DNA of 64,000 bases, from assembly GCA_947494825.1 (NCBI GenBank), contig CANLWN010000003.1:372001-436000 (forward strand), in the 5' to 3' direction. The stretch is from an uncultured Flavobacteriaceae bacterium. GTDB taxonomy: Bacteria; Bacteroidota; Bacteroidia; Flavobacteriales; Flavobacteriaceae. A program made the position numbers and the translations under genes. Below are positions 1 through 64,000 of the stretch, piece by piece (the stretch's first letter is position 1; each line of letters starts with the position of its first letter). The notes beneath the pieces are model-generated. The model worked only from the letters and a program-made list of their open reading frames with translations, was not told the origin of the DNA and made no database searches.

Positions 1-713
1 CCGTCCGGGTCGATTTCATAGATATCGTAATTACCATTCCGTTTGGAACCAAAGGAGATGCTGCCATCCCTGGGCCATCTGGGTGCTGCGGACAAATAAC
101 CCGCCCACTGTGCCTTTTCGTCGGCCTCTGGATGCGAGGTAAGCTTTGTGACCTTCCCGGACCCTATTTCCAGTCGGTAAAGTTCATCGGTAAACCCCAA
201 TTCCCTGGGCGATGCTTTGGTCGCTCCCCTGAAAACGATCTGCTTCCCATCTGGGGAAAAAGCGGGATCGTTTATATAGGCCAGGTCTATGGAAATGCGG
301 TCTATTACCTCGCCCTTAAGGTTAATGATATAAAAGCCGGAAAAGTCTTTCCCTGCAGGTTTTACAACGAACTCACTCCCCTGTTTTCTAGCAGAAAACC
401 AGCTGTCGGCAAGTTGAAAGTCGGTCATCTTTCGCAGCTTTCCCGAGTTTACCTCCATCTCATAAAGGTAGAAGCAGCGGTTACAGCTATCTCGGTCAGA
501 AAGAAGATAAATCTTGTTTTCAAAAGCGTAATACACCCAGTCTACCCCGGGGTGCTTCGATAAATTCCGTTGGTTGCTCCCATCCATATCCATAAGGTAC
601 ACCTCGTAGTCTCCGGACTGGGCATCCTCCAATACATTGTATGCAATCTGATACGTGTCCTGCGCCGCACAGGAAAGGGCAAAAATCAGGCTTAAAAACA
701 GGGAAATCCTCAT
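1..713 (-). CDS. TolB-like PD40 beta-propeller protein, secreted (3' end outside window)
   Basis: The minus strand reads open from an ATG at 713 to the window edge, about 237 codons, so the C-terminus is missing. A short signal peptide (MRISLFLSLIFALSCAAQ) is followed by repeats typical of TolB/PD40 propellers: DYEVYLMDMDGSNQRNLS, then DPAFSPDGKQIVFRG, then a further repeat near the edge reading NYDIYEIDPDG. Such proteins are periplasmic or surface propellers; some are TolB-like scaffolds and others bind peptides or glycans. It starts 16 bp after the DUF1761 gene on the same strand, so the two are probably co-transcribed. No catalytic domain is visible in the part present. The exact role is unknown. 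Confidence 0.8.
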   Translation of the reverse strand, partial: MRISLFLSLIFALSCAAQDTYQIAYNVLEDAQSGDYEVYLMDMDGSNQRNLSKHPGVDWVYYAFENKIYLLSDRDSCNRCFYLYEMEVNSGKLRKMTDFQLADSWFSARKQGSEFVVKPAGKDFSGFYIINLKGEVIDRISIDLAYINDPAFSPDGKQIVFRGATKASPRELGFTDELYRLEIGSGKVTKLTSHPEADEKAQWAGYLSAAPRWPRDGSISFGSKRNGNYDIYEIDPD

Positions 714-729
714 AGGTTGCTTTTTTAGG

Positions 730-1137
730 TTATCGCCATATTCCAAGAACAAATCCGATCAATGAAAAATAGAAAACAATATAACCCCCGTTGATTAGGA
801 TATACTTCCAGGATTTTAATTCAAAAATCGCAATGGTTGCAAATATCATAGCGCTCCATCCAAAACCGGCCAGGAAGCCAGCAGTGGTCCCCCAGGTCCA
901 ATCCGTTCCAGGGTCCCCGAGAAAAAAGGCCATATTATAGGACATAATGAGTGCCAACAAAAAGCTGATGAGATACATCTTACCCATATTCACCTGTTTG
1001 AAATCCTCATCGCTCAAGGCATTTTCTTTCTTCCACGCTTTGTAGAAAAGGGCCGGGGAGTACCATAAGGCCCCTACAACCAGGTTTAACAGTGCGCAGA
1101 CAAATACCGCGATGTGATTAATGTAGATGGTTTCCAT
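730..1137 (-). CDS. DUF1761 family membrane protein
   Basis: A 135-residue protein with about four hydrophobic helices (roughly residues 7-28, 52-72, 82-104 and 112-133). The N-terminal pattern INHIAVFVCALLNLVVGALWYSP is the DUF1761 signature (small helix followed by G-x-L-W-Y-S-P), and length fits the family. It is an inner-membrane protein of unknown function. The gene is first of a likely two-gene unit with the TolB-like gene, 16 bp apart. The start ATG at 1137 is the first possible in the frame and places the first helix directly at the N-terminus. Confidence 0.85.
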   Translation of the reverse strand: METIYINHIAVFVCALLNLVVGALWYSPALFYKAWKKENALSDEDFKQVNMGKMYLISFLLALIMSYNMAFFLGDPGTDWTWGTTAGFLAGFGWSAMIFATIAIFELKSWKYILINGGYIVFYFSLIGFVLGIWR

Positions 1138-1202
1138 ATTCGGTCAATTAGTTAAACTGTCACAAAGAAATGGTAACCGACCGAATCGGCATTGTAAAAA
1201 AT

Positions 1203-2021
1203 TTACCTTATGGGCACATAATGGGGCCAACCGCCCTGCTCGTCGATGTATTTTTTGGGATTCAAGCCCGAAAAAGCCTTGAAATCCTTGATAAAATGTG
1301 CTTGGTCAAAATAACCACAGTCCAGGGCAATACTTGCCCATTCCAATTTCTTCTTTCCATACATGGCATTTAGAATATCGTTGAACCGTATAATCCGATG
1401 GTAGTGTTTTGGGGTGAGCCCTACATACTGTTTGAACAGATGGATGAACTGCTTTTGGGAATAGCCCGAGTTGAACGCCATTTCCTGCAGCTTTATTTGT
1501 CCCTTGGATTGGTCGATTTCTCCAACAAAGGGCCGCATCGCTTTTTGGAGGTCCGATTTAAAATGACATGACCTCAGTAACCACTGCTCCAACGCTTCGA
1601 ATTTCTCCTGAATGTCCAATTTTTGTATAAGCTCCCGTCTGAGGGCAAAAACAGGTTCGCCAAAGACCTGCCCGCCGGGAACAACAACGTCCTTAAAGGG
1701 GTAGAGCGAATCTTTCAAAAGGGTATGGGCGCCTCCGGCCCTAAAGGTAACCACCATCATTTCGGCATGCTGGCCAGAGCTAATGGTGAGATATTGGGTA
1801 TGCATTCCCGAAAACCAGACTTTGGTGCATTCCTGCTTTTTTTTCAAGGTCTTGTTATCATAAATGTATTTGGGATCGTCCTGAAGGTCAAAAACAATGT
1901 TCGTGGTTCCATCGGGCAGAAAACGTTCCTTGGAATGCTCTGGGGCATATCCTTTGTGATATACCATATTTACCAGGATATTCCCTAGCTCGTTTTTTGG
2001 GATATAGGTCTCGAATACCAA
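1203..2021 (-). CDS. AraC-family transcriptional regulator (DUF6597 N-terminal domain)
   Basis: A 272-residue regulator. The C-terminal third (about 165-260) contains two helix-turn-helix motifs of the AraC/XylS type: LQEMAFNSGYSQKQFIHLFK and ASIALDCGYFDQAHFIKDFK, ending in GLNPKKY, the usual family end. The N-terminal half (YAPEHSKERFLPDGTTNIVFDL, then a cupin-like stretch) resembles the DUF6597 domain that often precedes such DNA-binding domains. A ligand is not predictable. It is a single gene, transcribed toward the DUF1761 gene but separated by 65 bp. Upstream lies the tRNA-like element at 2121-2249. Confidence 0.88.
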   Translation of the reverse strand: MVFETYIPKNELGNILVNMVYHKGYAPEHSKERFLPDGTTNIVFDLQDDPKYIYDNKTLKKKQECTKVWFSGMHTQYLTISSGQHAEMMVVTFRAGGAHTLLKDSLYPFKDVVVPGGQVFGEPVFALRRELIQKLDIQEKFEALEQWLLRSCHFKSDLQKAMRPFVGEIDQSKGQIKLQEMAFNSGYSQKQFIHLFKQYVGLTPKHYHRIIRFNDILNAMYGKKKLEWASIALDCGYFDQAHFIKDFKAFSGLNPKKYIDEQGGWPHYVPIR

Positions 2022-2120
2022 GTGCTCAACATTTGGTATAAAGTACTAATTTTTCCAATGGCCCGGAATCATTTGTGCGGTTTATTTGGGATGGATACAC
2101 ATAATTTTTATAAGGTGTTG

Positions 2121-2249
2121 ATTGGTACGGCGGGACTCGAATGCCGGTAAGCGTAGCTTGACCGGCATTCTGATTTCCGCAATGCGGATCATCAGTGGTC
2201 CCGCTCCCCCAAAACTTTTATGGAACTCATGTTTTTGGGAGCTACCAAT
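2121..2249 (-). repeat. Orphan tRNA-3'-end-like element with two-hairpin T-loop insertion (copy A)
   Basis: Read on the minus strand, a tRNA-like 3' end (GCGGG ... TTCGAGT CCCGC CGTACC) has 58 nt between the 5' T-stem strand (complement at 2200-2204) and the T loop (complement at 2135-2141). The insertion (2142-2199) folds into two hairpins: TGCCGGT/ACCGGCA (2142-2148 with 2161-2167) and CTGAT-TCCGC/GCGGA-ATCAG (2170-2180 with 2184-2195). The architecture equals that of the copies beside tRNA-Asp and tRNA-Leu, although most paired bases differ. A hairpin with a run of U (GCTCCC / GGGAGC around 2203-2242) follows the T-stem side, and 7-bp inverted ends ATTGGTA/TACCAAT (2121-2127, 2243-2249) enclose the whole. 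No complete tRNA is adjacent. Confidence 0.7.
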
Positions 2250-2317
2250 GTAATATGCCCTTAAGATGTAAAAATTGCGTAATTATATTATCATACTCTT
2301 TTTTCTAGATTCAATGA

Positions 2318-2947
2318 TTATGCACTATCCAGCAATCGCAATTTGCTCAATGCTTCCGATTTTGAATTCACATCCAGTTTCAAATAGATGTTCTGGATAT
2401 GGAAATTAACCGTACTAGGGGTAACAAAAAGCTTGTCCGCTATGGTTTTGTAGGTAGCTCCCTGTCCTAGATAATCAATGATCTCGTTCTCCCGATCGGA
2501 AAAGGAGTCATAGGATTTCCGTTGGAACATGGAAATCACCTTTTTTGCAATATCATTGCTCATAGTGGCGCCCTCGTACTTGATCGAATTCAAGGCATGG
2601 TACAGGCGTTTCTTGCTCACCGGTTTGGTAAGATAGCCATTGGCGCCGTTCTTGAACGCCCTTTTGATCAACTCAAAATCGCTCATGGCACTTACGGTAA
2701 TGATATTTACATCCGGGTCTTTCTTTCGAAAGTGTCCGATTCCTTCTATGCCACATTCATCGGGCATGGAGGCTTCGGTAACAATAATATCGGGCAATAT
2801 CCGATCATAGTCCGATAGGGCATCCGCTACCGAAACATAGATTCCTTCCAAGGAATAATCCAAGTACTTTTCAAAATAGTACTTGTACGCGTCATGAAAT
2901 TGTAGGTCATTGTCGATTACGATAACTTTTAGAATGTTTGACTTCAT
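2318..2947 (-). CDS. LuxR-type response regulator with Glu at the phospho-acceptor site
   Basis: A 209-residue protein with an N-terminal receiver domain (about 5-120) and a C-terminal LuxR/NarL helix-turn-helix (about 145-205; FSDRENEIIDYLGQGATYKTIA). The receiver keeps Asp12 and Asp14 and the conserved Lys in YLTKP, but the phospho-acceptor position in PDIIVTEASMP is Glu58 (codon GAA, 2774-2776) instead of Asp. Glu at this position often mimics phosphorylation in receiver domains, so the protein may be active without a kinase; no kinase gene is nearby. It follows the PorP and PD40 genes on the same strand after a 638-bp gap. CTATGA half-sites in that gap, and palindromes before the two upstream genes, make autoregulation and control of those genes plausible. 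Confidence 0.9.
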   Translation of the reverse strand: MKSNILKVIVIDNDLQFHDAYKYYFEKYLDYSLEGIYVSVADALSDYDRILPDIIVTEASMPDECGIEGIGHFRKKDPDVNIITVSAMSDFELIKRAFKNGANGYLTKPVSKKRLYHALNSIKYEGATMSNDIAKKVISMFQRKSYDSFSDRENEIIDYLGQGATYKTIADKLFVTPSTVNFHIQNIYLKLDVNSKSEALSKLRLLDSA

Positions 2948-3585
2948 AGCTCATAGTATTTGATTGTATCATATAAGATTTATTGGGTTGCATTTGGTAC
3001 GTTTTGCGGGATATCATTTCATAGCATTCCTCATTGATCTTGGGCGCGGGGAATAATTGGAGCGTTAAAGCTCCGTCATCTGGTCGCTACCTTGACGTTT
3101 TGGATGTTCGTAACCTTAAACAGGTTGCCCTGTTCAATGTACTATACGCTAAATAAAATGGCTATCCGGTCTTTTTAACAGAGTTGATATCCTCCGGGGT
3201 TTTGTAAATAAGACCTAAAAAGAAACTTGTTGGAATCGGCACCTGCTTTTGGATCGATGCCAACAGCTTTTTTTGTGGTGTTCCTGAGGTTAAGATAAGT
3301 TTTCATATTGGGGGATTTGAGGGTTATCCAGTAGTTTTTTCTACTACTTTCTATAATTAAATATACTAAAAATATATGTAGGTTTTTCGATTTTGTATGT
3401 TTTTTCGTTCAAATGCACCTTACAGTTTTTATCTTTTTATGGGCGCTCGGGTTTTGGGCTAAACTTGCTGATTGTATTCCTGGAATTGCTCGTTTTTAAC
3501 CGTTTCCATTTTTCCTGTATACAATTTTAGTCAATAGGGACGGGCAATGAGCTATGTATGATGCACCGCCCCCTTGAACTAAAAT
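2948..3585. other. Long intergenic region before the response-regulator gene
   Basis: No recognised gene in 638 bp. On the minus strand it carries three CTATGA half-sites (around 2945-2950, 2951-2956 and 3016-3021), matching the arms of the palindromes at 5363-5379 and 6789-6805, and one short reading frame described separately (3175-3306). The part around 3340-3420 is very AT-rich and may hold the promoter. Confidence 0.5.
3175..3306 (-). CDS. Possible 43-residue peptide, unknown
   Basis: A 43-codon frame with an ATG at 3306 and a TAA at 3175, beginning MKTYLNLRNTTKKAVGIDP and ending NPGGYQLC. It lacks a signal peptide and membrane segment. The GG followed by four residues with a terminal Cys faintly recalls double-glycine leader peptides, but the cargo would be only four residues and no peptidase/ABC exporter is nearby, so this is not evidence for a secreted peptide. 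It may be a chance frame. Family unknown. Confidence 0.2.
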   Translation of the reverse strand: MKTYLNLRNTTKKAVGIDPKAGADSNKFLFRSYLQNPGGYQLC

Positions 3586-5241
3586 TTAATCTTCGAACAT
3601 CACATCGGCCGTTGCCGTGTTTGGGTTATCTACCTGCATAATCCATTTTTCATCCCGGTATTTTCCGTTTAAGTTGGAGACAAAAGCCGTTTGGGCGTCC
3701 TTCTTCATATCAAAATCTGCCAGGTACACATAGTACAGACCGTTCTCCTTGTTATAGAACTGTTTTGCGTTTAGGCCTTGGGCCTTTAAACGCTTCATAA
3801 AAGCGTTCAACCATTTTTTATTTTTGTACACATTGGCGATAAGATAGTATCCTGATTTTACACCAACGATATCGGACTGGTTGAGGACTTTTATGGGCAA
3901 CTCAATAAAGCCGTTATGTTCGGCAGCATCCAAACTGGTGGGGGTAACGTGCTCTATGGATGCGACTGCCGTTTCATAGGAAGCTTTAGGCTCCTTTCTT
4001 CGGTACTTATTCTCGGAATCATTTTTCGTTTTCATCTCGTTGCGCAAGATCCGCACCATGGTTTCGAACTTTTTTTCCAACATATCGTTTCGAGCGGACT
4101 CTATGGAATCTTGGCGTAGGATGAGCTCATCCAAAATCAGACGGTTCTCATAGGCAAGGGTGTTCTCGTCGCCTTCCTGATCTGTGTTCTGTTCCGCCCG
4201 TAGCTGCAAAATTTGTTCTTCATAATTTCTTACGACCTCATCGATCGTTGCCTCTTCTGAACTTGCAGTGTAACTGTAGGCAGCGGGAAGCTCATCCTTA
4301 AAGGTATACGCCAAGGACAATTCGTGGTTCCAACCGAGGTTGGATTCTATTTGGAAGAAGTTTTTTTCCATTAAATATCCCAGAGATAATTTTTTACTAA
4401 GATTGAATCCAAGACCCAAGGACAGCCCATAGTTGTCATCCAAGGTGCTCTGTACCCAACCGTATTCGGGCAGATCCAATAATAGAGAGCCAATGTAGGA
4501 CAAACTGGCGTCCTCATTTCTGCCCACTTGCAACAACGGCATTAACCTGGCATTGGCAAACAGACCCGAGGTGGCCATAAAGGCATGGGTATATTGGAGC
4601 GATGCTTTGACCGACCTGTCATTGAGGTTCATCAGCAACTGATTAGTGCTTTGATTGTAATTGAACAGCTCCTGTGCATACAGCCCAAAATCAAATTTGC
4701 CAACAGAAAGGGTGATTCCTGGTTGGATGGAGATTTTACTTTCTTTCTCGGCTTCCAAAAGTGCAGGATCGTTTTCGGCAGCGACCACCCTATTTTTATC
4801 GAGTCCTTCGCTCAAATAGGTGAGGTTGGTACCAAAGGTCAATTTGCTCTTCTCACCTAATCGGACAGACGTGGCATAATTGGCATTAAAGCCAAACTCT
4901 TGTATTACTCCAGTCCATTGGCCGTAGACGCCAATTCCCAGGGCCGTATGGTCGTTTAACTTGTTGCTGAAGCCCACAAAGTAATTTTGGACATTGTCTT
5001 CAAAGGTGGTGTACTGATTCCTGTGCAGTATGTTTAGATAGGATTTGTTTTCCCTAACCAATGAAAAAGTGGGGTTGACCAAAAACCTATTAAAAAACAG
5101 TTGATTGTGAAAGGGCGTATTTAAACTGAAATTCGTGTTGATCTGCTGCCCCTCCTGACCGTACGATGGCTGCGCTCCTAGAACCAGGCAAAATAGTATC
5201 ACTTGGAATACTCGCTTTGTTATGGTAGTGCTATAGTTCAT
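3586..5241 (-). CDS. PorP/SprF-type T9SS membrane protein with C-terminal SPOR-like domain
   Basis: An outer-membrane protein of 551 residues counted from the ATG at 5241, chosen because a good signal peptide follows directly (MNYSTTITKRVFQVILFC then LVLGAQPSYGQ); the upstream ATG at 5313 would bury it. Residues about 30-325 form the PorP/SprF beta-barrel-like region (FNRFLVNPTFSLVRENKSY, GFNLSKKLSLGYLMEKN), a family linked to type IX secretion and gliding. A charged, probably coiled-coil region follows (about 330-440), then a SPOR-like repeat fold (YYLIANVYKNKKWLNAFMKR ... GLYYVYLADF). SPOR domains bind denuded peptidoglycan, so the protein could bridge outer membrane and wall. The TPR/PD40 gene lies 162 bp upstream on the same strand; both are preceded by a CTATGA-N5-TCATAG palindrome. 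Confidence 0.8.
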   Translation of the reverse strand: MNYSTTITKRVFQVILFCLVLGAQPSYGQEGQQINTNFSLNTPFHNQLFFNRFLVNPTFSLVRENKSYLNILHRNQYTTFEDNVQNYFVGFSNKLNDHTALGIGVYGQWTGVIQEFGFNANYATSVRLGEKSKLTFGTNLTYLSEGLDKNRVVAAENDPALLEAEKESKISIQPGITLSVGKFDFGLYAQELFNYNQSTNQLLMNLNDRSVKASLQYTHAFMATSGLFANARLMPLLQVGRNEDASLSYIGSLLLDLPEYGWVQSTLDDNYGLSLGLGFNLSKKLSLGYLMEKNFFQIESNLGWNHELSLAYTFKDELPAAYSYTASSEEATIDEVVRNYEEQILQLRAEQNTDQEGDENTLAYENRLILDELILRQDSIESARNDMLEKKFETMVRILRNEMKTKNDSENKYRRKEPKASYETAVASIEHVTPTSLDAAEHNGFIELPIKVLNQSDIVGVKSGYYLIANVYKNKKWLNAFMKRLKAQGLNAKQFYNKENGLYYVYLADFDMKKDAQTAFVSNLNGKYRDEKWIMQVDNPNTATADVMFED

Positions 5242-5362
5242 CTTAGTACGTGTTAATATTGTTCTGATAGTTAAGCGTCCGATGTCTCTTTTCGTAAACA
5301 TGTGCTCTTGCAAACATGGGACCTTAACGATTCTAAGTTAACCTTTTACAGCTGTGGACTCC

Positions 5363-5379
5363 CTATGAAATACTCATAG
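5363..5379. promoter_or_regulatory. Palindrome CTATGA-N5-TCATAG before the PorP/SprF gene
   Basis: A 17-bp inverted repeat with perfect 6-bp arms, 122 bp upstream of the PorP/SprF start. The same arms occur before the PD40 gene (6789-6805), and half-sites occur before the response-regulator gene. Spacing and symmetry suit a dimeric LuxR-type DNA-binding domain; assignment to the neighbouring response regulator is inference. Confidence 0.55.
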
Positions 5380-5403
5380 TTAACCATCAAGGGTAGATGC
5401 TCC

Positions 5404-6687
5404 TTATTCCTGATCTTCAAAAATGGTCGTGGAATAATCGATTTTTAAATCGTTGTTCAAGGTCTCCAAAAGATTGTACTCCTTTTGCTCCATTGGAGTA
5501 CTCTTTCTAGTCTCGGAATAGGAGAAGGCCAGCTGTTGAACAACGTCCTTATCCCTATTGCGGTTAGACATGACATAGCCTGTTCCCCTTTCGGTCATAA
5601 GTACTATGGAGAAATCGTCCTGATCACTGTTGATCGGGCTGCCCAGGTTAAAGGAACGGCCCACTTTTTTGTGACCTACCTCTGCCAGATAGATATCCAG
5701 ACCACCATTGCCCTTACGCCCATCGGAAGCAAAAAACAGTGAATTGCCCCCTACGATGTTGGGGTATAGGTCATTCTTTTCCGTATTTACCTTTTCACCC
5801 AGGTTTTTCGCAATACCTACCGTACCGTCATTGTGTATGGCCGAAACGTAGATATCGTATTTTCCAAAAGTGCCGGGCATGTCCGAGGCAAAGAACAGAC
5901 GCTTGCCATCCTCGGAAATCGCAGGATGCATTGCGGAAGCGTGTTTGGGGCACACGGCAACTTCCTGGATATTTTTCCATTGCCCGTTGATCCTATCGGC
6001 CTTAAATATTTTGTGGACCAGTTGTTTTTTGGAAAACAAGCCGTACAATGGTTTTACATAGATCGCCTTACTGAAATATGCGGTCTTGCCATCTGCCGTT
6101 AGGGCCACCGGGGGCTGGTAAGCGTTTCGATATCCAAGCTTTTCACCTGCATCGGCCCCAAGGTCGTTGCCTTCTCCAATTTCGTATTGGACAAGCTCGC
6201 GTAAAGCCTGTGATGAATTATCCACTTGAAAGTTGATCTCTCTGTATTTGCCCGCCAAGGGTTGGGCCTGTTCCCCTTGCTGGGGATTCTTTTTTAGTTG
6301 ATAGTCCGCCCTGATCTCGGCCAACCAGTCCTGTTCGTTCAAGGTGCCCTCAGCAGGGTTCCTCGACATCTTCATTGCGTATTGATACCGCTTGTGGTAA
6401 CTGGCACTTACCGCATCGTCCTCACTGATGTCCATGAGTTTTTGATACCAGAAAGCCGCGGTTCCATAATTTTCGGTCAGGAAGTTGACATTTCCCAAGT
6501 CCTCAAAAATTTCTTTTTCGGAATACCCTAGCTTTAAAAGTTTCCGATAGTCATCGATTCTTTTATCGGCCTCTCCTATATTTGGATTGCTGACGTTGAC
6601 TGTCTTGGGACGCTGCGCACTTATAGTACAGCAAAGGAACATAAGAAGGCATCCCAGGGCCACTTTGTAGGTTTTAGATTTTTTCAT
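5404..6687 (-). CDS. TPR/PD40 repeat protein of the T9SS/gliding type
   Basis: A 427-residue secreted protein counted from the ATG at 6687 (MKKSKTYKVALGCLLMFLCC, then the signal cleavage TISAQ); an ATG 24 bases upstream is also possible. Residues about 40-100 look like a TPR pair (FLTENYGTAAFWYQKLMDIS), and the C-terminal half has PD40-type strands: HPAISEDGKRLFFASDMPG, then YDIYVSAI, then DLYPNIVGGNSLFFASDGR followed by GGLDIYLAEV. TPR-PD40-OmpA proteins act with PorP/SprF proteins at the cell envelope; this one lacks the OmpA domain and instead ends about 60 residues after the last repeat. The PorP-type gene follows 162 bp downstream. A palindromic operator lies 102 bp upstream. No large adhesin gene, the common third partner, is in view. 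Confidence 0.78.
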   Translation of the reverse strand: MKKSKTYKVALGCLLMFLCCTISAQRPKTVNVSNPNIGEADKRIDDYRKLLKLGYSEKEIFEDLGNVNFLTENYGTAAFWYQKLMDISEDDAVSASYHKRYQYAMKMSRNPAEGTLNEQDWLAEIRADYQLKKNPQQGEQAQPLAGKYREINFQVDNSSQALRELVQYEIGEGNDLGADAGEKLGYRNAYQPPVALTADGKTAYFSKAIYVKPLYGLFSKKQLVHKIFKADRINGQWKNIQEVAVCPKHASAMHPAISEDGKRLFFASDMPGTFGKYDIYVSAIHNDGTVGIAKNLGEKVNTEKNDLYPNIVGGNSLFFASDGRKGNGGLDIYLAEVGHKKVGRSFNLGSPINSDQDDFSIVLMTERGTGYVMSNRNRDKDVVQQLAFSYSETRKSTPMEQKEYNLLETLNNDLKIDYSTTIFEDQE

Positions 6688-6788
6688 AAGATTAGATATT
6701 GGGGTGTTCATGTGTCCAAAGTTGAAAAAATGTTTTGGAAGCCCTATTAGTAATATTTCATAGGTTTTTCATTTTTTTAACCAATTTC

Positions 6789-6805
6789 CTATGAATAATT
6801 CATAG
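6789..6805. promoter_or_regulatory. Palindrome CTATGAAT-A-ATTCATAG before the TPR/PD40 gene
   Basis: A 17-bp inverted repeat with perfect 8-bp arms, 102 bp before the PD40 start. It shares CTATGA-N5-TCATAG with the site at 5363-5379. A weaker related site (CCTAT ... ATAGG on the minus strand, about 6744-6765) lies closer to the gene. Confidence 0.55.
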
Positions 6806-6971
6806 ATATTGCCCTTTTTATTGGATTATCGCATCCTAAGAGCCTCCCGTTTACCCGAAAAAGGACACTTTTTATCGGTTACGATTTGGGCGATTTTTGG
6901 AAGAAACCAAGAAAAGTACGGATGAATCCATAAGATCCGCAGCGGCTGATTTTTAGAAAAAAGGGCCGTTG

Positions 6972-7001
6972 TTGTAATTAAGCGAAACGGGCTTATCTTT
7001 A
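6972..7001 (+). promoter_or_regulatory. Bacteroidota-type promoter of the antiporter gene
   Basis: TTG at 6972-6974, then 19 bp, then TATCTTTA at 6994-7001, one base off the consensus TAnnTTTG -7 element. It would give a leader of about 15-20 nt before the ATG at 7026. Confidence 0.5.
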
Positions 7002-7025
7002 AAACGCCATTAAACCTTAAAAACC

Positions 7026-8282
7026 ATGGACTACTTCCTAATTGCTTCCATCCTTGTATTGTTATCTGCCATTTTTGGGTATATCAATGTGCGTTTCCTA
7101 AAACTGCCCAATACCATAGGCTTAATGCTGATCACCATTCTGTTTACCCTAGCTGTTTTTGTAGTCAGTTATTTTGATGACACGCTGCTAAATGCGGAAA
7201 GATATATTATTGCCCGTATAGACTTCAAAACATTATTATTGGATGTCATGTTAAGTTTTCTACTTTTCGCGGGAGCGCTCCATACCAATTTTGAACGTCT
7301 TAGGGTACAGCGCTGGCCTATTTTTGTATTTTCTACATTAGGCGTCCTGGCGTCCACTTTTTTGGTGGGAACCTTTATGTATTTTGTACTTGGTTCCATG
7401 CATCTGGACGTAAATTATATCCATTGCCTCTTGTTCGGGGCCCTAATTTCTCCAACCGATCCCATAGCCGTGTTGGGCATTCTTAAAAAGGCCGGGGTCC
7501 CTAAAAAACTGGAAACAAAAATTGTAGGGGAATCCTTGTTCAATGACGGCGTAGGCGTTATTGTATTCCTTACCATATTTCAAATTGCTTCCCTGGGCGG
7601 CGAGGCAATTGAGGTCTCCCATATCGCAGAGCTGTTTGTGGAAGAAGTTTTTGGAGGTATCGTTTTAGGGATGGTGCTGGGATGGTTGGCCTATCGATTT
7701 ATGAAAAGAATCGATGATTATCAAATCGAGGTCATTATAACGCTTGCCGTAGTGATGGTGGGCACGGTAATCGCGCAGAAATTTCATTTTTCGGCACCCT
7801 TGGCCATGGTAACCGCCGGACTGTTGATAGGCACCGATCGTGTCCGGGAAAACGCTATGTCCGAACAGACAGAAAACTACGTAGATAATTTTTGGGAGTT
7901 AATGGATATCCTCTTGAATACCATTTTATTTGTATTGATCGGTATGGAAATGCTGGTACTTGCTTATGATGGCAGTTACTTGTTGGCCGGATTGTTGGCC
8001 ATTCCCGTTATTTTGATAAGCCGGTTTTTGTCCTTATTGCTCCCGATCAATTTCTTTAAAAAGAAACTGGATTTTGTTCCCAAAACGAATTTGGTGATGA
8101 CCTGGGGCGGCCTGCGTGGGGGAATCTCCATAGCATTGGCATTGAGCTTAACGGAAACGATGCACAGGGAGCTATTTCTATTTGTCACCTATGTGGTCGT
8201 GGTATTTTCAATATTGGGACAAGGGCTTACTATAGAGCGTTTGGTTAAACGCCTGTACAAGACAAGTGCCCTATCCGGATAA
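7026..8282 (+). CDS. Na+/H+ antiporter, CPA1 (NhaP/NhaK) family
   Basis: An inner-membrane protein of 418 residues with about 12 helices, exchanging cytoplasmic Na+ (or K+) for protons. Family marks: GALISPTDPIAVLGILKKAG (the TDP motif in the unwound helix), GESLFNDGVGVIVFLT (the ND ion-binding pair expected at FNDG), and TWGGLRGGISIALALSL near the C-terminus. It ends shortly after the last helix, so the long cytoplasmic tail of some CPA1 members is absent. The ATG at 7026 is preceded by a plausible promoter (6972-7001). It is divergent from the PD40 gene and stands alone. Useful for salt and pH homeostasis in a marine cell; specific ion unknown. Confidence 0.92.
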   Translation: MDYFLIASILVLLSAIFGYINVRFLKLPNTIGLMLITILFTLAVFVVSYFDDTLLNAERYIIARIDFKTLLLDVMLSFLLFAGALHTNFERLRVQRWPIFVFSTLGVLASTFLVGTFMYFVLGSMHLDVNYIHCLLFGALISPTDPIAVLGILKKAGVPKKLETKIVGESLFNDGVGVIVFLTIFQIASLGGEAIEVSHIAELFVEEVFGGIVLGMVLGWLAYRFMKRIDDYQIEVIITLAVVMVGTVIAQKFHFSAPLAMVTAGLLIGTDRVRENAMSEQTENYVDNFWELMDILLNTILFVLIGMEMLVLAYDGSYLLAGLLAIPVILISRFLSLLLPINFFKKKLDFVPKTNLVMTWGGLRGGISIALALSLTETMHRELFLFVTYVVVVFSILGQGLTIERLVKRLYKTSALSG

Positions 8283-8715
8283 GGGAACGATGGAATTTAA
8301 ACGATGAAACCGCAGCTGAGACTACCGGCAAAATTCAAACAAACAATCTACTATCCGAGACCTAAAAATGATATAATCCATGATTATAGTTCTACATTGG
8401 TCAAAATTTAAACCTCCAAAATAGCGGAAGTTTTTGGATTGAATTGGACAACCTAATGAACGGAGCGGCCCAAGCTGCGCTTTTTATCAAGATCGGTGTC
8501 AAGGTCTATCTCATCGTGTTGACCGACAAGAAAATGTACTGGGATATAACCCAAATGATATAGGAGAGCTATTGTTCGGTAAGCCGCACCTTACAAAAAG
8601 CAGCTTCCATCCAATATCCTATTTTCCTTAACCAAGAGCTTTTGTTTACGGCAAACAGTAAAATTTAACAAGCAACCCTAACACCAGAATGCGTATCTTA
8701 TTAAAAAAGAACGCC
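8283..8715. other. Intergenic region without a recognised gene
   Basis: About 430 bp between the antiporter and a small lipoprotein gene. One protein-like stretch remains on the plus strand (ATG 8456, TAG 8561-8563; 35 residues containing LIVLTDKKMYWDITQMI); its frame extends open about 20 codons upstream without a start, so it could be the tail of a decayed gene. Not recognised. Confidence 0.4.
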
Positions 8716-9129
8716 ATGAAAAAAGCATTCCTCTTTTTACTGATGATCGGGCTGCTGGGTTTTGCGGGCTGTAATACCGATGACGACGCAACGGGAGTTC
8801 AGATTGTGATCTTGCAGGTCACCGATGCCGACTTCCCGGTCACCTTTACGGTCGGGGAGGTATATACTATAGAAGTGACCTTTTTGATTCCGGATGCCTG
8901 CACCTTGTTTGAGGGTTTCGATTTTACCTCCACGGGACTGACCGAGCGACAGATCGTCGCCATAGGCACACGCTTTCCCGAAGAGGCCTGCTTACCGGAC
9001 ATGGAAGAACGTACCGCCACCTTTGATTTTGAGGTATTCCATGATCAGACCTACATTTTTCGGATATGGACCGGCACGGACGAAAACGGGGAGAACGAAT
9101 TTCTAACCTTTGAAGTCCCCGTCAATTAG
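8716..9129 (+). CDS. Small secreted lipoprotein, unknown function
   Basis: A 137-residue lipoprotein counted from the ATG at 8716 (MKKAFLFLLMIGLLGFAGC); the lipobox LGFAGC gives a lipidated Cys19. An ATG 27 bases upstream is also in frame but would add nine residues before the signal peptide. The mature part is acidic (NTDDDATG directly after the Cys, often seen in exported surface lipoproteins of Bacteroidota) and looks all-beta, with two Cys (DACTLFEG, EEACLPD) that could form a disulfide. No domain is recognised. It is followed by a strong terminator at 9175-9203, so it is a single-gene unit. Confidence 0.75.
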   Translation: MKKAFLFLLMIGLLGFAGCNTDDDATGVQIVILQVTDADFPVTFTVGEVYTIEVTFLIPDACTLFEGFDFTSTGLTERQIVAIGTRFPEEACLPDMEERTATFDFEVFHDQTYIFRIWTGTDENGENEFLTFEVPVN

Positions 9130-9174
9130 GCGGTATCGTCAGCTTAGAGAACATTAACTGGGATTAACAACCAT

Positions 9175-9203
9175 AAAAAGGTGGGGCAATGCCCCACCTT
9201 TTT
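9175..9203 (+). terminator. Rho-independent terminator after the small lipoprotein gene
   Basis: Nearly perfect hairpin AAAAAGGTGGGGC / GCCCCACCTTTTT with a 3-nt loop, followed by T residues. The A tract on the 5' side makes it work in both directions. Confidence 0.85.
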
Positions 9204-9353
9204 CCCCAAATCTTACCATGAACTTAACCTACTTATGCTATGGTCCTTCAAATGTATCCCAATGGATAGTATCCCCGAATTTTTTCAGTTGAACATCCCT
9301 AAAATAAGTCGAACTACCTTCTGTGGGGTTTTGCCCATGCAACCAATTTCCGG

Positions 9354-9500
9354 ATTCCGCCGATGGCGGGACGGGCAGGACTCGAATGCCGACGTTTGCG
9401 GCCCGCGACCCGTATCATTTCAGGGCCATGTTGTCCGTGAAGGATGATAACCCCAACCACGGGCCCAAAGCTCAGAAAAACAAAAAGCCAACTTGCCTTT
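9354..9500 (-). repeat. Decayed tRNA-3'-end element (copy B)
   Basis: On the minus strand: T-stem-like GTCGCGGG (complement 9402-9409), a 15-nt remnant of the insertion (9387-9401), then TTCGAGT and a mutated 3' T stem. The segment continues for about 100 bp with clear homology to the tRNA-Asp unit at 16.8 kb: a CCGCC-gat-GGCGG hairpin on one side (9357-9369), and GGGCCCAAAG ... AACAAAAAGCC ... AACTTGC on the other, matching that unit's trailer and terminator. Both insertion hairpins are largely lost and no tRNA is adjacent, so it is a relic. The rest of the 9204-9877 gap holds nothing recognised apart from a -7 element TAATTTTG at 9784-9791 for the next gene. Confidence 0.6.
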
Positions 9501-9877
9501 ATGTGTTATGCTGATTTCAATTTTTGTGATAACAATTGAATCGGGTTCAGGCCAAAAAAGACAATCATTATAAAGGTTGTCGATTTTGCGCTAACAGAAT
9601 AGTACTATTGAACAGCGGTCTTTGGTTCTGCTGATACGCCTTTGATTCAATGGTCTTTAATGGCGGTCTACACTGGCACACTGGAACAATTGGCACACGG
9701 GGTCAAGGGCTAATAGGGAGTTAAAAAAAATATAAATAGAGTAAGCCCTTGTAAAAGCTAACGCGGTACGCTACCCGATACTTTAATTTTGAAGAATTGT
9801 TTCCCGTGGATCGTTAGAGCGGACGGTGTTTTTATAGGGAAAGCTCGTGACCACTTTTACTAACCAAAACTACTTCT

Positions 9878-10990
9878 ATGGACTTTTTTGAGGTCGTAAT
9901 CCTGTCGTTCGCAGTGCAGGCAGTTTTTATCGGGTTCATCTTCATTTTCAATAGAAAAGGTGATCGTGTTGCCAAGATTATTTGGTTTATCTTTCTTTTT
10001 CTGTTATCCTACAACCTTTTTAATAGCGTTTTATATTGGTCTTGTGAAAATCCAAAACTCATCAAAAAATTATCGGCTTTCTATTTTTTGCCCATCGCGC
10101 TTGTTGGGCCCTTATTTTTTCTGTTTGTAAAGCGACGTATTACACAGCGTAAGCTCAAGTTAAATGAGGTACTGTTACACCTTATTCCCGCAGCTATCGT
10201 TTTGATTTCTTGCCTCGGGATTTTTTTGATCCCAGCTGAACTTAAGGAGGCATTGACGAAGGACGGAATCCGTGCACAACACAAGTCCATCATCAATCCC
10301 TATTTCCTAGTTGGGTTCATACTCAGCAGCTTGTTTTTTTATGGATTGGCCGCCTACCGAATCTATCGGAAGTATACGTACAAAGGATTTGAAATTACCT
10401 TTTGGATAAAGACCATTACCCTGGTTTTCTTGGGATTCTGTACGCTTAGGACGTTGTATTTCATCATGGTCGTTTTTAACGGTTATAAGGCGGAGTACTA
10501 CTATACACTTATCACGGGGCTAACCCTGTTTCTAGGTTTTGTCACCTATTTAGGATACATACATCCGGAGCTTTTTAACGGAAGAGTTCTAAAAGCGCTT
10601 GGATCTCCGGTCAAATACAAGAATGCCGGTTTTTCGGCCAAGCTCTCTATACATTACAAACAAAAACTTCTCGATGGAATGCATAAGGACAAGCTTTATC
10701 TGAACAATGATCTTAGACTAAACGACCTATCCGAATATCTGGGTATTGCCAGGCATCATACCTCACAATTGGTCAATGAGCATTTTCAAATGGGCTTTTT
10801 TGATCTCATCAACAAATTCCGTGTGGAAGAGGTGGTAAGACTCCTTTTGAACAACACCGAAAATCTCAGCACTATTGAGATTGCCTATAGATCAGGATTT
10901 AATAACAAGGTAAGTTTTTACAGGGCCTTCAAAAAGTTTAAGGGCGTTACGCCTACCCATTATCTCTCCAAACACCAAGCATCCACATAG
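9878..10990 (+). CDS. Membrane-bound AraC-family regulator
   Basis: A 370-residue protein: about seven hydrophobic helices over residues 1-235, then an AraC-type DNA-binding domain (about 265-366; LNDLSEYLGIARHHTSQLVN and IEIAYRSGFNNKVSFYRAFK, ending KGVTPTHYL). Bacteroidota have many such 7TM-AraC proteins, thought to sense an external or membrane signal directly. The gene lies 256 bp before the SusC-SusD operon on the same strand and is the only regulator between 9 and 17 kb, so it may control that operon; this is inference. A -7 element (TAATTTTG, 9784-9791) precedes it. Confidence 0.85.
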   Translation: MDFFEVVILSFAVQAVFIGFIFIFNRKGDRVAKIIWFIFLFLLSYNLFNSVLYWSCENPKLIKKLSAFYFLPIALVGPLFFLFVKRRITQRKLKLNEVLLHLIPAAIVLISCLGIFLIPAELKEALTKDGIRAQHKSIINPYFLVGFILSSLFFYGLAAYRIYRKYTYKGFEITFWIKTITLVFLGFCTLRTLYFIMVVFNGYKAEYYYTLITGLTLFLGFVTYLGYIHPELFNGRVLKALGSPVKYKNAGFSAKLSIHYKQKLLDGMHKDKLYLNNDLRLNDLSEYLGIARHHTSQLVNEHFQMGFFDLINKFRVEEVVRLLLNNTENLSTIEIAYRSGFNNKVSFYRAFKKFKGVTPTHYLSKHQAST

Positions 10991-11246
10991 GGTAGTAAAC
11001 TTTTAATTAGTCTCGGATAATTAGTTTGTCACTATAAGGGCTAACTGTTTGATCCCAATCTTTTTATTGTTTTATCCCGCAATTGTAAAGGTAGGGCAGG
11101 GAGAGAGAGGGTCAGTCTTACTTTTTTGGAATAAAAGAATCATTAAGCTTTGTTCTCATTTTAAGTATTAATTGAATTAGTACGAATCTCCATCCTGCCT
11201 GCCTTTCTTAATTGCACTAACTCATTTTTTAACCAAAACTTTGATT

Positions 11247-14200
11247 ATGAAAGTAAACAACTCTTGGATTGTGATTGTGCTTTTGTTATTGGGAATAAGC
11301 TCGGCAATAGCACAGACGAAAACAATCAATGGTAGGGTCACGGACCAGGAATCCTTGCCTCTGCCCGGTGTAAATGTCTTGATAAAAGGAACAACGACAG
11401 GTACACAGACCGATTTTGACGGAAATTATTCCATCAATGCCAGTGTTGGTCAGATTCTGGTATTCTCTTATATCGGCCAAAACACGGCGGAAAGAACTGT
11501 AGAAATCCCATCGGTCATTAATGTGCAAATGCAGGAAGACGCCGAAGCTTTGGAGGAGGTGGTTGTTGTGGGCTATGGTTCCAAGTCCAGAGAACTTTCC
11601 ACTTCGGCCATTTCAACGGTCTCTACGGAGAAGATAGAAGCCTTCGTGCCTTCTACCAGTATAGATAACATACTTCAGGGACAGGCGGCAGGTGTTGCCG
11701 TTACTGCGGCAAATGGCAGGCCTGGCAATACGGCCTTCGTCCAAATCCGGGGAATTGGATCTATCAATGCCCAGACCACACCGCTTTATGTGATTGATGG
11801 AACACCTATTCCTGTGGACACCACGCGGGATTTCAACCCCATTAGCAACATCAATCCAAATGATATAGCATCATTTTCCATTCTCAAGGACGCCGCCACA
11901 GTTTCCAAATACGGTTCTAGAGGTGCTAATGGTGTCGTCTTGATAACCACCAAGAAAGGTAGATCCGGAGATGCGCAAATAACCTTCAGGTCTTCCTATG
12001 GCTTTGCGGAACGGATTCCAGATCCCTTCGATCTTTTGGACGCGGAGCGCAAGTTGGAACTGGAAAGGCAATTTGCAGAACTAGGTGTCAATGCAGCACA
12101 AAGTCTGCCGGGAGCCACCGCTTCCCCAACACAACTGGCTGCGCTTATTGCCTTGGATACCGATTGGGAGGAAGAACTTTTGAGAAATTCCATCATCCAA
12201 TCAAATTCGCTGAGTGTTTCTGGAGGGGACGAACGCTTAACCTATTTTCTTTCCTTGGGATATGATAAGAATACAGGTATCATTGACAGAATTGATGGAT
12301 TTGAGCGGGTCTCCGCTCGTTTAAACACCACCTATCAAGCCAAGGAATGGTTAAACCTCGGGGCCAATATTTCCCTGGCTCGGAGTACGACGGATTTGCC
12401 AAGGGATAGGAACAATGTACAAAATCCCTTTCGAGGGTTTTATGACTACAATCCGTATGAGCCCGTTTTTTTGAGGGATGGGAATGGTGCTATTGTCGTT
12501 GACGCCGATGGCAATAACGTATTTAACCCCACTTCGACCGGTTTTCCCATCGCTAGGGCGCTTACCACGGAGCCCGAAGACAACAGGAACTTGCTGATCA
12601 TCGGCAACCTTTCTGCCGACGTGAAACTATCGGACAAGTTCTCAAACCGTTTTACGGTGGGAGCGGTCAGCAATAGGTTTAATAGAACTGTCAGGTCCTT
12701 GTCTGGCGGTGTATTGCAGCAGTTCGTTGGGGATGTCAACTTTCCAGGGACACAAACAGATAATTTTGCACTCGATTTCGAATACAACGTCAATAACCTA
12801 TTCACCTATACGGACACCTTCAATTCGGTACACAATTTGTCCGTAGGTTTCCTTTTGGAATATAACGAGAACATTAGAACCGATCTTTTCGCCGCAGCAA
12901 GGGGCTTCCCATCACCTGATATTCCATTTCAGGATGTAGCTGCCGAGGCAACTGATTCCGGTACGGAAGAAGATAGAAGAATCCTATTCTCCCAAGGGCT
13001 TTTTGTGGATTATGATTACGAAGGTAAATATATTCTTTCCGGTTCCATCAGGAGGGACGGTTCCTCCCGTTTTGGTCCTGATAATAAGTTTGGGTCCTTC
13101 TTTAGTGGTAGCGCTGCATGGAATATTTCCAATGAGAACTTCATGGAAAATTCCGTTTTTAACAATCTTAAGCTAAGAGCTTCTTATGGGACGTCTGGAA
13201 ACCAAAACATCGGAGACTTCGAATTCCTGAACCTGCTATCCTTCGATACCTATAACGGTTTCACTACCGCCATTCCCATAGGGGTGGGGAATCCTGCCAT
13301 TCAATGGGAGTCCCAAGCAATTTTGGATATAGGCCTGGAGTACGGGTTGTTCAACAACCGAATCAACGGTGTGGTCGACTATTTCAAAAAAAATTCAAAG
13401 GACCTGCTCTTGAATCAGCCACTTTCCAGAACGGTCGGAGATGAGGACGATTCCATTTTGGCAAATATCGGAGAAGTGGAGAACAGCGGTATTGAGGTTT
13501 CCCTTAATGCAGATATCATTAGAAACGACAACCTCCTTTGGTCCGTAGGTGGGAACATTACCTTTTTGGACAATAAGGTGTTATCCCTGGTCAATGGTGA
13601 GGATATCATTAACGGCAACACCATATTACGGGAGGGCGAAGAAATCAATTCCTTTTACCTGGAGCGTTATGCAGGGGTAAACCCGGCCAATGGGGAACCC
13701 TTGTACCTAGATACCGATGGAAACGTCACCAACGAATTCAGTCCGGGTTTTCAAACCCTGTTGGAGGGTAAATCACCCAATGCCGATTTTGAAGGTGGAT
13801 TCTTCACTTCGGTTCGTTATAAAGGTTTTGGACTGCGGGGCGACTTCGTCTTTAGGTCGGGGAACTACATCCTGAACCTTCAGCGTTCTGCAGGAATAGC
13901 CATTGGAAATATTGACGCCAATCAAAGGGAAGAGGCTTTTAACTACTGGAGGCAACCTGGCGACCAAAACGTATTGCCAAGTCCCTTGTTCGCGGAGACA
14001 GCCGACCAAACTTCGACGCGATTTCTGGAGCGGGGGGATTACATCCGACTAAGGACCCTCACTCTGGACTATAATGTTCCCAACAAATTTTTAAAGGATA
14101 CGGGTATCAATTCCCTGCGGATATTTGCCACAGGCCAAAACATTCTAACCATAACGGAATATGAAGGAGATCCTGAAATAGGCCTTGGTTCCGCTGAAAA

Positions 14201-14300
14201 TGCCGAGCCCGGGGATGCCGGATTTGTCCCCGGGGAGTTTTCCCTGTTTAGTTATCCCCAAACAAGGTCGTACACCTTCGGCATAGAGGTAGGGTTTTAA
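11247..14300 (+). CDS. SusC/RagA-type TonB-dependent outer-membrane transporter
   Basis: A 1017-residue transporter. From the ATG at 11247 come a signal peptide (ending SSAIAQ), a carboxypeptidase-D-like regulatory domain (about 25-105; INGRVTDQESLPLPGVNVLI), the SusC linker with TonB-box-like EEVVVVGYGS, a plug (about 110-225; VYVIDG, GANGVVLITTKKG), and a 22-stranded barrel ending in an aromatic residue (YTFGIEVGF). With SusD it forms the bedpan-shaped pump that imports oligomeric nutrients using TonB energy. The in-frame TTG at 11241 is unlikely as start. SusD follows after 17 bp. No glycosidase or peptidase is in the operon, so the substrate cannot be named. Confidence 0.95.
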   Translation: MKVNNSWIVIVLLLLGISSAIAQTKTINGRVTDQESLPLPGVNVLIKGTTTGTQTDFDGNYSINASVGQILVFSYIGQNTAERTVEIPSVINVQMQEDAEALEEVVVVGYGSKSRELSTSAISTVSTEKIEAFVPSTSIDNILQGQAAGVAVTAANGRPGNTAFVQIRGIGSINAQTTPLYVIDGTPIPVDTTRDFNPISNINPNDIASFSILKDAATVSKYGSRGANGVVLITTKKGRSGDAQITFRSSYGFAERIPDPFDLLDAERKLELERQFAELGVNAAQSLPGATASPTQLAALIALDTDWEEELLRNSIIQSNSLSVSGGDERLTYFLSLGYDKNTGIIDRIDGFERVSARLNTTYQAKEWLNLGANISLARSTTDLPRDRNNVQNPFRGFYDYNPYEPVFLRDGNGAIVVDADGNNVFNPTSTGFPIARALTTEPEDNRNLLIIGNLSADVKLSDKFSNRFTVGAVSNRFNRTVRSLSGGVLQQFVGDVNFPGTQTDNFALDFEYNVNNLFTYTDTFNSVHNLSVGFLLEYNENIRTDLFAAARGFPSPDIPFQDVAAEATDSGTEEDRRILFSQGLFVDYDYEGKYILSGSIRRDGSSRFGPDNKFGSFFSGSAAWNISNENFMENSVFNNLKLRASYGTSGNQNIGDFEFLNLLSFDTYNGFTTAIPIGVGNPAIQWESQAILDIGLEYGLFNNRINGVVDYFKKNSKDLLLNQPLSRTVGDEDDSILANIGEVENSGIEVSLNADIIRNDNLLWSVGGNITFLDNKVLSLVNGEDIINGNTILREGEEINSFYLERYAGVNPANGEPLYLDTDGNVTNEFSPGFQTLLEGKSPNADFEGGFFTSVRYKGFGLRGDFVFRSGNYILNLQRSAGIAIGNIDANQREEAFNYWRQPGDQNVLPSPLFAETADQTSTRFLERGDYIRLRTLTLDYNVPNKFLKDTGINSLRIFATGQNILTITEYEGDPEIGLGSAENAEPGDAGFVPGEFSLFSYPQTRSYTFGIEVGF

Positions 14301-14317
14301 TCAAAAAAGAAAGAAAA

Positions 14318-15787
14318 ATGAAAAAAATCAGTTTTAAGATAGCACTATTATATTTTGTATTCGGGTTCATGGCCTGTGATGATGAGTTGAACGGTTTACA
14401 ACCTTTTACGGAAGGGAATCCTGAGACCTTCTTTAACAGCCTAACTACCTTCCAAAATGGTGTGGACGGTGCCTATGCACAGGTAAGAAACTACTATACA
14501 AATGCGAACTTCGGCTTTCAGGGCATCCCGGACATCTTATCGGACAACGTAATATTGGTGCAGACCGGGCGTCGTTCCAATGAGATTTATTATGATTACC
14601 GATATGTACCCAACACGGGCGGACCCATAGCGCTTTACTGGAGTGAAGCTTATGAAGCCATAAACGCCGCGAATCTGGTAATCGGCCAAATAGACAATCT
14701 TACGAATAGTCCCGAAAAGAACAATATCCTGGGGCAGGCCTTGGCCATAAGGGCCCTGGCCCATTTTGATCTGGCAAGGACCTTTGCAAAGATTCCCACT
14801 CAGAGCGGGGATGCCAATGGATCCCCTGGCATTATCTATGTAAAAGTTGAAGATGGAGATACCGGAGACCCCTTTGCCCAGCCTTCGAGGGAAACGGTCC
14901 AGAGCAACTATGCCGAAATCATCGGTGATCTGGAACGTGCCAGTCAATTGATCGGCACGTCTAACGGAGAGGGCCGTTTGGACAGAAATGGCGTGTTTGG
15001 GACTTTGTCCAGGGTTTATCTTTACAATGGACAGTATCAGGATGCGATAGCTGCTGCCAACCAGGTAAACACCCCGTTGGCGACAGCCGCTGAACTCCCC
15101 GGAATGTATACCGATTCCAACAACGCCGGTATCGTATTCGAACTCGCCATAAACACTTCCAATGAAATGGGATCAGATGACAATCCCCCTTCGGGTAACA
15201 ATGTAGGGGTGCTCTACAGTCAGTCAAGTGCGGGCAGCACCATTTCCGAATATGCTGTTGAGTTCGATTTTTGGAATAGCATCGACCCCAATGATCAGCG
15301 CAGAAACGTATTGCAATTTGTAGGGACAAATCAAGGCAACGATTACAACGCCATATTGAAGTTCCTGGGAGAAGCGGGGCAGGTCAACGGACGGGTAGAC
15401 AATAAGGTTATCCGTGCGGCCGAAGTAGTTTTGAACAAGGCGGAGGCCCAGTTTGAATTGGGTTTAGAGTCTGAAGCACTCGCTTCCCTCGACGTACTGA
15501 GAAACCTGCGTTTTACCTCCTTCACAGGGGGAGAGACCGGGCAGACACTGGAAGACGCCATTCAATTTAACCGAAGGGTGGAGCTTGCCTTTGAGGGGCA
15601 TCGGTTTTTCGACATAAAACGACGTGGGGAGTCTATCGTCCGTTCAAACAACGGGGATATCATTGATGGCTCGGGTACGCCAGCAGAGATACAAATGCTT
15701 GAGGCTGGTGATTTTAGGTTCCAGTTGCCCATACCTGTAGACGAGACCAATGCAAATCCCAACTTAATTCAAAACGAAGGGTATTAA
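14318..15787 (+). CDS. SusD/RagB-type nutrient-binding lipoprotein
   Basis: A 489-residue surface lipoprotein with a lipobox in the signal peptide (YFVFGFMACDD). It has the alpha-helical SusD fold: the N-terminal stretch TFFNSLTTFQNGVDGAYAQV, TPR-like helices (LGQALAIRALAHFDLARTFA), and the conserved C-terminal region VELAFEGHRFFDIKRRGE with the end NPNLIQNEGY. It caps the SusC barrel and delivers ligand. It sits 17 bp after SusC and 18 bp before the third lipoprotein gene, so the three form one operon. Ligand unknown. Confidence 0.95.
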   Translation: MKKISFKIALLYFVFGFMACDDELNGLQPFTEGNPETFFNSLTTFQNGVDGAYAQVRNYYTNANFGFQGIPDILSDNVILVQTGRRSNEIYYDYRYVPNTGGPIALYWSEAYEAINAANLVIGQIDNLTNSPEKNNILGQALAIRALAHFDLARTFAKIPTQSGDANGSPGIIYVKVEDGDTGDPFAQPSRETVQSNYAEIIGDLERASQLIGTSNGEGRLDRNGVFGTLSRVYLYNGQYQDAIAAANQVNTPLATAAELPGMYTDSNNAGIVFELAINTSNEMGSDDNPPSGNNVGVLYSQSSAGSTISEYAVEFDFWNSIDPNDQRRNVLQFVGTNQGNDYNAILKFLGEAGQVNGRVDNKVIRAAEVVLNKAEAQFELGLESEALASLDVLRNLRFTSFTGGETGQTLEDAIQFNRRVELAFEGHRFFDIKRRGESIVRSNNGDIIDGSGTPAEIQMLEAGDFRFQLPIPVDETNANPNLIQNEGY

Positions 15788-15805
15788 AATATAAACAATA
15801 GCAAT

Positions 15806-16642
15806 ATGAAAAGCCAAACCTATAAATTTATGATGTTGTTCCTGGGAATACTCTCGATGGTTTCCTGCGAAGAAAATGAGATTCCCATCTTCGACACGGA
15901 AAATGGAAGAGCCATTGCCGGATTCAACGGAGGAATAGCAAATCCCCGCATCGTGTTCAATCCTGCGGCCGATACGGAAAGTACTGTCACCATTGGAGTC
16001 TCTACCCTTTCGTCCTCGGATAGGGCCGTACAGCTTAGCGTGGATGCCAACAGTACCACCCTAGACCCGATGTTCTATGCTATAAGTACCTTGTCCACAG
16101 TCATCCCGGCGGGCGCCTTTACCACGGATATCGTCATTACCACGCGGGCCTCTAGCGCACTTCCCGGCGCCAGTGATGCCATTGTATTGGTACTGGACGC
16201 CGTGGAAGGGGCAGAAATACTGGACGATAGCATAGACAGGTTATCCATCGGTCTTGACGTTCAGTGCCCCAGCGTGGACATCTCGGCACTTCCCGGAAGC
16301 TATGATGTTTCCTTTTCTACCTTTGCCAGCTTTTTTGGCGAAACCGACTTTACCAGAGAAGTCGTTGCCGGACCTGGTGAAAATCAAATTACGATTATAG
16401 ACGGTACGCACATCACTGAAGGAGCGGAAGACCTTGTCCTTACCATTGACCCAGAAACAGGGGCCATAATCGGGGTGAATGAGGACGGTATAAACTCCGC
16501 GGTAAGCTTTGGACCCAACTTCTATACTTTACTTCCCGGGGGTAGGGTATTGAGCTGTGTGGGGATTATTGAGGTGAATTTGGATTTTAATGGTAGTGTA
16601 ACCGGTAACCCCCATAACTTTAATCTGGTCAAACAACCGTGA
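15806..16642 (+). CDS. Surface lipoprotein of the SusC/SusD operon (DUF1735/SusE-like)
   Basis: A 278-residue lipoprotein with lipobox LSMVSC and an acidic start of the mature part (CEENEIPIFDTE). The N-terminal beta-sandwich (about 40-150; STVTIGVSTLSSSDRAVQLS followed by an ITTRASSALP strand) resembles the DUF1735/Calx-beta-type domain found in SusE-position proteins. The C-terminal part (about 150-278) has paired Cys (VQCPS and LSCVG) and looks all-beta. Position as third gene after SusD suggests an accessory ligand-binding protein on the cell surface. The family assignment is tentative. Confidence 0.65.
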   Translation: MKSQTYKFMMLFLGILSMVSCEENEIPIFDTENGRAIAGFNGGIANPRIVFNPAADTESTVTIGVSTLSSSDRAVQLSVDANSTTLDPMFYAISTLSTVIPAGAFTTDIVITTRASSALPGASDAIVLVLDAVEGAEILDDSIDRLSIGLDVQCPSVDISALPGSYDVSFSTFASFFGETDFTREVVAGPGENQITIIDGTHITEGAEDLVLTIDPETGAIIGVNEDGINSAVSFGPNFYTLLPGGRVLSCVGIIEVNLDFNGSVTGNPHNFNLVKQP

Positions 16643-16728
16643 CCAAAACCGACATTTTGGAAGCTGTAACGGTTTCCCGGAATTTCTAGGCTACGGAATA
16701 AACCAAAATTCCGGTTTTAATAAATATA

Positions 16729-16976
16729 AAAGCCCCCAACTTGCGTTGAAGGCTACAACGGTCCGGATCCCGCCGATGGCGGGACAGGTGGGACTCGAAT
16801 GCCGACGCTCGCGGTCGGCACCCCGACTTCCGCATAGCGGAACGTCGGCGGCCCGCGGCCCTTATAATCTCAAGACCACGTGGTACATGGAAAATAATAA
16901 CATGGACAATGGGACCCAAAGGACCAAAAAAACAAAAAGCCCTCAACTTGCGTTGAAGGCTTTTTGCGGTCCGGAC
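16729..16976 (-). repeat. tRNA-Asp-linked 187-bp unit with two-hairpin T-loop insertion (copy C)
   Basis: On the minus strand, downstream of the intact tRNA-Asp, a second, altered tRNA-Asp 3' end appears. T-stem GCGCGGG-like strand (complement at 16852-16858), 52-nt core (16800-16851), T loop TTCGAGT, GTCCC..., a 22-bp insert with hairpin CCCGCC/GGCGGG (about 16769-16783), then the acceptor end TCCGGACCG (16759-16768) and a second copy of the trailer/terminator (16731-16754). GGGACTCGAA recurs at 16790 and 16977, so the unit is 187 bp. The core folds as TGCCGAC/GTCGGCA (16800-16806, 16814-16820) and CCGAC-TTCCGC/GCGGAA-GTCGG (16823-16833, 16837-16848). It equals the cores beside tRNA-Leu except in one loop. 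Confidence 0.75.
16934..16965 (-). terminator. Terminator of tRNA-Asp
   Basis: Directly after the tRNA 3' end on the minus strand: AAAAAGCCTTCAAC, loop GCAA, GTTGAGGGCTTTTT, followed by more T. A degenerate copy of this hairpin lies at 16731-16754 after the altered tRNA end. Confidence 0.8.
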
Positions 16977-17040
16977 GGGACTCGAACCCGCGACCCCCTG
17001 CGTGACAGGCAGGTATTCTAACCAACTGAACTACCGGACC
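16967..17040 (-). tRNA. tRNA-Asp (GTC)
   Basis: A complete 74-nt cloverleaf on the minus strand: acceptor GGTCCGG/CCGGACC with discriminator G, anticodon arm CCTGC-CTGTCAC-GCAGG (anticodon GTC), T arm GCGGG-TTCGAGT-CCCGT. CCA is not encoded. Its 3' end is followed by a terminator and then by the derived 187-bp unit. Confidence 0.96.
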
Positions 17041-17114
17041 AATTCTTAAGCGAGTGCAAATATACATCGGTTATTGAATTCCGCAAACAATTTCCCTCAA
17101 AATTATGGCTGGTC

Positions 17115-18044
17115 TCAAAGAAATTTTTGCCGCTCTATCATGTAGGTATTCAGCACCTTTGAAAAATTGGCATGGATGTCCACATCCACATACTTGATCT
17201 TGTACTGGGCACATTTTAGCTTTAGCTCCCCAATATAGCTTCCTATCTCCCTTTCATAGGCAGCCTTGATGGTGTCCGCGTACAAGTCTATATGCTCCCC
17301 TGTTTCCACATCCACAAAACGTTTGGGCGTGTTTTCAAAATTAAAGCGATATTCCTTGTCCTTGTCCAACAAATGAAAGAGCACCACTTCGTGCTTGTTG
17401 TATTTTAAATGCCGGAGCGCATCAAATAATTGGTCCTTGTTCGTTGTGGTCTGAAACATATCGGTAAACAGAAAGATCAGGCTCCGCCGATGCATCTTTT
17501 CAGCAATCTGATGAATGTACTTATAGGTTTCCGTGCTTTTTGCCGGCCCCGTATCCAAACTGATCTTGCTCAAGGTGGCCAGCAGCATTTGATGGTGCCT
17601 TTCACTACTCTTTTCCGGGGCGTGAAAATTGTAATTGTCCGAATACACACTGAGCCCTACGGCATCCCGCTGTTTTTTAAGAATATTCATGAGCGCCGCA
17701 ATGGCCAATACACCGAAACCAATTTTGTTCAGGTTGTCAATGTTCAATTCCTTGACCTCCGGATAGTACATGGAAGCCGAATTGTCCAAAATCATATGAC
17801 AGCGTAAATTGGTCTCCTCCTCATAACGTTTGGTATACAGCTTATCGGTCTTGGCAAACAGTTTCCAATCGATATGCTTGGTACTCTCCCCCGTATTGTA
17901 AATCTTATGCTCCGCAAATTCTGCGGAAAATCCATGGAACGGACTTTTGTGGATCCCACTGATAAAACCTTCCACCACCTGACTCGCCAAAAGTTCCAGG
18001 TTCTGGAAGAGGGCGGCCTTATGTAATTCGGAGGGTAGGTTCAT
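17115..18044 (-). CDS. DUF58 domain protein (von Willebrand A-like)
   Basis: A 309-residue cytoplasmic protein of the DUF58 family. The typical opening FISGIHKSPFHGFSAEFAEH leads to YNTGESTKHIDWKLFAKTDK, then a vWA-like domain with DNSASMYYP (MIDAS motif DxSxS) and FLFTDMFQT. DUF58 proteins usually partner a MoxR AAA+ ATPase and BatA/B proteins in chaperone-like complexes; neither is in the window, so the gene is separated from its usual partners or they lie elsewhere. It follows trxA on the same strand but a terminator lies between. Start ATG at 18044 fits the family N-terminus. Confidence 0.9.
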   Translation of the reverse strand: MNLPSELHKAALFQNLELLASQVVEGFISGIHKSPFHGFSAEFAEHKIYNTGESTKHIDWKLFAKTDKLYTKRYEEETNLRCHMILDNSASMYYPEVKELNIDNLNKIGFGVLAIAALMNILKKQRDAVGLSVYSDNYNFHAPEKSSERHHQMLLATLSKISLDTGPAKSTETYKYIHQIAEKMHRRSLIFLFTDMFQTTTNKDQLFDALRHLKYNKHEVVLFHLLDKDKEYRFNFENTPKRFVDVETGEHIDLYADTIKAAYEREIGSYIGELKLKCAQYKIKYVDVDIHANFSKVLNTYMIERQKFL

Positions 18045-18060
18045 GCGACTAAGATAAAAT

Positions 18061-18098
18061 AAAAAAAGGTTTGGCCCCGAGCACTCGAAGCCAAACCT
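18061..18098 (-). terminator. Terminator after trxA
   Basis: Hairpin AAGGTTTGGC / GCCAAACCTT (18089-18098 with 18065-18074) followed on the minus strand by seven T. It separates trxA from the DUF58 gene. Confidence 0.85.
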
Positions 18099-18127
18099 TT
18101 CTTAAATAAGCGTAACGCTGTTATGTA

Positions 18128-18445
18128 CTACAATACCGCGTCTATTGCGTCTGTATAGACTTTCTTCGGGGATACTCCCACCTGTCTGTTTACAATTTCA
18201 CCATCCTTGAACACCAAAACGGTCGGGATGTTACGCACGCCATATTTTGCGGCGAATTCCTGATTGGCATCAACATCTACCTTTCCTACAACGGCCTTGC
18301 CGTCGTACTCATTGCTTACTTCATCAATGATAGGCCCTACCATTCTACAGGGACCACACCAAGCTGCCCAAAAATCGACTACTACAGGTTTATCACTTTT
18401 TAAGACTACTTCGTCAAAAGTAGCGTCTGTTATCTCTAATGCCAT
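18128..18445 (-). CDS. trxA: Thioredoxin
   Basis: A cytoplasmic disulfide reductase of 105 residues with the full thioredoxin fold: active site WCGPC at residues 29-33 (Cys30, Cys33), the buried Asp in VVVDFWA, and the cis-Pro in NIPTVLVFKDG. It transfers electrons from thioredoxin reductase to target proteins. The ATG at 18445 is the only sensible start. A -7 element TAAATTTG (18470-18477, minus strand) lies 25 bp upstream. It has its own promoter and terminator, and dnaE lies 133 bp upstream on the same strand. Confidence 0.96.
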   Translation of the reverse strand: MALEITDATFDEVVLKSDKPVVVDFWAAWCGPCRMVGPIIDEVSNEYDGKAVVGKVDVDANQEFAAKYGVRNIPTVLVFKDGEIVNRQVGVSPKKVYTDAIDAVL

Positions 18446-18578
18446 TTTATATTAGTTTTAAATATTACGCAAATTTAGTCAATTATTCTCCCTTTTCCTT
18501 ACTAGGTGCATATTCGTTTTGCCTATAGGCATATTGGCAAAGTTTATTGCCACCACTTCAAACAGAACGGATTAGACA

Positions 18579-21500
18579 TCAGTTTAGTTTGTAATGTACC
18601 GCTTTTTCCTCTAGGGCAGTCAAAAGCTCGCTGGAAATCTGAACCTTTTGTTTCCTGCTCGATAAATTCACCTTTATTTCCTCCTCCATCTCATAAACGA
18701 CAAAATTAAGGGCGTGATTTCCCTTGTGCATGACCAGGGTATCCTTCAACTCCCGAATGTTTTCCTCCGCTATATGATCAATATCCAGTTTAATGGTCAG
18801 TTTTTTGGCAAAGGCCTCCATCACCTCCTGTAACAACATAAAGTTATTGTATTGCAAACGTGGTTCCCCTTTTTTACCCGTGTCACGGTTTACCCAGCCT
18901 TCACGGACAAAGACTTTTACAAAAGCAAAGGAATTGATCATCAGGAAATGGCGATACTTTAAATACTCTTCCCCAAAAATTCGAAATTCAAAGGAATCGG
19001 TATAATCCTCCATGGTAAACAAAGCCCAGCCCTTGCCATTTTTGGACACCCTGTGTTGCACATCGGTGATTACCCCTGCAAAGGCAAGCTCCCTGTTAAC
19101 ATGCTCCTCCAAATTTGCAAAAGCCGATACATTGGTGTTGCAGAACGCATTGATCTCGGTCCTGAAATCATCCAGAGGGTGCCCAGAGATATATATCCCC
19201 ACTACTTCTTTTTCCCGTCTTAGTTTTTCCATGGTGCCCCATTCCTCACAAGGAGGGACCACGGGCTCCGGTATCTGTACTTCACTGGCATCCCCAAAGA
19301 GGCTTACCTGGGAGGAGTTCTCGTTCTCCTGATACTTGGCCCCGTATTTTATTACCTTCTCCAAAAAAGTAATCCCGTCGCCTTCCTCATGAAAATATTG
19401 TGCCCGGTGCACTTGGCCAAAGGAGTCGAAACCTCCGGCCAGGGCCAGGTTCTCGAATGCTTTTTTATTGGCAGACCGCAAATCGATGCGTTTGGCCATA
19501 TCAAAGACCGATCGGTACGGACCATCTTCTTTTCGGAAGCTTACAATAGTCTCTACCGCAGATCTTCCCACCCCTTTTATGGCACCCATACCAAACCGGA
19601 CCGCGTTGTCCTTGTTTACCGCGAACTTATAATAGGATTCGTTCACGTCCGGACCCAGTACCTCCAGTCCCATCCGCTTACACTCTTCCATAAAGAAGGT
19701 CACCTGTTTAATATCGTTCATATTATTGGACAGCACGGCCGCCATGTACTCTGCTGGATAGTGCGCCTTTAGATAGGCGGTCTGATAGGCAATATAGGCA
19801 TAGCAGGTAGAATGACTTTTGTTAAAGGCATAGGAAGCAAAAGCTTCCCAGTCTTTCCAAATTTTTTCCAGGGTCTCCCTAGGATGTCCGTTCTTTTCCC
19901 CACCATCCAAAAATTGAGGGCGTAATTTTTGCAGGAGCGAGAATATCTTTTTTCCCATGGCCTTCCGCAATACATCTGCCTCGCCCTTGGTAAAACCGGC
20001 CAGCTTCTGCGACAACAACATCACCTGCTCCTGGTACACGGTAATGCCGTAGGTCTCCTTGAGGTACTCCTCCATTTCGGGAAGATCATAGGTAATTTCT
20101 GCCATCCCGTTCTTTCTTGAAATGAAGGTAGGGATGTACTCCATGGGACCCGGACGGTACAGGGCGTTCATGGCAATAAGGTCATCAAATACCGTGGGCC
20201 TAAGGTCCTTTAGATGTTTTTGCATCCCAACGGATTCATACTGAAAGATACCCACGGTATCGCCACGTTGAAAGAGCTCATAGGTCTTTTCGTCGTCCAG
20301 CGGAAAATCATCGGGCACCAATTCAACATGGTGTTTGGCCTTAACGATTTTTACCGTATCCTTGATCAGGGTCAGGGTTTTTAGTCCCAAAAAATCCATT
20401 TTCAATAAGCCCGCACTTTCCACCACGGAGTTGTCAAATTGGGTGACGTACAGGTCAGAATCCTTGGCCGTGGCCACCGGTACAAAGTTGGTAATATCAT
20501 CCGGCGTAATGATGACCCCACAGGCATGAATGCCTGTATTTCTCAGGGACCCTTCCAGCACACGTGCCATATTCACCGTCTGCGCCTCCAAATCGTCCCC
20601 TTCGGAAATGTTCAATAAGTTGTTCACCTTCTCCAGATCATCTGAGCGAAACTTCTTTTTTAACTCCGCCTCCGGCACCCCAAAGATCTTTCCCAATTTG
20701 GACATGGTGGGGATCAACTTGGCAATACGGTCGGCATCGCCCAAGGGAAGATCCAATACCCTGGCCGTGTCCCGAATGGACGACTTGGCCGCCATGGTCC
20801 CATAGGTGATGATCTGTGCCACCTGATTGGCCCCGTATTTATTGATGACGTAATCCATGACCTTACCGCGGCCCTCATCATCAAAATCAATATCGATATC
20901 GGGCATGGAAACCCGGTCTGGATTCAGGAAACGCTCAAAAAGCAAATCGTACTTCAGTGGATCTATGTTGGTAATGCCCAAACAATAGGCCACTACCGAT
21001 CCTGCAGCGGAACCCCGGCCCGGTCCTACCGAAACCCCCATGTTCCTGGCCTCCCGGATAAAATCCTCCACAATCAGAAAATAACCCGGATAGCCCGAAT
21101 TTTCTATGGTCTTTAACTCAAAGTCGATTCGTTCCTCGATTTCAGGAGTGATGGACGCATAGCGTTTTTTGGCGCCTTCATAACTAATATGTCTCAAATA
21201 GGCATTCTCTCCGCGTTTGCCCCCATCCGTTTGGTCCTCGACAACCATAAAGCTCTCGGGAATTTCAAAATTGGGCAACAGTACTTCCCTGGCCAAATCG
21301 TAGGTTTCTATTTTATCCAAAAGATCCTGGATATTCAGTATGGATTCCGGAAGGTCCTTGAAGAGTTCCTTCATCGCTGCGGCCGACTTGAAGTAATATT
21401 CCTGATTGGGGAGTCCGTAGCGATAGCCCCTGCCCCGACCGATTGGCGTTGCCTGTTTTTCCCCGTCCTTGACGCAAAGTAAAATGTCATGGGCATCGGC

Positions 21501-22964
21501 ATCTTCCTTGACACAGTAATACGTATTGTTGGTAGCGATCAATTTTATCCCGTGCTTTTTGGCAAATTCTACCAGGACCTTGTTCACCCGGTCCTCGTCT
21601 TCCTGCCCATGCCGCATAATCTCCATATACAGATCGTCCCCAAAGGTTTCCTTCCACCACAGGAGCGCTTCTTCGGCCTGTTTTTCGCCCACATTCAAGA
21701 CCTTCCCGGGCACCTCTCCGTAGAGATTGCCCGTGAGTACCATAATGTCCTCCTTGTATTGTTGAATTACCTCGCGATCAATACGCGGCACGTAGTAAAA
21801 GCCATCGGTATAGGCAATGGAAGACATCTTGGCCAAATTGTGGTAGCCCCTTTTGTTCTTGGCCAGGAGCACGATCTGATAGCCATAGTCCTTTACGTTC
21901 TTGTTGGTATGGTCGTCGCAGACAAAGAACTCACAGCCGATAATCGGCTTTATTTCTTGGGCCTCAGCCACTTCCCCATTTTCACTCGCCTGTGCGTTTT
22001 TTTCGGCAACCGCGGTATTATGTGCCTTGATCTCCTTTACAAAATGAAAGGCGCCCATCATATTGGCATGATCTGTTATGGCCACAGCGGGCATCCGATC
22101 CTCTGCGGCCGACCGTACAAGATCCTTGATGTTGATGGTGGATTGTAAGACCGAAAACTGGGAGTGGTTGTGTAAATGTGCAAAGGGGGCCTCGGCCAGC
22201 GAGGCGATGTTCTCCTCCATCTCCTCATGGGAGATTTCCCCGGTATCCTTTTCCCAAAGCCGTTCCGCTATTTTTTTTGAAGCTTCCTTTAGGTTAATAT
22301 GTTTTAGGCCGATGAGTTGGATTTCCTGGGGATTGGCTTCGGAAAAATTCTGAAAATAATCGATAGGGGCATCCAACTGCTCCAAGGTATAGTGCTTTCT
22401 GCGCAGCAGTTCCAGAAAACATCGGGTAGTGGCCTCCACATCGGCGGTGGCATTGTGCGCCTCGGCAAAAGGTTCCTTAAAAAGGTATTCGTGTAGTTCG
22501 GTCAGGGTGGGCAATTTAAATTTGCCGCCCCGTCCCCCGGGAATTTGGCAAAGCAGGGCCGTATCTTCCGTACAAGTATCCAGCACAGGGAGTTCCTGCA
22601 AAGGATTGTCTATCTGGGCCCTTAGGAATTCAGCCCCCATAATATTTACATCAAAGCCTACATTCTGGCCCACAATGAATTTAGCTTGGGACAGTGCCTC
22701 GTTGAACTTTTCCAAGACCTCTGGCATGGGGACTCCCTCTTCCTCGGCCAAGGCCGTGGAAATACCATGAATCTGCTCGGCATCAAACGGTATGTTGAAC
22801 CCCTGGGGCTGTACCAAAAAATCCTGATGTTCCACCACATTGCCCATGGCGTCGTGCAATTGCCAGGCAATCTGGATACAACGTGGCCAATTGTCCAAAT
22901 CCGTAATGGGGGCGTCCCAACGCTTGGGCAGGCCGGTGGTTTCGGTATCAAAAATCAGGTACAT
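18579..22964 (-). CDS. dnaE: DNA polymerase III alpha subunit with fused N-terminal 3'-5' exonuclease
   Basis: The replicative polymerase, 1461 residues. An epsilon-like DEDDh exonuclease comes first (about 1-190; IFDTETTGLP, VGQNVGFDVN, HNATADVEATTRCF), so proofreading is part of the same chain. Then a PHP domain (from about 265; HLHNHSQFS, AITDHANMMG), with intact metal-ligand motifs, the polymerase palm (GPGRGSAAGSVVAYCLGIT; PDIDIDFDDEGRG at about 689-700), the thumb/fingers (YQEQVM, GYAFNKSHS-type region reads YAFNKSHSTCYAYIAYQTAY), and OB-fold and C-terminal domains. Normal DnaE is about 1150 residues; the excess equals the exonuclease. This fusion is common in flavobacteria. It stands alone, divergent from the sulfatase gene. 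Confidence 0.96.
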   Translation of the reverse strand: MYLIFDTETTGLPKRWDAPITDLDNWPRCIQIAWQLHDAMGNVVEHQDFLVQPQGFNIPFDAEQIHGISTALAEEEGVPMPEVLEKFNEALSQAKFIVGQNVGFDVNIMGAEFLRAQIDNPLQELPVLDTCTEDTALLCQIPGGRGGKFKLPTLTELHEYLFKEPFAEAHNATADVEATTRCFLELLRRKHYTLEQLDAPIDYFQNFSEANPQEIQLIGLKHINLKEASKKIAERLWEKDTGEISHEEMEENIASLAEAPFAHLHNHSQFSVLQSTINIKDLVRSAAEDRMPAVAITDHANMMGAFHFVKEIKAHNTAVAEKNAQASENGEVAEAQEIKPIIGCEFFVCDDHTNKNVKDYGYQIVLLAKNKRGYHNLAKMSSIAYTDGFYYVPRIDREVIQQYKEDIMVLTGNLYGEVPGKVLNVGEKQAEEALLWWKETFGDDLYMEIMRHGQEDEDRVNKVLVEFAKKHGIKLIATNNTYYCVKEDADAHDILLCVKDGEKQATPIGRGRGYRYGLPNQEYYFKSAAAMKELFKDLPESILNIQDLLDKIETYDLAREVLLPNFEIPESFMVVEDQTDGGKRGENAYLRHISYEGAKKRYASITPEIEERIDFELKTIENSGYPGYFLIVEDFIREARNMGVSVGPGRGSAAGSVVAYCLGITNIDPLKYDLLFERFLNPDRVSMPDIDIDFDDEGRGKVMDYVINKYGANQVAQIITYGTMAAKSSIRDTARVLDLPLGDADRIAKLIPTMSKLGKIFGVPEAELKKKFRSDDLEKVNNLLNISEGDDLEAQTVNMARVLEGSLRNTGIHACGVIITPDDITNFVPVATAKDSDLYVTQFDNSVVESAGLLKMDFLGLKTLTLIKDTVKIVKAKHHVELVPDDFPLDDEKTYELFQRGDTVGIFQYESVGMQKHLKDLRPTVFDDLIAMNALYRPGPMEYIPTFISRKNGMAEITYDLPEMEEYLKETYGITVYQEQVMLLSQKLAGFTKGEADVLRKAMGKKIFSLLQKLRPQFLDGGEKNGHPRETLEKIWKDWEAFASYAFNKSHSTCYAYIAYQTAYLKAHYPAEYMAAVLSNNMNDIKQVTFFMEECKRMGLEVLGPDVNESYYKFAVNKDNAVRFGMGAIKGVGRSAVETIVSFRKEDGPYRSVFDMAKRIDLRSANKKAFENLALAGGFDSFGQVHRAQYFHEEGDGITFLEKVIKYGAKYQENENSSQVSLFGDASEVQIPEPVVPPCEEWGTMEKLRREKEVVGIYISGHPLDDFRTEINAFCNTNVSAFANLEEHVNRELAFAGVITDVQHRVSKNGKGWALFTMEDYTDSFEFRIFGEEYLKYRHFLMINSFAFVKVFVREGWVNRDTGKKGEPRLQYNNFMLLQEVMEAFAKKLTIKLDIDHIAEENIRELKDTLVMHKGNHALNFVVYEMEEEIKVNLSSRKQKVQISSELLTALEEKAVHYKLN

Positions 22965-23110
22965 AGGATATTCTTGTTTGGAAAAATGAATGTATAAAAA
23001 TATAGAATTGTAGGCTCTTGGTAAAAGGGACTTATCAGGAGTTATGAACCATATTTATTTTCTCAACCAAACTTATATGCCTACTTTACATAGCCGTTAA
23101 ATTGTCGCAT

Positions 23111-24526
23111 ATGAAAAACTTGATCTTTGTAAAAATCCAACTGCTTTTATGGCCTGTCTTGCTCTCCGGTACTTCCCTGTGGTCGCAGACCGCTGCCCGG
23201 GAACAGCCCAATTTCATCATCATTTTTGCCGATGACCTCGGATACGGTGATTTGGGAAGCTACGGGCATCCCAGCATACGCACGCCCCATTTGGACCGCA
23301 TGGCCAGTGAAGGACAAAAATGGACCAACTTTTATGCCGCTGCCAGCGTTTGTACGCCTAGCCGGGCAGCCCTGTTAACAGGAAGACTTCCGGTGCGCAG
23401 TGGTATGGCAAGCAATACCACCCGAGTACTCTTTCCCGATTCCAAAAACGGCTTGCCGGCCCATGAAATAACCCTGGCCGAACAACTAAAACAAGTGGGA
23501 TATCGCACAGCCTGTATCGGAAAATGGCATTTGGGTCATAAAGAGCAGTACCTTCCCACCAATAATGGCTTTGACTATTATTTTGGGATCCCATATTCCA
23601 ATGATATGGACAAGCTTTCCAACATCCCCTATTGGGAGTACTGGAAACAATCAGATGATTTGATCAAAACGACGGATTTCAATGTCCCGCTGCTACGGAA
23701 CACGGAAGTTGTAGAACGACCCGCCAACCAGCACACCATAACCAAACGGTATGCAGAAGAGGCGGTTTCCTTTATCAAAAAACACAAAGACCAACCTTTT
23801 CTGGTGTATTTGGCCCATAACCTGCCCCATATTCCCTTGTTTGCTTCCAAAGAATTTTTGGGCAAAAGTGACCGCGGGCTTTATGGCGATGTCGTGGAGG
23901 AAATAGATTATGGGGTAGGGCAGATCCTGGCCACGCTTGAAGCGGAGGGCCTTGCTGAAAACACCATTGTGGTCTTTACCTCCGACAACGGGCCCTGGTT
24001 ACCCTTTAAGACCAATGGGGGTAGTGCCGGACCCCTAAGGGCGGGTAAGGGCACCACCTGGGAGGGCGGTATGCGCGAGCCTGGAATTTTTTGGGGACCC
24101 GGATGGATCAAACCCGGACAGATCAGCGCATTGGGGTCCACCATGGACCTTTTTACCACCTTTAGTACCCTGGCCGGCGCGGCCCTTCCGGAGGATCGTA
24201 TAATGGATGGGGTAGATTTGAGCGAAACCTTGCGCTATCACAGGCCAAGCCCTCGTAAAAGTGTCCTTTATTACAGAGGAACGGATCTGTACGCCGCTCG
24301 ATGGGGGGCTTACAAAGCACATTTTATTACCCATGGGGCCTATGGGCAATTCGGGGAGCGGGAAGAACACGACCCTCCGCTGCTCTATCACCTGGGCCAT
24401 GACCCGTCGGAACAATTTAATGTAGCCCAAGATCATCCGGAGGTTTTAGCGCAAATCAATGCACTTGTACTGAAGCACCAATCCGAGCTGGTGAGGGGAA
24501 AAGATCAACTGGTGGAACGGGAATAA
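23111..24526 (+). CDS. Sulfatase (S1 family, arylsulfatase A-like), secreted
   Basis: A 471-residue periplasmic or surface hydrolase that removes sulfate esters. From the ATG at 23111 comes a signal peptide (MKNLIFVKIQLLLWPVLLSG); an in-frame TTG at 23102 is a less likely start. Metal site IIFADDLGYGDLG; formylglycine motif CTPSRAALLTGR with Cys81 to be oxidised; further ligands in GKWHLG and FTSDNGPW. In Bacteroidota such enzymes act on sulfated polysaccharides or glycosaminoglycans; substrate is unknown here. The maturing radical-SAM enzyme, SusCD genes or other glycan enzymes are not adjacent. It is a single gene. Confidence 0.93.
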   Translation: MKNLIFVKIQLLLWPVLLSGTSLWSQTAAREQPNFIIIFADDLGYGDLGSYGHPSIRTPHLDRMASEGQKWTNFYAAASVCTPSRAALLTGRLPVRSGMASNTTRVLFPDSKNGLPAHEITLAEQLKQVGYRTACIGKWHLGHKEQYLPTNNGFDYYFGIPYSNDMDKLSNIPYWEYWKQSDDLIKTTDFNVPLLRNTEVVERPANQHTITKRYAEEAVSFIKKHKDQPFLVYLAHNLPHIPLFASKEFLGKSDRGLYGDVVEEIDYGVGQILATLEAEGLAENTIVVFTSDNGPWLPFKTNGGSAGPLRAGKGTTWEGGMREPGIFWGPGWIKPGQISALGSTMDLFTTFSTLAGAALPEDRIMDGVDLSETLRYHRPSPRKSVLYYRGTDLYAARWGAYKAHFITHGAYGQFGEREEHDPPLLYHLGHDPSEQFNVAQDHPEVLAQINALVLKHQSELVRGKDQLVERE

Positions 24527-24545
24527 AGGAATTTTGGAAAAGCTA

Positions 24546-24575
24546 TTGCCGAATTGAGGAAATGCAGTATATTTG
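24546..24575 (+). promoter_or_regulatory. Bacteroidota-type promoter of rpsP
   Basis: TTG at 24546-24548, a 19-bp spacer, and TATATTTG at 24568-24575 (perfect TAnnTTTG). It lies 19 bp after the sulfatase stop and leaves a leader of about 65 nt before rpsP. Confidence 0.7.
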
Positions 24576-24646
24576 CACCCCTTTTGAGGGATAAAAAACA
24601 AAAAGAATTAATAATCAGGGTCGGGCACCCTACAAATTAATGTGAT

Positions 24647-25354
24647 ATGCCAGTTAAGATTAGATTACAAAGACACGGAAAAAAAGGAAAACCATTTTAT
24701 TGGATCGTTGCTGCGGATTCGCGTTCAAAGCGAGACGGTAAATTCCTTGAAAAATTGGGCATCTACAACCCCAATACCAATCCTGCCACCGTAGAGCTTA
24801 AGGTGGACAACTCCGTAACATGGCTTCAGAACGGGGCACAACCTACAGATACGGCCAGGGCCATCCTTTCCTATAAAGGAGCATTGTTAAAACATCACCT
24901 ATTGGGCGGTGTGCGCAAGGGGGCATTGACCGAGGAGCAGGCAGAAGAGAAATTCAACGCTTGGTTGGCCGAAAAGGAAAAATCCGTTGCCGATAAAATA
25001 AGTGGTTTGGACAAAGTGAAAGCGGAAGCCAGGGCCAAGGCACTTGAAGCGGAAAAAGAAGTGAACGAAAAACGTGCGCTAGCAGCAGTGGAAGCGGAAG
25101 CTCCCGAGGCTGAAGAGGCCACGGAAGAGGTTGAAGCCGCTGCAGAGGAAACTGCGGTAGCCGAAGAAGCTCCGGCAACTGAGGAAGCCGCTCCCGAAGC
25201 AGAGGTTGAAGCCAAAGAAGAAGCTCCCGCTGCTGAAGAAGCTGCAGTGGAAGAAACTCCCAAAGCGGAGGCTGAAGCTAAAGAAGAGGCACCTGCGGTT
25301 GAAGAAGCTGCCGCTGACGCCAAGGAAGCCGAAGCGACCACAGAAGAAGAATAG
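24647..25354 (+). CDS. rpsP: 30S ribosomal protein S16 with long acidic Ala/Glu tail
   Basis: The first ~80 residues are S16 ([58 protein letters not shown]). Normal S16 is 80-90 residues; this protein has 235. After a basic linker (to about 135) comes about 100 residues made almost only of Glu, Ala, Val, Pro and Thr in EEAPA/EAAAE-like repeats, surely unstructured and strongly acidic. Flavobacterial S16 commonly carries such tails. The role is unknown; an RNA-free, solvent-exposed arm is likely. rimM, needed for 30S maturation around S13/S19, starts 15 bp after the stop, an arrangement found in most bacteria (rpsP-rimM). Confidence 0.95.
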
Positions 25355-25369
25355 GTTTTTTTGGGAACG

Positions 25370-25903
25370 ATGCAGAAGTCGGATTGTTTCTACCTCGGCA
25401 AAATCGTTTCAAAATACAGTTATAAGGGTGAGGTGCTCGTAAAACTCGACACTGACGAGCCCGATATTTACGAAAATATGGAATCAGTATTTGTTTCTTT
25501 GGGAAACAATCTGGTTCCTTTTTTTATTGAAACATGTGTGCTGCACAAATCGAGCCTGCTCCGCATTCGTTTTGAAGAGGTGACCAACGAGTCCGATGCG
25601 GACAAGGTGATGGGTTCAGAACTTTACCTACCCCTGGAATTCCTGCCTAAATTGGAAGGGAACAAATTTTATTTTCACGAGGTTATTGGTTTTGTGCTGA
25701 TGGATAGCATTCATGGTGATATTGGTATCATAGCAGGGGTAAACGATACTACCAATCAGGCCCTGTTTGAGGTGGACAAGCAAGGCAAACAACTGTTGAT
25801 CCCCATAAACGATGAAATCATCACCAAAGTAGATCGGAGCAACAAGACCATCCATGTTACTACACCAGAGGGCCTGGTAGACCTTTATCTGGGCAACCCG
25901 TAA
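25370..25903 (+). CDS. rimM: Ribosome maturation factor RimM
   Basis: A 177-residue protein that binds S19 and helps 30S head maturation. The ATG at 25370 (MQKSDCFYLGKIVSKYSYKG) is chosen over an in-frame TTG at 25361. N-terminal RimM barrel: GKIVSKYSYKGEVLVKLDT; C-terminal PRC-barrel: KFYFHEVIGFVLMDSIHGDI, LIPINDEIITKVD, ending GLVDLYLGN. Length is normal. It is in one operon with rpsP (15 bp apart). Confidence 0.95.
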   Translation: MQKSDCFYLGKIVSKYSYKGEVLVKLDTDEPDIYENMESVFVSLGNNLVPFFIETCVLHKSSLLRIRFEEVTNESDADKVMGSELYLPLEFLPKLEGNKFYFHEVIGFVLMDSIHGDIGIIAGVNDTTNQALFEVDKQGKQLLIPINDEIITKVDRSNKTIHVTTPEGLVDLYLGNP

Positions 25904-25922
25904 AACCAAGAGGGAAATCAAA

Positions 25923-25973
25923 CCTCCCCTTTCCGGCCAAGCCGGGACACCTCTTCTTATCCAAGGAGGGGAG
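25923..25973. repeat. Compound palindrome between rimM and trmN6
   Basis: Outer arms CTCCCCT (about 25924-25930) and AGGGGAG-like (25966-25973), and an inner hairpin TCCGG-CCAAG-CCGGGA (25932-25947). It has the look of a small intergenic REP-like repeat and could also attenuate transcription from rpsP-rimM. No second copy was noticed in this window. Confidence 0.45.
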
Positions 25974-25990
25974 CTAATAAAATCAAAATT

Positions 25991-26704
25991 TTGGAAAAAC
26001 CCTTTACATTCAAACAATTTACTATAAATCAGGACCGCTGTGCCATGAAGGTAGGTACGGACGGGGTATTGTTGGGCGCATGGGCACCTTTGGAAAACGA
26101 TCCCAATTCCATTCTGGATATTGGAGCGGGAACGGGTCTGATCTCCCTAATGTTGGCCCAAAGAAGCAAGGCAGAAGTGCTTGATGCCGTAGAAATAGAT
26201 GGCGACGCCTATGAACAATGTGTCGAAAATTTTGAAGCTTCGCCCTGGGGCGATCGTCTTTTTTGCTACCATGCCGGGATGGAGGAGTTTGTTGCGGAAA
26301 TGGACGAGCGCTATGATTTGATCGTTACCAATCCGCCCTTTTACACCGAGGGTGTATCCAGTGGGGACGGCTCCAGGGACCAGGCCAGAAAAAATGAATC
26401 CCTACCTTTTGAAGAACTCTTGGAGGGGGCGTCAACTTTACTTTCCCCCCAAGGTGTTTTTGCCGTTATCCTCCCTTTCAAGGAGGAGGACAAGTTTGTA
26501 CAACTGGCCGCAACTGTTGGGCTTTTTCCTAAAAAAATCACCCGGATAAAAGGCAATCCTTCCTCGGAAATCAAAAGAAGCTTGATTGCGTTCAGGTTTG
26601 AAAAGACCGCACCGGTCCGGGAAGAGCTGACCATAGAAAAAAAACGGCACGATTATACCTCCGACTACCGTAGTCTTACACGGGATTTTTATCTAAAAAT
26701 GTAA
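25991..26704 (+). CDS. trmN6: tRNA1(Val) A37 N6-methyltransferase
   Basis: A 237-residue Rossmann methyltransferase (YfiC/TrmN6 family) that uses S-adenosylmethionine. The start is a TTG at 25991: the family N-terminus KPFTFKQFTINQDRCAMKVG follows directly, and no ATG precedes it. Motif I is ILDIGAGTGLISLMLA and the catalytic NPPF motif reads VTNPPFYTEG. The C-terminus (RSLTRDFYLKM) matches the family. Modification of A37 next to the anticodon of tRNA-Val supports reading of codons. It follows rimM by 87 bp, with the compound palindrome in between. Confidence 0.9.
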   Translation: MEKPFTFKQFTINQDRCAMKVGTDGVLLGAWAPLENDPNSILDIGAGTGLISLMLAQRSKAEVLDAVEIDGDAYEQCVENFEASPWGDRLFCYHAGMEEFVAEMDERYDLIVTNPPFYTEGVSSGDGSRDQARKNESLPFEELLEGASTLLSPQGVFAVILPFKEEDKFVQLAATVGLFPKKITRIKGNPSSEIKRSLIAFRFEKTAPVREELTIEKKRHDYTSDYRSLTRDFYLKM

Positions 26705-26713
26705 CATTTTGAC

Positions 26714-26745
26714 TTTGTAATGTTATATTTCTTTAGCTACCTTTG
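26714..26745 (+). promoter_or_regulatory. Bacteroidota-type promoter of the acyl-CoA dehydrogenase gene
   Basis: Perfect TTTG (26714-26717), 20-bp spacer and TACCTTTG (26738-26745). It starts 10 bp after the trmN6 stop, so the next gene is transcribed separately. The ATG at 26761 lies only about 15 bp after the -7 element, giving a very short leader. Confidence 0.75.
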
Positions 26746-26760
26746 ATCAAAATTCTTTGT

Positions 26761-27939
26761 ATGAGACCCGACCTATTTGAAGCTCCCGACTACTATAACC
26801 TCGACGATCTGCTCGGCGATGAACACAAATTGGTCCGCGATGCGGCGCGCCAGTGGGTGAAACGGGACATTTCGCCCATCATTGAGGAGTTTGCCCAAAA
26901 GGCGGAATTTCCCAAACAGATCCTGGGCGGTCTGGCAGAAATTGGGGCCTTTGGTCCCTATATCCCACCAGAGTACGGCGGAGCTGGATTGGACCAGATC
27001 AGTTACGGGCTCATTATGCAGGAAATAGAACGGGGCGATAGCGGGGTGCGCTCCACCGCTTCGGTGCAATCTTCCCTGGTCATGTATCCCATTTTTACCT
27101 ATGGAACCGAGGAACAACGCAAAAAATACTTGCCTAAACTGGCCACGGGGGAATTTATGGGTTGCTTTGGACTTACCGAACCCGACCATGGTTCCAATCC
27201 GAGCGGTATGACCACCAATTTCAAGGACAAGGGCGACCACTACCTCCTCAACGGGGCCAAGCTGTGGATCTCCAACTCCCCTTTTGCGGACATTGCCATT
27301 GTCTGGGCCAAAAATGAGGAAGGCCGTATCCACGGCTTGATCGTGGAACGGGGCATGGAAGGTTTTTCCACGCCAGAGACCCATAACAAATGGTCCCTAA
27401 GGGCCTCCGCCACCGGAGAGCTCATCTTTGACAATGTAAAGGTGCCCAAGGAAAACCTCTTGCCCAACAAAAGCGGTCTGGGTGCGCCTTTAGGATGTTT
27501 GGACTCTGCCCGCTACGGCATTGCCTGGGGTGCGCTAGGTGCGGCCATGGATTGTTATGATACGGCCCTGCGTTACGCCAAGGAGCGTATCCAGTTCGGG
27601 AAGCCCATTGCGGCCACCCAGTTGCAACAGAAGAAACTGGCCGAAATGATTACCGAGATTACCAAGGCGCAGCTCATGGCATTTCGATTGGGGCAGTTGA
27701 AAAACGAGGGTAGGGCCACTACGGCCCAGATTTCCATGGCCAAGCGCAACAATGTGGACATGGCCATCCATATTGCCCGTGAGGCCCGTCAGGTGCTGGG
27801 CGGTATGGGCATTACCGGGGAGTACAGCATTATGCGGCATATGATGAACCTGGAGAGCGTAATTACCTATGAAGGCACCCACGATATTCACCTATTGATT
27901 ACCGGGGCGGACATCACGGGCCATGCCGCGTTTAAATAA
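26761..27939 (+). CDS. Acyl-CoA dehydrogenase, glutaryl-CoA dehydrogenase type
   Basis: A 392-residue FAD enzyme that oxidises acyl-CoA. From the ATG at 26761: N-terminal helical domain (to about 125), beta domain with the FAD-binding GCFGLTEPDHGSNPSGM, and the C-terminal helical domain with RIQFGKPIAATQLQQ, RQVLGGMGITGEYSIMRHMM and NLESVITYEGTHDIH. The Glu in TYEGTHD is the catalytic base of this group (glutaryl-CoA dehydrogenases keep YEGTHDIH). It therefore probably acts in lysine/tryptophan breakdown to crotonyl-CoA, but the substrate is not proven. Single gene with its own promoter; the upstream TTG at 26743 is not the start. Confidence 0.9.
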   Translation: MRPDLFEAPDYYNLDDLLGDEHKLVRDAARQWVKRDISPIIEEFAQKAEFPKQILGGLAEIGAFGPYIPPEYGGAGLDQISYGLIMQEIERGDSGVRSTASVQSSLVMYPIFTYGTEEQRKKYLPKLATGEFMGCFGLTEPDHGSNPSGMTTNFKDKGDHYLLNGAKLWISNSPFADIAIVWAKNEEGRIHGLIVERGMEGFSTPETHNKWSLRASATGELIFDNVKVPKENLLPNKSGLGAPLGCLDSARYGIAWGALGAAMDCYDTALRYAKERIQFGKPIAATQLQQKKLAEMITEITKAQLMAFRLGQLKNEGRATTAQISMAKRNNVDMAIHIAREARQVLGGMGITGEYSIMRHMMNLESVITYEGTHDIHLLITGADITGHAAFK

Positions 27940-27998
27940 GAGGGATGACCAGCCCTGTCCCAAACCCTTAATGTGTTGTTTTTTTTAATCAGGGTATT

Positions 27999-28787
27999 TT
28001 ATTCCGTCCATAGGTGCCCCTTTGAATAGGTTTTTGCCTGTCCACTGATGATTACCCGATCCTTTTGGTTTTTGCAATATAATTTTCCAAGCCTATCGGA
28101 AATTTGGATTGCCGTTAGTTCTTCCTTTTGCAGTCTTGCTGACCAAAACGGAATTAGGGAGCAGTGCGCGGAACCTGTTACAGGGTCTTCCAAAATTGAC
28201 GCCTGAGGCGTAAAAAATCGTGAAACAAAATCACAACTTTCCCCTTCTGCGGTGATAATTACCCCACCTGGGTCAAGATTGATCTGGTCAAAAATTGGTC
28301 TATCAATTTTGATATTTCTTATTTCTTCTTCCGAATCATAAACCAATAGGTAGTCCCTTGATTTATGCACCTCTCTTGGCTGTATGTTCAATGCCTTCTC
28401 AATGATTTTGGGCAAGTCCGAGGCTGTTGGCATTCTTGATGGGAAATCCAAATGATACCGTCCATTTTCCACAAAAACGGTAAGGTCGCCACTCAATGTT
28501 TCAAACGTTATTTCATCCTTTGGATAATCCAAAATCGACTTTAAGCAATGGGCTGTTGCAAGGGTCGCGTGCCCACACAGATCCATTTCAATTTCCGGTG
28601 TGAACCATCGCAAATGGATTCTATCGCCTTTGTCAATGAAAAAAGCAGTTTCGGCAACCGAATTTTCTCTGGAGATGTTTAGTAGCGTCTCATCGGAAAG
28701 CCAATCCTTTAAGGGGACAACACAGGCGGGATTTCCGCCGAACATCGTATCGGTAAATGCATCTATTTGATATAATTGAAGCTTCAT
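27999..28787 (-). CDS. PhzF family isomerase-like protein
   Basis: A 262-residue protein of the PhzF/diaminopimelate-epimerase-like fold, built of two similar halves. The start MKLQLYQIDAFTDTMFGGNPACVVPL and the motif NSVAETAFF (with the catalytic Glu of PhzF) are typical; the second half has FFTPQASILEDPVTGSAHC. In phenazine makers PhzF isomerises dihydro-3-hydroxyanthranilate, but no phenazine genes occur here, so the reaction is unknown. It is convergent with the acyl-CoA dehydrogenase gene (59 bp apart) and stands alone. Confidence 0.88.
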   Translation of the reverse strand: MKLQLYQIDAFTDTMFGGNPACVVPLKDWLSDETLLNISRENSVAETAFFIDKGDRIHLRWFTPEIEMDLCGHATLATAHCLKSILDYPKDEITFETLSGDLTVFVENGRYHLDFPSRMPTASDLPKIIEKALNIQPREVHKSRDYLLVYDSEEEIRNIKIDRPIFDQINLDPGGVIITAEGESCDFVSRFFTPQASILEDPVTGSAHCSLIPFWSARLQKEELTAIQISDRLGKLYCKNQKDRVIISGQAKTYSKGHLWTE

Positions 28788-28940
28788 TGGCCTATGTTGG
28801 CTTGCTGTTTACGGTCTCGAATAAATCGGGAACGACTTAAAAGTACGTCACTTTCAAACCACTACCAAGTTACTTCATTGCGCTAAACCTACGGGAACAA
28901 TTCCAGCTGCCATTATCCTGTGCCGAGCTACAGTGCGTTT

Positions 28941-29441
28941 TTATAATTTTGGTGCTGTCTTATTGAACATATATCGAGCAATTTTCCATTCTCCAGCCTC
29001 CCTCTCGAAAACAAATAGTTCCCTATTCGCTTCGGGAATGGTATCCCCTGTTGCGTGAATCAGCGTTGTACCTTTGGAAGATGTTACTGCAAAGGCAAAA
29101 TCGTTTTCAACTACTATCTCGTCTATATAGAACTCGATATTGAGCTGAATTTGGGAGAAAATGAACTCATACGATTTAAGAATGTTCTCCGAACCTATCG
29201 CGGAGGGAGCCTCTGTTGGCATAAATATTCCGTTTTTAGTGTAAAGGCTTTGAGCCAGCGCAGCATCGGAAGTGTTCAATGCCCTCTTGTATTGGTTTAA
29301 TAATTCTTCGATTTTTTGCTTTTCCCCTTTTTGCATGATTTCCGTTTTTTGGGTTATAGTTTGATTTACTTCCCGATCGTTTTTTTGACCGTAAGAAGCC
29401 ATAATTAGCAAGACCATTACTGGTATCAGTTTACGTTTCAT
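28941..29441 (-). CDS. SnoaL/DUF4440-type NTF2-fold protein, secreted
   Basis: A 166-residue protein with a signal peptide (MKRKLIPVMVLLIMASYG). The mature part has the NTF2-like fold of the DUF4440/SnoaL group: helix IEELLNQYKRALNTSDAALAQSLYTKNGIFMP, then strands ending in EAGEWKIARYMFN. Such domains may bind small ligands or act as weak isomerases; no catalytic residues can be assigned. It lies between PhzF (153 bp) and a Crp/Fnr gene (86 bp), all on the minus strand, possibly under control of the latter. Confidence 0.75.
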   Translation of the reverse strand: MKRKLIPVMVLLIMASYGQKNDREVNQTITQKTEIMQKGEKQKIEELLNQYKRALNTSDAALAQSLYTKNGIFMPTEAPSAIGSENILKSYEFIFSQIQLNIEFYIDEIVVENDFAFAVTSSKGTTLIHATGDTIPEANRELFVFEREAGEWKIARYMFNKTAPKL

Positions 29442-29527
29442 TTCTCGTGAATTTTATTTGATACAAAGGTTGGGAATCCTCAGCGGGCGTACCTATAAGA
29501 TAGCTTAAGAAAGCATCTTAAACTACC

Positions 29528-30109
29528 TTAAGATTTTGCCAAGCGTTTACGTATGGTGCTAAGAAATTCAGGGGTTACTCCGAGGTAGGAGGCTATTTGA
29601 ACATTGGAAATCCGATTAAAGAAGTGCGGATACCGCTTCATAAAATCAAGATAGCGTTCCTCAGCGGTCGAGCTGATATTTTGTAAAATTCTGCGCTGGG
29701 AACTCACCAGGGCATTTTCGGTGATTACTCTAAAAATGCGGTTGAACTTTGGATACTGTACAAATAGACGTAGTTGGTCCTCTTTCTTAATTTGAAGAAT
29801 CACGGAGTTTTCGATTGCCTCGATATAGAGGGTGCTGGGTTCTTCGCTATGAAAACTGCCTATATCGCCGATCCACCATTGCTCTATAGCAAACTGGAGG
29901 TTATGTTCCTTGGCGTTTTCATCCACCATATACATCCTAAAACATCCTTTGACCACAAAAGTGTTGTGCTTGCAGACATCCCCTTCTTGAAGAATGAACT
30001 GCCTCCGTTTTATGCGGTGTTCGGTAAAGACTTCTTTTACAAAAGAAATCTCGTCCTCACTCAAGGGAAGTAGTCGATTGAAGTAGGCTATAAGAGGTTC
30101 TATTTGCAT
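29528..30109 (-). CDS. Crp/Fnr-family transcriptional regulator (copy 1)
   Basis: A 193-residue regulator: N-terminal cyclic-nucleotide-binding-like beta-roll (about 20-120; RRQFILQEGDVCKHNTFVVKG then CFRMYMVDENAKEHNLQ) and a short C-terminal helix-turn-helix (SNVQIASYLGVTPEFLSTIRKR). The roll lacks the Arg of the cAMP pocket in its usual context, and there is no Cys cluster for an Fe-S centre, as in many flavobacterial Crp/Fnr proteins with unknown signals. Two further paralogues lie at 39.3 and 44.3 kb. Its target is not evident. Confidence 0.88.
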   Translation of the reverse strand: MQIEPLIAYFNRLLPLSEDEISFVKEVFTEHRIKRRQFILQEGDVCKHNTFVVKGCFRMYMVDENAKEHNLQFAIEQWWIGDIGSFHSEEPSTLYIEAIENSVILQIKKEDQLRLFVQYPKFNRIFRVITENALVSSQRRILQNISSTAEERYLDFMKRYPHFFNRISNVQIASYLGVTPEFLSTIRKRLAKS

Positions 30110-30260
30110 TTTTAAACCATTGACAGTTTGTTATATAAGGAACTAAAATACGTATTTAACAGGGTATTGTTGGGATAACCGAAGGTTTTGTTCCTGTTTT
30201 CGGGTATCGTTTTTCGCAAAAAAGATTGCGATTGGCAAGGCGGTTGTATCCGCACTTGAG

Positions 30261-33200
30261 CTATTCCAATTTCTTCAAAGTCGTTAACCTTTTTTGATTG
30301 GCCACCTTTACCTCCGCATAGCGCGGGTCTTGGATATAGTCCTCTTTTTGCATCTTGATCGTTTCTATGCTCAAAAAACCGAATTCGCTCACCACTTTAC
30401 CGTAAAAGCGATAGATACCCCTGCCCCTAAAATAGTATTTGGCGGCCACGGGCGGAAACAGTACCGTATCGAAGACTTCCCCATATTGGTCCACCAGGGT
30501 GGCAAAGTGCATCTGTCTGCCATGGTGTGTTGTGGTGTTCTTTACCGTTACCAGATAGCCATAAATATCGATATATTGGTTTAAGAAACGATCCAGGTCC
30601 TTGCTGCCATGGGTATTCTTCGGGGCCTCTTTTAAAAGTTCAAAAGGACTACACAGGGAAAAACCCAACAGTTCCAACTGCTCAAAGGCCGTTTCCAGAT
30701 CGGTGGTATGCAATGGGGGAATCTCAAAATTTTGGGGGCGGGGTGGGAAAAGTTTGGGATGGTCCACGGCGGGCCCTTTGGTCAACAACAAATGGGCCTG
30801 CCATAAAAGTTCGTGCTTATTGACTTTGGTAAACCGAAAGGCATTGATCCGGATTAGAATGCTCACCTGCTCTATGGAAATGGGCACCCGATCTAAAAAA
30901 TCCTCCAGGGAGGTATAGGCCCCGTGCAATTCGCGTTCCTTTACCATCCGTTCCATGACCCTGCTCTCCAACTCCTTCAGGTACATATAGCCCAAATATA
31001 TCTCCTTCCCGTAAATGCAATTGGTGGCAAAACTGCTATTGATACAGGGCGCGTGGATAACGGCCCCTTGCATGCGCGCTTCATGGATATAGAATTCTGA
31101 ACGGTAAAAACCGCCGCCATTGTTCAATACGGCCACCATATATTCCAACGGAAAGTAAGCCCGCAAGAACAAGCTCTGGTAACTTTCCACTGCATAGGAG
31201 GCAGAATGGCCCTTGGCAAAGGCATAACCCGCAAAGCTGGCCACCTGGTTCCAGACTTCAAAAATCAGGGTATCCGTATAGCCCTTTTTCCGGCAATTGC
31301 TTATGAACTTGTCCTTCACCTTTTGGAATTCTTCCCGGGAGCGAAACTTACCGCTCATGCCCCTACGGAGCACGTCGGCCTCCCCCAAGGTGAGGTCTGC
31401 AAAATAATGGGCCACCTTGATTACGTCTTCCTGATACACCATTACCCCGTAGGTATCGGGCATAATGTCCAACATCACCGGATGGGCTTCCCGTTCGGTC
31501 CTGCCTTCCTCCCGATGCCGTAGAATATATTCCCGCATCATCCCACTCTTGGCCACCCCTGGGCGAATAACGGAACTTGCCGCCACCAGGCCCAAATAAT
31601 TATCCACCTCCAATTTCCTGAGCAGCATCCGCATGGCGGGCGACTCCACATAAAAGCAGCCCATGCATTGTGCGGTTTTTATCAAGCTATTGATCTGGGG
31701 ATCCTCCTTGAACCTTTTGATATCGTGGATGTCCAAAGTGGAAAATTTTTCGGGTTGATTATACCCTACTATTTCCATGGCCTCTTTGATCTTTCCCAAG
31801 CCCCGTTGTCCCAAAATATCAAACTTATAAAGGCCCACATCTTCGGCAATGACCATGTCGTACTGTGTTGTGGGAAAGCCTTTGGGGGGCAAGTGGGTGG
31901 CCGAAAAATAATGCAGGGGGCGTTCACTGATCAAAATACCGCCCGCATGGATACTCAGGTAATTGGGTATCCCTTGGATCAGTTTGCCATATTTTAAGAC
32001 CAGGCGGGAAACCTCATCCAATTTGGAATATTGGTACCTCCCTTGGGACAAAAAATCGATTTCGGCCTTGGGAAGACCAAATACCTTCCCCAATTCACGG
32101 ACGACTCCCTTTTCCTTAAAAGTGACATAGGTACCCAAGAGTGCCACATGCTCAAAGCGCTCAAAGATATACTCCGTCATGGCCGGCCGGTCCTTCCAGG
32201 AGAAATCAATGTCAAAATCGGGGGGATTGGCCCTGTACAAGTTGATAAAGCGCTCAAAATACAGGTCCAGCTCTATGGGGTCCACATCGGTAATGCGCAG
32301 CAGATAGGCCACAATACTATTGGCACCACTGCCCCGCCCTACATAGAAGAACCCCCTTTTCCTGGCCTCCGAAACAATGTCCCAATTGATCAAGAAGTAG
32401 GAAACAAAGCCTTTTTCCTTGATCAGGTCCAGCTCTTTTTTAAGTCTTTTTGTAATATGCTCCCCTCCCTTGGGATAGCGATATGGCAAGCCCTCCCGGC
32501 ATAATTTTTCCAACAGCTCCTCGTCTGCCGCCTTGTTGCCCAAATACGCCTTTAAATTTTGGGGTTCCCGTTCTTTGGAGAAATCAAAATGAATGTGGCA
32601 AGACTGCACCAGTTGTTCCGTATTCTCCAGGATAAAGCTATATTCCGAAAAGGCGGCCGCCAAATTTTGCACGGGAAACATTTTTTCATCCTCCCGGGCC
32701 TCTTCCGTTTTGGGAAGCTTGCTCAACAACACATTGTTATCAATGGCCCGCAGCAAACGATGTGCATTATAGTCGCCCTTATGCCGAAAGGTGACCGCTT
32801 GCAACACTACGAGTTTATCCTTGTATTCCTTGAGCCTGGAAAAGGGCAATCGCCTTAGATCGGCAATGGAAATTCCAATAAATTCATGCGGCGCAAATAC
32901 GGTTTGGTCGTTCAACACCACTTTTTCAAAAGGGTAAATGATATAGGCCTCCTTAAAAAGGGGTGCAAGGGCGGGGAATTCCTTTTCTTCATGGAGGTGC
33001 ACCGATAAAAAAGTGTTCAATTCCTGATAACCTGCATTATTTTTTGCAATGCCCACATAACAGGGATCTACCCCGTTTCTAAAATCGATGCCCAAGATGG
33101 GCCTCACCCCAAATTCGGGTGCCTTTCGCACAAAATTGAGGCAGGCAGAGGTATTGTTGATATCCGTCAGGGCCAAACGGGCCACCCCATTTTCCTGGGC

Positions 33201-33272
33201 CAATTGCAAGAGTTGGATCTCGGAAAAGGTCCCGTAACGCATACTGTAATAGGTGTGGCAGTTGAGATACAT
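30261..33272 (-). CDS. Second DNA polymerase III alpha-type subunit, probably error-prone
   Basis: A 1003-residue DnaE of the shorter error-prone type, without the exonuclease of the replicative copy. The PHP domain has lost key metal ligands: LNCHTYYSMRYG in place of HLHNHS, and ALTDINNTSA in place of AITDHAN. The polymerase core is intact: GRGSGANSIVAYLLRITDVD, PPDFDIDFSWKDRPAM (about residue 350), GVMVYQEDVIKVAHYFADLT, and FAKGHSASYAVESYQS. An OB-fold region ends the protein. dinB lies 91 bp upstream on the same strand, forming an SOS-mutagenesis-type pair as in ImuB/DnaE2 cassettes of other phyla. The gene starts at the ATG at 33272. Confidence 0.92.
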   Translation of the reverse strand: MYLNCHTYYSMRYGTFSEIQLLQLAQENGVARLALTDINNTSACLNFVRKAPEFGVRPILGIDFRNGVDPCYVGIAKNNAGYQELNTFLSVHLHEEKEFPALAPLFKEAYIIYPFEKVVLNDQTVFAPHEFIGISIADLRRLPFSRLKEYKDKLVVLQAVTFRHKGDYNAHRLLRAIDNNVLLSKLPKTEEAREDEKMFPVQNLAAAFSEYSFILENTEQLVQSCHIHFDFSKEREPQNLKAYLGNKAADEELLEKLCREGLPYRYPKGGEHITKRLKKELDLIKEKGFVSYFLINWDIVSEARKRGFFYVGRGSGANSIVAYLLRITDVDPIELDLYFERFINLYRANPPDFDIDFSWKDRPAMTEYIFERFEHVALLGTYVTFKEKGVVRELGKVFGLPKAEIDFLSQGRYQYSKLDEVSRLVLKYGKLIQGIPNYLSIHAGGILISERPLHYFSATHLPPKGFPTTQYDMVIAEDVGLYKFDILGQRGLGKIKEAMEIVGYNQPEKFSTLDIHDIKRFKEDPQINSLIKTAQCMGCFYVESPAMRMLLRKLEVDNYLGLVAASSVIRPGVAKSGMMREYILRHREEGRTEREAHPVMLDIMPDTYGVMVYQEDVIKVAHYFADLTLGEADVLRRGMSGKFRSREEFQKVKDKFISNCRKKGYTDTLIFEVWNQVASFAGYAFAKGHSASYAVESYQSLFLRAYFPLEYMVAVLNNGGGFYRSEFYIHEARMQGAVIHAPCINSSFATNCIYGKEIYLGYMYLKELESRVMERMVKERELHGAYTSLEDFLDRVPISIEQVSILIRINAFRFTKVNKHELLWQAHLLLTKGPAVDHPKLFPPRPQNFEIPPLHTTDLETAFEQLELLGFSLCSPFELLKEAPKNTHGSKDLDRFLNQYIDIYGYLVTVKNTTTHHGRQMHFATLVDQYGEVFDTVLFPPVAAKYYFRGRGIYRFYGKVVSEFGFLSIETIKMQKEDYIQDPRYAEVKVANQKRLTTLKKLE

Positions 33273-33363
33273 ATACTAGATAGGGGAATACAAAGCTTGC
33301 TGGACCTTGTTTTTTTGAATCCGGCATTTTTTATTGCCCCCTTTATTGTTCATTGTTCATTGT

Positions 33364-34578
33364 TCATTGTTTCCGATGTGCGAGTACTACCGGCGGTTGG
33401 CCGTTGAACGGATTGTGCATTCGCCCAATGGTCTTGGCCCCCATGGCCGAGGCTCTAATGATACTATTGTCCCCATAGCGTTCCCGTATGGTATCCATGG
33501 CCGCATATAAATTGAGAGCCTCCTCGGTATCATCGAACAGGTTGATCTGATAATTTCCCTGCACCAAATGGCTAAAACGGATGCCCACCAAGCGAACCAG
33601 GAGCCTCCTGTTGTACAGCCTGTTGAACAACTCAAGGATCTTGGGGATCAAAATATGGTCGGCGCTGGTATAGGGAATCCGCAGTTGTTTGGAATAGGTG
33701 TTGAAATCGGAATACCGGATCTTTACGGTGATACAGGCCGTGAGCCGTTCTCCCCGTCTTAACTGATAGGCCAAATTTTCTGTCATGGCCATCAGGATGC
33801 CCCTAAGCTTTACCACATCTATGGTATCCCTGTCAAAAGTACGTTCGGTAGAAATGGATTTGCGTTCCGAGAAGGGAATCACCGGGGTATGATCTATGCC
33901 ATTGGCGCGCTTCCAGATGACCCCGCCATTGGCGCCCAATACCCGTTGCATGAGGTCCATGGGCATTTCCTGAACGGTCTTCACTTTTCGCAGCCCTAGA
34001 TTCCTAAGGGTCTGGTAGGTTTTGTCCCCCACCATGGGAATTTTTTTGATGGACAAAGGGGCCAGAAAAGGTTTTTCATACCCCTGATCTACCTTTAATT
34101 GATTGTTGGGTTTGGCCTCATTGGTAGCCACTTTGGAAACCACTTTATTTACCGAAAGACCAAAGGAAATAGGAAGTCCGGTCTCCTTAATGATCCTTCT
34201 TCGCAGTTCGGAAGCGTACTGGTAACAGCCAAAAAAACGATCCATGCCGGAGAGATCGGCATAAAACTCATCGATGCTCGACTTCTCAAAAACAGGTACC
34301 TGCTCCTTGATGATATCGGTGACCACATCAGAATGTTTGCTATAGGTCCCCGCATTGCCCCGTATCACCACGGCCTCGGGGCACAGTTCCTTGGCCATTT
34401 TCATGGGCATCCCTGAATGGACCCCAAACCCGCGGGTCTCATAACTACACGCGGCCACCACGCCCCGATCGCTGGTCCCCCCCACCAATAGGGGTTTGTG
34501 TATCAGTTCCCTGTTGATGAGGCGCTCTACGGAAACATAAAAGGTATCCAGATCTAGATGTAGTATCGTTTTGTCCAC
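33364..34578 (-). CDS. dinB: Y-family DNA polymerase (DNA polymerase IV type)
   Basis: A 404-residue translesion polymerase. ILHLDLDTFYVSVE carries the first catalytic Asp residues, SSIDEFYADLSGMD the catalytic Asp-Glu pair, with GLSVNKVVSKVATNEAKPN and the little-finger domain (about 240-350). The catalytic residues are present, unlike in inactive ImuB proteins. It precedes the second dnaE by 91 bp on the same strand. Its promoter carries two palindromes flanking the -7 element (34606-34637), suggesting damage control by a repressor. The stop codon lies inside a short heptamer repeat (AATGAAC repeated three times, about 33343-33366). Confidence 0.92.
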   Translation of the reverse strand: MDKTILHLDLDTFYVSVERLINRELIHKPLLVGGTSDRGVVAACSYETRGFGVHSGMPMKMAKELCPEAVVIRGNAGTYSKHSDVVTDIIKEQVPVFEKSSIDEFYADLSGMDRFFGCYQYASELRRRIIKETGLPISFGLSVNKVVSKVATNEAKPNNQLKVDQGYEKPFLAPLSIKKIPMVGDKTYQTLRNLGLRKVKTVQEMPMDLMQRVLGANGGVIWKRANGIDHTPVIPFSERKSISTERTFDRDTIDVVKLRGILMAMTENLAYQLRRGERLTACITVKIRYSDFNTYSKQLRIPYTSADHILIPKILELFNRLYNRRLLVRLVGIRFSHLVQGNYQINLFDDTEEALNLYAAMDTIRERYGDNSIIRASAMGAKTIGRMHNPFNGQPPVVLAHRKQ

Positions 34579-34605
34579 TTTGAGTTGATTCAGTGGTACA
34601 ATTTA

Positions 34606-34637
34606 TGGATTATTTCCAAATTAATGGAATAATTCCA
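34606..34637 (-). promoter_or_regulatory. Two operator palindromes flanking the -7 element of dinB
   Basis: Two 13-bp sites, TGGAATAATTCCA (34625-34637, perfect 6-bp arms) and TGGATTATTTCCA (34606-34618, imperfect), lie 19 bp apart. Between and partly in them, on the minus strand, is TTAATTTG (34617-34624), one base off the -7 consensus. A repressor bound to both would cover the promoter. No LexA-like gene is adjacent. Confidence 0.55.
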
Positions 34638-34679
34638 TGTAAAATGATTCTTACACCTGCTCTGGAAGAAAGCACACAT

Positions 34680-34709
34680 AAAAAAGCCAGAAGCTAAGGT
34701 CGGGCTTTT
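34680..34709 (-). terminator. Terminator after the dienelactone-hydrolase gene
   Basis: AAAAGCC ... GGCTTTTTT hairpin on the minus strand, 25 bp after the stop at 34734. It isolates this gene from dinB. Confidence 0.7.
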
Positions 34710-34733
34710 AATGGATAGTAAATGCTATCGGCC

Positions 34734-35576
34734 TTAAAACACTTCGCTCAACAATTTTTGAAGTTCACCCCAAGATTTCTCATCGGCCTCCTGTTGGTAG
34801 GCCAGGGGCAAATTGAATTCCTTTGCCAAGGAATCGGCTGCCTTGCTCGTAAAGGAATGTGCGGCGTTTTCATAGGCAATATATTTATAATCTGCCTGCA
34901 CGCTGTCCATGGCCTTTTTATAGGCTGCTACCGTTTCGGCCGGAATAAAGGGATCCACGGCCCCATTACAAACCAACACTTTGGCCTTAATGTCCGAAGT
35001 GGGCATAATGGGAAGTTGCACCCCACTGTGAAAGGCAGCTACCGCATCCAAGTCCAATCCGGCATTTGCCATGGTCAAGACCACACTGCCGCCAAAACAA
35101 TACCCGATTGCTGCAATCTTTTCGGCATCCACGGATTCCTGTGCCTGCAACATTTTCAAAGCGGCCTTAAAGCGGGCGGTTGCCCCATCTATATTGCCCA
35201 TAACGCTCATGGCAAACTTCCCCGCATCATCCGGGTGGGCCGCTTGCTTGCCATCACCGTACATATCAATGGCCAGTGCCACATAGCCCAATTTGGCCAA
35301 CATCTCCGCTCTTTGGCGTACATAATCGTTGTGTCCCCACCACTCGTGGACCACAATGACTCCCGGACGTTTGCCCGTAGCATTTTCGTCCCAGACCAGA
35401 TAGCCTTTCATGTTCAGGGAATCGGCAGCATAAGTGACCACTTCGCCCTTAAGCTTTACGGCCTGTTCCTCTGTCGTTTCTGTCGCTTCGGAAGCTGTCT
35501 TGCTTTTATTTTCCTTGCATCCCGCCAAGATCAAAATAGAAAGGAGCAGTATGCCATATTTTTTTACATCGCTCAT
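34734..35576 (-). CDS. Dienelactone hydrolase family lipoprotein
   Basis: A 280-residue alpha/beta hydrolase with a lipoprotein signal peptide (ILLLSILILAGC, lipidated Cys20), so it acts in the periplasm or at the outer membrane, unlike cytoplasmic clc-type dienelactone hydrolases. Family marks: VIVVHEWWGHNDYVRQRAE (with the Glu of the active site), GYCFGGSVVLTMA with Cys as the nucleophile, Asp in NGAVDPFIP and His in NAAHSFTS. Length is above the usual 230-240 because of the signal and a charged linker. Substrate unknown. It has its own terminator. Confidence 0.88.
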   Translation of the reverse strand: MSDVKKYGILLLSILILAGCKENKSKTASEATETTEEQAVKLKGEVVTYAADSLNMKGYLVWDENATGKRPGVIVVHEWWGHNDYVRQRAEMLAKLGYVALAIDMYGDGKQAAHPDDAGKFAMSVMGNIDGATARFKAALKMLQAQESVDAEKIAAIGYCFGGSVVLTMANAGLDLDAVAAFHSGVQLPIMPTSDIKAKVLVCNGAVDPFIPAETVAAYKKAMDSVQADYKYIAYENAAHSFTSKAADSLAKEFNLPLAYQQEADEKSWGELQKLLSEVF

Positions 35577-35816
35577 AAAAACTGTTTTTTAAGTTAGCAT
35601 TATTGTATCCTTAAAAATAAGGAAATTAGCCCGTCCAAATTGTATGTATCCGGGAATTCTCCTAAAATCATGTCCTTTCCAAAGGACACTTGCCCATAGT
35701 TCTATACCAAAAATAGCCCCAGGGGGGCCACCTATACAAAAATCCTTGCCAAGCGGTATCCCAATCCCTATATTTAGGGTACTTCCTCCATCACTACCCC
35801 ATTAAACCCTTTAAAA

Positions 35817-35954
35817 ATGAAAAAAGCAGTATTCACTTTGTGGGCTTTTGCCTTTCTGGTAGCAGTTACCTCCTGTAGGAAGTCCGATGACGGAGCCTAT
35901 GACCCGCCCAGCGATAGCACCGCAAAAATTGAAGCGGCAGAATCAATGTCCTGA
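35817..35954 (+). CDS. Very small lipoprotein (45 residues), unknown
   Basis: A 45-codon gene. The signal peptide MKKAVFTLWAFAFLVAVTSC ends in a good lipobox (VTSC), giving a mature peptide of only 26 residues (RKSDDGAYDPPSDSTAK...), acidic after the lipidated Cys. The ATG follows a purine-poor but AT-rich leader (CCCTTTAAAA). Similar minute lipoproteins are common in Bacteroidota and mostly uncharacterised; some resemble entericidin-like peptides. No partner nearby. Confidence 0.6.
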   Translation: MKKAVFTLWAFAFLVAVTSCRKSDDGAYDPPSDSTAKIEAAESMS

Positions 35955-36459
35955 TCAAATCGGGGCCACAAATTTGTTGGGAACTATCCTAAACTTGGTC
36001 CTGGCCTATATGCCAAGGGCATAAAATCTGCCGTATTGGTGTATGTGTTTTCCCGGATTCTGATCAAAGCCCTCTTTTTGATCCCAGAAGGTAACGTACG
36101 ATGCGTTTTTTTATACGTAGACCTGTACTGTTTGCAACCTCTTTGGGCCAATTCCAAATCCGGATGGGAAACCGGGCTATCCCTTTGTAACCTATTTTAC
36201 TGTCGTCAATATTGTTTGTCTTTTTATTCTGGGCAAAACGCCCCGCCAGTATTTTTCGTGACCTGTACCGACCAACCCGACAACAAAGGCTGGAATTACA
36301 TTCCGTATAGCTACCCATTCCCATGGTGATTTGCCAAAATAGGGAGAAATCTTTCCGTCTATGGGAGTTTAATAAGCCCATAATCGCATTTATCAACATA
36401 TGTAAATGCAAGGCGCCCAGGGTCAAAATAAATTTGTTCCATAATTAAAATAAGCGATT
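35955..36459. other. Gene-free stretch before a small membrane protein
   Basis: About 500 bp. Reading frames on both strands exist (36036-36329 plus, 36064-36426 minus), but their composition is not protein-like and neither is recognised. Near the end lie the ACATATGT-centred operator (36386-36409) and the -7 element TAAATTTG (36429-36436) of the next gene. Confidence 0.5.
36386..36436 (+). promoter_or_regulatory. Crp/Fnr-type operator and -7 element before the small membrane protein
   Basis: Inverted repeat GCATTTA-N10-TAAATGC (36386-36409) with central ACATATGT (36396-36403), followed by TAAATTTG (36429-36436). From the centre of ACATATGT to the centre of the -7 element is 33 bp, exactly as at 39901-39947. 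If the -7 element is correctly placed this puts the site near -40, the class II activator position. Confidence 0.6.
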
Positions 36460-36741
36460 ATGGCACTATACACCAGCTCTTTAAAGGCATTTAGAAAGGA
36501 TAAATGGGGATACGCCACCATTTCGATCATTGGGCAAAGTTGTTTGGGCTCTATAGCAGCAATGTTTGTCCTAATCAATGGAAACGGCCTAATACAAATG
36601 CTACAATTATTCTTGGTGACCGTTGCATGTATGCTCTTCAATGCCGCTGTACTCTCGCAGCGAAAATCAGAATTGGTTTTCAAATTGTTATTGGCGAGTA
36701 TCTTGACCAGCACATTACTCATCCTCCTGAATGCATTCTGA
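36460..36741 (+). CDS. Small membrane protein, unknown
   Basis: A 93-residue protein with three hydrophobic helices (about 20-40, 46-65 and 73-92). MALYTSSLKAFRKDKWGYAT begins it. The pattern looks like a conserved flavobacterial inner-membrane protein of unknown function, but no named domain is recognised. It shares an operator with the YdcZ transporter operon at 40 kb, so both may be switched by the same Crp/Fnr regulator. Confidence 0.7.
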   Translation: MALYTSSLKAFRKDKWGYATISIIGQSCLGSIAAMFVLINGNGLIQMLQLFLVTVACMLFNAAVLSQRKSELVFKLLLASILTSTLLILLNAF

Positions 36742-36808
36742 TAAGGTCCTCAGGAAAAAATCGGTAAAAGAAACGGTGAATCAAGGGGGCAGTGTTAATC
36801 AATGGTTA

Positions 36809-36844
36809 AATATGTTGCATATACAACATATTACATTATCTTTA
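36809..36844 (+). promoter_or_regulatory. Promoter of the MBL-fold gene covered by a 24-bp palindrome
   Basis: AATATGTTG-N6-CAACATATT (36809-36832) is a perfect 9-bp inverted repeat. It contains the TTG (36815-36817) which, with a 19-bp spacer, pairs with TATCTTTA (36837-36844). A repressor bound here would block the polymerase. The arms and the TTG-N-ATATAC-AA centre resemble MarR-type operators; the regulator is not in view. Confidence 0.6.
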
Positions 36845-36908
36845 CCCTGCAACCATATGTCTGACCGATCAAGGGATTAAAGAAGCGTTTTTCAAAACAT
36901 TCAAATTT

Positions 36909-36930
36909 AATGTTGTACATACAACTTATT
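36909..36930. promoter_or_regulatory. Second palindrome in the leader of the MBL-fold gene
   Basis: AATGTTGTACATACAACTTATT with core GTTGT-ACAT-ACAAC (36912-36925), related to the site at 36809-36832; the centres are 98 bp apart. It lies 23-44 bp before the ATG at 36953, within the predicted leader. Confidence 0.5.
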
Positions 36931-36952
36931 ATAAAAAATAAACCACTAACTC

Positions 36953-38956
36953 ATGAAAACAAAATCACTTAGTTACCTAACTGTCTTACTGGCCACCCTG
37001 CTGGTGGCTTGCGCCCAGCAAAGCAACATCCCTGATGTGCCATCGTATACCGATGGGGCCTTGATCAACGAAAATACGGCCCAAAGAGGGCTATCGGAAA
37101 CACTGTTGCCTTCAAAGGATTTTGAGCACTTTAAACCCCACGAAAACGATCGCAGTTTTCATTCGGACATTGCTTTCTATGAAACCGTATTGTCCTACGG
37201 GCCTAGCAAGGACCCCAATCCCGTGTTCCTTCTTGCCAATGCCTATATAGCTGCCAATCAGCAGCAGCATGGCATCCCTTACTTTGAATCGGTCCTTGGA
37301 CGTTTTCGCCTTCAAATGTCCGACGGGGTCAGGTCCAATTACTTATCCGCCTACGCCCTTTTACGTGCAAGCTATGCCGACAATATTTCCCTTATTTCAA
37401 GAATGGGCTGGGTAAAGGACACCTTCAAGATTTTGGAGGAAGCTAAGGCATTGTCACCGCAAAACCCCTTAGCCCGCTGGGCATCGGGCATTATCTACGC
37501 CCAAGTCCCCTGGATCTTCGATAAGAAAGAAGCGGCCCTCGAAGAACTTCTGTGGTTACTCAACCATCCGGAACTGGAACCCACGCCTGGCTTCTATCGG
37601 GAAGTCTATCACCATTTGGCCAAGCTATACGCCGAGGAAGGCAATACGCCTTTGGCAAAGAAGTATCTGGTCCTAAGCGGATATACGGAATATCAGCCAA
37701 AAATGCTGTTTTCCGGTTGGTTTTCCACCACCAAGGAGAAGGGCCTTTTATTTGCTCCGACACCATGGATAGAAGAGGTAATTCCGGATAGGGTGTTTGC
37801 TATTAGGGGGTTCGGATTTTCGGACCTGCATTTCGTGGTCTCCCAAAACGGGGAGGAACTTATATCGATCGATGCCGGCACCCAACCTCACAGTTATAAG
37901 GAGGGATATGCGTTTTTATTGGAAAAGTATCCCGGCTTACCACGGCTCACAACCGCCTTGATCACCCATGCGCACTGGGACCATATCGGGGGACACACCT
38001 ACCTAAAGTCCTTGGACCCCGCTATAACACTATACGGGCGCGGGAATTTTCACGGAACGGTAGACCGTGTACTTAAAAACCACAGCTATCGTCAATTCCG
38101 TGGGGTCGACTTCAAAGATAATTGGGTGAGTGAATACAAGCCGGACGTCATTGTCGACTCCATAAGGGAGGTTCAAATTGGCAAGTCCAAAGTAACTCTT
38201 ATACCCGTTACTGGAGGCGAAACCGAAGATGCGCTACTGATTCATTTTCCTGAATTGGAATTGGTCTTCATGGGCGACGCGCTGATGCCCTTTTACGGAG
38301 AGCCCTGGACCGAGGAAGGGTTTATGGATGACGCCTTACAGGTAATGGACGTGGTTCTGGAGCTCGACCCCAAATACCTATTGCACGGGCATATTGGTAT
38401 AACGATTATGTATGAAAACACCCATCAACTGAGCGCATATCGCGATGCTTTTCAATGGTTGGTGAACGCAACCAGAAGGCACGTACGGAATGGGTATTCC
38501 GCCAAGGATATCATACGGCTTAATCTGATTCCCCCGGGATTGCAAAACCATCCCGAAATCTTCATCGGCTATTTGTCTCCCCGAGATCATATCATAGCAC
38601 GTACCGTGGATCACATGGTGGGCATATGGCAGGAGGAAGTCAGTGGGAAAGACCCTGACGGACTCGATGTCATTACTTCCGTGGAGCGCGGGCGCCTTCT
38701 GCAAAAATATTTAGGGCTGTCCGGAAATCAAGTGGCCAATGCCTTGAAAAAAATGATTGCCAACGGCGACAACGAGCTGGCGCTGCAGATGGCCGTGGCG
38801 GCAGAAAGCAGGTATCCCACAAATGCGCGTATAGGAAGATTAAAAGAAGAAGCGGCAGATCGACTGCGAAGTTCCGTGCAATTTTTTGATCCCTTTAAGT
38901 TTGTGACCTACACAGAAATAATCGGGAAAGAACATCGGCCCATAGCAAAGCAATAG
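36953..38956 (+). CDS. MBL-fold hydrolase, alkyl sulfatase-like, with N-terminal TPR-like region
   Basis: A 667-residue exported protein with a lipoprotein signal (LTVLLATLLVACAQ). Residues about 80-235 look TPR-like (PNPVFLLANAYIAANQQQHG and LAKLYAEEGNTPLAKKYLVL). The metallo-beta-lactamase domain (about 270-510) has THAHWDHIGGH, MGDALMPF and YLLHGHIG as metal ligands. The following region (about 515-640) matches the alkyl-sulfatase dimerisation domain (IARTVDHMVGIWQEEVSG... KKMIANGDNELALQMAVAAE). A C-terminal SCP2-like substrate domain of SdsA1/BDS1 enzymes is absent, so sulfate-ester cleavage is likely but unproven. Two palindromes in its promoter suggest substrate-induced control. Confidence 0.8.
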   Translation: MKTKSLSYLTVLLATLLVACAQQSNIPDVPSYTDGALINENTAQRGLSETLLPSKDFEHFKPHENDRSFHSDIAFYETVLSYGPSKDPNPVFLLANAYIAANQQQHGIPYFESVLGRFRLQMSDGVRSNYLSAYALLRASYADNISLISRMGWVKDTFKILEEAKALSPQNPLARWASGIIYAQVPWIFDKKEAALEELLWLLNHPELEPTPGFYREVYHHLAKLYAEEGNTPLAKKYLVLSGYTEYQPKMLFSGWFSTTKEKGLLFAPTPWIEEVIPDRVFAIRGFGFSDLHFVVSQNGEELISIDAGTQPHSYKEGYAFLLEKYPGLPRLTTALITHAHWDHIGGHTYLKSLDPAITLYGRGNFHGTVDRVLKNHSYRQFRGVDFKDNWVSEYKPDVIVDSIREVQIGKSKVTLIPVTGGETEDALLIHFPELELVFMGDALMPFYGEPWTEEGFMDDALQVMDVVLELDPKYLLHGHIGITIMYENTHQLSAYRDAFQWLVNATRRHVRNGYSAKDIIRLNLIPPGLQNHPEIFIGYLSPRDHIIARTVDHMVGIWQEEVSGKDPDGLDVITSVERGRLLQKYLGLSGNQVANALKKMIANGDNELALQMAVAAESRYPTNARIGRLKEEAADRLRSSVQFFDPFKFVTYTEIIGKEHRPIAKQ

Positions 38957-38996
38957 AAACACATTTAATTGGTCATAACATCCAAAAGAAATAATT

Positions 38997-39170
38997 ATGA
39001 ACGATTTTAAACAACAATATGGTCCTTGGGCACTGATTACCGGGGCATCTTCGGGAATCGGCAAGGAATTTGCCAAACAACTGGCCAAAAAAGGGTTGAA
39101 CCGGATTCTGGTAAACCAGATGCCCGTAAATACCCAAAAAGGATTTCCGGGTCTGGTGCCCTCTAAGTGA
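38997..39170 (+). pseudogene. Truncated short-chain dehydrogenase gene
   Basis: A frame of 57 codons starts at the ATG at 38997, 41 bp after the MBL gene. The first ~37 residues are a clear SDR start with the cofactor loop ([20 protein letters not shown], then [10 protein letters not shown]); SDR enzymes need about 250 residues. Homology stops after ILVN, where an Ala-Arg and the rest of the enzyme would follow; the remaining 18 residues ([17 protein letters not shown]) are unrelated. So a deletion removed about 200 codons. It was probably co-transcribed with the MBL gene. The next gene starts 104 bp later. Confidence 0.8.
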
Positions 39171-39273
39171 ACGCGCTTTTGCACCTCATCACCCCAGCCA
39201 TCTTTTTGGTATCTTTATCTGTACAACACACCATCAAAAATTGCCGTTAAGTGTTACCTGTGCTTAGCACGGG

Positions 39274-39891
39274 ATGATTATCGATAAGACTACAATTATG
39301 ATTTCTTGGGACCATCCACATATCCAACTTTTTTATCGGTACCTAAACGGATTTGCCCCGGTTTCCCAAGCATCCTTTGAGGCCTTTCTTCCCTATATTA
39401 AAATTAGGGATGTCCAAAAAAACGAGAACATCGTATTTCCAGGGCAAACGGCCAGAAACATTTATTTTGTCTGTGAGGGCATATTGGTATCCCAATGGAT
39501 GGATGATGAGGCCAACGTGTATGTAAAAAACTTCTTCGTCGAGAGCCATTTGGCGGGTTCCACCGTTTCCATGTTGACCAATACCCCTTCTGGTTTTGGC
39601 ATTGAATCTGTTGAAGATGGGACCATTTTGGAGATGAACTATGAACGTTACAAACAAGTAATTTACAAACATGAGGACCTAAAGAACTATTATATCGCCA
39701 ATCTGGAACAAAATTGGATTATTGAAAATGAAAGACGACAAATTTCATTTGCCGCCGAAAACGCTACGGAACGCTATTTGTCCTTCCTTAAACAATACCC
39801 CAAATTACCTCAACGGGTACCTCAATGGCTAATAGCATCTTACCTCGGAATCACCCCCACCCAGCTAAGCAGAATTAGAAAAGACCTATAA
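39274..39891 (+). CDS. Crp/Fnr-family transcriptional regulator (copy 2)
   Basis: A 205-residue regulator from the ATG at 39274; an ATG at 39298 (MISWDHPH) is an alternative start. Beta-roll: VQKNENIVFPGQTARNIYFV; dimerisation helix around 120-160 (KQVIYKHEDLKNYYIANLEQ); helix-turn-helix VPQWLIASYLGITPTQLSRI. No Fe-S Cys cluster. It sits 82 bp before the YdcZ transporter gene, and the gap contains an ACATATGT-centred palindrome at the class II activator distance from a -7 element. It is the best candidate activator of that operon and of the small membrane gene at 36.5 kb. Confidence 0.88.
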   Translation: MIIDKTTIMISWDHPHIQLFYRYLNGFAPVSQASFEAFLPYIKIRDVQKNENIVFPGQTARNIYFVCEGILVSQWMDDEANVYVKNFFVESHLAGSTVSMLTNTPSGFGIESVEDGTILEMNYERYKQVIYKHEDLKNYYIANLEQNWIIENERRQISFAAENATERYLSFLKQYPKLPQRVPQWLIASYLGITPTQLSRIRKDL

Positions 39892-39900
39892 AATTCAAAG

Positions 39901-39947
39901 GCATCAACATATGTAAATGCAGGGCAGTGTTTACTGGCTTAATTTTG
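39901..39947 (+). promoter_or_regulatory. Crp/Fnr-type operator and -7 element before the YdcZ-GNAT operon
   Basis: GCATCAACATATGTAAATGC (39901-39920) is symmetric at 16 of 20 bases (GCAT-nn-ACATATGT-nn-ATGC). The -7 element TAATTTTG (39940-39947) is 33 bp further, centre to centre, as at the 36.4-kb site. Confidence 0.65.
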
Positions 39948-39973
39948 ACCCATAAATCATTACTAAACAGATT

Positions 39974-40423
39974 ATGAGTCAGTCAACACCAATTCTTCTA
40001 GCATTTATAGGAGGTATATTTTTAGCCATGCATGGCGGTTTTAATGCGCAGCTTAGCGAACAACTTAAAAGTCCTCTGCTGACTTCATTGGTAGCCTATA
40101 TCGTGAGTACGTTGATCGCTTTCTTAGCCATAGCCGTCCATACCAGACATTTCCCATCTTTCTATCAACTAAAGGACGTTCCTTATTATTTATGGTTTTC
40201 CGGAGCACTATTTAGTGTGGCTGGCATAGGCCTGTACTATTACACCATCCCTAAATTGGGTATCTCTACCATGATCTCTATAGGTCTCTTTGGGCAGATT
40301 TTGTTTTCGGTCATTGCCGGCCACTTCGGTTGGTTTGGTCTACCCACGGAACCCATCGCCTATAAAAAGGTCTTTGGTGTACTTACCCTGATTTTAGGAA
40401 TCATATTAATCAAAAACACCTAA
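39974..40423 (+). CDS. DMT-superfamily transporter, YdcZ/DUF606 type
   Basis: A 149-residue inner-membrane protein with about five helices, the size of the single-unit DUF606/YdcZ family (LLAFIGGIFLAMHGGFNAQL, LWFSGALFSVAGIGLYYYTI, TMISIGLFGQILFSVIAGHF). Such small members act as dimers; substrates are unknown, often suggested to be amines or drugs. It begins after the Crp/Fnr gene and its operator, and the acetyltransferase gene follows after 4 bp, so the two are one operon. Confidence 0.85.
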   Translation: MSQSTPILLAFIGGIFLAMHGGFNAQLSEQLKSPLLTSLVAYIVSTLIAFLAIAVHTRHFPSFYQLKDVPYYLWFSGALFSVAGIGLYYYTIPKLGISTMISIGLFGQILFSVIAGHFGWFGLPTEPIAYKKVFGVLTLILGIILIKNT

Positions 40424-40427
40424 TACA

Positions 40428-41186
40428 ATGAACCTAGTAAAAGAAAATATTACCAATTTAACTTCACTTTGGCGCTTGGTTAACCAACGAACCGAGGTTT
40501 ACAAACCAGGTGAAACCTATGACCACGGACTAGTGAATTATTCCAATTGGCCCAACCGTTTGTGGTTTCACGGAGACCCTGACCTGAAGAGCATAAATGA
40601 AGCCAGAGCAATAATTGCATCCGCTTCCACCAAGATGACCATTCCCTATTGGGACATCTACCAAAACGAGTCATATCGGTTATTGGAAGAGGCCGGATTT
40701 GTAAAAGTATTGGATCAGGTGGGCATGTCATTGGAACTTCCCAAAACCTATCCATTAGAGGTCGAAATTGAGCTTCAAAAAGTAGACAACAGAGCATCTG
40801 CTTTACGCTGGGAAGCCTTATTTGAGAAGGCTTTCAACTATACCATTAGTCATCGATTGCTTTTAAAGACCTGCGACACCGTAGATTATTTGATTGCCTT
40901 TCACGAAGGGAAAGCGGTGGGAACAGTTGTACTGCATTATACACGCGGTGCCGTAGTGGGTATTCATTCCATGGGAGTCATTCCTGAGATGAGAAGAAAG
41001 GGCTATGCCGAAAAAATGATGCATGCCGTTCTTTCACAAGCGGTCGGTGAGGCGTTCGCCTATGCCACCCTTCAGGCCTCCGCCATGGGAAAGGGCCTGT
41101 ATCTGAAGCTGGGTTTTAAGGAACAGTTCTTAATGAGCAACTACAAATTGCGACAACATATCTCAGCGGCAGATTATAATATTTAA
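40428..41186 (+). CDS. GNAT-family N-acetyltransferase
   Basis: A 252-residue protein with the acetyl-CoA-binding GNAT domain in its C-terminal half (about 140-245): HEGKAVGTVVLHYT, then GVIPEMRRKGYAEKMMHAVL, with the R-R-K-G-Y-A pyrophosphate loop, and GLYLKLGFKEQFLMSNYKLR. The N-terminal part (about 1-110) is an added domain of unknown role. Four bases separate it from the transporter gene; an exporter plus acetylase under a Crp/Fnr regulator suggests handling of a toxic amine or small compound, which is inference. Confidence 0.85.
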   Translation: MNLVKENITNLTSLWRLVNQRTEVYKPGETYDHGLVNYSNWPNRLWFHGDPDLKSINEARAIIASASTKMTIPYWDIYQNESYRLLEEAGFVKVLDQVGMSLELPKTYPLEVEIELQKVDNRASALRWEALFEKAFNYTISHRLLLKTCDTVDYLIAFHEGKAVGTVVLHYTRGAVVGIHSMGVIPEMRRKGYAEKMMHAVLSQAVGEAFAYATLQASAMGKGLYLKLGFKEQFLMSNYKLRQHISAADYNI

Positions 41187-41291
41187 TCCTTTAAAATGTA
41201 ACTAGTAGAAAACCTAAAATGGCGATACACTATAAAAAAATTAAATCGTTGCACACTTGCCTAGCAGGTCTTTTTAGATTATTGCAAGATT

Positions 41292-43154
41292 TCATTTTTC
41301 AGACTTCAAAAGGCGTTCCATTTTCGGGAGCATTATCTCTTTCTTATCGTGGTTTTCTTCCATGTCGGAAAGGATGGTATTCAACAAAACAATGGCCCTA
41401 TTGATATAGGGTCCTTTGTTGAGCATTATACATTCCGCTTGCAGTGCGGCCATGGTATCGGTGATTTCCGATCGGGAGGGCAAGCCCTTTTTTGCCAAAT
41501 TTTCCAAAACTTGCGTAGCCCATACCACAGGTACATGGGCGGCACCGCATAAAAGCAGGATCTCTTCCTGCACCCTTCCAATAGTGTCCCAACCGGTTTC
41601 TACGGCCAGATCGCCCCGAGCGATCATTACACCTATAAACTTTGATCGCATCGCCGCCAATAGGATGCTGCTAAGGTTGTCCACAGCAAATTTTGTCTCT
41701 ATTTTGAGAATGACGTCGAGTATATTGAATGCCCCATGTTTTTTCAATTCCTCATGCAGTTCCTCCACATCCCTTTTGGAATTCACAAAAGAAAAGTTCA
41801 CGATATCGGCATGTTTTGCAACAAACGCCAGATCTTTCCGATCCTTTTTGGTCAATCCGCTGATTCCCAGGTTGGTATTCGGAAAATTCATTCCCTTTTC
41901 CGCTTTGAGCCTTGAACCCTTTTCCTTGGCCAACGTAATACGAACATCAAAAGCGCTTTTACCGACCTCCGTTATGACCCCTTCAATTTTGCCATCATCG
42001 AACAAAATGCGATCCCCAGATGTTATATCATCGAAAACCTCCGGAAGTTGACACGATATAAGTGCTTTTTGAATGACCTTCCCATCCTCATCGATCAATG
42101 CCGGAATTCCTTCCACATCTTCTTTAACGACCGTAAACACATCGCCTTTCCTTAAAATTAGGGCCTGTTCAATGGGGGGCAACTCGCCCACAATTATTTT
42201 TTCCAAGGGTTGGTTGGTACTGTGCAATTCGGTACCCGTTCCTATGTAAGAAGTTTCATAGCAATGGGCGATAGCCTCATTGTCGTTTAACGCAATTATT
42301 TTGAGCTTTCGCGTTTTATCCCGCGTATCCGTGAAAGTAAACGTATCATTTAAATCCAATTTGGCAAGGTCGTTAGGGGCAACTGCCAAAGTATTGGGCA
42401 GTGAGAATTCATCAATTCGGGGAACAAGGACGATTTCGGCAGGTTGTACAATATTGCCGGTGACATCTTTCTCGGGCGTGAATTTTCTTATTTTGGGCCC
42501 TGGGGTTATGCGACCGGTCCTGATTTTTGGTCCGGCCAGGTCCATCGCTATTTTGACATTTTTCCCCGATGCCTTTGCGGCACGCCTCACATTTTCTATG
42601 ATTTTTAGCCAAACTTCGGGCGTATCATGTGCGCAATTTACCCGCGCACAGTTCATCCCATTTTTGACCATTTGGAGCACCATCTGATAATCATAGGCCG
42701 CTGCCGTTGGCTGCGTTACCATAATCCGTACCCTCCTACCCTTGGAACGGTATCCTAAAAGTGCCTTGGTGTTTTTGGCCAGCAGTCGTTTTCCCTTTTT
42801 AATGGACAAATGTGATTTTAACGCCACGTCCCCATCATCACGAATCAGGTTTTGCAGTATGTGCCGCGTGTTGGTCAGACTTGCCAAAACATGGCCCTCG
42901 GCATTCGCGAACCGCGTAAGCCCCAGGTTTCTGAGTTTCTTTTGGGTACTCCTCAGATCAAACTTTCGGAAGGCCGTATAGTGCACTAGGTTCCGTGCAC
43001 TTTTGGAATACATGTCATCAACGGTTCCGAGTAGGGCCTCGTGCTGTTTTTCCTCCTGCAATGCCGCTTCGATTACCTGGTTCAGTGCCGCTATGAGCTC
43101 TCTTATTTTTTCCGCTTTGATTTTCATTGGGTCATGGGAGTCGGATTCCCGCAT
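41292..43154 (-). CDS. Atypical pyruvate kinase lacking the C-terminal domain
   Basis: A 620-residue protein; alternative start ATG at 43127 (MKIKAEKIRELIAALNQV). Residues about 1-135 are an extra N-terminal region, mostly helical. The kinase part begins with RIMVTQPTAAAYDYQMVLQM then VKNGMNCARVNCAH. It keeps MDLAGPKIRTG, the B domain (about 220-420), KIETKFAVDNL, MIARGDLAVETGWD and ATQVLENLAKKGLPSRSEIT. It ends about 60 residues later, so the allosteric C domain of ordinary pyruvate kinase is missing. It may make ATP and pyruvate from phosphoenolpyruvate, but loss of the C domain implies different control. Usual length is 470-480. It faces the acetyltransferase gene. Confidence 0.82.
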   Translation of the reverse strand: MRESDSHDPMKIKAEKIRELIAALNQVIEAALQEEKQHEALLGTVDDMYSKSARNLVHYTAFRKFDLRSTQKKLRNLGLTRFANAEGHVLASLTNTRHILQNLIRDDGDVALKSHLSIKKGKRLLAKNTKALLGYRSKGRRVRIMVTQPTAAAYDYQMVLQMVKNGMNCARVNCAHDTPEVWLKIIENVRRAAKASGKNVKIAMDLAGPKIRTGRITPGPKIRKFTPEKDVTGNIVQPAEIVLVPRIDEFSLPNTLAVAPNDLAKLDLNDTFTFTDTRDKTRKLKIIALNDNEAIAHCYETSYIGTGTELHSTNQPLEKIIVGELPPIEQALILRKGDVFTVVKEDVEGIPALIDEDGKVIQKALISCQLPEVFDDITSGDRILFDDGKIEGVITEVGKSAFDVRITLAKEKGSRLKAEKGMNFPNTNLGISGLTKKDRKDLAFVAKHADIVNFSFVNSKRDVEELHEELKKHGAFNILDVILKIETKFAVDNLSSILLAAMRSKFIGVMIARGDLAVETGWDTIGRVQEEILLLCGAAHVPVVWATQVLENLAKKGLPSRSEITDTMAALQAECIMLNKGPYINRAIVLLNTILSDMEENHDKKEIMLPKMERLLKSEK

Positions 43155-43289
43155 TTTTGTTTTGGAATACTACGAACCTAACACAAAAAAAGCCCGGATG
43201 CAAATCCATATTGTTGTCCCTGTTTTTTTACAGCTTTATGTAATCATCACAAAAAAAAACGTCTAAATAGTATAGTAAAAATCAACAGT

Positions 43290-43697
43290 ATGCTTATGGA
43301 CAATAATGGACTTATAACAAAAACCAGTCGTTTGGACTTCGAGGCAACGTACAACAAGTTGAAGACCGGGATTGACACCAATCCCAATCTTGGGATCATA
43401 CTGGAATTAGATCACGCCAAGAACGCAGCATCGGTTGGACTAAATTTAAACCCGACACGTATTATCATGTTCGGAAACCCAAATTTGGGAACTTTGTTAA
43501 TGCAAAACAGCCAAGCCGTTAGTATTGATCTGCCACAAAAAATAATCGTATTTCAAGATGACAAGGCCGAGGTTAAGGTGGCCTACAACGATCCAATGTA
43601 CCTTAGAGACCGCCACAACATTGAGCACAACGAAAAAGTGTTGGATAAGATAAGTATGGTGTTGGATAATTTAACCACTGCCGCAACCACAGACTAA
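43290..43697 (+). CDS. DUF302 family protein
   Basis: A 135-residue cytoplasmic protein. LITKTSRLDFEATYNKLKTG and VGLNLNPTRIIMFGNPNLGT followed by LMQNSQAVSIDLPQKIIVFQ are the DUF302 hallmarks (TT1751-like fold). The function of the family is unknown; members often sit near redox or metal genes. It stands alone, 135 bp from the divergent pyruvate kinase gene. ATG at 43290, with a second Met two codons later. Confidence 0.85.
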   Translation: MLMDNNGLITKTSRLDFEATYNKLKTGIDTNPNLGIILELDHAKNAASVGLNLNPTRIIMFGNPNLGTLLMQNSQAVSIDLPQKIIVFQDDKAEVKVAYNDPMYLRDRHNIEHNEKVLDKISMVLDNLTTAATTD

Positions 43698-43730
43698 CTT
43701 ATATAATCGGCCGTTCCGTTCGAGATTGGT

Positions 43731-43943
43731 ATGATTGGTTCTGGGGTTTTCACGGAGGTTAAATGCAAAAGCGAGACGTTGGCGGCCCATACTCCTGAAA
43801 GAACTGGATTTATTTTCCAGTACGATAATCAGTTAGACGAACTCTTACAGTCCCATAAAAGGTCTATTAACGAAACTACTAAAAGAGACCAGGTTTATGA
43901 CATTCTAGAAAACGTTTTGCGTATTCCAAAAGTTGCACTATAA
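43731..43943 (+). CDS. Possible 70-residue protein, unknown
   Basis: A frame from the ATG at 43731 to the TAA at 43941-43943, 33 bp after DUF302. It contains FIFQYDNQLDELLQSHKRSI and NETTKRDQVYDILENVLRIP, plausible helices, but no family is recognised and it could be the end of a decayed gene. The segment is bounded by direct copies of AATCGGCCGT (43705-43714 and 43943-43952). Confidence 0.3.
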   Translation: MIGSGVFTEVKCKSETLAAHTPERTGFIFQYDNQLDELLQSHKRSINETTKRDQVYDILENVLRIPKVAL

Positions 43944-44278
43944 ATCGGCCGTCAAAAAGAACAGATAAAGCAAATTGGTGGAATCCTATAAATGGTCGTT
44001 TTACAGGACAGTATCATACATCCAAAGCCCTATAAGCTCAAAATCGTTCATTTATTTCGGATTAATACTATTGTGTTTGAATTAGGTTTTACCTTATAAT
44101 ATTAACCCAATTATGAAATTACTTTAAGCGCTCTGTTGTACCTTTAACAAATAGGCTTAACGTTGAGGAGTTTTTAATTTTTTTCCAATTACCGCATAAT
44201 CAAAAGGATAAATCAAATTTGCTCTATCCACAGGAGAACTAAAACACTCATAAATAACCTCGAGATTTAACTTTGCCA
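43944..44278. other. AT-rich gap, nothing recognised
   Basis: About 335 bp with low G+C, no coding signal and no clear repeat. TTG TACCTTTA-like bases near 44133-44143 could be a weak promoter of the next gene. Confidence 0.4.
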
Positions 44279-44848
44279 ATGGATAATGCAATAATAGAAT
44301 TTTTGTCACAATATATTGAGCTGACACAAGAGGAAAAAGAAGTTATTACCAGTCAAAATGTAATGCAATTCTTTCCTAAAGGAACCATGTTATTGTCCGC
44401 AGGGGATTACGCCCGCGAATGCTATTTTATTTTGAAAGGTTGCGTATACAGTTATTATTTAATGGATGGTGAGGTTAAAGTGACTGACTTTTATACGGAA
44501 AAACAGCCAATTACACCGATAAGCTATACCACTAAGAAACCCTCTGAATATTATTTAGAATGTTACGAAGATTGCATAATCGCCTTGGGGAATCAAGAGA
44601 GAAACGCGGATTTGATGAAAAATTTGCCTCGACTTGCCACAATTGGGGGCTCCGTTATGGAAGACCAGTTGGCCAACCAAAGAATGAAATATGATGATTT
44701 CGTAAAACTATCTCCTGAAGAACGTTATCAAAACCTTCAAGAAAATTCGCCTGAACTTCTTAATCGAGTTCCTCAATACTTGATAGCAAGTTATCTGGGT
44801 GTAAAACCAGAATCGCTTAGTAGAATTCGGAAACGTCTAACTAAATAA
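44279..44848 (+). CDS. Crp/Fnr-family transcriptional regulator (copy 3)
   Basis: A 189-residue regulator from the ATG at 44279 (MDNAIIEFLSQYIELTQEEK); an in-frame TTG at 44273 is not needed. Beta-roll: MQFFPKGTMLLSAGDYAREC, then YFILKGCVYSYYLM; helix-turn-helix VPQYLIASYLGVKPESLSRI. It resembles copy 1 and copy 2 most in the last 50 residues. Codon use is more AT-rich than in its leftward neighbours. No operon partner; the next gene is convergent after a 309-bp AT-rich gap without recognised features. Confidence 0.87.
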   Translation: MDNAIIEFLSQYIELTQEEKEVITSQNVMQFFPKGTMLLSAGDYARECYFILKGCVYSYYLMDGEVKVTDFYTEKQPITPISYTTKKPSEYYLECYEDCIIALGNQERNADLMKNLPRLATIGGSVMEDQLANQRMKYDDFVKLSPEERYQNLQENSPELLNRVPQYLIASYLGVKPESLSRIRKRLTK

Positions 44849-45157
44849 GGACTTGAACACAAATCAAACCCTTATTCTTGCTGAAAGCTTGGTTCTTAAC
44901 CTAAGTCGAAGAACATGGTCTGACTTTGCCCCAATTTTGCAGTTTAACACATGATTGATTTCTATATTTTTCATTGTTACTATATTTTCATTTGTATAGT
45001 TGTATGCCAAAACTGTTATGTAAGTCGATATAAGATGATTTCCGTTGGATTCAGCCTATCCCAAAATTGAAGCAACAAAAAAGTGTAGGGGCGTTCAACA
45101 ATAATTGACCTGAATCGAGAAATATGGGGGAAGTTCCATAGGTGAGTGACCCCCCAT
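44849..45157. other. AT-rich gap between convergent genes
   Basis: Nothing recognised: no coding potential, no hairpin with a T tract that I can support. Marks the left side of the AT-rich segment. Confidence 0.4.
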
Positions 45158-46720
45158 TTAATCATTGAACTGTACTCTCAACAGTTTACTGGATAAAAAA
45201 CTTTTTAAGACCTTGATGTTCATATGGAAGCTAGAGGCCATGGAAGCTGTATAGTCTTTATATTCATCCAACGCTCCCCTGCTATAATAAACTCCTTCGT
45301 GCAATACCCCAAAAATTTCTTCAGTATTTTCAATGGCATGTAATGGGTTATCATTAAGAATTACCAAATCAGCAAGTTTACCCTTTTCAACCGTTCCCAA
45401 TTCGTTATCTAGATTGGCGTATCTGGCCGGTACGATTGTCGCAGCTTTTAATGCTTCAATAGGAGATAAACCACAAGCCACCAAATCTCTCAGCTCTTGA
45501 TGTACGCTAAAACCGGCAAAAACATATGAGTCCGTTACATCTGTTCCCACCATTATGGAGGCACCCAAACTATTGGCCAGACCTATTTGCTTTCGGACAA
45601 TTTCATAGAAACTTCGGCTCACAAATTCATCTTTGTTGCTTAAGTTTTTCTCTTTATTGTTTGATATGTCAAAGGACCACCACAGTTTTTTCCTAATGGT
45701 CGAAACGTATTCTAAATGCGGATTATCCAAGAAATTTTCGTCATGAGCATTGGCTTCAAACTTTAAAGTCTGCAATGTTGGCGTCCAATGGGCGTTGTTT
45801 TGTTTCATCAATTCCATCAATTGTTTAGCCTGATCAAAATCAAAGTTTTGAACCATGGAACTTTTATATCTACTAAAATTTTGTTTCCAATTTGGACTCA
45901 ATCTCAAACTGTCCGCATATGGAAAGCACTCGTACATAAAAATACGACCATGCTCAAAACTTCTTTGCCCCAACTTTATAGCTTCTTCTAAAGTGATAAA
46001 TATGGGTTTATGGCCGGCTAAATGAATTTTATACTTTGAAGCTTGTTTTGCCAATTCCCTATAGGAATCTGGTTTAATTTGCTGATAGATTTTGATGAAA
46101 TCCGTGTTCTCATCCCTGTAAAAACTTAAAAATTTCCCAACATCCTTCCGGTTGTTCAACTTGAAAAAATCAGGTGCTCCTTTAGGTACCGAGGCCTCTC
46201 CATCTATTTGGTAGCTACTTTGCAGCACATATCTTGGGGCTACTCTTTTGTTTTTGGCTAAATCAGTATTCCATTGAAGTCTTGTTTTGCTACCCACCCA
46301 ATATGCATCTCTCTCGTTTAGGGCTCCCGACATATCTCTAATGTTGGTTACCCCATTTGCAATATATAAGGGGTGGTGTAACCACTCGGAGTGTACATTG
46401 GAATGTGTGTGCATGTCCCATAGACCAGGAATTACGTATTTATTTTCGCCATCTATGGTCAAATCAAATTCTTCTAATCTAAATTTTCCCGTAGTATCGA
46501 TATGTTTAATCGTATTGTTTTCAATCAGAATATCTCGGTCTATAAGTATACCTCCTGATTTAACATCGATAATATTTGCAGATTTAATAACTATTCGGCT
46601 TTGTTTTGCTGGAGGTTCCAATTTCGGCATCGGCCAGAGTATAGCAACAGTGAATACCACAACAAGCAGTAGCAGAAGAAGTGATAATAGTTTAAGTATT
46701 TTGATGACAAGCTTTTTCAT
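45158..46720 (-). CDS. Amidohydrolase family protein, membrane-anchored or secreted
   Basis: A 520-residue protein counted from the ATG at 46720 (MKKLVIKILKLLSLLLLLLV), whose hydrophobic start is a signal or anchor; the longer frame to 46783 would bury it. The amidohydrolase domain has PGLWDMHTHSNVH (HxH metal ligands), AGHKPIFITLEEAIKLG, SFEHGRIF (His ligand), and GTDVTDSYVFAGFSVHQELR (Asp). The last part (LGTVEKGKLADLVILNDNPL) is the usual C-terminal beta-sandwich. Such enzymes (imidazolonepropionase- or prolidase-like) hydrolyse cyclic or peptide amides. Substrate unknown. It is in an AT-rich block with a lipoprotein gene 67 bp upstream. Confidence 0.85.
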   Translation of the reverse strand: MKKLVIKILKLLSLLLLLLVVVFTVAILWPMPKLEPPAKQSRIVIKSANIIDVKSGGILIDRDILIENNTIKHIDTTGKFRLEEFDLTIDGENKYVIPGLWDMHTHSNVHSEWLHHPLYIANGVTNIRDMSGALNERDAYWVGSKTRLQWNTDLAKNKRVAPRYVLQSSYQIDGEASVPKGAPDFFKLNNRKDVGKFLSFYRDENTDFIKIYQQIKPDSYRELAKQASKYKIHLAGHKPIFITLEEAIKLGQRSFEHGRIFMYECFPYADSLRLSPNWKQNFSRYKSSMVQNFDFDQAKQLMELMKQNNAHWTPTLQTLKFEANAHDENFLDNPHLEYVSTIRKKLWWSFDISNNKEKNLSNKDEFVSRSFYEIVRKQIGLANSLGASIMVGTDVTDSYVFAGFSVHQELRDLVACGLSPIEALKAATIVPARYANLDNELGTVEKGKLADLVILNDNPLHAIENTEEIFGVLHEGVYYSRGALDEYKDYTASMASSFHMNIKVLKSFLSSKLLRVQFND

Positions 46721-46787
46721 TTGTAGTGTTATATCAACCAATCGACGATTTTGTTCGAAAGACGTTACATACGACAGAAACAATATC

Positions 46788-47876
46788 TTATTGGATTAAG
46801 TTTTTTAGCACGATTGCCAGTTTTTTGGAAAGCAGGTTTTTTGTACGCCTTATATTGTTCACAAATAGATGTTTAAATGCTGGCAACTGTTTGTCTTCCG
46901 GTATATAAACAGCCTGAAACCCGGAGGCAAGCTTATATTGTTTAACTTGTTTTTGATACCGACCTCCTGTAATGGTATAGTGTTTTTTTTCATCGCAAAT
47001 AATACCGTTGCACATGAACTCATAATAAATATGACTATCGGAAACCCAGGTTAGTTGGTTACCCGGATTCAAAAAAGCATAATGTGGGTTTTTAGCTGAA
47101 ATCCTTCCTGAATTATCAAAATGATATACAAATCCCAATATCAGTACCTTGTTCTTTGTGTTCACTACGTAATTCCATCCAAATCCGTCTCCTGTAAAGC
47201 ATGATTGAAAACCAATCAAAGTAAATCCATCATTTATTTCCATTTTGAATTCCTTTACCGGAAGCCAAAGGTGATGTACTTTCATGGCTTGCCATTTTCC
47301 ATGCCATTCTCCTGAAAACTCATTCAATGCTTCGAATGCTCTTGATATGCCTATCTTACTCATCTCGGGCCTAATTATTGGATGCTCTAAATCTGGATTC
47401 CTCCATAGTTCTAGCTCTATTAAATTGTTTACGGATGACTGATCTATGTATTTAGATGATAAACAAAATTTAAGGGATTCTTTTATTCCTTCCCAGAATA
47501 GTTCATCAAAGCATTCTTCTGTTATTCCGTATGATTTCATATTCTCGGAGAAACCTGCTAATTGTTGATAATCGAAAGACAATAAGTCACTGAAAGCTTG
47601 AAACTTCGAAAGGTGTAGTGGTGCGGTTTTTCTTTTTTTGGACCATTCTTCTTTTCGTGAATAGACGGACCACCCATGAATAGAATCTGATTTTTTTTCA
47701 TCCTCTCGCCTTTCATTGGACTCCCATTCCTTGATACTCTTATCCCTCGGGCTGAGAATCCATTGTGAGGAACAACTTGCCGAAGACAGCAAGATCAGTA
47801 GTGTGAAATTAAATATGACATCAAAACGCAGTGATTTTCTTGTTTGTGCCAGAACTTGGTTTTTGAGAACTTTCAT
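46788..47876 (-). CDS. Unknown secreted protein (probable lipoprotein)
   Basis: A 362-residue protein not recognised as any family. The N-terminus has a basic stretch then FDVIFNFTLLILLSSASCSS, a likely lipoprotein signal with late lipidation (Cys about 35). A central stretch NEFSGEWHGKWQAMKVHHLW reads like a small beta-barrel sensor-type segment, and two Cys pairs (SCFTGDG, CNGIICDE) are present. Gene and codon use are AT-rich. It lies between an amidohydrolase gene (downstream, 67 bp) and another unknown gene (upstream), all on the minus strand. Confidence 0.6.
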   Translation of the reverse strand: MKVLKNQVLAQTRKSLRFDVIFNFTLLILLSSASCSSQWILSPRDKSIKEWESNERREDEKKSDSIHGWSVYSRKEEWSKKRKTAPLHLSKFQAFSDLLSFDYQQLAGFSENMKSYGITEECFDELFWEGIKESLKFCLSSKYIDQSSVNNLIELELWRNPDLEHPIIRPEMSKIGISRAFEALNEFSGEWHGKWQAMKVHHLWLPVKEFKMEINDGFTLIGFQSCFTGDGFGWNYVVNTKNKVLILGFVYHFDNSGRISAKNPHYAFLNPGNQLTWVSDSHIYYEFMCNGIICDEKKHYTITGGRYQKQVKQYKLASGFQAVYIPEDKQLPAFKHLFVNNIRRTKNLLSKKLAIVLKNLIQ

Positions 47877-47978
47877 GACATAATTTATTTTGTTTGATTA
47901 ACACTTAAGTTAAAGGGCAACATAAGATTGATTGATATGGATTTTAGAATACCAGTATCTGAATTCTCCTTGGTCATT

Positions 47979-48620
47979 CTAATTATTTGTTACACTGCTA
48001 AAATGAAGATGGTCTATAACGGCATTTGATTTGCCATAGTAATAATTATCATCGCTGCCGGATTTTATGATTAATTGAATAACCATGTACTTTTCTTCGG
48101 TGATATTGATGGGTGCTGCGAGGTTTAGATAAAAGGATTCAAATTGAGCCAAAGGCTCACTTAGTTTTAGTAGAGCTGCTTTATCTGGAATTAAGCCTTT
48201 ATTCAAGTTGGCTATTAATAGAGAATCTGTTGATTTTACATAGTGCGCAGCAATAATTAGGGTGTCTTTGGTTTGATCGATATCTGATCCAGAAAACTTT
48301 GCCCTACCCTTTATCGCTTTTAGACTTTTATTTGGGTCATCAATCGCTATTATTGAAAAACCATTATTAATCGGTGTATTATATGCTCTGAAAAGGGCCA
48401 GTGCTTCTCCATGGGCATCAGGTAAGTCATATGGATAGAAGAAACCAATGTCTCCATGTTTTCTATATTCAACATTCTTACTTGATTCTGTCCAGAAGAA
48501 ATCATCCGAAATTATGTTCATAGACAATTCGCTTTCCTTTGGCATTACCTGTGATAACGCCAGATTATAATAGACTAAGGCTACGAAGGGTGCTATTAAC
48601 TTCTTCACTATTTTTTTCAT
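47979..48620 (-). CDS. Unknown secreted protein
   Basis: A 213-residue protein counted from the ATG at 48620 (MKKIVKKLIAPFVALVYYNL, then ALSQ, a signal peptide). An upstream ATG at 48659 in frame seems unlikely. The mature part looks all-beta; there is no recognised domain. Notable are MNIISDDFFWTESSKNVEYR and APINITEEKYMVIQLIIKSG, a galactose-binding-like pattern that I cannot confirm. It is the start of the AT-rich minus-strand group and 102 bp upstream of the previous gene. Confidence 0.55.
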   Translation of the reverse strand: MKKIVKKLIAPFVALVYYNLALSQVMPKESELSMNIISDDFFWTESSKNVEYRKHGDIGFFYPYDLPDAHGEALALFRAYNTPINNGFSIIAIDDPNKSLKAIKGRAKFSGSDIDQTKDTLIIAAHYVKSTDSLLIANLNKGLIPDKAALLKLSEPLAQFESFYLNLAAPINITEEKYMVIQLIIKSGSDDNYYYGKSNAVIDHLHFSSVTNN

Positions 48621-48767
48621 ACTCACTATTTGTAAATACCTTGGTATTATTTTTCCCATTTCAAAGCAATTCTGAAGATGATAGTCATGGAAGTGTTTTA
48701 ATTCATTGATTCATTACAACAAGTTGCTTTTTTAATAGAGATTTATTTTAGTTCAAGACGAGATGTT

Positions 48768-49754
48768 TTAGTTGTCTATGTCTTGATTTGTTTTGATAAT
48801 CACATTTCCCTTTTTACGTCCGGTTTCAACATATCGGTGGGCCTCGGCAGTTTGTTCCAGCGGGTAGCATCGGTCTATTACCGGCTTTAGTTTTCCAGTC
48901 TCAACCAACTTTTTTAAGATGACCAGGTCTTGTTTGATTACACTCACCGGTCTCATATATGTAGTCGTTAGGATGGCTTTTTTACGGCTTAATAGTGAAG
49001 TCCAAAACATGTGAAAAACAGTAGACAACCCAGCGGCATCAAGATATATTCCTTCTGGTTTCAGTGAATCTCTGCAGTGTAAAAATGATTGCTTACCCAC
49101 CGTGTCAAAAATAATGTCGTAGGTCTGGCCGCTTTTGGTAAAGTCCTCCTTACTATAATCTATTACAGTATTTGCTCCCAAAGATTTAACCATTTCAATA
49201 TTTGTCGTACTACAAACCCCGGTAACTTCCGCACCAAAGTACTTGGCCAACTGTATGGAGGCGGTTCCTACCGATCCCGATGCACCATAGATAAGAACCT
49301 TTTGCCCGTGCTGGATTTTCGCTTTGTTCTTAAGAAAGTTCAATGCCGTTAAGCCCCCTTCAATAACAGCTGCAGATTCCTTATAGTTAGTATTGATTGG
49401 TTTTTTGATTACAGCAGCGTCCTCAGGCAGACTTTTGTATTCAGCATTTGAGCCGAGGGTCATTCCCGTGAGTCCAAAAATCTGTTCTCCTTTTTTAAAT
49501 AATTTTACATTTTTACCGATGGCTTCAATTTCACCGGCCAGCTCCATTCCCAGAATATTTTTTTTGGGTTTAAGGAGACCACTGAATAATCTGGTGAAAA
49601 AGGGCTCACCCTTTCGACCAATAAGTCCTGCCGTGGTCACTGCGGCAGCGTGGATCTTTATTAGTACTTCATCTTCTTTTGCCACAGGTTTTTCTACCTC
49701 TTGAAGCCGAAGCACGTCAGGAGTTCCATATTTTGTACATACTATTGCCTTCAT
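48768..49754 (-). CDS. Zinc-independent medium-chain alcohol dehydrogenase/quinone oxidoreductase-like protein
   Basis: A 328-residue MDR-superfamily reductase: GroES-like part (about 1-125; MKAIVCTKYGTPDVLRLQEV) and Rossmann part with NAD(P) motif YGASGSVGTASIQLAKYFGA. The structural and catalytic Zn ligands of alcohol dehydrogenase are missing (no GHE or Cys cluster), so it is closer to quinone oxidoreductase. The end VETGRKKGNVIIK is typical. Its start overlaps the DUF6326 stop by four bases (ATGA), so the two are translationally coupled. Substrate unknown. Confidence 0.88.
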   Translation of the reverse strand: MKAIVCTKYGTPDVLRLQEVEKPVAKEDEVLIKIHAAAVTTAGLIGRKGEPFFTRLFSGLLKPKKNILGMELAGEIEAIGKNVKLFKKGEQIFGLTGMTLGSNAEYKSLPEDAAVIKKPINTNYKESAAVIEGGLTALNFLKNKAKIQHGQKVLIYGASGSVGTASIQLAKYFGAEVTGVCSTTNIEMVKSLGANTVIDYSKEDFTKSGQTYDIIFDTVGKQSFLHCRDSLKPEGIYLDAAGLSTVFHMFWTSLLSRKKAILTTTYMRPVSVIKQDLVILKKLVETGKLKPVIDRCYPLEQTAEAHRYVETGRKKGNVIIKTNQDIDN

Positions 49755-50170
49755 ATCGAAAACTGAGAATTAGTCTTATTATGAGAAGGCAATTTCCATG
49801 CAATGATGATAATTGCTAAAAATGCTGCAGATTCAATGATCGTAAAAAAAATATCATCCATATCTGCTGAAGGTAGGTTAGTGAGTAATACCAGTATAGT
49901 AATTACGCTAGCGATTATGTTTGTCCATTTGTTTGCTTTTGCATTTAATGTTTTGGAGAGAAGCACCATTAAAATGGGTATCTCTGCTAAAAACCCTCCA
50001 AACAGCATAAGTTCTTCCGTAATTTTAATGCCATTCACCATGCCTGTCATAATTTCTTCAAGAAAACCTTTTTTGCCTAGTTGATGGAGATCTCGAAAAA
50101 TCATGTTAAAGAGGACAAATGTCCATAATGTTGACAGTAATTGCTGCCGCTCAATTTTCTGTTTCTTCAC
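49751..50170 (-). CDS. DUF6326 family membrane protein
   Basis: A 139-residue protein with four helices (about 12-28, 52-68, 82-98 and 106-124). LLSTLWTFVLFNMIFRDLHQ is the DUF6326 start. The four-base ATGA overlap with the reductase gene downstream indicates an operon. Function unknown. About 320 bp of AT-rich DNA lie between its start and the tRNA-Leu array, in which I see nothing. Confidence 0.8.
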   Translation of the reverse strand: MKKQKIERQQLLSTLWTFVLFNMIFRDLHQLGKKGFLEEIMTGMVNGIKITEELMLFGGFLAEIPILMVLLSKTLNAKANKWTNIIASVITILVLLTNLPSADMDDIFFTIIESAAFLAIIIIAWKLPSHNKTNSQFSI

Positions 50171-50556
50171 TTTTCTAATTTTTTGAAAAGCAAAATTGCA
50201 AAGTCAGGAGGCTATTTACATTGACTTGGGTTAAGAAAGGCCTAACGTTTGAACTTAAGGAATAAGAATTATACAGAAACATGGGATGAAAAATTGTAAG
50301 TTTAATTAAGTTGAAATAGGTTTGGTTGAAATTTGGAGATTGGATGTAGTCCCATAAAATCAAGGTTTTAAAGGACATCTTAATATACAATTAAATAAAT
50401 TTTGTGATTAAAAGGCATCAAAATATGTCGTTTCAAATGAGCCTCTAAAAAACAGTGATTTATTGTACCTATGTTGTACCTGGGCATGAAAAAAGCCCAG
50501 ACTTTCATCTAAGCTTTTGTATTCGTGCACCGTAGCGCAGCGAAGGTGTACCTTGG

Positions 50557-50708
50557 GTGGGAATCGAATGCCGACGCTCGCGGTCGGCACCCCGACTTCC
50601 GCAAAAGCGGAACGTCGGCGGCCCACACCTTGTCCCAAAACAAAAAAGCCCAGATCTTCATCTGAGCTTTGTACCCGTGCACCGAAGCGCAGCGAAGGTG
50701 TACCTTGG
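50557..50708 (-). repeat. tRNA-Leu-linked 152-bp unit, distal (copy D)
   Basis: On the minus strand this unit begins at the tRNA-Leu-type T loop of the proximal unit and runs through the acceptor end CCAAGGTA, a trailer, a terminator hairpin (AGCTCAGA/TCTGGGCT), a 13-nt tRNA-like stretch (complement 50622-50641), and a 53-nt two-hairpin core (50569-50621) ending at the next T loop. The tRNA 3' end and trailer beyond it (50489-50568) are a third copy that ends the array. Period to the proximal unit is exactly 152 bp. Core hairpins: TGCCGAC/GTCGGCA (50569-50575, 50583-50589) and TTCCGC/GCGGAA with an AAAA loop. Confidence 0.8.
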
Positions 50709-50860
50709 GTGGGAATCGAATGCCGACGCTCGCGGTCGGCACCCCGACTTCCGCAGAGCGGAACGTCGGCGGCCCACACCTTGTCCCAAAACAAAAAAGC
50801 CTAGACTTTCATCTAAGCTTTTGTATTCGTGCACCGTAGCGCAGCGAAGGTGTACCTTGG
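50709..50860 (-). repeat. tRNA-Leu-linked 152-bp unit, proximal (copy E)
   Basis: Same layout as the distal unit, sharing over 90 percent by eye, directly next to the intact tRNA. GTGGGAATCGAA stands at 50557, 50709 and 50861, so the spacing is 152 bp twice. In the intact tRNA this string is followed by CCCACACGTCC; in the units a 52-nt core (50721-50772) intervenes, then CCCACACCTTGTCC resumes the tRNA sequence with a 3-nt addition. The second core hairpin has an AGA loop, against AAAA in the distal copy. Confidence 0.8.
50793..50822 (-). terminator. Terminator of tRNA-Leu
   Basis: Minus strand AGCTTAGA-TGAAAG-TCTAGGCT then TTTTTT. Copies lie in both derived units; in the proximal one the stem reads AGCTCAGA/TCTGGGCT, a T-A to C-G compensatory change that keeps the pairing. 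Confidence 0.7.
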
Positions 50861-50934
50861 GTGGGAATCGAACCCACACGTCCTAAGACACTGGATTTTG
50901 AATCCAGCGCGTCTACCAATTCCGCCACCAAGGC
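50853..50934 (-). tRNA. tRNA-Leu (CAA)
   Basis: Complete 82-nt class II tRNA on the minus strand: acceptor GCCTTGG/CCAAGGT with discriminator A, D arm with GGAATTGGTAGACGC, anticodon arm CTGGA-TTCAAAA-TCCAG (anticodon CAA), a variable arm, and T arm GTGGG-TTCGATT-CCCAC. CCA is not encoded. It is the parent of the two 152-bp units on its 3' side. Confidence 0.95.
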
Positions 50935-51081
50935 AAATTAAGGACTGCAAAACTAAAAAATATTTTGATTTCCAGGACAAAAAATAACAACATTTATCCT
51001 TTAGCAACCCAAATAAATTTTTAAATTTGCACCTCCTTTACAAAAAGGGGTGCCAATAAACTAGATAACAATACCTTAAGC

Positions 51082-52023
51082 ATGTCCTATACAGTCCCGG
51101 AACCTAAGATTTTTGCCTGTACGCAGAGTAGTGCCTTGGCAAAAAAAATAGCAAAAGCCTATGGTACGGATCTGGGCAATGTCATCTTTTCCAGGTACAG
51201 TGATGGGGAGTTTCAACCCTCCTTTGAGGAATCGGTGCGTGGGGCGAGGATCTTTATCATAGGATCCACCAACCCGAGCTCCGAAAATCTTATGGAAATG
51301 TTGTTGATGCTCGATGCGGCCAAAAGGGCCTCGGCACGGCACATTACAGCTGTTATGCCCTACTATGGTTGGGCCCGGCAAGACAGAAAGGACAAGCCAC
51401 GGGTTCCCATAGCCGCTAAATTGGTGGCCAAAATGTTGGAAGCGGCAGGCGCCACGCGGATCATCACCATGGACCTGCACGCAGACCAGATCCAAGGGTT
51501 CTTTGAAAAGCCGGTAGATCATTTGTTCGCTTCTACCCTTTTCCTGCCCTATCTAAGGGGACTTAATCTGGAAAATTTGACCATCGCCTCGCCCGACATG
51601 GGAGGTTCCAAAAGAGCCTATGCCTATTCCAAGGCCCTGCAGAGCGATGTAGTGATTTGTTATAAACAGCGTGCCAAGGCCAATGTAATTTCCCATATGG
51701 AACTTATTGGCGATGTACAGGGGAAAAACGTGGTGTTGGTAGATGATTTGGTAGATACGGCAGGTACCTTGGCCAAAGCGGCCGATTTGATGATGGAACG
51801 TGGCGCTAAAAGTGTAAGGGCCATTACCACCCATGCTTTGCTTTCCGGGGGCGCTTATGAAAAAATAGAAAAATCACAACTATTGGAATTGATCGTCACC
51901 GATTCCATTCCCATTAAAAAGGAAAGTGGAAAGGTGCGCGTGTTGAGCTGTGCGGAGCTTTTTGCCGATGTAATGCATCGTGTGCACCACAACACCTCCA
52001 TCGCTTCCAAATTTTTGATGTAA
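51082..52023 (+). CDS. prs: Ribose-phosphate pyrophosphokinase
   Basis: A 313-residue enzyme making PRPP from ribose 5-phosphate and ATP for purine, pyrimidine, NAD, His and Trp synthesis. Marks: FSRYSDGEFQPSFEESVRGA (flexible loop region), MPYYGWARQDRKDKPRVPIA (ATP site), MDLHADQIQGFF (metal His), SPDMGGSKRAYAYSKAL, and the PRPP loop VLVDDLVDTAGTLAKAA. A -7 element TAAATTTG at 51022-51029 precedes it. rplY follows after 27 bp; prs-rplY(-pth) is a widespread order. Confidence 0.97.
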   Translation: MSYTVPEPKIFACTQSSALAKKIAKAYGTDLGNVIFSRYSDGEFQPSFEESVRGARIFIIGSTNPSSENLMEMLLMLDAAKRASARHITAVMPYYGWARQDRKDKPRVPIAAKLVAKMLEAAGATRIITMDLHADQIQGFFEKPVDHLFASTLFLPYLRGLNLENLTIASPDMGGSKRAYAYSKALQSDVVICYKQRAKANVISHMELIGDVQGKNVVLVDDLVDTAGTLAKAADLMMERGAKSVRAITTHALLSGGAYEKIEKSQLLELIVTDSIPIKKESGKVRVLSCAELFADVMHRVHHNTSIASKFLM

Positions 52024-52050
52024 CAATTAAAGTTTAATTTAATATATATA

Positions 52051-52728
52051 ATGAAGTCAATTACAATTAAAGGATCAGAAAGAGAAAGCGTGGGCAAGAA
52101 GGCAACGAAGGCCCTACGTAATGCTGGAAAGGTTCCTTGCGTGGTATACGGAGGGGATAAACCATTACACTTTTCAGCGGATGAACTGGCGTTCAGAGAT
52201 TTAGTGTACACCCCAAATGCCCATACCGTTGTGGTTGATTTGGAGAACGGTGAAAAAGTGGAGGCCGTAATGCAGGATATCCAATTTCATCCGGTAACGG
52301 ATAAAATCCTGCATATTGATTTTTACCAATTGTTCAAGGACAAAGAGGTTACCATGAACATCCCCGTTAAATTGATAGGAAATTCTCCCGGGGTACGGAA
52401 CGGGGGTAGGCTATTGTTCCGAAAAAGAAAACTGGCCATCAAGGCATTGCCGGACAATTTGCCCGATTTCTTTGATGTGGATATTTCCAAACTGAAAATC
52501 GGTCAGAACATCGCAGTGTCCTCCTTGTTGAACGACGATTTCTCCATTCTTCACCCTGACAGTACCGTGGTAGTACAGGTTAAAACGGCTCGTGCTGCTA
52601 TTGTGGTCGAGGAAGAGGAAGAGGAAGAAGGAGTTGAAGGAGCTGAAGGAGCAGAAGCTACTGCAGAAGGCGCAGCCGAAGGAACAGAGGCACCTGCTGC
52701 CGACACGGCCGCAGAGAGCAAGGAATAA
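52051..52728 (+). CDS. rplY: 50S ribosomal protein L25 (general stress protein CTC type), acidic tail
   Basis: A 225-residue protein: L25 domain (about 1-95; [55 protein letters not shown]) plus the C-terminal CTC/TL5 domain (about 96-185; [20 protein letters not shown]). It binds 5S rRNA. The last 38 residues are nearly all Glu, Ala and Gly/Thr ([20 protein letters not shown]), like the tail of S16 at 25 kb. A terminator follows 19 bp after the stop, before pth. Confidence 0.95.
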
Positions 52729-52746
52729 GCATATTTGTTCATATGT

Positions 52747-52789
52747 AAAAGCATCCCTCCCGGTAACCATCGGGATTCGGGATGCTTTT
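52747..52789 (+). terminator. Terminator after prs-rplY
   Basis: Stem AAAAGCATCCC / GGGATGCTTTT (52747-52757 with 52779-52789), enclosing an inner CCCGGT/ATCGGG-like pair. The complementary A and T tracts suit termination on the plus strand. It overlaps the first of the three possible starts of pth. Confidence 0.8.
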
Positions 52790-52817
52790 GTACTTTTATA
52801 CCGATCAAGTCCATGCT

Positions 52818-53447
52818 ATGTGCTCTTTTTTAAAATCGTTTTTCGGTAAAAACAAGCAAGTTCTAGAAGAAACGGATACAATGAAAAAGTTTTTGGTCGT
52901 AGGCCTAGGAAATATTGGGGAAGAATACGCGCATACCCGACACAACATCGGCTTTAAAATATTGGACGCCCTTGCGGAACGCGATGCCCTTAGCTTTGAA
53001 ACCGAAAAACTCGGGGACATCTGCTCCACTAGGATCAAAGGGAAGAGTGTCCTTTTTCTAAAACCCGCTACCTACATGAACCGAAGTGGAAAAGCGGTAA
53101 AGTATTGGTTGGAGAAGGAAAAAATTCCTTTGGAAAATTTATTGGTAGTAACGGATGATATCAATCTACCCTTTGGTACCCTCAGGGTAAAGACCAAGGG
53201 AAGCGATGGAGGGCACAACGGCCTAAAAGATATCCAAAATAGCTTGGGAACCACATCCTACCATCGGTTTCGATTTGGTGTGGGGTCCGATTTTGGAAAG
53301 GGGAGACAGGTAGATTACGTGCTTGGTGAATGGAACGAAGAAGAACTTGCCGGGTTATCCGAACGCTTGGAAAAATCGTGTGCCTTGATACATTCTTATG
53401 TCTTCGCCGGAGTGAAGAACACCATGAACCAATTTAACGGCACCTAA
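52818..53447 (+). CDS. pth: Peptidyl-tRNA hydrolase
   Basis: The enzyme that releases peptides from prematurely dissociated peptidyl-tRNA. The core starts at the ATG 52881 (MKKFLVVGLGNIGEEYAHTR HNIGF), with catalytic His in TRHNIGF, plus ATYMNRSGKAVKYWLEKE and DDINLPFGTLRVKTKGSDGGHNGLK. I place the start at 52818, giving a 21-residue N-terminal addition (MCSFLKSFFGKNKQVLEETD) as in other flavobacteria; the ATG at 52782 lies within the terminator and is unlikely. Length is then 209 residues. The lipoprotein gene on the other strand ends 5 bp away. Confidence 0.92.
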   Translation: MCSFLKSFFGKNKQVLEETDTMKKFLVVGLGNIGEEYAHTRHNIGFKILDALAERDALSFETEKLGDICSTRIKGKSVLFLKPATYMNRSGKAVKYWLEKEKIPLENLLVVTDDINLPFGTLRVKTKGSDGGHNGLKDIQNSLGTTSYHRFRFGVGSDFGKGRQVDYVLGEWNEEELAGLSERLEKSCALIHSYVFAGVKNTMNQFNGT

Positions 53448-53452
53448 GGCCA

Positions 53453-54139
53453 CTAGTTCACTCTAAAATCAAAGATTCCGCTGTCCGAGCTATTGCCCTC
53501 GCTATCCGTAGTAATTACTCGCCAGTAGTATACGCTGCCTGCAGCAATACTGACCTTTATGTTTGTTGTGAACGCAGAAGGAGTGGCTACCAAGGTTTCC
53601 GGCGGTGTACTCGTTGAAAGATATACTTCATATCCCTCAATATCATTGTCCACGTCCGCACCTGTCCAATTCAAGCTTACCTCGTTATTGATATCCCTCA
53701 AAATGGAAGCACCCGATTGTGGCGCGATGATATCTGCCCTAAAGGGGGCATAGGTAGTCTGTGAGCCTGCATTATAAAATTGCCAGGTGCTGCTTGTCGC
53801 CGTTGCACTGGTATTGGATTGTTTGGAGATGACCAACCAAGAATAGGGGGCGCCCTTTTCCAAGGGCAATTGGGCAGACAGGGACAAAGTGCTTATGGTC
53901 TGGAGGACGTTTGTGTTTAAATTGGTGGCGCGCAACTCGTATCCCTCCGCATTGGCCCCCGCCTGCCATCTGAACTCCACCTGGCTCGTGGTCTCATCTA
54001 GGGATACCCCGGTGGTACACTCTGAATTTTGCAGGGGAAATTCCAAAACTGCGGCCTGCGGAAGCTTTGGGGCATCATCGCCACCACCACAACCAAGTAA
54101 AACAAGGCCGATCCAGAGTACATGTACACATTTCCTCAT
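53453..54139 (-). CDS. Fibronectin type III-like surface lipoprotein
   Basis: A 228-residue lipoprotein: VLWIGLVLLGCGGGDD gives a lipidated Cys17 and an acidic stretch. Two FnIII-like domains follow (about 40-125 and 135-225; EFRWQAGANAEGYELRATNL and VSLNWTGADVDNDIEGYEVY, each ending in a W-x-V-type strand: YSWLVISKQ, YYWRVITTD). Its start overlaps the protease stop by four bases (ATGA, 54136-54139), so the two are translated together. It may anchor or present the secreted protease; this is inference. Confidence 0.8.
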   Translation of the reverse strand: MRKCVHVLWIGLVLLGCGGGDDAPKLPQAAVLEFPLQNSECTTGVSLDETTSQVEFRWQAGANAEGYELRATNLNTNVLQTISTLSLSAQLPLEKGAPYSWLVISKQSNTSATATSSTWQFYNAGSQTTYAPFRADIIAPQSGASILRDINNEVSLNWTGADVDNDIEGYEVYLSTSTPPETLVATPSAFTTNIKVSIAAGSVYYWRVITTDSEGNSSDSGIFDFRVN

Positions 54140-57100
54140 CGCTTCAATACTTTAAAAGTTCCTTTTATCCCATTTCCGTCAAAACGGATAAAATACATTC
54201 CAGAGGGCAGTCCGATAAAATCCAAATCCAGTTCGCTACCATTTACTGTATGGTTGGTCTTGCTGATCAGCCTGCCGTCGGCCGTATGTATGCTCAGTTG
54301 CAACTGTGTTACCTCTGACCCCAAAAACACTTTTGTACCAATGTCAAAAGGGTTAGGAGCAATTATAGGGCCGTCCGCTGTAAAAAATTGTTCCTCGAAC
54401 GTCCCTTGACAAGGAAGATTGGTGGAAACTTTAAGCGTATTGATGCCCTTTATCAGGTCTAGTGAAATTTCAGATGCCGAGGTCTGGGTCACGATGCCGT
54501 TCAGTTCCACATTGTACAAATTTCCTCCCTGCATGGTCAACATCAACTGTTCCCCGTTCGTGGAAATTTGGGAGGAAACACTTAGCGGCTGTGGTTCACT
54601 GATGACCACATCCAAACAAAATTCTTCATAATCATTGGTGCCGTCCGTAGCCGTGATACATACCACATAGGTGCCTGCCGAAAGGTTTTCCAAAAGGTAG
54701 GAGTCTGTGAAATCGGCATTTTCGTTGACGCCGTTACCGGTGGTTACCACGCTATAGGTCAGTGAGGTATCCTCTACATCTATCTGAAAGGAACCGTCAT
54801 TATTGTTGCTGCAGCTTTCACTTTGTATGGCAACCCTAAAATTATCCGCGGGAAATCTGAACACCGGACAGCCATCCGTGCCCACCTCGGTCCCTGGAGG
54901 TGTTCCCAGGCAGAGATCGTCCCCATCATCAAAAACGCCATCCCCATCCGCATCTGGCCTAAAGCTGCCTTCCACACATATTTCGAGCGAAAAAGCGTTT
55001 AAAGAGCCTCCATCGGCCGGGGCGGTATCCATAATCCGTAGGATCCAATCCCCCTGAATGGACTCGCCGTTAAAGGAAGACAGAAAACCCAGTGGTTTTA
55101 CCGTTCCGGTAATGCCAGGGCTTCCTCCGCAAACAAAAGTTGCAGCAGCCTCATCATCAAAGGTTGCATTGATATCCCTTAGATTCCCACAGGATTTGGA
55201 GGTAAGCACCACAGTAGTCCCTTGAGGCGAGGTAAGGCTTATGACCAGATCGGCCAGAAAACTGTGTGCAATGTCCAAACTTACATTGACATCGGCCACG
55301 GGAAGGTCGTCCAAAAAGGAAATGGTGGAAGTCACCGTAGGCGTTCCCGTGGTAGAGATCTCCAAAGGCAGGCCCGTAGCAATCTCGGTATTGCAGTTTA
55401 CGTCGATGGTCGTAAAATTAAAGGCAGGACCAAAAACCCCCTCCCCACACTCATTTTTTGGTTTTATCCGCCAGTAATAGGTGGTTAGTTCCTGCAAGGT
55501 AGTGGTAAGGTACTGATCAAAGATCACCGTAGCCGATTCCAACACGGATCCAAAGCCAGGGTCTGTACTTATTTCCACATCATAGGAAGTATAGGCGGCA
55601 TTTGATTCCCATTGAAGCAATTGCTGCAGTGCGGCGTTCTGGAGACCATTGGCCGGGGCCGTCAAGTTCACATTTGAAAAGCTTGTATTGTAAATGTTCA
55701 GGTCCAGGACCACGTTTTGGGTAAGGCTGGCCGAGGTAGCGGTAATGGTAATGGGATAGCTGCCCACGGCAACAGCGGCCGTATTGGAAAAAGTCAAATC
55801 TACCGGGGTACCATCAGCAGTCGCGGTAGTCGGTGAAAAAGCAGCGCTTAGGCCCGCAGGAATATTGGTAGCGCTAAAGGTAACCTGCTCGTTAAAGCCC
55901 AGATCGGTTTCATAAACAAAAGGTATGGTGATATCGTCCGATTGACATACCGTAAATTCCAGTGCATCAAAATCCAATACGGCCTGCGCTGCGTTAATGG
56001 TAAAATTGGACGTATTTACCGCAAAGAAAATATTGTTTTTTGCCCGTACCATAATGCGTGCACTTGTTGTCGCAGTTGCGGGTAGTAAGACCGTATGGGC
56101 GCCATTATTGGGAACATCCTCGGCCAAGAATATTGGGAAACTGAGCCCTCCATCGGTAGACAGCAAGATATCCACCATCTGTGCATTTATGGGCGTTTCG
56201 TTGGTTTGCGCCACATCCCATAGGACCTCCTGTGAGGTTCCTGCCGTATAGGTTTCACTAGTAGTCTGTGAGGTCACCACAAAGGGGCCTGCATTGTTCA
56301 CCACCCTGACCTTTACCAAATCGGAAGCCACTTGGCCGCCCCCATTGGCATTATCCCTAACGGTGAGCGCAAAATTCATTTCGCGTGCAACATCCGACAC
56401 GGTTTCCCAAGCCGAATTGGTGGCCGGATTGGTCTGGACAAGATTTCCCTGTACTACCCTTGCCAATTGGGGGAAATAACGTTCTGGGCTAAGAGAAGGT
56501 CTTCTAGACCTGAAATTGGCGCCACTTGGATTTGTTGGTCCAAAAGTGGCGGTCGTCACCACTCCGTCATCTATCTGTTCCCAAGCATAGGTGAGGGTAT
56601 TTCCATCGGGGTCTGTCGCATTTCCCGTAAGAACAAAGGCCGTAGAGCGCGGAATCACAAAATCACCCGTTGCCGTGATTACCGGCGGATTGTTGGTCAA
56701 AGGCGTTTCCATCGCGCAACTAGTCGTGCCCAAATATGCGGTAATCTGAAGTATGCTAAAATAGTGGAAATAGTCATCACCGTTGGGTGCCACGTTGTTG
56801 CCCGGCGCTATACCTGCATAGCCCATAATCGTGGTACCACTGGCCGGTTCTGCTTGCACCGAAGTGCCTTCGGACTCAAAGGACCAGGTGTGGTTGGCCC
56901 CAAACTGGTGTCCCAGCTCGTGCCCCACAAAATCCAGGTCGTATGTATCGCCCTCGGGGGTCGTACCCGAAGAAAACGCACTTCCCTTCTGACCATCTCT
57001 ACAGACCGACCCAATAAAACCGGCGTTCCCGTTATCGGTATCCTGGTGAAAAAGATGTCCTACATCGTAATTTGCCTCGCCTATAACACTGGTCAGGGTA

Positions 57101-57933
57101 GTTTGCGTCTGTGAATTGAAATTGCCGGTATAGGGATCCGTGGCCGCATCCGTATAGATGACTTGATCGGTATTGGCCACCAGTTCCAGGGTAACCGCCA
57201 AATCGGTTTCAAAAACCTCGTTTACCCGGGTTAGGGTAGCGTTTATGGCAGCTAGGGCATCTGCAATGGTGCCCCCATGGAAGGCGGTATATTCCCCGGT
57301 CGCCGAAACGGCAATCCGATATTTTCGCAGCACTTGATCATCCACCAGTTTAAGTGTAGTACCTCCCAGGAAGGTAGTGCCTCCCAGACTTTTTTCCACG
57401 TCCGAACGCGTACGACAGATAAAGCCACTATTTGCAAAATCTTTGGAATCTTTGTTATAGACAACATAGCGGTTACTTTCCCTGGTCGTTTTTTGCATAA
57501 AGGTGGTACTGCCCTTATCCGTATGTACGATCATACTTTGTACGCCCCTATGGGAAACGCTAAAACGTATTCTATCCTTTTTATTGGTTAAGCTATATCC
57601 CTTATAGGACCTAATTCCCGGATATTTCGCCGCCAATTCCGGGGACAGTACGGATGCTTCGGAAACCTGAAAAGGTATGAGGGTTCCCGTTTCATCCGGA
57701 AAGTAAACGGTTTTTTCTCCGTTAACATCCTTCCTTCCCGCCTGTAACTGTCTTCTAAAGGCTTCCTGTTCTAGCGAAAATACCTTGGTTTTTTGTAGGT
57801 CCAAATGTTTTATGGACCTCCCCATAACCGTGTTTTGGGGTGCTTCGGCCTGCCAATAATCCGTCTGCGCATACCCGTAAAAGCAGGCAAAAAATATGGT
57901 TATTGGCAAAACAAGACGTAGTTTTGTAATCAT
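54136..57933 (-). CDS. Large secreted zinc metalloprotease (reprolysin-like) with T9SS sorting tail
   Basis: A 1265-residue protein with a signal peptide (LVLPITIFFACFYGYAQ). A propeptide (to about 200) precedes the M12B-type catalytic domain (about 205-425) with HELGHQFGANHTW (HExxHxxGxxH at about 336-346). After it come beta-sandwich regions, an FnIII-like domain (LLQWESNAAYTSYDVEISTD then TTYYWRIKPKNECG), and a P/proprotein convertase domain (LDDLPVADVNVSLDIAHSFL, then LVISLTSPQGTTVVLTSKSC). The C-terminal ~75 residues (APNPFDIGTKVF ... GLPSGMYFIRFDGNGIKGTF KVLKR) are a T9SS sorting domain (type A), so the enzyme is exported and attached by the T9SS. The lipoprotein gene is coupled by ATGA. 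Confidence 0.9.
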   Translation of the reverse strand: MITKLRLVLPITIFFACFYGYAQTDYWQAEAPQNTVMGRSIKHLDLQKTKVFSLEQEAFRRQLQAGRKDVNGEKTVYFPDETGTLIPFQVSEASVLSPELAAKYPGIRSYKGYSLTNKKDRIRFSVSHRGVQSMIVHTDKGSTTFMQKTTRESNRYVVYNKDSKDFANSGFICRTRSDVEKSLGGTTFLGGTTLKLVDDQVLRKYRIAVSATGEYTAFHGGTIADALAAINATLTRVNEVFETDLAVTLELVANTDQVIYTDAATDPYTGNFNSQTQTTLTSVIGEANYDVGHLFHQDTDNGNAGFIGSVCRDGQKGSAFSSGTTPEGDTYDLDFVGHELGHQFGANHTWSFESEGTSVQAEPASGTTIMGYAGIAPGNNVAPNGDDYFHYFSILQITAYLGTTSCAMETPLTNNPPVITATGDFVIPRSTAFVLTGNATDPDGNTLTYAWEQIDDGVVTTATFGPTNPSGANFRSRRPSLSPERYFPQLARVVQGNLVQTNPATNSAWETVSDVAREMNFALTVRDNANGGGQVASDLVKVRVVNNAGPFVVTSQTTSETYTAGTSQEVLWDVAQTNETPINAQMVDILLSTDGGLSFPIFLAEDVPNNGAHTVLLPATATTSARIMVRAKNNIFFAVNTSNFTINAAQAVLDFDALEFTVCQSDDITIPFVYETDLGFNEQVTFSATNIPAGLSAAFSPTTATADGTPVDLTFSNTAAVAVGSYPITITATSASLTQNVVLDLNIYNTSFSNVNLTAPANGLQNAALQQLLQWESNAAYTSYDVEISTDPGFGSVLESATVIFDQYLTTTLQELTTYYWRIKPKNECGEGVFGPAFNFTTIDVNCNTEIATGLPLEISTTGTPTVTSTISFLDDLPVADVNVSLDIAHSFLADLVISLTSPQGTTVVLTSKSCGNLRDINATFDDEAAATFVCGGSPGITGTVKPLGFLSSFNGESIQGDWILRIMDTAPADGGSLNAFSLEICVEGSFRPDADGDGVFDDGDDLCLGTPPGTEVGTDGCPVFRFPADNFRVAIQSESCSNNNDGSFQIDVEDTSLTYSVVTTGNGVNENADFTDSYLLENLSAGTYVVCITATDGTNDYEEFCLDVVISEPQPLSVSSQISTNGEQLMLTMQGGNLYNVELNGIVTQTSASEISLDLIKGINTLKVSTNLPCQGTFEEQFFTADGPIIAPNPFDIGTKVFLGSEVTQLQLSIHTADGRLISKTNHTVNGSELDLDFIGLPSGMYFIRFDGNGIKGTFKVLKR

Positions 57934-57983
57934 CTGGGGTTATATGATAAATCAAATGTAAGCCTTTTTCTTATTTTATTTGA

Positions 57984-58910
57984 GTGATAACAGTCCAAAG
58001 CATTTCCAAATACGACGAAACGCGGTCCACGGCCATAACCATTGGCACTTTTGATGGTGTGCACCTAGGTCATAGAAAGATACTTAAACGCCTCATAAAT
58101 GATGCCAAAACCTTAAATTTAAGGGCCACGGTACTCACTTTTTTCCCGCACCCCAGGATGGTGCTTCAAAAAGATACGGATATAAAGCTTCTGAACACCA
58201 TTGAGGAACGCATCCAAATATTGGAAGAAACCGGTTTGGACTGCCTGATCATCCATCCATTTACCAAGGAATTTTCCAGGCTTTCGGCCACGGAATTCGT
58301 AAGGGATATTCTAGTTAATAGCCTAAGGATCAAAAAAATAGTCATTGGCTACGACCACCGCTTTGGTAGAAACCGAAATGCGAACATAAACGATCTTACC
58401 GCCTTTGGGAACACCTTGGATTTTGAGGTAGAGGAGATTCCGGCAGAGGAAATAGACCATGTATCCATTAGTTCCACCAAAATAAGAAAGGCACTTCAGG
58501 AGGGCGATATCAAAACGGCCAATACCTACTTGGGATACGCCTATATGCTTACAGGCACCATAAAAAAAGGAAAGGGTTTGGGGAGGCAATTGAATTTCCC
58601 CACCGCCAATCTTTTGATCGAGGAAGGCTATAAGTTGATTCCCAGAAACGGGGTCTATGTGGTAAAAAGTAACTTGGATAATCGGGTAATCCATGGGATG
58701 ATGAATATTGGGTACAACCCTACCGTCTCGGGCAAGGAAAAAAGTATTGAAATCCATTTTTTTGACTTTGAACAGGACCTCTACAATCATAAAATCCAGA
58801 TACATATTTTAGAACGGATCCGGGACGAACACAAGTTCGATTCGGTGGAAGCCCTGAAGGAACAATTGGAAAAAGACCGGGAAACATCGCTCGCCCTAAT
58901 TGCCAAATAA
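57984..58910 (+). CDS. ribF: Bifunctional riboflavin kinase/FAD synthetase
   Basis: A 308-residue enzyme making FMN and FAD. N-terminal adenylyltransferase: IGTFDGVHLGHRKILKRLIN, TFFPHPRMVLQ, VIGYDHRFGRNRNANI; C-terminal kinase: GTIKKGKGLGRQLNFPTANL, NGVYVVKS, MNIGYNPTVSGKEKSIEIH. The start appears to be a GTG at 57984 (VITVQSISKYDETRSTAITI...). The next gene begins at the base after the stop codon, so it is in an operon with the HTTM protein. Confidence 0.94.
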   Translation: MITVQSISKYDETRSTAITIGTFDGVHLGHRKILKRLINDAKTLNLRATVLTFFPHPRMVLQKDTDIKLLNTIEERIQILEETGLDCLIIHPFTKEFSRLSATEFVRDILVNSLRIKKIVIGYDHRFGRNRNANINDLTAFGNTLDFEVEEIPAEEIDHVSISSTKIRKALQEGDIKTANTYLGYAYMLTGTIKKGKGLGRQLNFPTANLLIEEGYKLIPRNGVYVVKSNLDNRVIHGMMNIGYNPTVSGKEKSIEIHFFDFEQDLYNHKIQIHILERIRDEHKFDSVEALKEQLEKDRETSLALIAK

Positions 58911-60230
58911 ATGCTGAACAGGTTTCTTTTTAAGAAAATCGACAATAGCTCCCTAATCATTTTTAGGGTCTTCTTTGGTATCTTGATCGGTTTTGAGTGT
59001 TTCGGGGCCATAGCGACCGGATGGGTGCGAAGAACCCTGATCGCTCCGCAATTTACTTTTTCCTTTATCGGTTTTGAGTGGCTGCAGCCCTTGCCTGGAC
59101 CGGGCATGTACCTCTACTTCTTTATTATGGGCATCTTGGGCATATGCATTGCGCTGGGATACAAATACCGATGGAGCATTATCTCCTTCACCCTCCTCTG
59201 GGCCGGAGTGTACCTAATGCAAAAAACATCCTACAACAATCATTATTATTTGTTGGTATTAATATCGTTTATCATGATATTTTTGCCAGCAAACCGGGGT
59301 AGCTCCTTGGATGTCAAACAAAATCCTTCCCTGAAGACCAATGCCATGCCCCAATATGTAAAATGGATCGTGGTGGGACAACTTTTGATTGTCTATACGT
59401 TTGCCTCCCTGGCCAAACTGTACGAGGACTGGCTCGATAATAGTTTTATCGAAATTTTAATGCGGAGCCGAGCCGATTACTTTCTTATCGGTGAGTTTTT
59501 GCAGCAAACATTCGTCCATAAGGCCATTGGATGGTTTGGAATCATTTTCGATCTGCTCATTATACCTGCCCTGCTGTGGAAACCCAGCCGAAAAATTGCC
59601 TTTGCACTGGCCATTTTCTTCCATCTGTTCAACTCCGTTGTGCTGCAAATTGGGATTTTCCCCTATTTGGCATTGGCCTTTACCGTATTCTTTTTTGAAC
59701 CGCAGACCATACGGAAGCTGTTCTTCAAGGGAAGGGACTTGTATACCGGAGCGGAAATCGAAGTCCCTACTTACAGAAATCCCCTGTTATTGGGCCTAGG
59801 TCTCTATTTTTTGATCCAATTGGCGTTGCCCGTAAGGCATCATTTTATAGAAGACGATGTATTGTGGACGGAGGAGGGGCACCGTATGAGCTGGCGAATG
59901 ATGCTCAGAAGCAGGTCGGGTTCTACTTCCTTCAGGATAGTACACCCCCAAAAGGGAACATCGGAGATCGTGAAGCTCCAGGATTATCTTACCAAAAAAC
60001 AGCAGAGGAAAGTAGCCTGTTATCCTGATTTTATCTGGCAATTTGCCCAACATATTAAAAAAGAATACGCTAAAAAAGGGGAGGATATAGAGGTCTACGT
60101 AAGGTCTAGGGTCAGCATCAACGGAAAACCGTACAAAACCTTTATAGACCCCAAAACCGACCTGACCAAGGTTTCCTGGAACCATCTTGCCCATCACGAG
60201 TGGATTTTGCCTTCAGAAAAAAGGAAATGA
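58911..60230 (+). CDS. HTTM-domain membrane protein, vitamin K-dependent gamma-carboxylase-like
   Basis: A 439-residue protein with about eight helices in the HTTM domain (about 1-275; FFGILIGFECFGAIATGWVR, WAGVYLMQKTSYNNHYYLLV, IAFALAIFFHLFNSVVLQIG) and a soluble C-terminal part (about 300-439; RMSWRMMLRSRSGSTSFRIV), the pattern of bacterial homologues of gamma-glutamyl carboxylase. The family N-terminus DNSSLIIFRVFFG is plain. Carboxylation has not been shown for most bacterial members and no Gla-rich target is seen. The ATG at 58911 directly follows the ribF stop; co-expression with the flavin enzyme may be meaningful, or just an operon. Confidence 0.85.
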   Translation: MLNRFLFKKIDNSSLIIFRVFFGILIGFECFGAIATGWVRRTLIAPQFTFSFIGFEWLQPLPGPGMYLYFFIMGILGICIALGYKYRWSIISFTLLWAGVYLMQKTSYNNHYYLLVLISFIMIFLPANRGSSLDVKQNPSLKTNAMPQYVKWIVVGQLLIVYTFASLAKLYEDWLDNSFIEILMRSRADYFLIGEFLQQTFVHKAIGWFGIIFDLLIIPALLWKPSRKIAFALAIFFHLFNSVVLQIGIFPYLALAFTVFFFEPQTIRKLFFKGRDLYTGAEIEVPTYRNPLLLGLGLYFLIQLALPVRHHFIEDDVLWTEEGHRMSWRMMLRSRSGSTSFRIVHPQKGTSEIVKLQDYLTKKQQRKVACYPDFIWQFAQHIKKEYAKKGEDIEVYVRSRVSINGKPYKTFIDPKTDLTKVSWNHLAHHEWILPSEKRK

Positions 60231-60281
60231 GGCTTTCCCATGAATTTGAAAGCTTTAAATTTGTGCTCTAAATAAAAATCA

Positions 60282-61553
60282 ATGCTACAGTTACAGGCTA
60301 TTCGTGAAAATAAGGAGGACATTCTTCGCGCTTTAAAAAAGCGAAATCTTGATGCTTCCCCCCTATTGAACAGCGTTGTGGAATTGGACGAAAAACGCCG
60401 TGGTATCCAGACCAAACTGGACAACACCCTAGCAGAGTCCAACAAACTTTCCAAGGAAATAGGCATGCTCTTTAAAAGCGGCAAGGCGCAAGAGGCCAAT
60501 GCACTAAAGGAACAAACAGCTGCGCTAAAAGACCTTTCCAAGGAGCTGGGCGAAGCATTGAACAGCACGGCAAACGAGCTTCAGACCGTGCTGTACCAGA
60601 TTCCGAACGTACCCCATGACAGTGTTCCTGCAGGGGATTCGGAGGAGGACAATGAGGAGATATTCAGGGAAGGCGATATACCTCAATTGGATAGTAAGGC
60701 CCTGCCCCATTGGGAATTGGCAAAAAAATACGACATCATAGATTTTGAACTGGGAGTCAAGATCACCGGGGCGGGTTTTCCTGTATACAAAGGAAAGGGG
60801 GCCCGACTGCAAAGGGCTTTGATCTCTTATTTTCTGGATAAAAATACGGAAGCCGGATACCAGGAAATCCAGGTACCCCATTTGGTGAATGAGGCCTCGG
60901 GCTATGGCACCGGACAGTTGCCCGATAAGGAAGGGCAAATGTACCACGTGCAGGCCGATGACCTTTACCTGATCCCTACGGCAGAGGTGCCGGTTACCAA
61001 CCTATTTCGGGACAACATCCTACAGGAAAGTGAGTTCCCCATCTGCTACACGGCCTATACTCCTTGTTTTAGGCGGGAAGCCGGTAGTTATGGTGCCCAT
61101 GTCCGGGGCCTTAACCGCTTGCATCAGTTCGATAAGGTAGAGCTGGTCCGTGTAGAACATCCAGACCATTCCTATGCCGCTTTGGACGGGATGGTAGCCC
61201 ATGTAAAAACCCTTCTGAGGGAACTCAAATTGCCCTACCGCATCCTCAGGCTCTGTGGCGGTGATCTGGGCTTTACCGCTGCGCTTACCTATGATTTTGA
61301 GGTCTTTTCCACAGCCCAGGACCGCTGGTTGGAGATAAGTTCGGTCTCCAATTTTGAGGCCTATCAGACCAATCGGTTAAAACTCAGGTTCAAGGACGGC
61401 AATGGGAAAAGTCAACTGGCCCACACCTTAAACGGAAGTTCCCTTGCCTTGCCCAGGGTATTGGCGGGCATTCTGGAAAACTACCAGACCGAGGCGGGCA
61501 TACAAATTCCTGAAGTGCTTGTACCCTATACGGGCTTTGATATACTAAACTGA
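60282..61553 (+). CDS. serS: Seryl-tRNA synthetase
   Basis: A 423-residue class II synthetase charging tRNA-Ser. N-terminal coiled-coil arm (about 27-100; KRNLDASPLLNSVVELDEKR, then DNTLAESNKLSKEIGMLFKS), then the catalytic core with motif 2 FRREAGSYGAHVRGLNRLHQ (about 263) and motif 3 FSTAQDRWLEISSVSNFEAY leading to NGSSLALPRVLAGILENYQT. A -7 element TAAATTTG lies at 60256-60263, so it probably has its own promoter after the HTTM gene. Confidence 0.96.
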   Translation: MLQLQAIRENKEDILRALKKRNLDASPLLNSVVELDEKRRGIQTKLDNTLAESNKLSKEIGMLFKSGKAQEANALKEQTAALKDLSKELGEALNSTANELQTVLYQIPNVPHDSVPAGDSEEDNEEIFREGDIPQLDSKALPHWELAKKYDIIDFELGVKITGAGFPVYKGKGARLQRALISYFLDKNTEAGYQEIQVPHLVNEASGYGTGQLPDKEGQMYHVQADDLYLIPTAEVPVTNLFRDNILQESEFPICYTAYTPCFRREAGSYGAHVRGLNRLHQFDKVELVRVEHPDHSYAALDGMVAHVKTLLRELKLPYRILRLCGGDLGFTAALTYDFEVFSTAQDRWLEISSVSNFEAYQTNRLKLRFKDGNGKSQLAHTLNGSSLALPRVLAGILENYQTEAGIQIPEVLVPYTGFDILN

Positions 61554-61558
61554 TTCCC

Positions 61559-61930
61559 ATGGATGCAAACACAGTGGTCCAGGCCTATCTCAAGCACCTA
61601 CAGGAAGGAAATATGGCCCAGGTGGTAGCGCTTTTTTCCGAAAAGGGCCTAGTGGTCTCGCCCATTTACGGTACCCGGCCGGCAGCGGAGTTTTATAGCC
61701 TCTTGGCCAAGGACACCCAAGCTTCGGAACTCCATTTCAACGGCCTTTTTGAAGAAAAGGACACTGGACGGGTCGCCTTGCTTTTTGATTACCATTGGAC
61801 CCTAAGGCATGGTAAAAAAGTGACCTTCACCGTTGTGGACATCCTGGAGCTGGACCAAGACTTTAAAATAACGAAGCTCAGCATCATTTACGATACCGTA
61901 GTCAGCAGGGAACTGGTAAAATCACTTTAA
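61559..61930 (+). CDS. NTF2-like small protein
   Basis: A 123-residue cytoplasmic protein with an NTF2/SnoaL-like fold: VVQAYLKHLQEGNMAQVVAL, FSEKGLVVSPIYGTRPAAEF, YHWTLRHGKKVTFTVVDILE. No function can be given; such domains form cone-shaped ligand pockets. It starts 5 bp after serS, so it is part of the same transcript. Confidence 0.8.
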   Translation: MDANTVVQAYLKHLQEGNMAQVVALFSEKGLVVSPIYGTRPAAEFYSLLAKDTQASELHFNGLFEEKDTGRVALLFDYHWTLRHGKKVTFTVVDILELDQDFKITKLSIIYDTVVSRELVKSL

Positions 61931-62019
61931 AATAACCGCAAAAATGGCCATTTGACCATATTATGGTTTCTTTGGCAGTTTATTTTAGTGGGCTTGCTTA
62001 AATTTGATAAATTTCCAAT

Positions 62020-63804
62020 ATGAGATGGATCATTCTTTTGGCAGTCTTGATCGTGTCCCACCCTGTTTCGGCACAGGACGATTTTCTCGCCAAACAGTAC
62101 TTTAACGATGGGGATTTTAAGAAAGCCGTGGTGTTCTACGAAAAACTTGCCGAAAGAAATCCGCGAAGGACGGATTATGCCGAAGGCCTAGTGGCATGCT
62201 ACCAGCAGTTGGAGCAATATGATAAGGCCCAAGCATTTCTGTTCAAGAGCCTGAGCCTGCCCAATGTGTACCCCACCCTATATATTGAAATGGGATACAA
62301 TTATGCGCTACAGGACTTTCCCGAAAAGGCCGAGGAGTATTATAAAAGGGCCTTGGCGAAAATAGATGAAAATCCCAATTACGGCTACGGCATCGGGTTC
62401 CGTTTCCACAAATACGTGTTGTTGGAGCATGCCATAAAAGCCTATTCCCGGGCCATGGAGCTAAATCCACAGCTAGACTATAACTTTCAATTGGCCCGTA
62501 TCTATGGGGAACAGGGAGACGTGGAAAAGATGTACGAGTCCTATCTGCAATTGGTAAGCAATGGCAAGTCCTCCAAATCCAATGTGCTGCGCAATATTGA
62601 TGATTTCATCACCTCGGATGCCGAACATGAGAATAATAGTGCACTCAAGCGTATCCTGCTCAGAAGAGCCCAAAAAAGTCCCAATTTGCTTTGGAACGAG
62701 CTTTTAAGCTGGCTTTTTGTGCAGCAAAAACAGTACAACAGTGCATTTAGTCAAGAAAAGGCCATCTATAGGAGAGCAGAAGGCGGATCGCTACAACGGC
62801 TACAGGGCCTTGGCAATCTGGCCCTGGAAGATAAGGAAATTGAAGTGGCGCAGGATGTTTTCAAGTATATTCTGGAAAACAGTAGAGATCCAGTCACCAA
62901 ACTGAACGCCGAACTGAACCTCATCGACATTGAACTTTTAGATCCAAGCCCCAAACAGCTCCAACAGGTCCAAAAAAGCTTTCAGGAACTGATCCAATAT
63001 TACGGATACCGGAGTCAGACCCTACAGCTTCAAATTGCCTATGCCAATTTTTTGACCTTTAGGAAGGATGACCCCCAAAACGCGGTGGGCATGTTGAAAA
63101 AGTGTTTGGAACTTCCATTGAACCGCTACCAGCGGGCCTATACAAAAATGGCGCTTGGAGATATTCTTGTCTTCGATAGGAAATTTAACGAGGCCTTAAT
63201 CTATTTCACGCAAACACAAAAAGACCTAAAAAATGATGTGCTGGGACAGAATGCCCGATTCAAAGTGGCGCAGACCAGTTTCTATAAAGGTGATTTTGAC
63301 TGGGCTCTGACCCAACTTAAAGTGCTTCGGGGCTCCACCTCCCAACTCATTGCCAACGACGCCATGCAGCTAAGCTTGTTAATTTCTGACAATTCCCTGG
63401 AGGATTCTACCCAAACTGCCCTTAAAAAATATGCCAGGGCCGATCTTCTGGCCTATCAGAACAAGACCCGGGAAGCCATTACCGTATTGAAGGACATTCT
63501 GGAAAACCATAAAGGCGAAAAGGTAGAGGACGAGGCGCTTTTGAAACAGGGGAAGCTTTTGGAAGGCATAAAAAACTACGAGGCGGCAGAATTCAATTAT
63601 CAAAAAATTGTAGAGTTCTATCCCAACGATATTTTGGCAGACGATGCGCATTTTGCGCTGGGAGAACTGTACGGCAATATCTTGAACGAGCCAGAAAAGG
63701 CCAAACGTCATTACGAGAAAATAATATACGACTACCAGGACAGCTATTATTTTCCACAGGCGAGAAAAAAATATCGGGTCTTGCGCGGGGATGCGATCAA
63801 TTGA
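62020..63804 (+). CDS. Secreted tetratricopeptide-repeat protein
   Basis: A 594-residue protein with signal peptide MRWIILLAVLIVSHPVSAQ. TPR units cover nearly the whole length: KAVVFYEKLAERNPRRTDYA, AEEYYKRALAKIDENPNYGY, then an unusual helical middle and, at the end, YEAAEFNYQKIVEFYPNDIL and AKRHYEKIIYDYQDSYYFPQ, the YbgF/BamD-like pattern. It is probably periplasmic and serves as a protein-binding scaffold. Upstream, TTTG at 61971-61974 and TAAATTTG at 61999-62006 suggest a promoter (24-bp spacer, longer than usual). The next gene starts 55 bp later on the same strand. Confidence 0.85.
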   Translation: MRWIILLAVLIVSHPVSAQDDFLAKQYFNDGDFKKAVVFYEKLAERNPRRTDYAEGLVACYQQLEQYDKAQAFLFKSLSLPNVYPTLYIEMGYNYALQDFPEKAEEYYKRALAKIDENPNYGYGIGFRFHKYVLLEHAIKAYSRAMELNPQLDYNFQLARIYGEQGDVEKMYESYLQLVSNGKSSKSNVLRNIDDFITSDAEHENNSALKRILLRRAQKSPNLLWNELLSWLFVQQKQYNSAFSQEKAIYRRAEGGSLQRLQGLGNLALEDKEIEVAQDVFKYILENSRDPVTKLNAELNLIDIELLDPSPKQLQQVQKSFQELIQYYGYRSQTLQLQIAYANFLTFRKDDPQNAVGMLKKCLELPLNRYQRAYTKMALGDILVFDRKFNEALIYFTQTQKDLKNDVLGQNARFKVAQTSFYKGDFDWALTQLKVLRGSTSQLIANDAMQLSLLISDNSLEDSTQTALKKYARADLLAYQNKTREAITVLKDILENHKGEKVEDEALLKQGKLLEGIKNYEAAEFNYQKIVEFYPNDILADDAHFALGELYGNILNEPEKAKRHYEKIIYDYQDSYYFPQARKKYRVLRGDAIN

Positions 63805-63859
63805 GATGGTACAGCCCACTTTCGCAAACCAAAAAACCATTGTAACGAACTTTAGCACC

Positions 63860-64000
63860 ATGTACATCTACAACGTTACCATAAACATTGAGGAATCCGT
63901 TCATGACGAATGGCTCGGCTGGATGCAGGAAATTCATATCCCTGATATGTTGGCGACCGGGAAATTTTCACAAGCCAAAATATGCAAGGTGCTTGTGGAA
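63860..64000 (+). CDS. DUF4286 family protein (3' end outside window)
   Basis: The first 47 codons of a gene from the ATG at 63860: MYIYNVTINIEESVHDEWLG, then WMQEIHIPDMLATGKFSQAK, the conserved start of DUF4286, a small ferredoxin-like-fold family typical of Bacteroidota (about 100 residues in full). In related genomes it precedes the 16S rRNA methyltransferase gene rsmA; this cannot be checked here. Function unknown. Confidence 0.85.
   Translation, partial: MYIYNVTINIEESVHDEWLGWMQEIHIPDMLATGKFSQAKICKVLVE

Follow-up and report, generated by a model that had tools for sequence, protein, structure and literature searches.

Tandem 152-bp double-hairpin units beside a flavobacterial tRNA-Leu gene: probable miniature derivatives of GIY-YIG homing elements

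A 152-bp tandem array beside tRNA-Leu(CAA)

We analyzed a 64-kb stretch of DNA from an uncultured Flavobacteriaceae bacterium (hereafter, the window) and a tandem array that lies in it beside the gene for tRNA-Leu(CAA). The initial annotation had described tandem 152-bp units at this gene, a single full tRNA among them, and a T arm that is split in the other copies by a core of 52 to 53 nt, after which the tRNA sequence resumes; all of this held. TRF placed an array with a period of 152 bp and 2.5 copies at 50489–50872, and the sequence running from the T loop to the tRNA 3′ end begins at forward-strand coordinates 50872, 50720, and 50568, in steps of 152 and 152. The single full tRNA was the Leu (CAA) gene at 50852–50934 on the reverse strand (ARAGORN and Rfam). 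Each of the other two copies has a T arm interrupted between its 5′ T-stem strand and TTCGA; the interruption measures 53 nt at 50569–50621 and 52 nt at 50721–50772, and tRNA-like sequence picks up again beyond it. A 21-nt core pattern allowing at most three mismatches matched three times in the window and not once in 100 shuffles; the 152-bp repeat is not due to chance. The features of the locus are as follows:

50852–50934, reverse strand: intact tRNA-Leu(CAA), the host gene of the array (ARAGORN; Rfam tRNA, 60.7 bits)
50721–50872, reverse strand: unit 1, 152 bp, with T loop to tRNA-Leu 3′ end, trailer, terminator, variable-arm/5′ T-stem fragment, and double hairpin (period 152; without a GIY-YIG ORF)
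50569–50720, reverse strand: unit 2, 152 bp, laid out as unit 1 (period 152)
50489–50568, reverse strand: final partial copy, with T loop, tRNA 3′ end, trailer, and terminator (start of the TRF array)
50721–50772, reverse strand: double-hairpin cassette, 52 nt, in the T loop, GTGTGGG-cassette-TTCGATT (covariance model R1, built with this family, 77.1 bits)
50569–50621, reverse strand: double-hairpin cassette, 53 nt, in the T loop (R1, 80.3 bits; sequence used in building R1)

Read on the minus strand, in the sense of the tRNA, the order is intact tRNA-Leu(CAA), trailer, terminator, and then, two times over, a GTTTTGGGACAAGGTGTGGG fragment, a double hairpin of 52 or 53 nt, the sequence from TTCGATT to the tRNA 3′ end, a trailer, and a terminator; the 80 nt of the final partial copy match the copy at the intact gene at 99%. 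As GTTTTGGGACAAGGTGTGGG resembles the variable arm and 5′ T-stem of tRNA-Leu (GTCTTAGGACGTGTGGG), the cassette is placed within a copy of the tRNA, immediately ahead of the T loop. We found no GIY-YIG ORF in the 64-kb window and no integrase gene in the 152-bp units, which are too short to hold one, and the window cassettes matched no Rfam family at its cut-off. The window also contains an ordinary S16-Flavobacteria ribosomal leader RNA (Rfam RF03138) at 24607–24641.

Structure of the Double-Hairpin Cassette

Folding predicted two hairpins per cassette. Both carry a GAC-g-stem-GTC motif, in inverted orientations, and the GACG/CGTC sits within a bulged stem, not unpaired at the hairpin end; the junctions of the cassette read GG-cassette-TT(C/A)GA. 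The whole unit with its terminator had a folding z of −4.35, and the three cassettes alone reached −2.5, −1.5, and −1.4, with folds as good in 4, 15, and 16 of 200 shuffles. The stability of the cassette alone is only moderately above that of shuffles and is weaker evidence than covariation. In an alignment of six related cassettes (A1), nine cells had changes on both sides of a pair, against 2.7 in shuffles; only the first hairpin varies in it, the second being invariant, and 51 of 500 shuffles reached the alignment's number of two-sided-change pairs. An alignment of 12 cassettes (A3), fitted to the structure, had 26 such cells against 7.4 in shuffles. The hairpin pairs covary across relatives, which is better support than stability, and the two hairpins that the initial annotation had read in the core stand.

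Copies Elsewhere in the Genome

The initial annotation had seen here a mobile-looking cassette that uses the T loop as its site and leaves the tRNA intact, and this part of its reading was borne out. Searches for the core in the genome and in relatives, including one with a covariance model, found copies at other tRNAs, such as tRNA-Asp (16800–16851), tRNA-Met, and tRNA-Asn. Model R1 found seven copies in this genome: two at tRNA-Leu, one at tRNA-Asp, one each in a D loop upstream of tRNA-Met (contig C4) and of tRNA-Asn (C3), one at C2:122924, and one at 2137–2197 of the window. Besides the array, the window thus holds the following:

16966–17040, reverse strand: intact tRNA-Asp(GTC) (ARAGORN; Rfam)
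16800–16851, reverse strand: the same cassette as in the Leu array, 52 nt, splitting the T loop of a degenerate copy of tRNA-Asp (R1, 77.3 bits; used in building R1)
16766–16786, no strand assigned: second palindrome, TCCCGCC..GGCGGGA, in the acceptor strand of that tRNA-Asp copy (read in the sequence; folds as a hairpin)
9387–9401, reverse strand: short remnant of a cassette, 15 nt, in a further tRNA-Asp-like fragment (BLAST match weak, E 0.046)
2137–2197, reverse strand: diverged double-hairpin cassette in an orphan T arm (R1, 43.1 bits; not used in building R1)

The cassette at 16800–16851 has tRNA-Asp flanks. No tRNA was found within the 3 kb fetched around the orphan T arm at 2137–2197. 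The tRNA-Asp-like gene whose T loop contains the copy at C2:122924 (L070) is complete and belongs to a tRNA cluster, with no intact Asp neighbor in the fetched 3 kb. Double hairpins in this genome split tRNA copies at GG-TT(C/A)GA in both T and D loops, which counts in favor of the homing element discussed below. Further partial tRNA copies, often split by a palindrome, were found at Thr, Lys, Arg, a second Met, Ala, and Gly, among others, in a survey of tRNA flanks that covered 30 of the 53 matched tRNA loci and read 17 in full.

Two loci of this genome (G000) had a makeup of their own. The cluster at C2:122–124 kb (L070 and L147) comprises at least 10 tRNA genes and two split tRNA-Asp-like copies, one split by a double hairpin and the other by a CCTG-type palindrome. 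At tRNA-Thr(GGT) on C12 (L007), two tandem 3′ units lie 110 bp apart, and the T stem of each is split by a CCTGCCCGCC..GG(C/T)GGG palindrome.

Relatives in Other Genomes

Exact-core searches are too narrow for this family: a 76-nt DNA query against 60 relatives gave, beyond this genome, two weak 17-nt matches only, and the core pattern with at most three mismatches had this genome as its sole match among 395 genomes of the phylum. A pattern scan of contigs returned 17 loci, 15 of them chance-like and 2 real when judged by eye; these first relatives elsewhere were a split tRNA-Ser(GGA) in a Sphingobacteriales MAG (L040) and a decayed tRNA-Arg copy in a Chitinophaga MAG (L039). The split tRNA-Ser copy also bears a TCCGCCTAGGCGGA palindrome in its D loop. 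A broader model, R2, matched at least 10 of 397 family genomes, this genome included, a lower bound because the search scored 14 candidates per genome. We read 20 of the 23 R2 matches in other genomes, leaving out one weak partial and two that were the reverse strand of matches already listed (L087, L091, and L093), and ARAGORN found a tRNA in the fetched locus for 16 of the 20. Three weak cassette matches in genome G042 (E 0.02 to 0.09) were intergenic, with TTGAA-like flanks on one side and no tRNA within the fetched 3 kb, which counts against a homing element.

Tandem arrays in other genomes had ORF-bearing units as well. In G703, a 132-bp unit without an ORF stands beside a 517-bp unit with one, their cassettes nearly the same; this array ties the 152-bp window units directly to the ORF-bearing form. 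The periods of arrays elsewhere were 366, 361, 368, and 352 bp: units of 366 bp at tRNA-His of G734, three ORFs with a period of 361 bp and a palindrome CCTGCCTGCCGGCAGGCAGG in the anticodon loop at tRNA-Arg(TCG) of the same genome, and units of 352 bp at tRNA-Leu(GAG) of G774. The 368-bp GIY-YIG units of G656 (L137; C1:3512800–3516500) carry tRNA-His 3′ ends, and the nearest tRNA in the Rfam list lies 30.7 kb off.

The number of units at tRNA-Leu(CAA) varies between genera, in line with the initial annotation: no such unit was found in about 260 nt 3′ of this gene in four other genera (G729, G734, G656, and G774). The genomes compared are different species, and the comparison of empty with occupied sites is one between genera, the genus-level search having comprised this genome alone. 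All four of those genomes carry a D-loop element 5′ of tRNA-Leu(CAA), with identical palindrome and place, and in another genome (L186) a T-loop unit with a different palindrome was present at tRNA-Leu(CAA). The D-loop elements are mirror images, with a tRNA 5′ half, a palindrome, an ORF, and the intact tRNA, and some have an ORF whose end reaches into the tRNA gene (at Ser in this genome, at Met in G656, and at Pro in G729). In two of them (L163 and L164), a TAnnTTTGC-like motif, which we take to be a promoter, precedes the split 5′ half, and the nuclease gene may therefore be read from the tRNA promoter. A double hairpin follows directly after the tRNA 3′ end at the tRNA-His loci of G555, G554, and G729, where we saw no split half.

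Intact and displaced tRNA parts and their trailers were mostly near-identical within one genome, which fits local duplication or homogenization as well as homing. For the same reason, we dropped the idea that displaced halves are foreign as a general rule; one 5′ half in G734 differs from the intact one (GCTCAAG vs. GCCTTGG).

A Small GIY-YIG Nuclease Associated with tRNA Genes

In several relatives, tRNA and cassette are separated by a small ORF whose stop codon abuts the cassette. The ORF encodes a GIY-YIG nuclease (Pfam PF01541, E 9e-16 to 5e-17 for three proteins), and the Y, Y-x-G, R, and E columns were invariant among 14 such proteins. The catalytic residues are thus present in the relatives, while the units of the window are without an ORF; similarly, the ORF-bearing relatives combine a nuclease of their own with an interrupted site, and the window belongs with them only as a derivative.

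In two one-contig genomes, we counted how many small GIY-YIG loci have a tRNA gene within 500 bp; about 1.1% would be expected. There were four of nine in G734 (P = 2e-6) and three of nine in G656 (P = 1e-4), P values that are too favorable as both genomes were chosen through cassette matches near tRNAs; among the large UvrC/DnaQ-like GIY-YIG loci of the two genomes, none of six was near a tRNA. For a class-wide search, we ran a profile of 14 tRNA-linked nucleases on 395 Bacteroidia genomes. Among the matches listed, with E of at most 5.5e-23, were 103 of the 395 genomes, and 260 matched at E ≤ 1e-8, ordinary GIY-YIG genes included; this genome had eight matches at the latter threshold, most of them away from tRNAs. 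Taking the best locus of one genome each, 29 of 30 loci had a tRNA gene no more than 500 bp away, and these tRNAs span many isoacceptors. One of these 29 is the Arg locus of this genome, and the other 29 genomes contributed nothing to the query.

Beyond the ORF, 22 of the 29 class loci had a partial tRNA copy (score of at least 28; our count, without a shuffled control), and 10 of the 20 3′-type loci have a far-side copy that begins at the T-loop TTC. Two results count against a homing element: the remaining 7 of the 29 had no clear partial copy (score under 28), and three KSG-like nucleases (L101, L157, and L168) had no tRNA in the fetched flank. The data show this nuclease clade to be tRNA-linked and say nothing of GIY-YIG genes in general.

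Nuclease Clades, tRNAs, and Palindromes

On a tree of 48 nuclease domains, the tRNA labels needed 12 changes, with a minimum of 11 and a mean of 27 for shuffled labels, none of 200 shuffles being as low. The Leu(CAA) nucleases of four genera, the Arg(TCG) nucleases of two, and the Pro nucleases of two grouped together, and 17 of the 20 nucleases without a tRNA in the fetched flank clustered as a group of their own. The His and Leu(GAG) nucleases formed no single clades, which counts against homing, and the tree is weak at depth, with 16 of 45 forks open. We dropped the 7-mer GGTTNRA alone as the cause of the tRNA preference, as the nuclease clades track tRNAs.

The C-terminal type of the nuclease, KNL or KSG, fits the type of the palindrome. 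With one row per locus (L098 and L170 being the same), a CCTG palindrome lay within 150 nt at 20 of 33 KSG loci and at none of 38 others (P = 3e-9), and a double hairpin was found at 14 of 16 KNL loci and at 9 of 55 others (P = 3e-7); both P values are too small, as the patterns were partly picked by eye after part of the data had been seen and related loci do not count as independent. For KNL, 16 of 380 shuffled flanks passed the double-hairpin test. Counting against the fit, the palindrome was absent from 13 of the 33 KSG loci, and the 9 of 55 loci that passed the double-hairpin test were non-KNL.

In this genome, PF01541 matched 13 times at E ≤ 1. Two intact KSG-type genes stand at tRNA-Arg(TCG) and tRNA-Ser(TGA), and we saw no intact KNL gene among the 13. 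A stretch of 35 codons 3′ of tRNA-Leu(GAG) is 57% identical to a KNL nuclease (E 2e-10; 7e-6 with a KSG one), and the remainder of this broken gene is lost, including the part expected to hold the KNL motif. Given that the only KNL-like gene seen here is a broken one, the window's double-hairpin units look orphaned, and we consider this their best reading.

A Homing-Element Model and Its Alternatives

We consider it likely that the two 152-bp units derive from free-standing GIY-YIG homing elements resident in tRNA genes and are ORF-less, nonautonomous forms of them. Starting from the observed anatomy, the tRNA association, the pairing of nuclease with palindrome and with tRNA, and the broken nuclease gene in this genome, we infer the cutting, the homing or mobility, and the role of the hairpin as follows. 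A full element consists of the intact tRNA, a terminator, a GIY-YIG gene of about 80 codons, a brief repeat of what lies immediately upstream of the target, the hairpin cassette, and the displaced 3′ part of the tRNA with its terminator; the mirror form at the D loop, 5′ of the tRNA, has the tRNA 5′ half, hairpin, ORF, and intact tRNA. The nuclease would cut an uninterrupted tRNA gene at a site in the loop (here GG^TTCGA), and repair off an element-bearing template would copy the element into the cut gene. A working tRNA would remain because the element holds a second copy of the displaced part. The hairpin would mark the junction and break the site in the displaced copy. Cutting and unequal repair could then produce tandem arrays, and loss of the ORF could leave miniature units such as those of the window, persisting after the nuclease gene dies. 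The family would thus work like a free-standing homing element, judging from relatives that have both an active-looking GIY-YIG gene and an interrupted site. Against this, the intact tRNA retains the uninterrupted site.

The initial annotation had explained the array by a 152-bp circle that a site-specific recombinase integrated in Campbell fashion, crossing over in the T loop. Unit boundaries can be set at the T loop and an intact tRNA does stand at one end of the array, but tRNA sequence borders the cassette on either side, in the complete tRNA-Asp-like gene of L070 as well, D-loop and anticodon-loop sites exist, and relatives carry a GIY-YIG ORF in units of 352–517 bp. The circle was therefore abandoned as the best reading and is highly improbable; no recombinase is needed for the 152-bp units. 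Ordinary tandem duplication, in which slippage or unequal exchange multiplies tRNA ends and recombination keeps them homogeneous, the hairpins being incidental, would account for the near-identity of the units. A possible microhomology at the joint of the duplication (GT.TT.GGAC) would suit it too, and the tandem 178-bp repeats at tyrT of Escherichia coli are units that likewise carry a tRNA 3′ end, though to our knowledge with no T-loop cassette and no nuclease gene. We find this reading quite unlikely because the cassette is shared and its flanks are not: one cassette occurs in different tRNAs (Leu and Asp) with tRNA-specific flanks, and related cassettes occur in other taxa, in copies of Ser and Arg tRNAs. 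The far-side copies that start at the TTC of the T loop also speak against it. That the split tRNAs are expressed and spliced, the cassette being a new kind of tRNA intron at position 53/54, could be suggested by the long tRNA sequence on both sides of the cassette in L070 and L040. Most interrupted copies that we read are truncated and stand beside an intact gene, however, and the window cassettes matched no Rfam family as noted above; an intron is very improbable.

A REP/REPIN-like palindrome pair could instead be mobile itself, through a Y1 (RAYT-type) transposase acting at GG^TTNRA, with the tRNA duplications and the GIY-YIG genes as separate passengers. This would fit inverted hairpin pairs without target duplication and the lone copies in the tRNA-Asp-like gene of L070 and in intergenic DNA of G042, and REP dimers inside palindromes have been described (PMC3733652). 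However, Y1_Tnp (PF01797) had no match at E ≤ 1 in this genome, the palindrome type tracks the GIY-YIG clade, and the GIY-YIG stop codon adjoins the cassette. We rejected a RAYT-driven REP on the first of these grounds: by the Y1_Tnp test in this genome, this is not a RAYT-REP system. The wider reading, with its passengers, is unlikely.

Comparison with Known Systems

The double-hairpin elements of Allomyces mitochondrial DNA consist of two adjacent hairpins that insert in genes, in a mitochondrial setting. Our literature search joining GIY-YIG and tRNA, covering the top-ranked results of part of the open-access literature, returned nothing on such elements in bacterial chromosomes. Tiny selfish elements in the loops of bacterial tRNA genes, equipped in their full form with a small DNA-cutting enzyme, are apparently an undescribed family.

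The element resembles SegB of T-even phages, a free-standing GIY-YIG homing endonuclease that is tied to tRNAs and drives tandem amplification (PMC13096335). In the available part of that source, the gene is enriched near tRNA genes and implicated in cutting tRNA-containing sequence, and its tandem amplification runs via microhomology between the tRNA 5′ end and the segB 3′ end. SegB is phage-borne, and the same part describes neither a hairpin cassette nor a split tRNA half; the likeness drawn here is one of features (PMC13096335). SegB nevertheless provides an experimental precedent for a tRNA-linked GIY-YIG nuclease causing tandem amplification. Mobile ORFs in fungal mitochondria, with duplicated gene ends, have been found in atp6 of Allomyces and in atp6, atp9, cox2, and nad3 of Glomus (PMC3630166). 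There, too, an endonuclease ORF (GIY-YIG in atp9) has on one side a foreign gene end, which makes the gene whole again, and on the other the native end that was displaced, a precedent for a duplicated gene end restoring the gene. The hosts are mitochondrial protein genes, the available part of the source describes no hairpin junction, and donor and native ends clearly differ whereas those of the tRNA elements mostly do not (PMC3630166). With REPs, REPINs, and CGTC-tagged REPs the tRNA elements share short palindromes in inverted pairs (PMC3733652), but the palindromes of the tRNA elements sit in tRNA loops and pair with GIY-YIG nucleases. CGTC REPs, which according to the same text have no known transposase, are defined by an unpaired CGTC end tag, whereas the GACG of the cassette lies in a bulged stem.

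It is conceivable, and we offer it tentatively, that small GIY-YIG nucleases are the dedicated movers of several bacterial palindromic-repeat families, each clade with its own palindrome and tRNA loop. If so, this would be a RAYT-independent REP system that nests in tRNA genes, with an intact copy of the tRNA part in place of splicing, and REP families without a known transposase, such as the CGTC REPs, might have a like explanation. The elements would be very small selfish ones, at 352–517 bp with the gene and 132–152 bp without it in the arrays measured, and would form a class found in many Bacteroidia whose invasion of an essential gene is made good by an intact copy of the tRNA segment that is split, and not by splicing. 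The pairing of nuclease and palindrome makes testable what moves transposase-less palindromic repeats. Such elements could also account for tRNA pseudogene arrays, for some contig breaks at tRNA genes, and for nuclease genes that adjoin tRNAs.

Two contigs of this genome end in or near arrays of tRNA copies, C7 at its end (L005) and C3 at its start (L058). Repeats of this kind may break assemblies; the end of C7 breaks off in an apparent T-loop cassette after tRNA-Gly.
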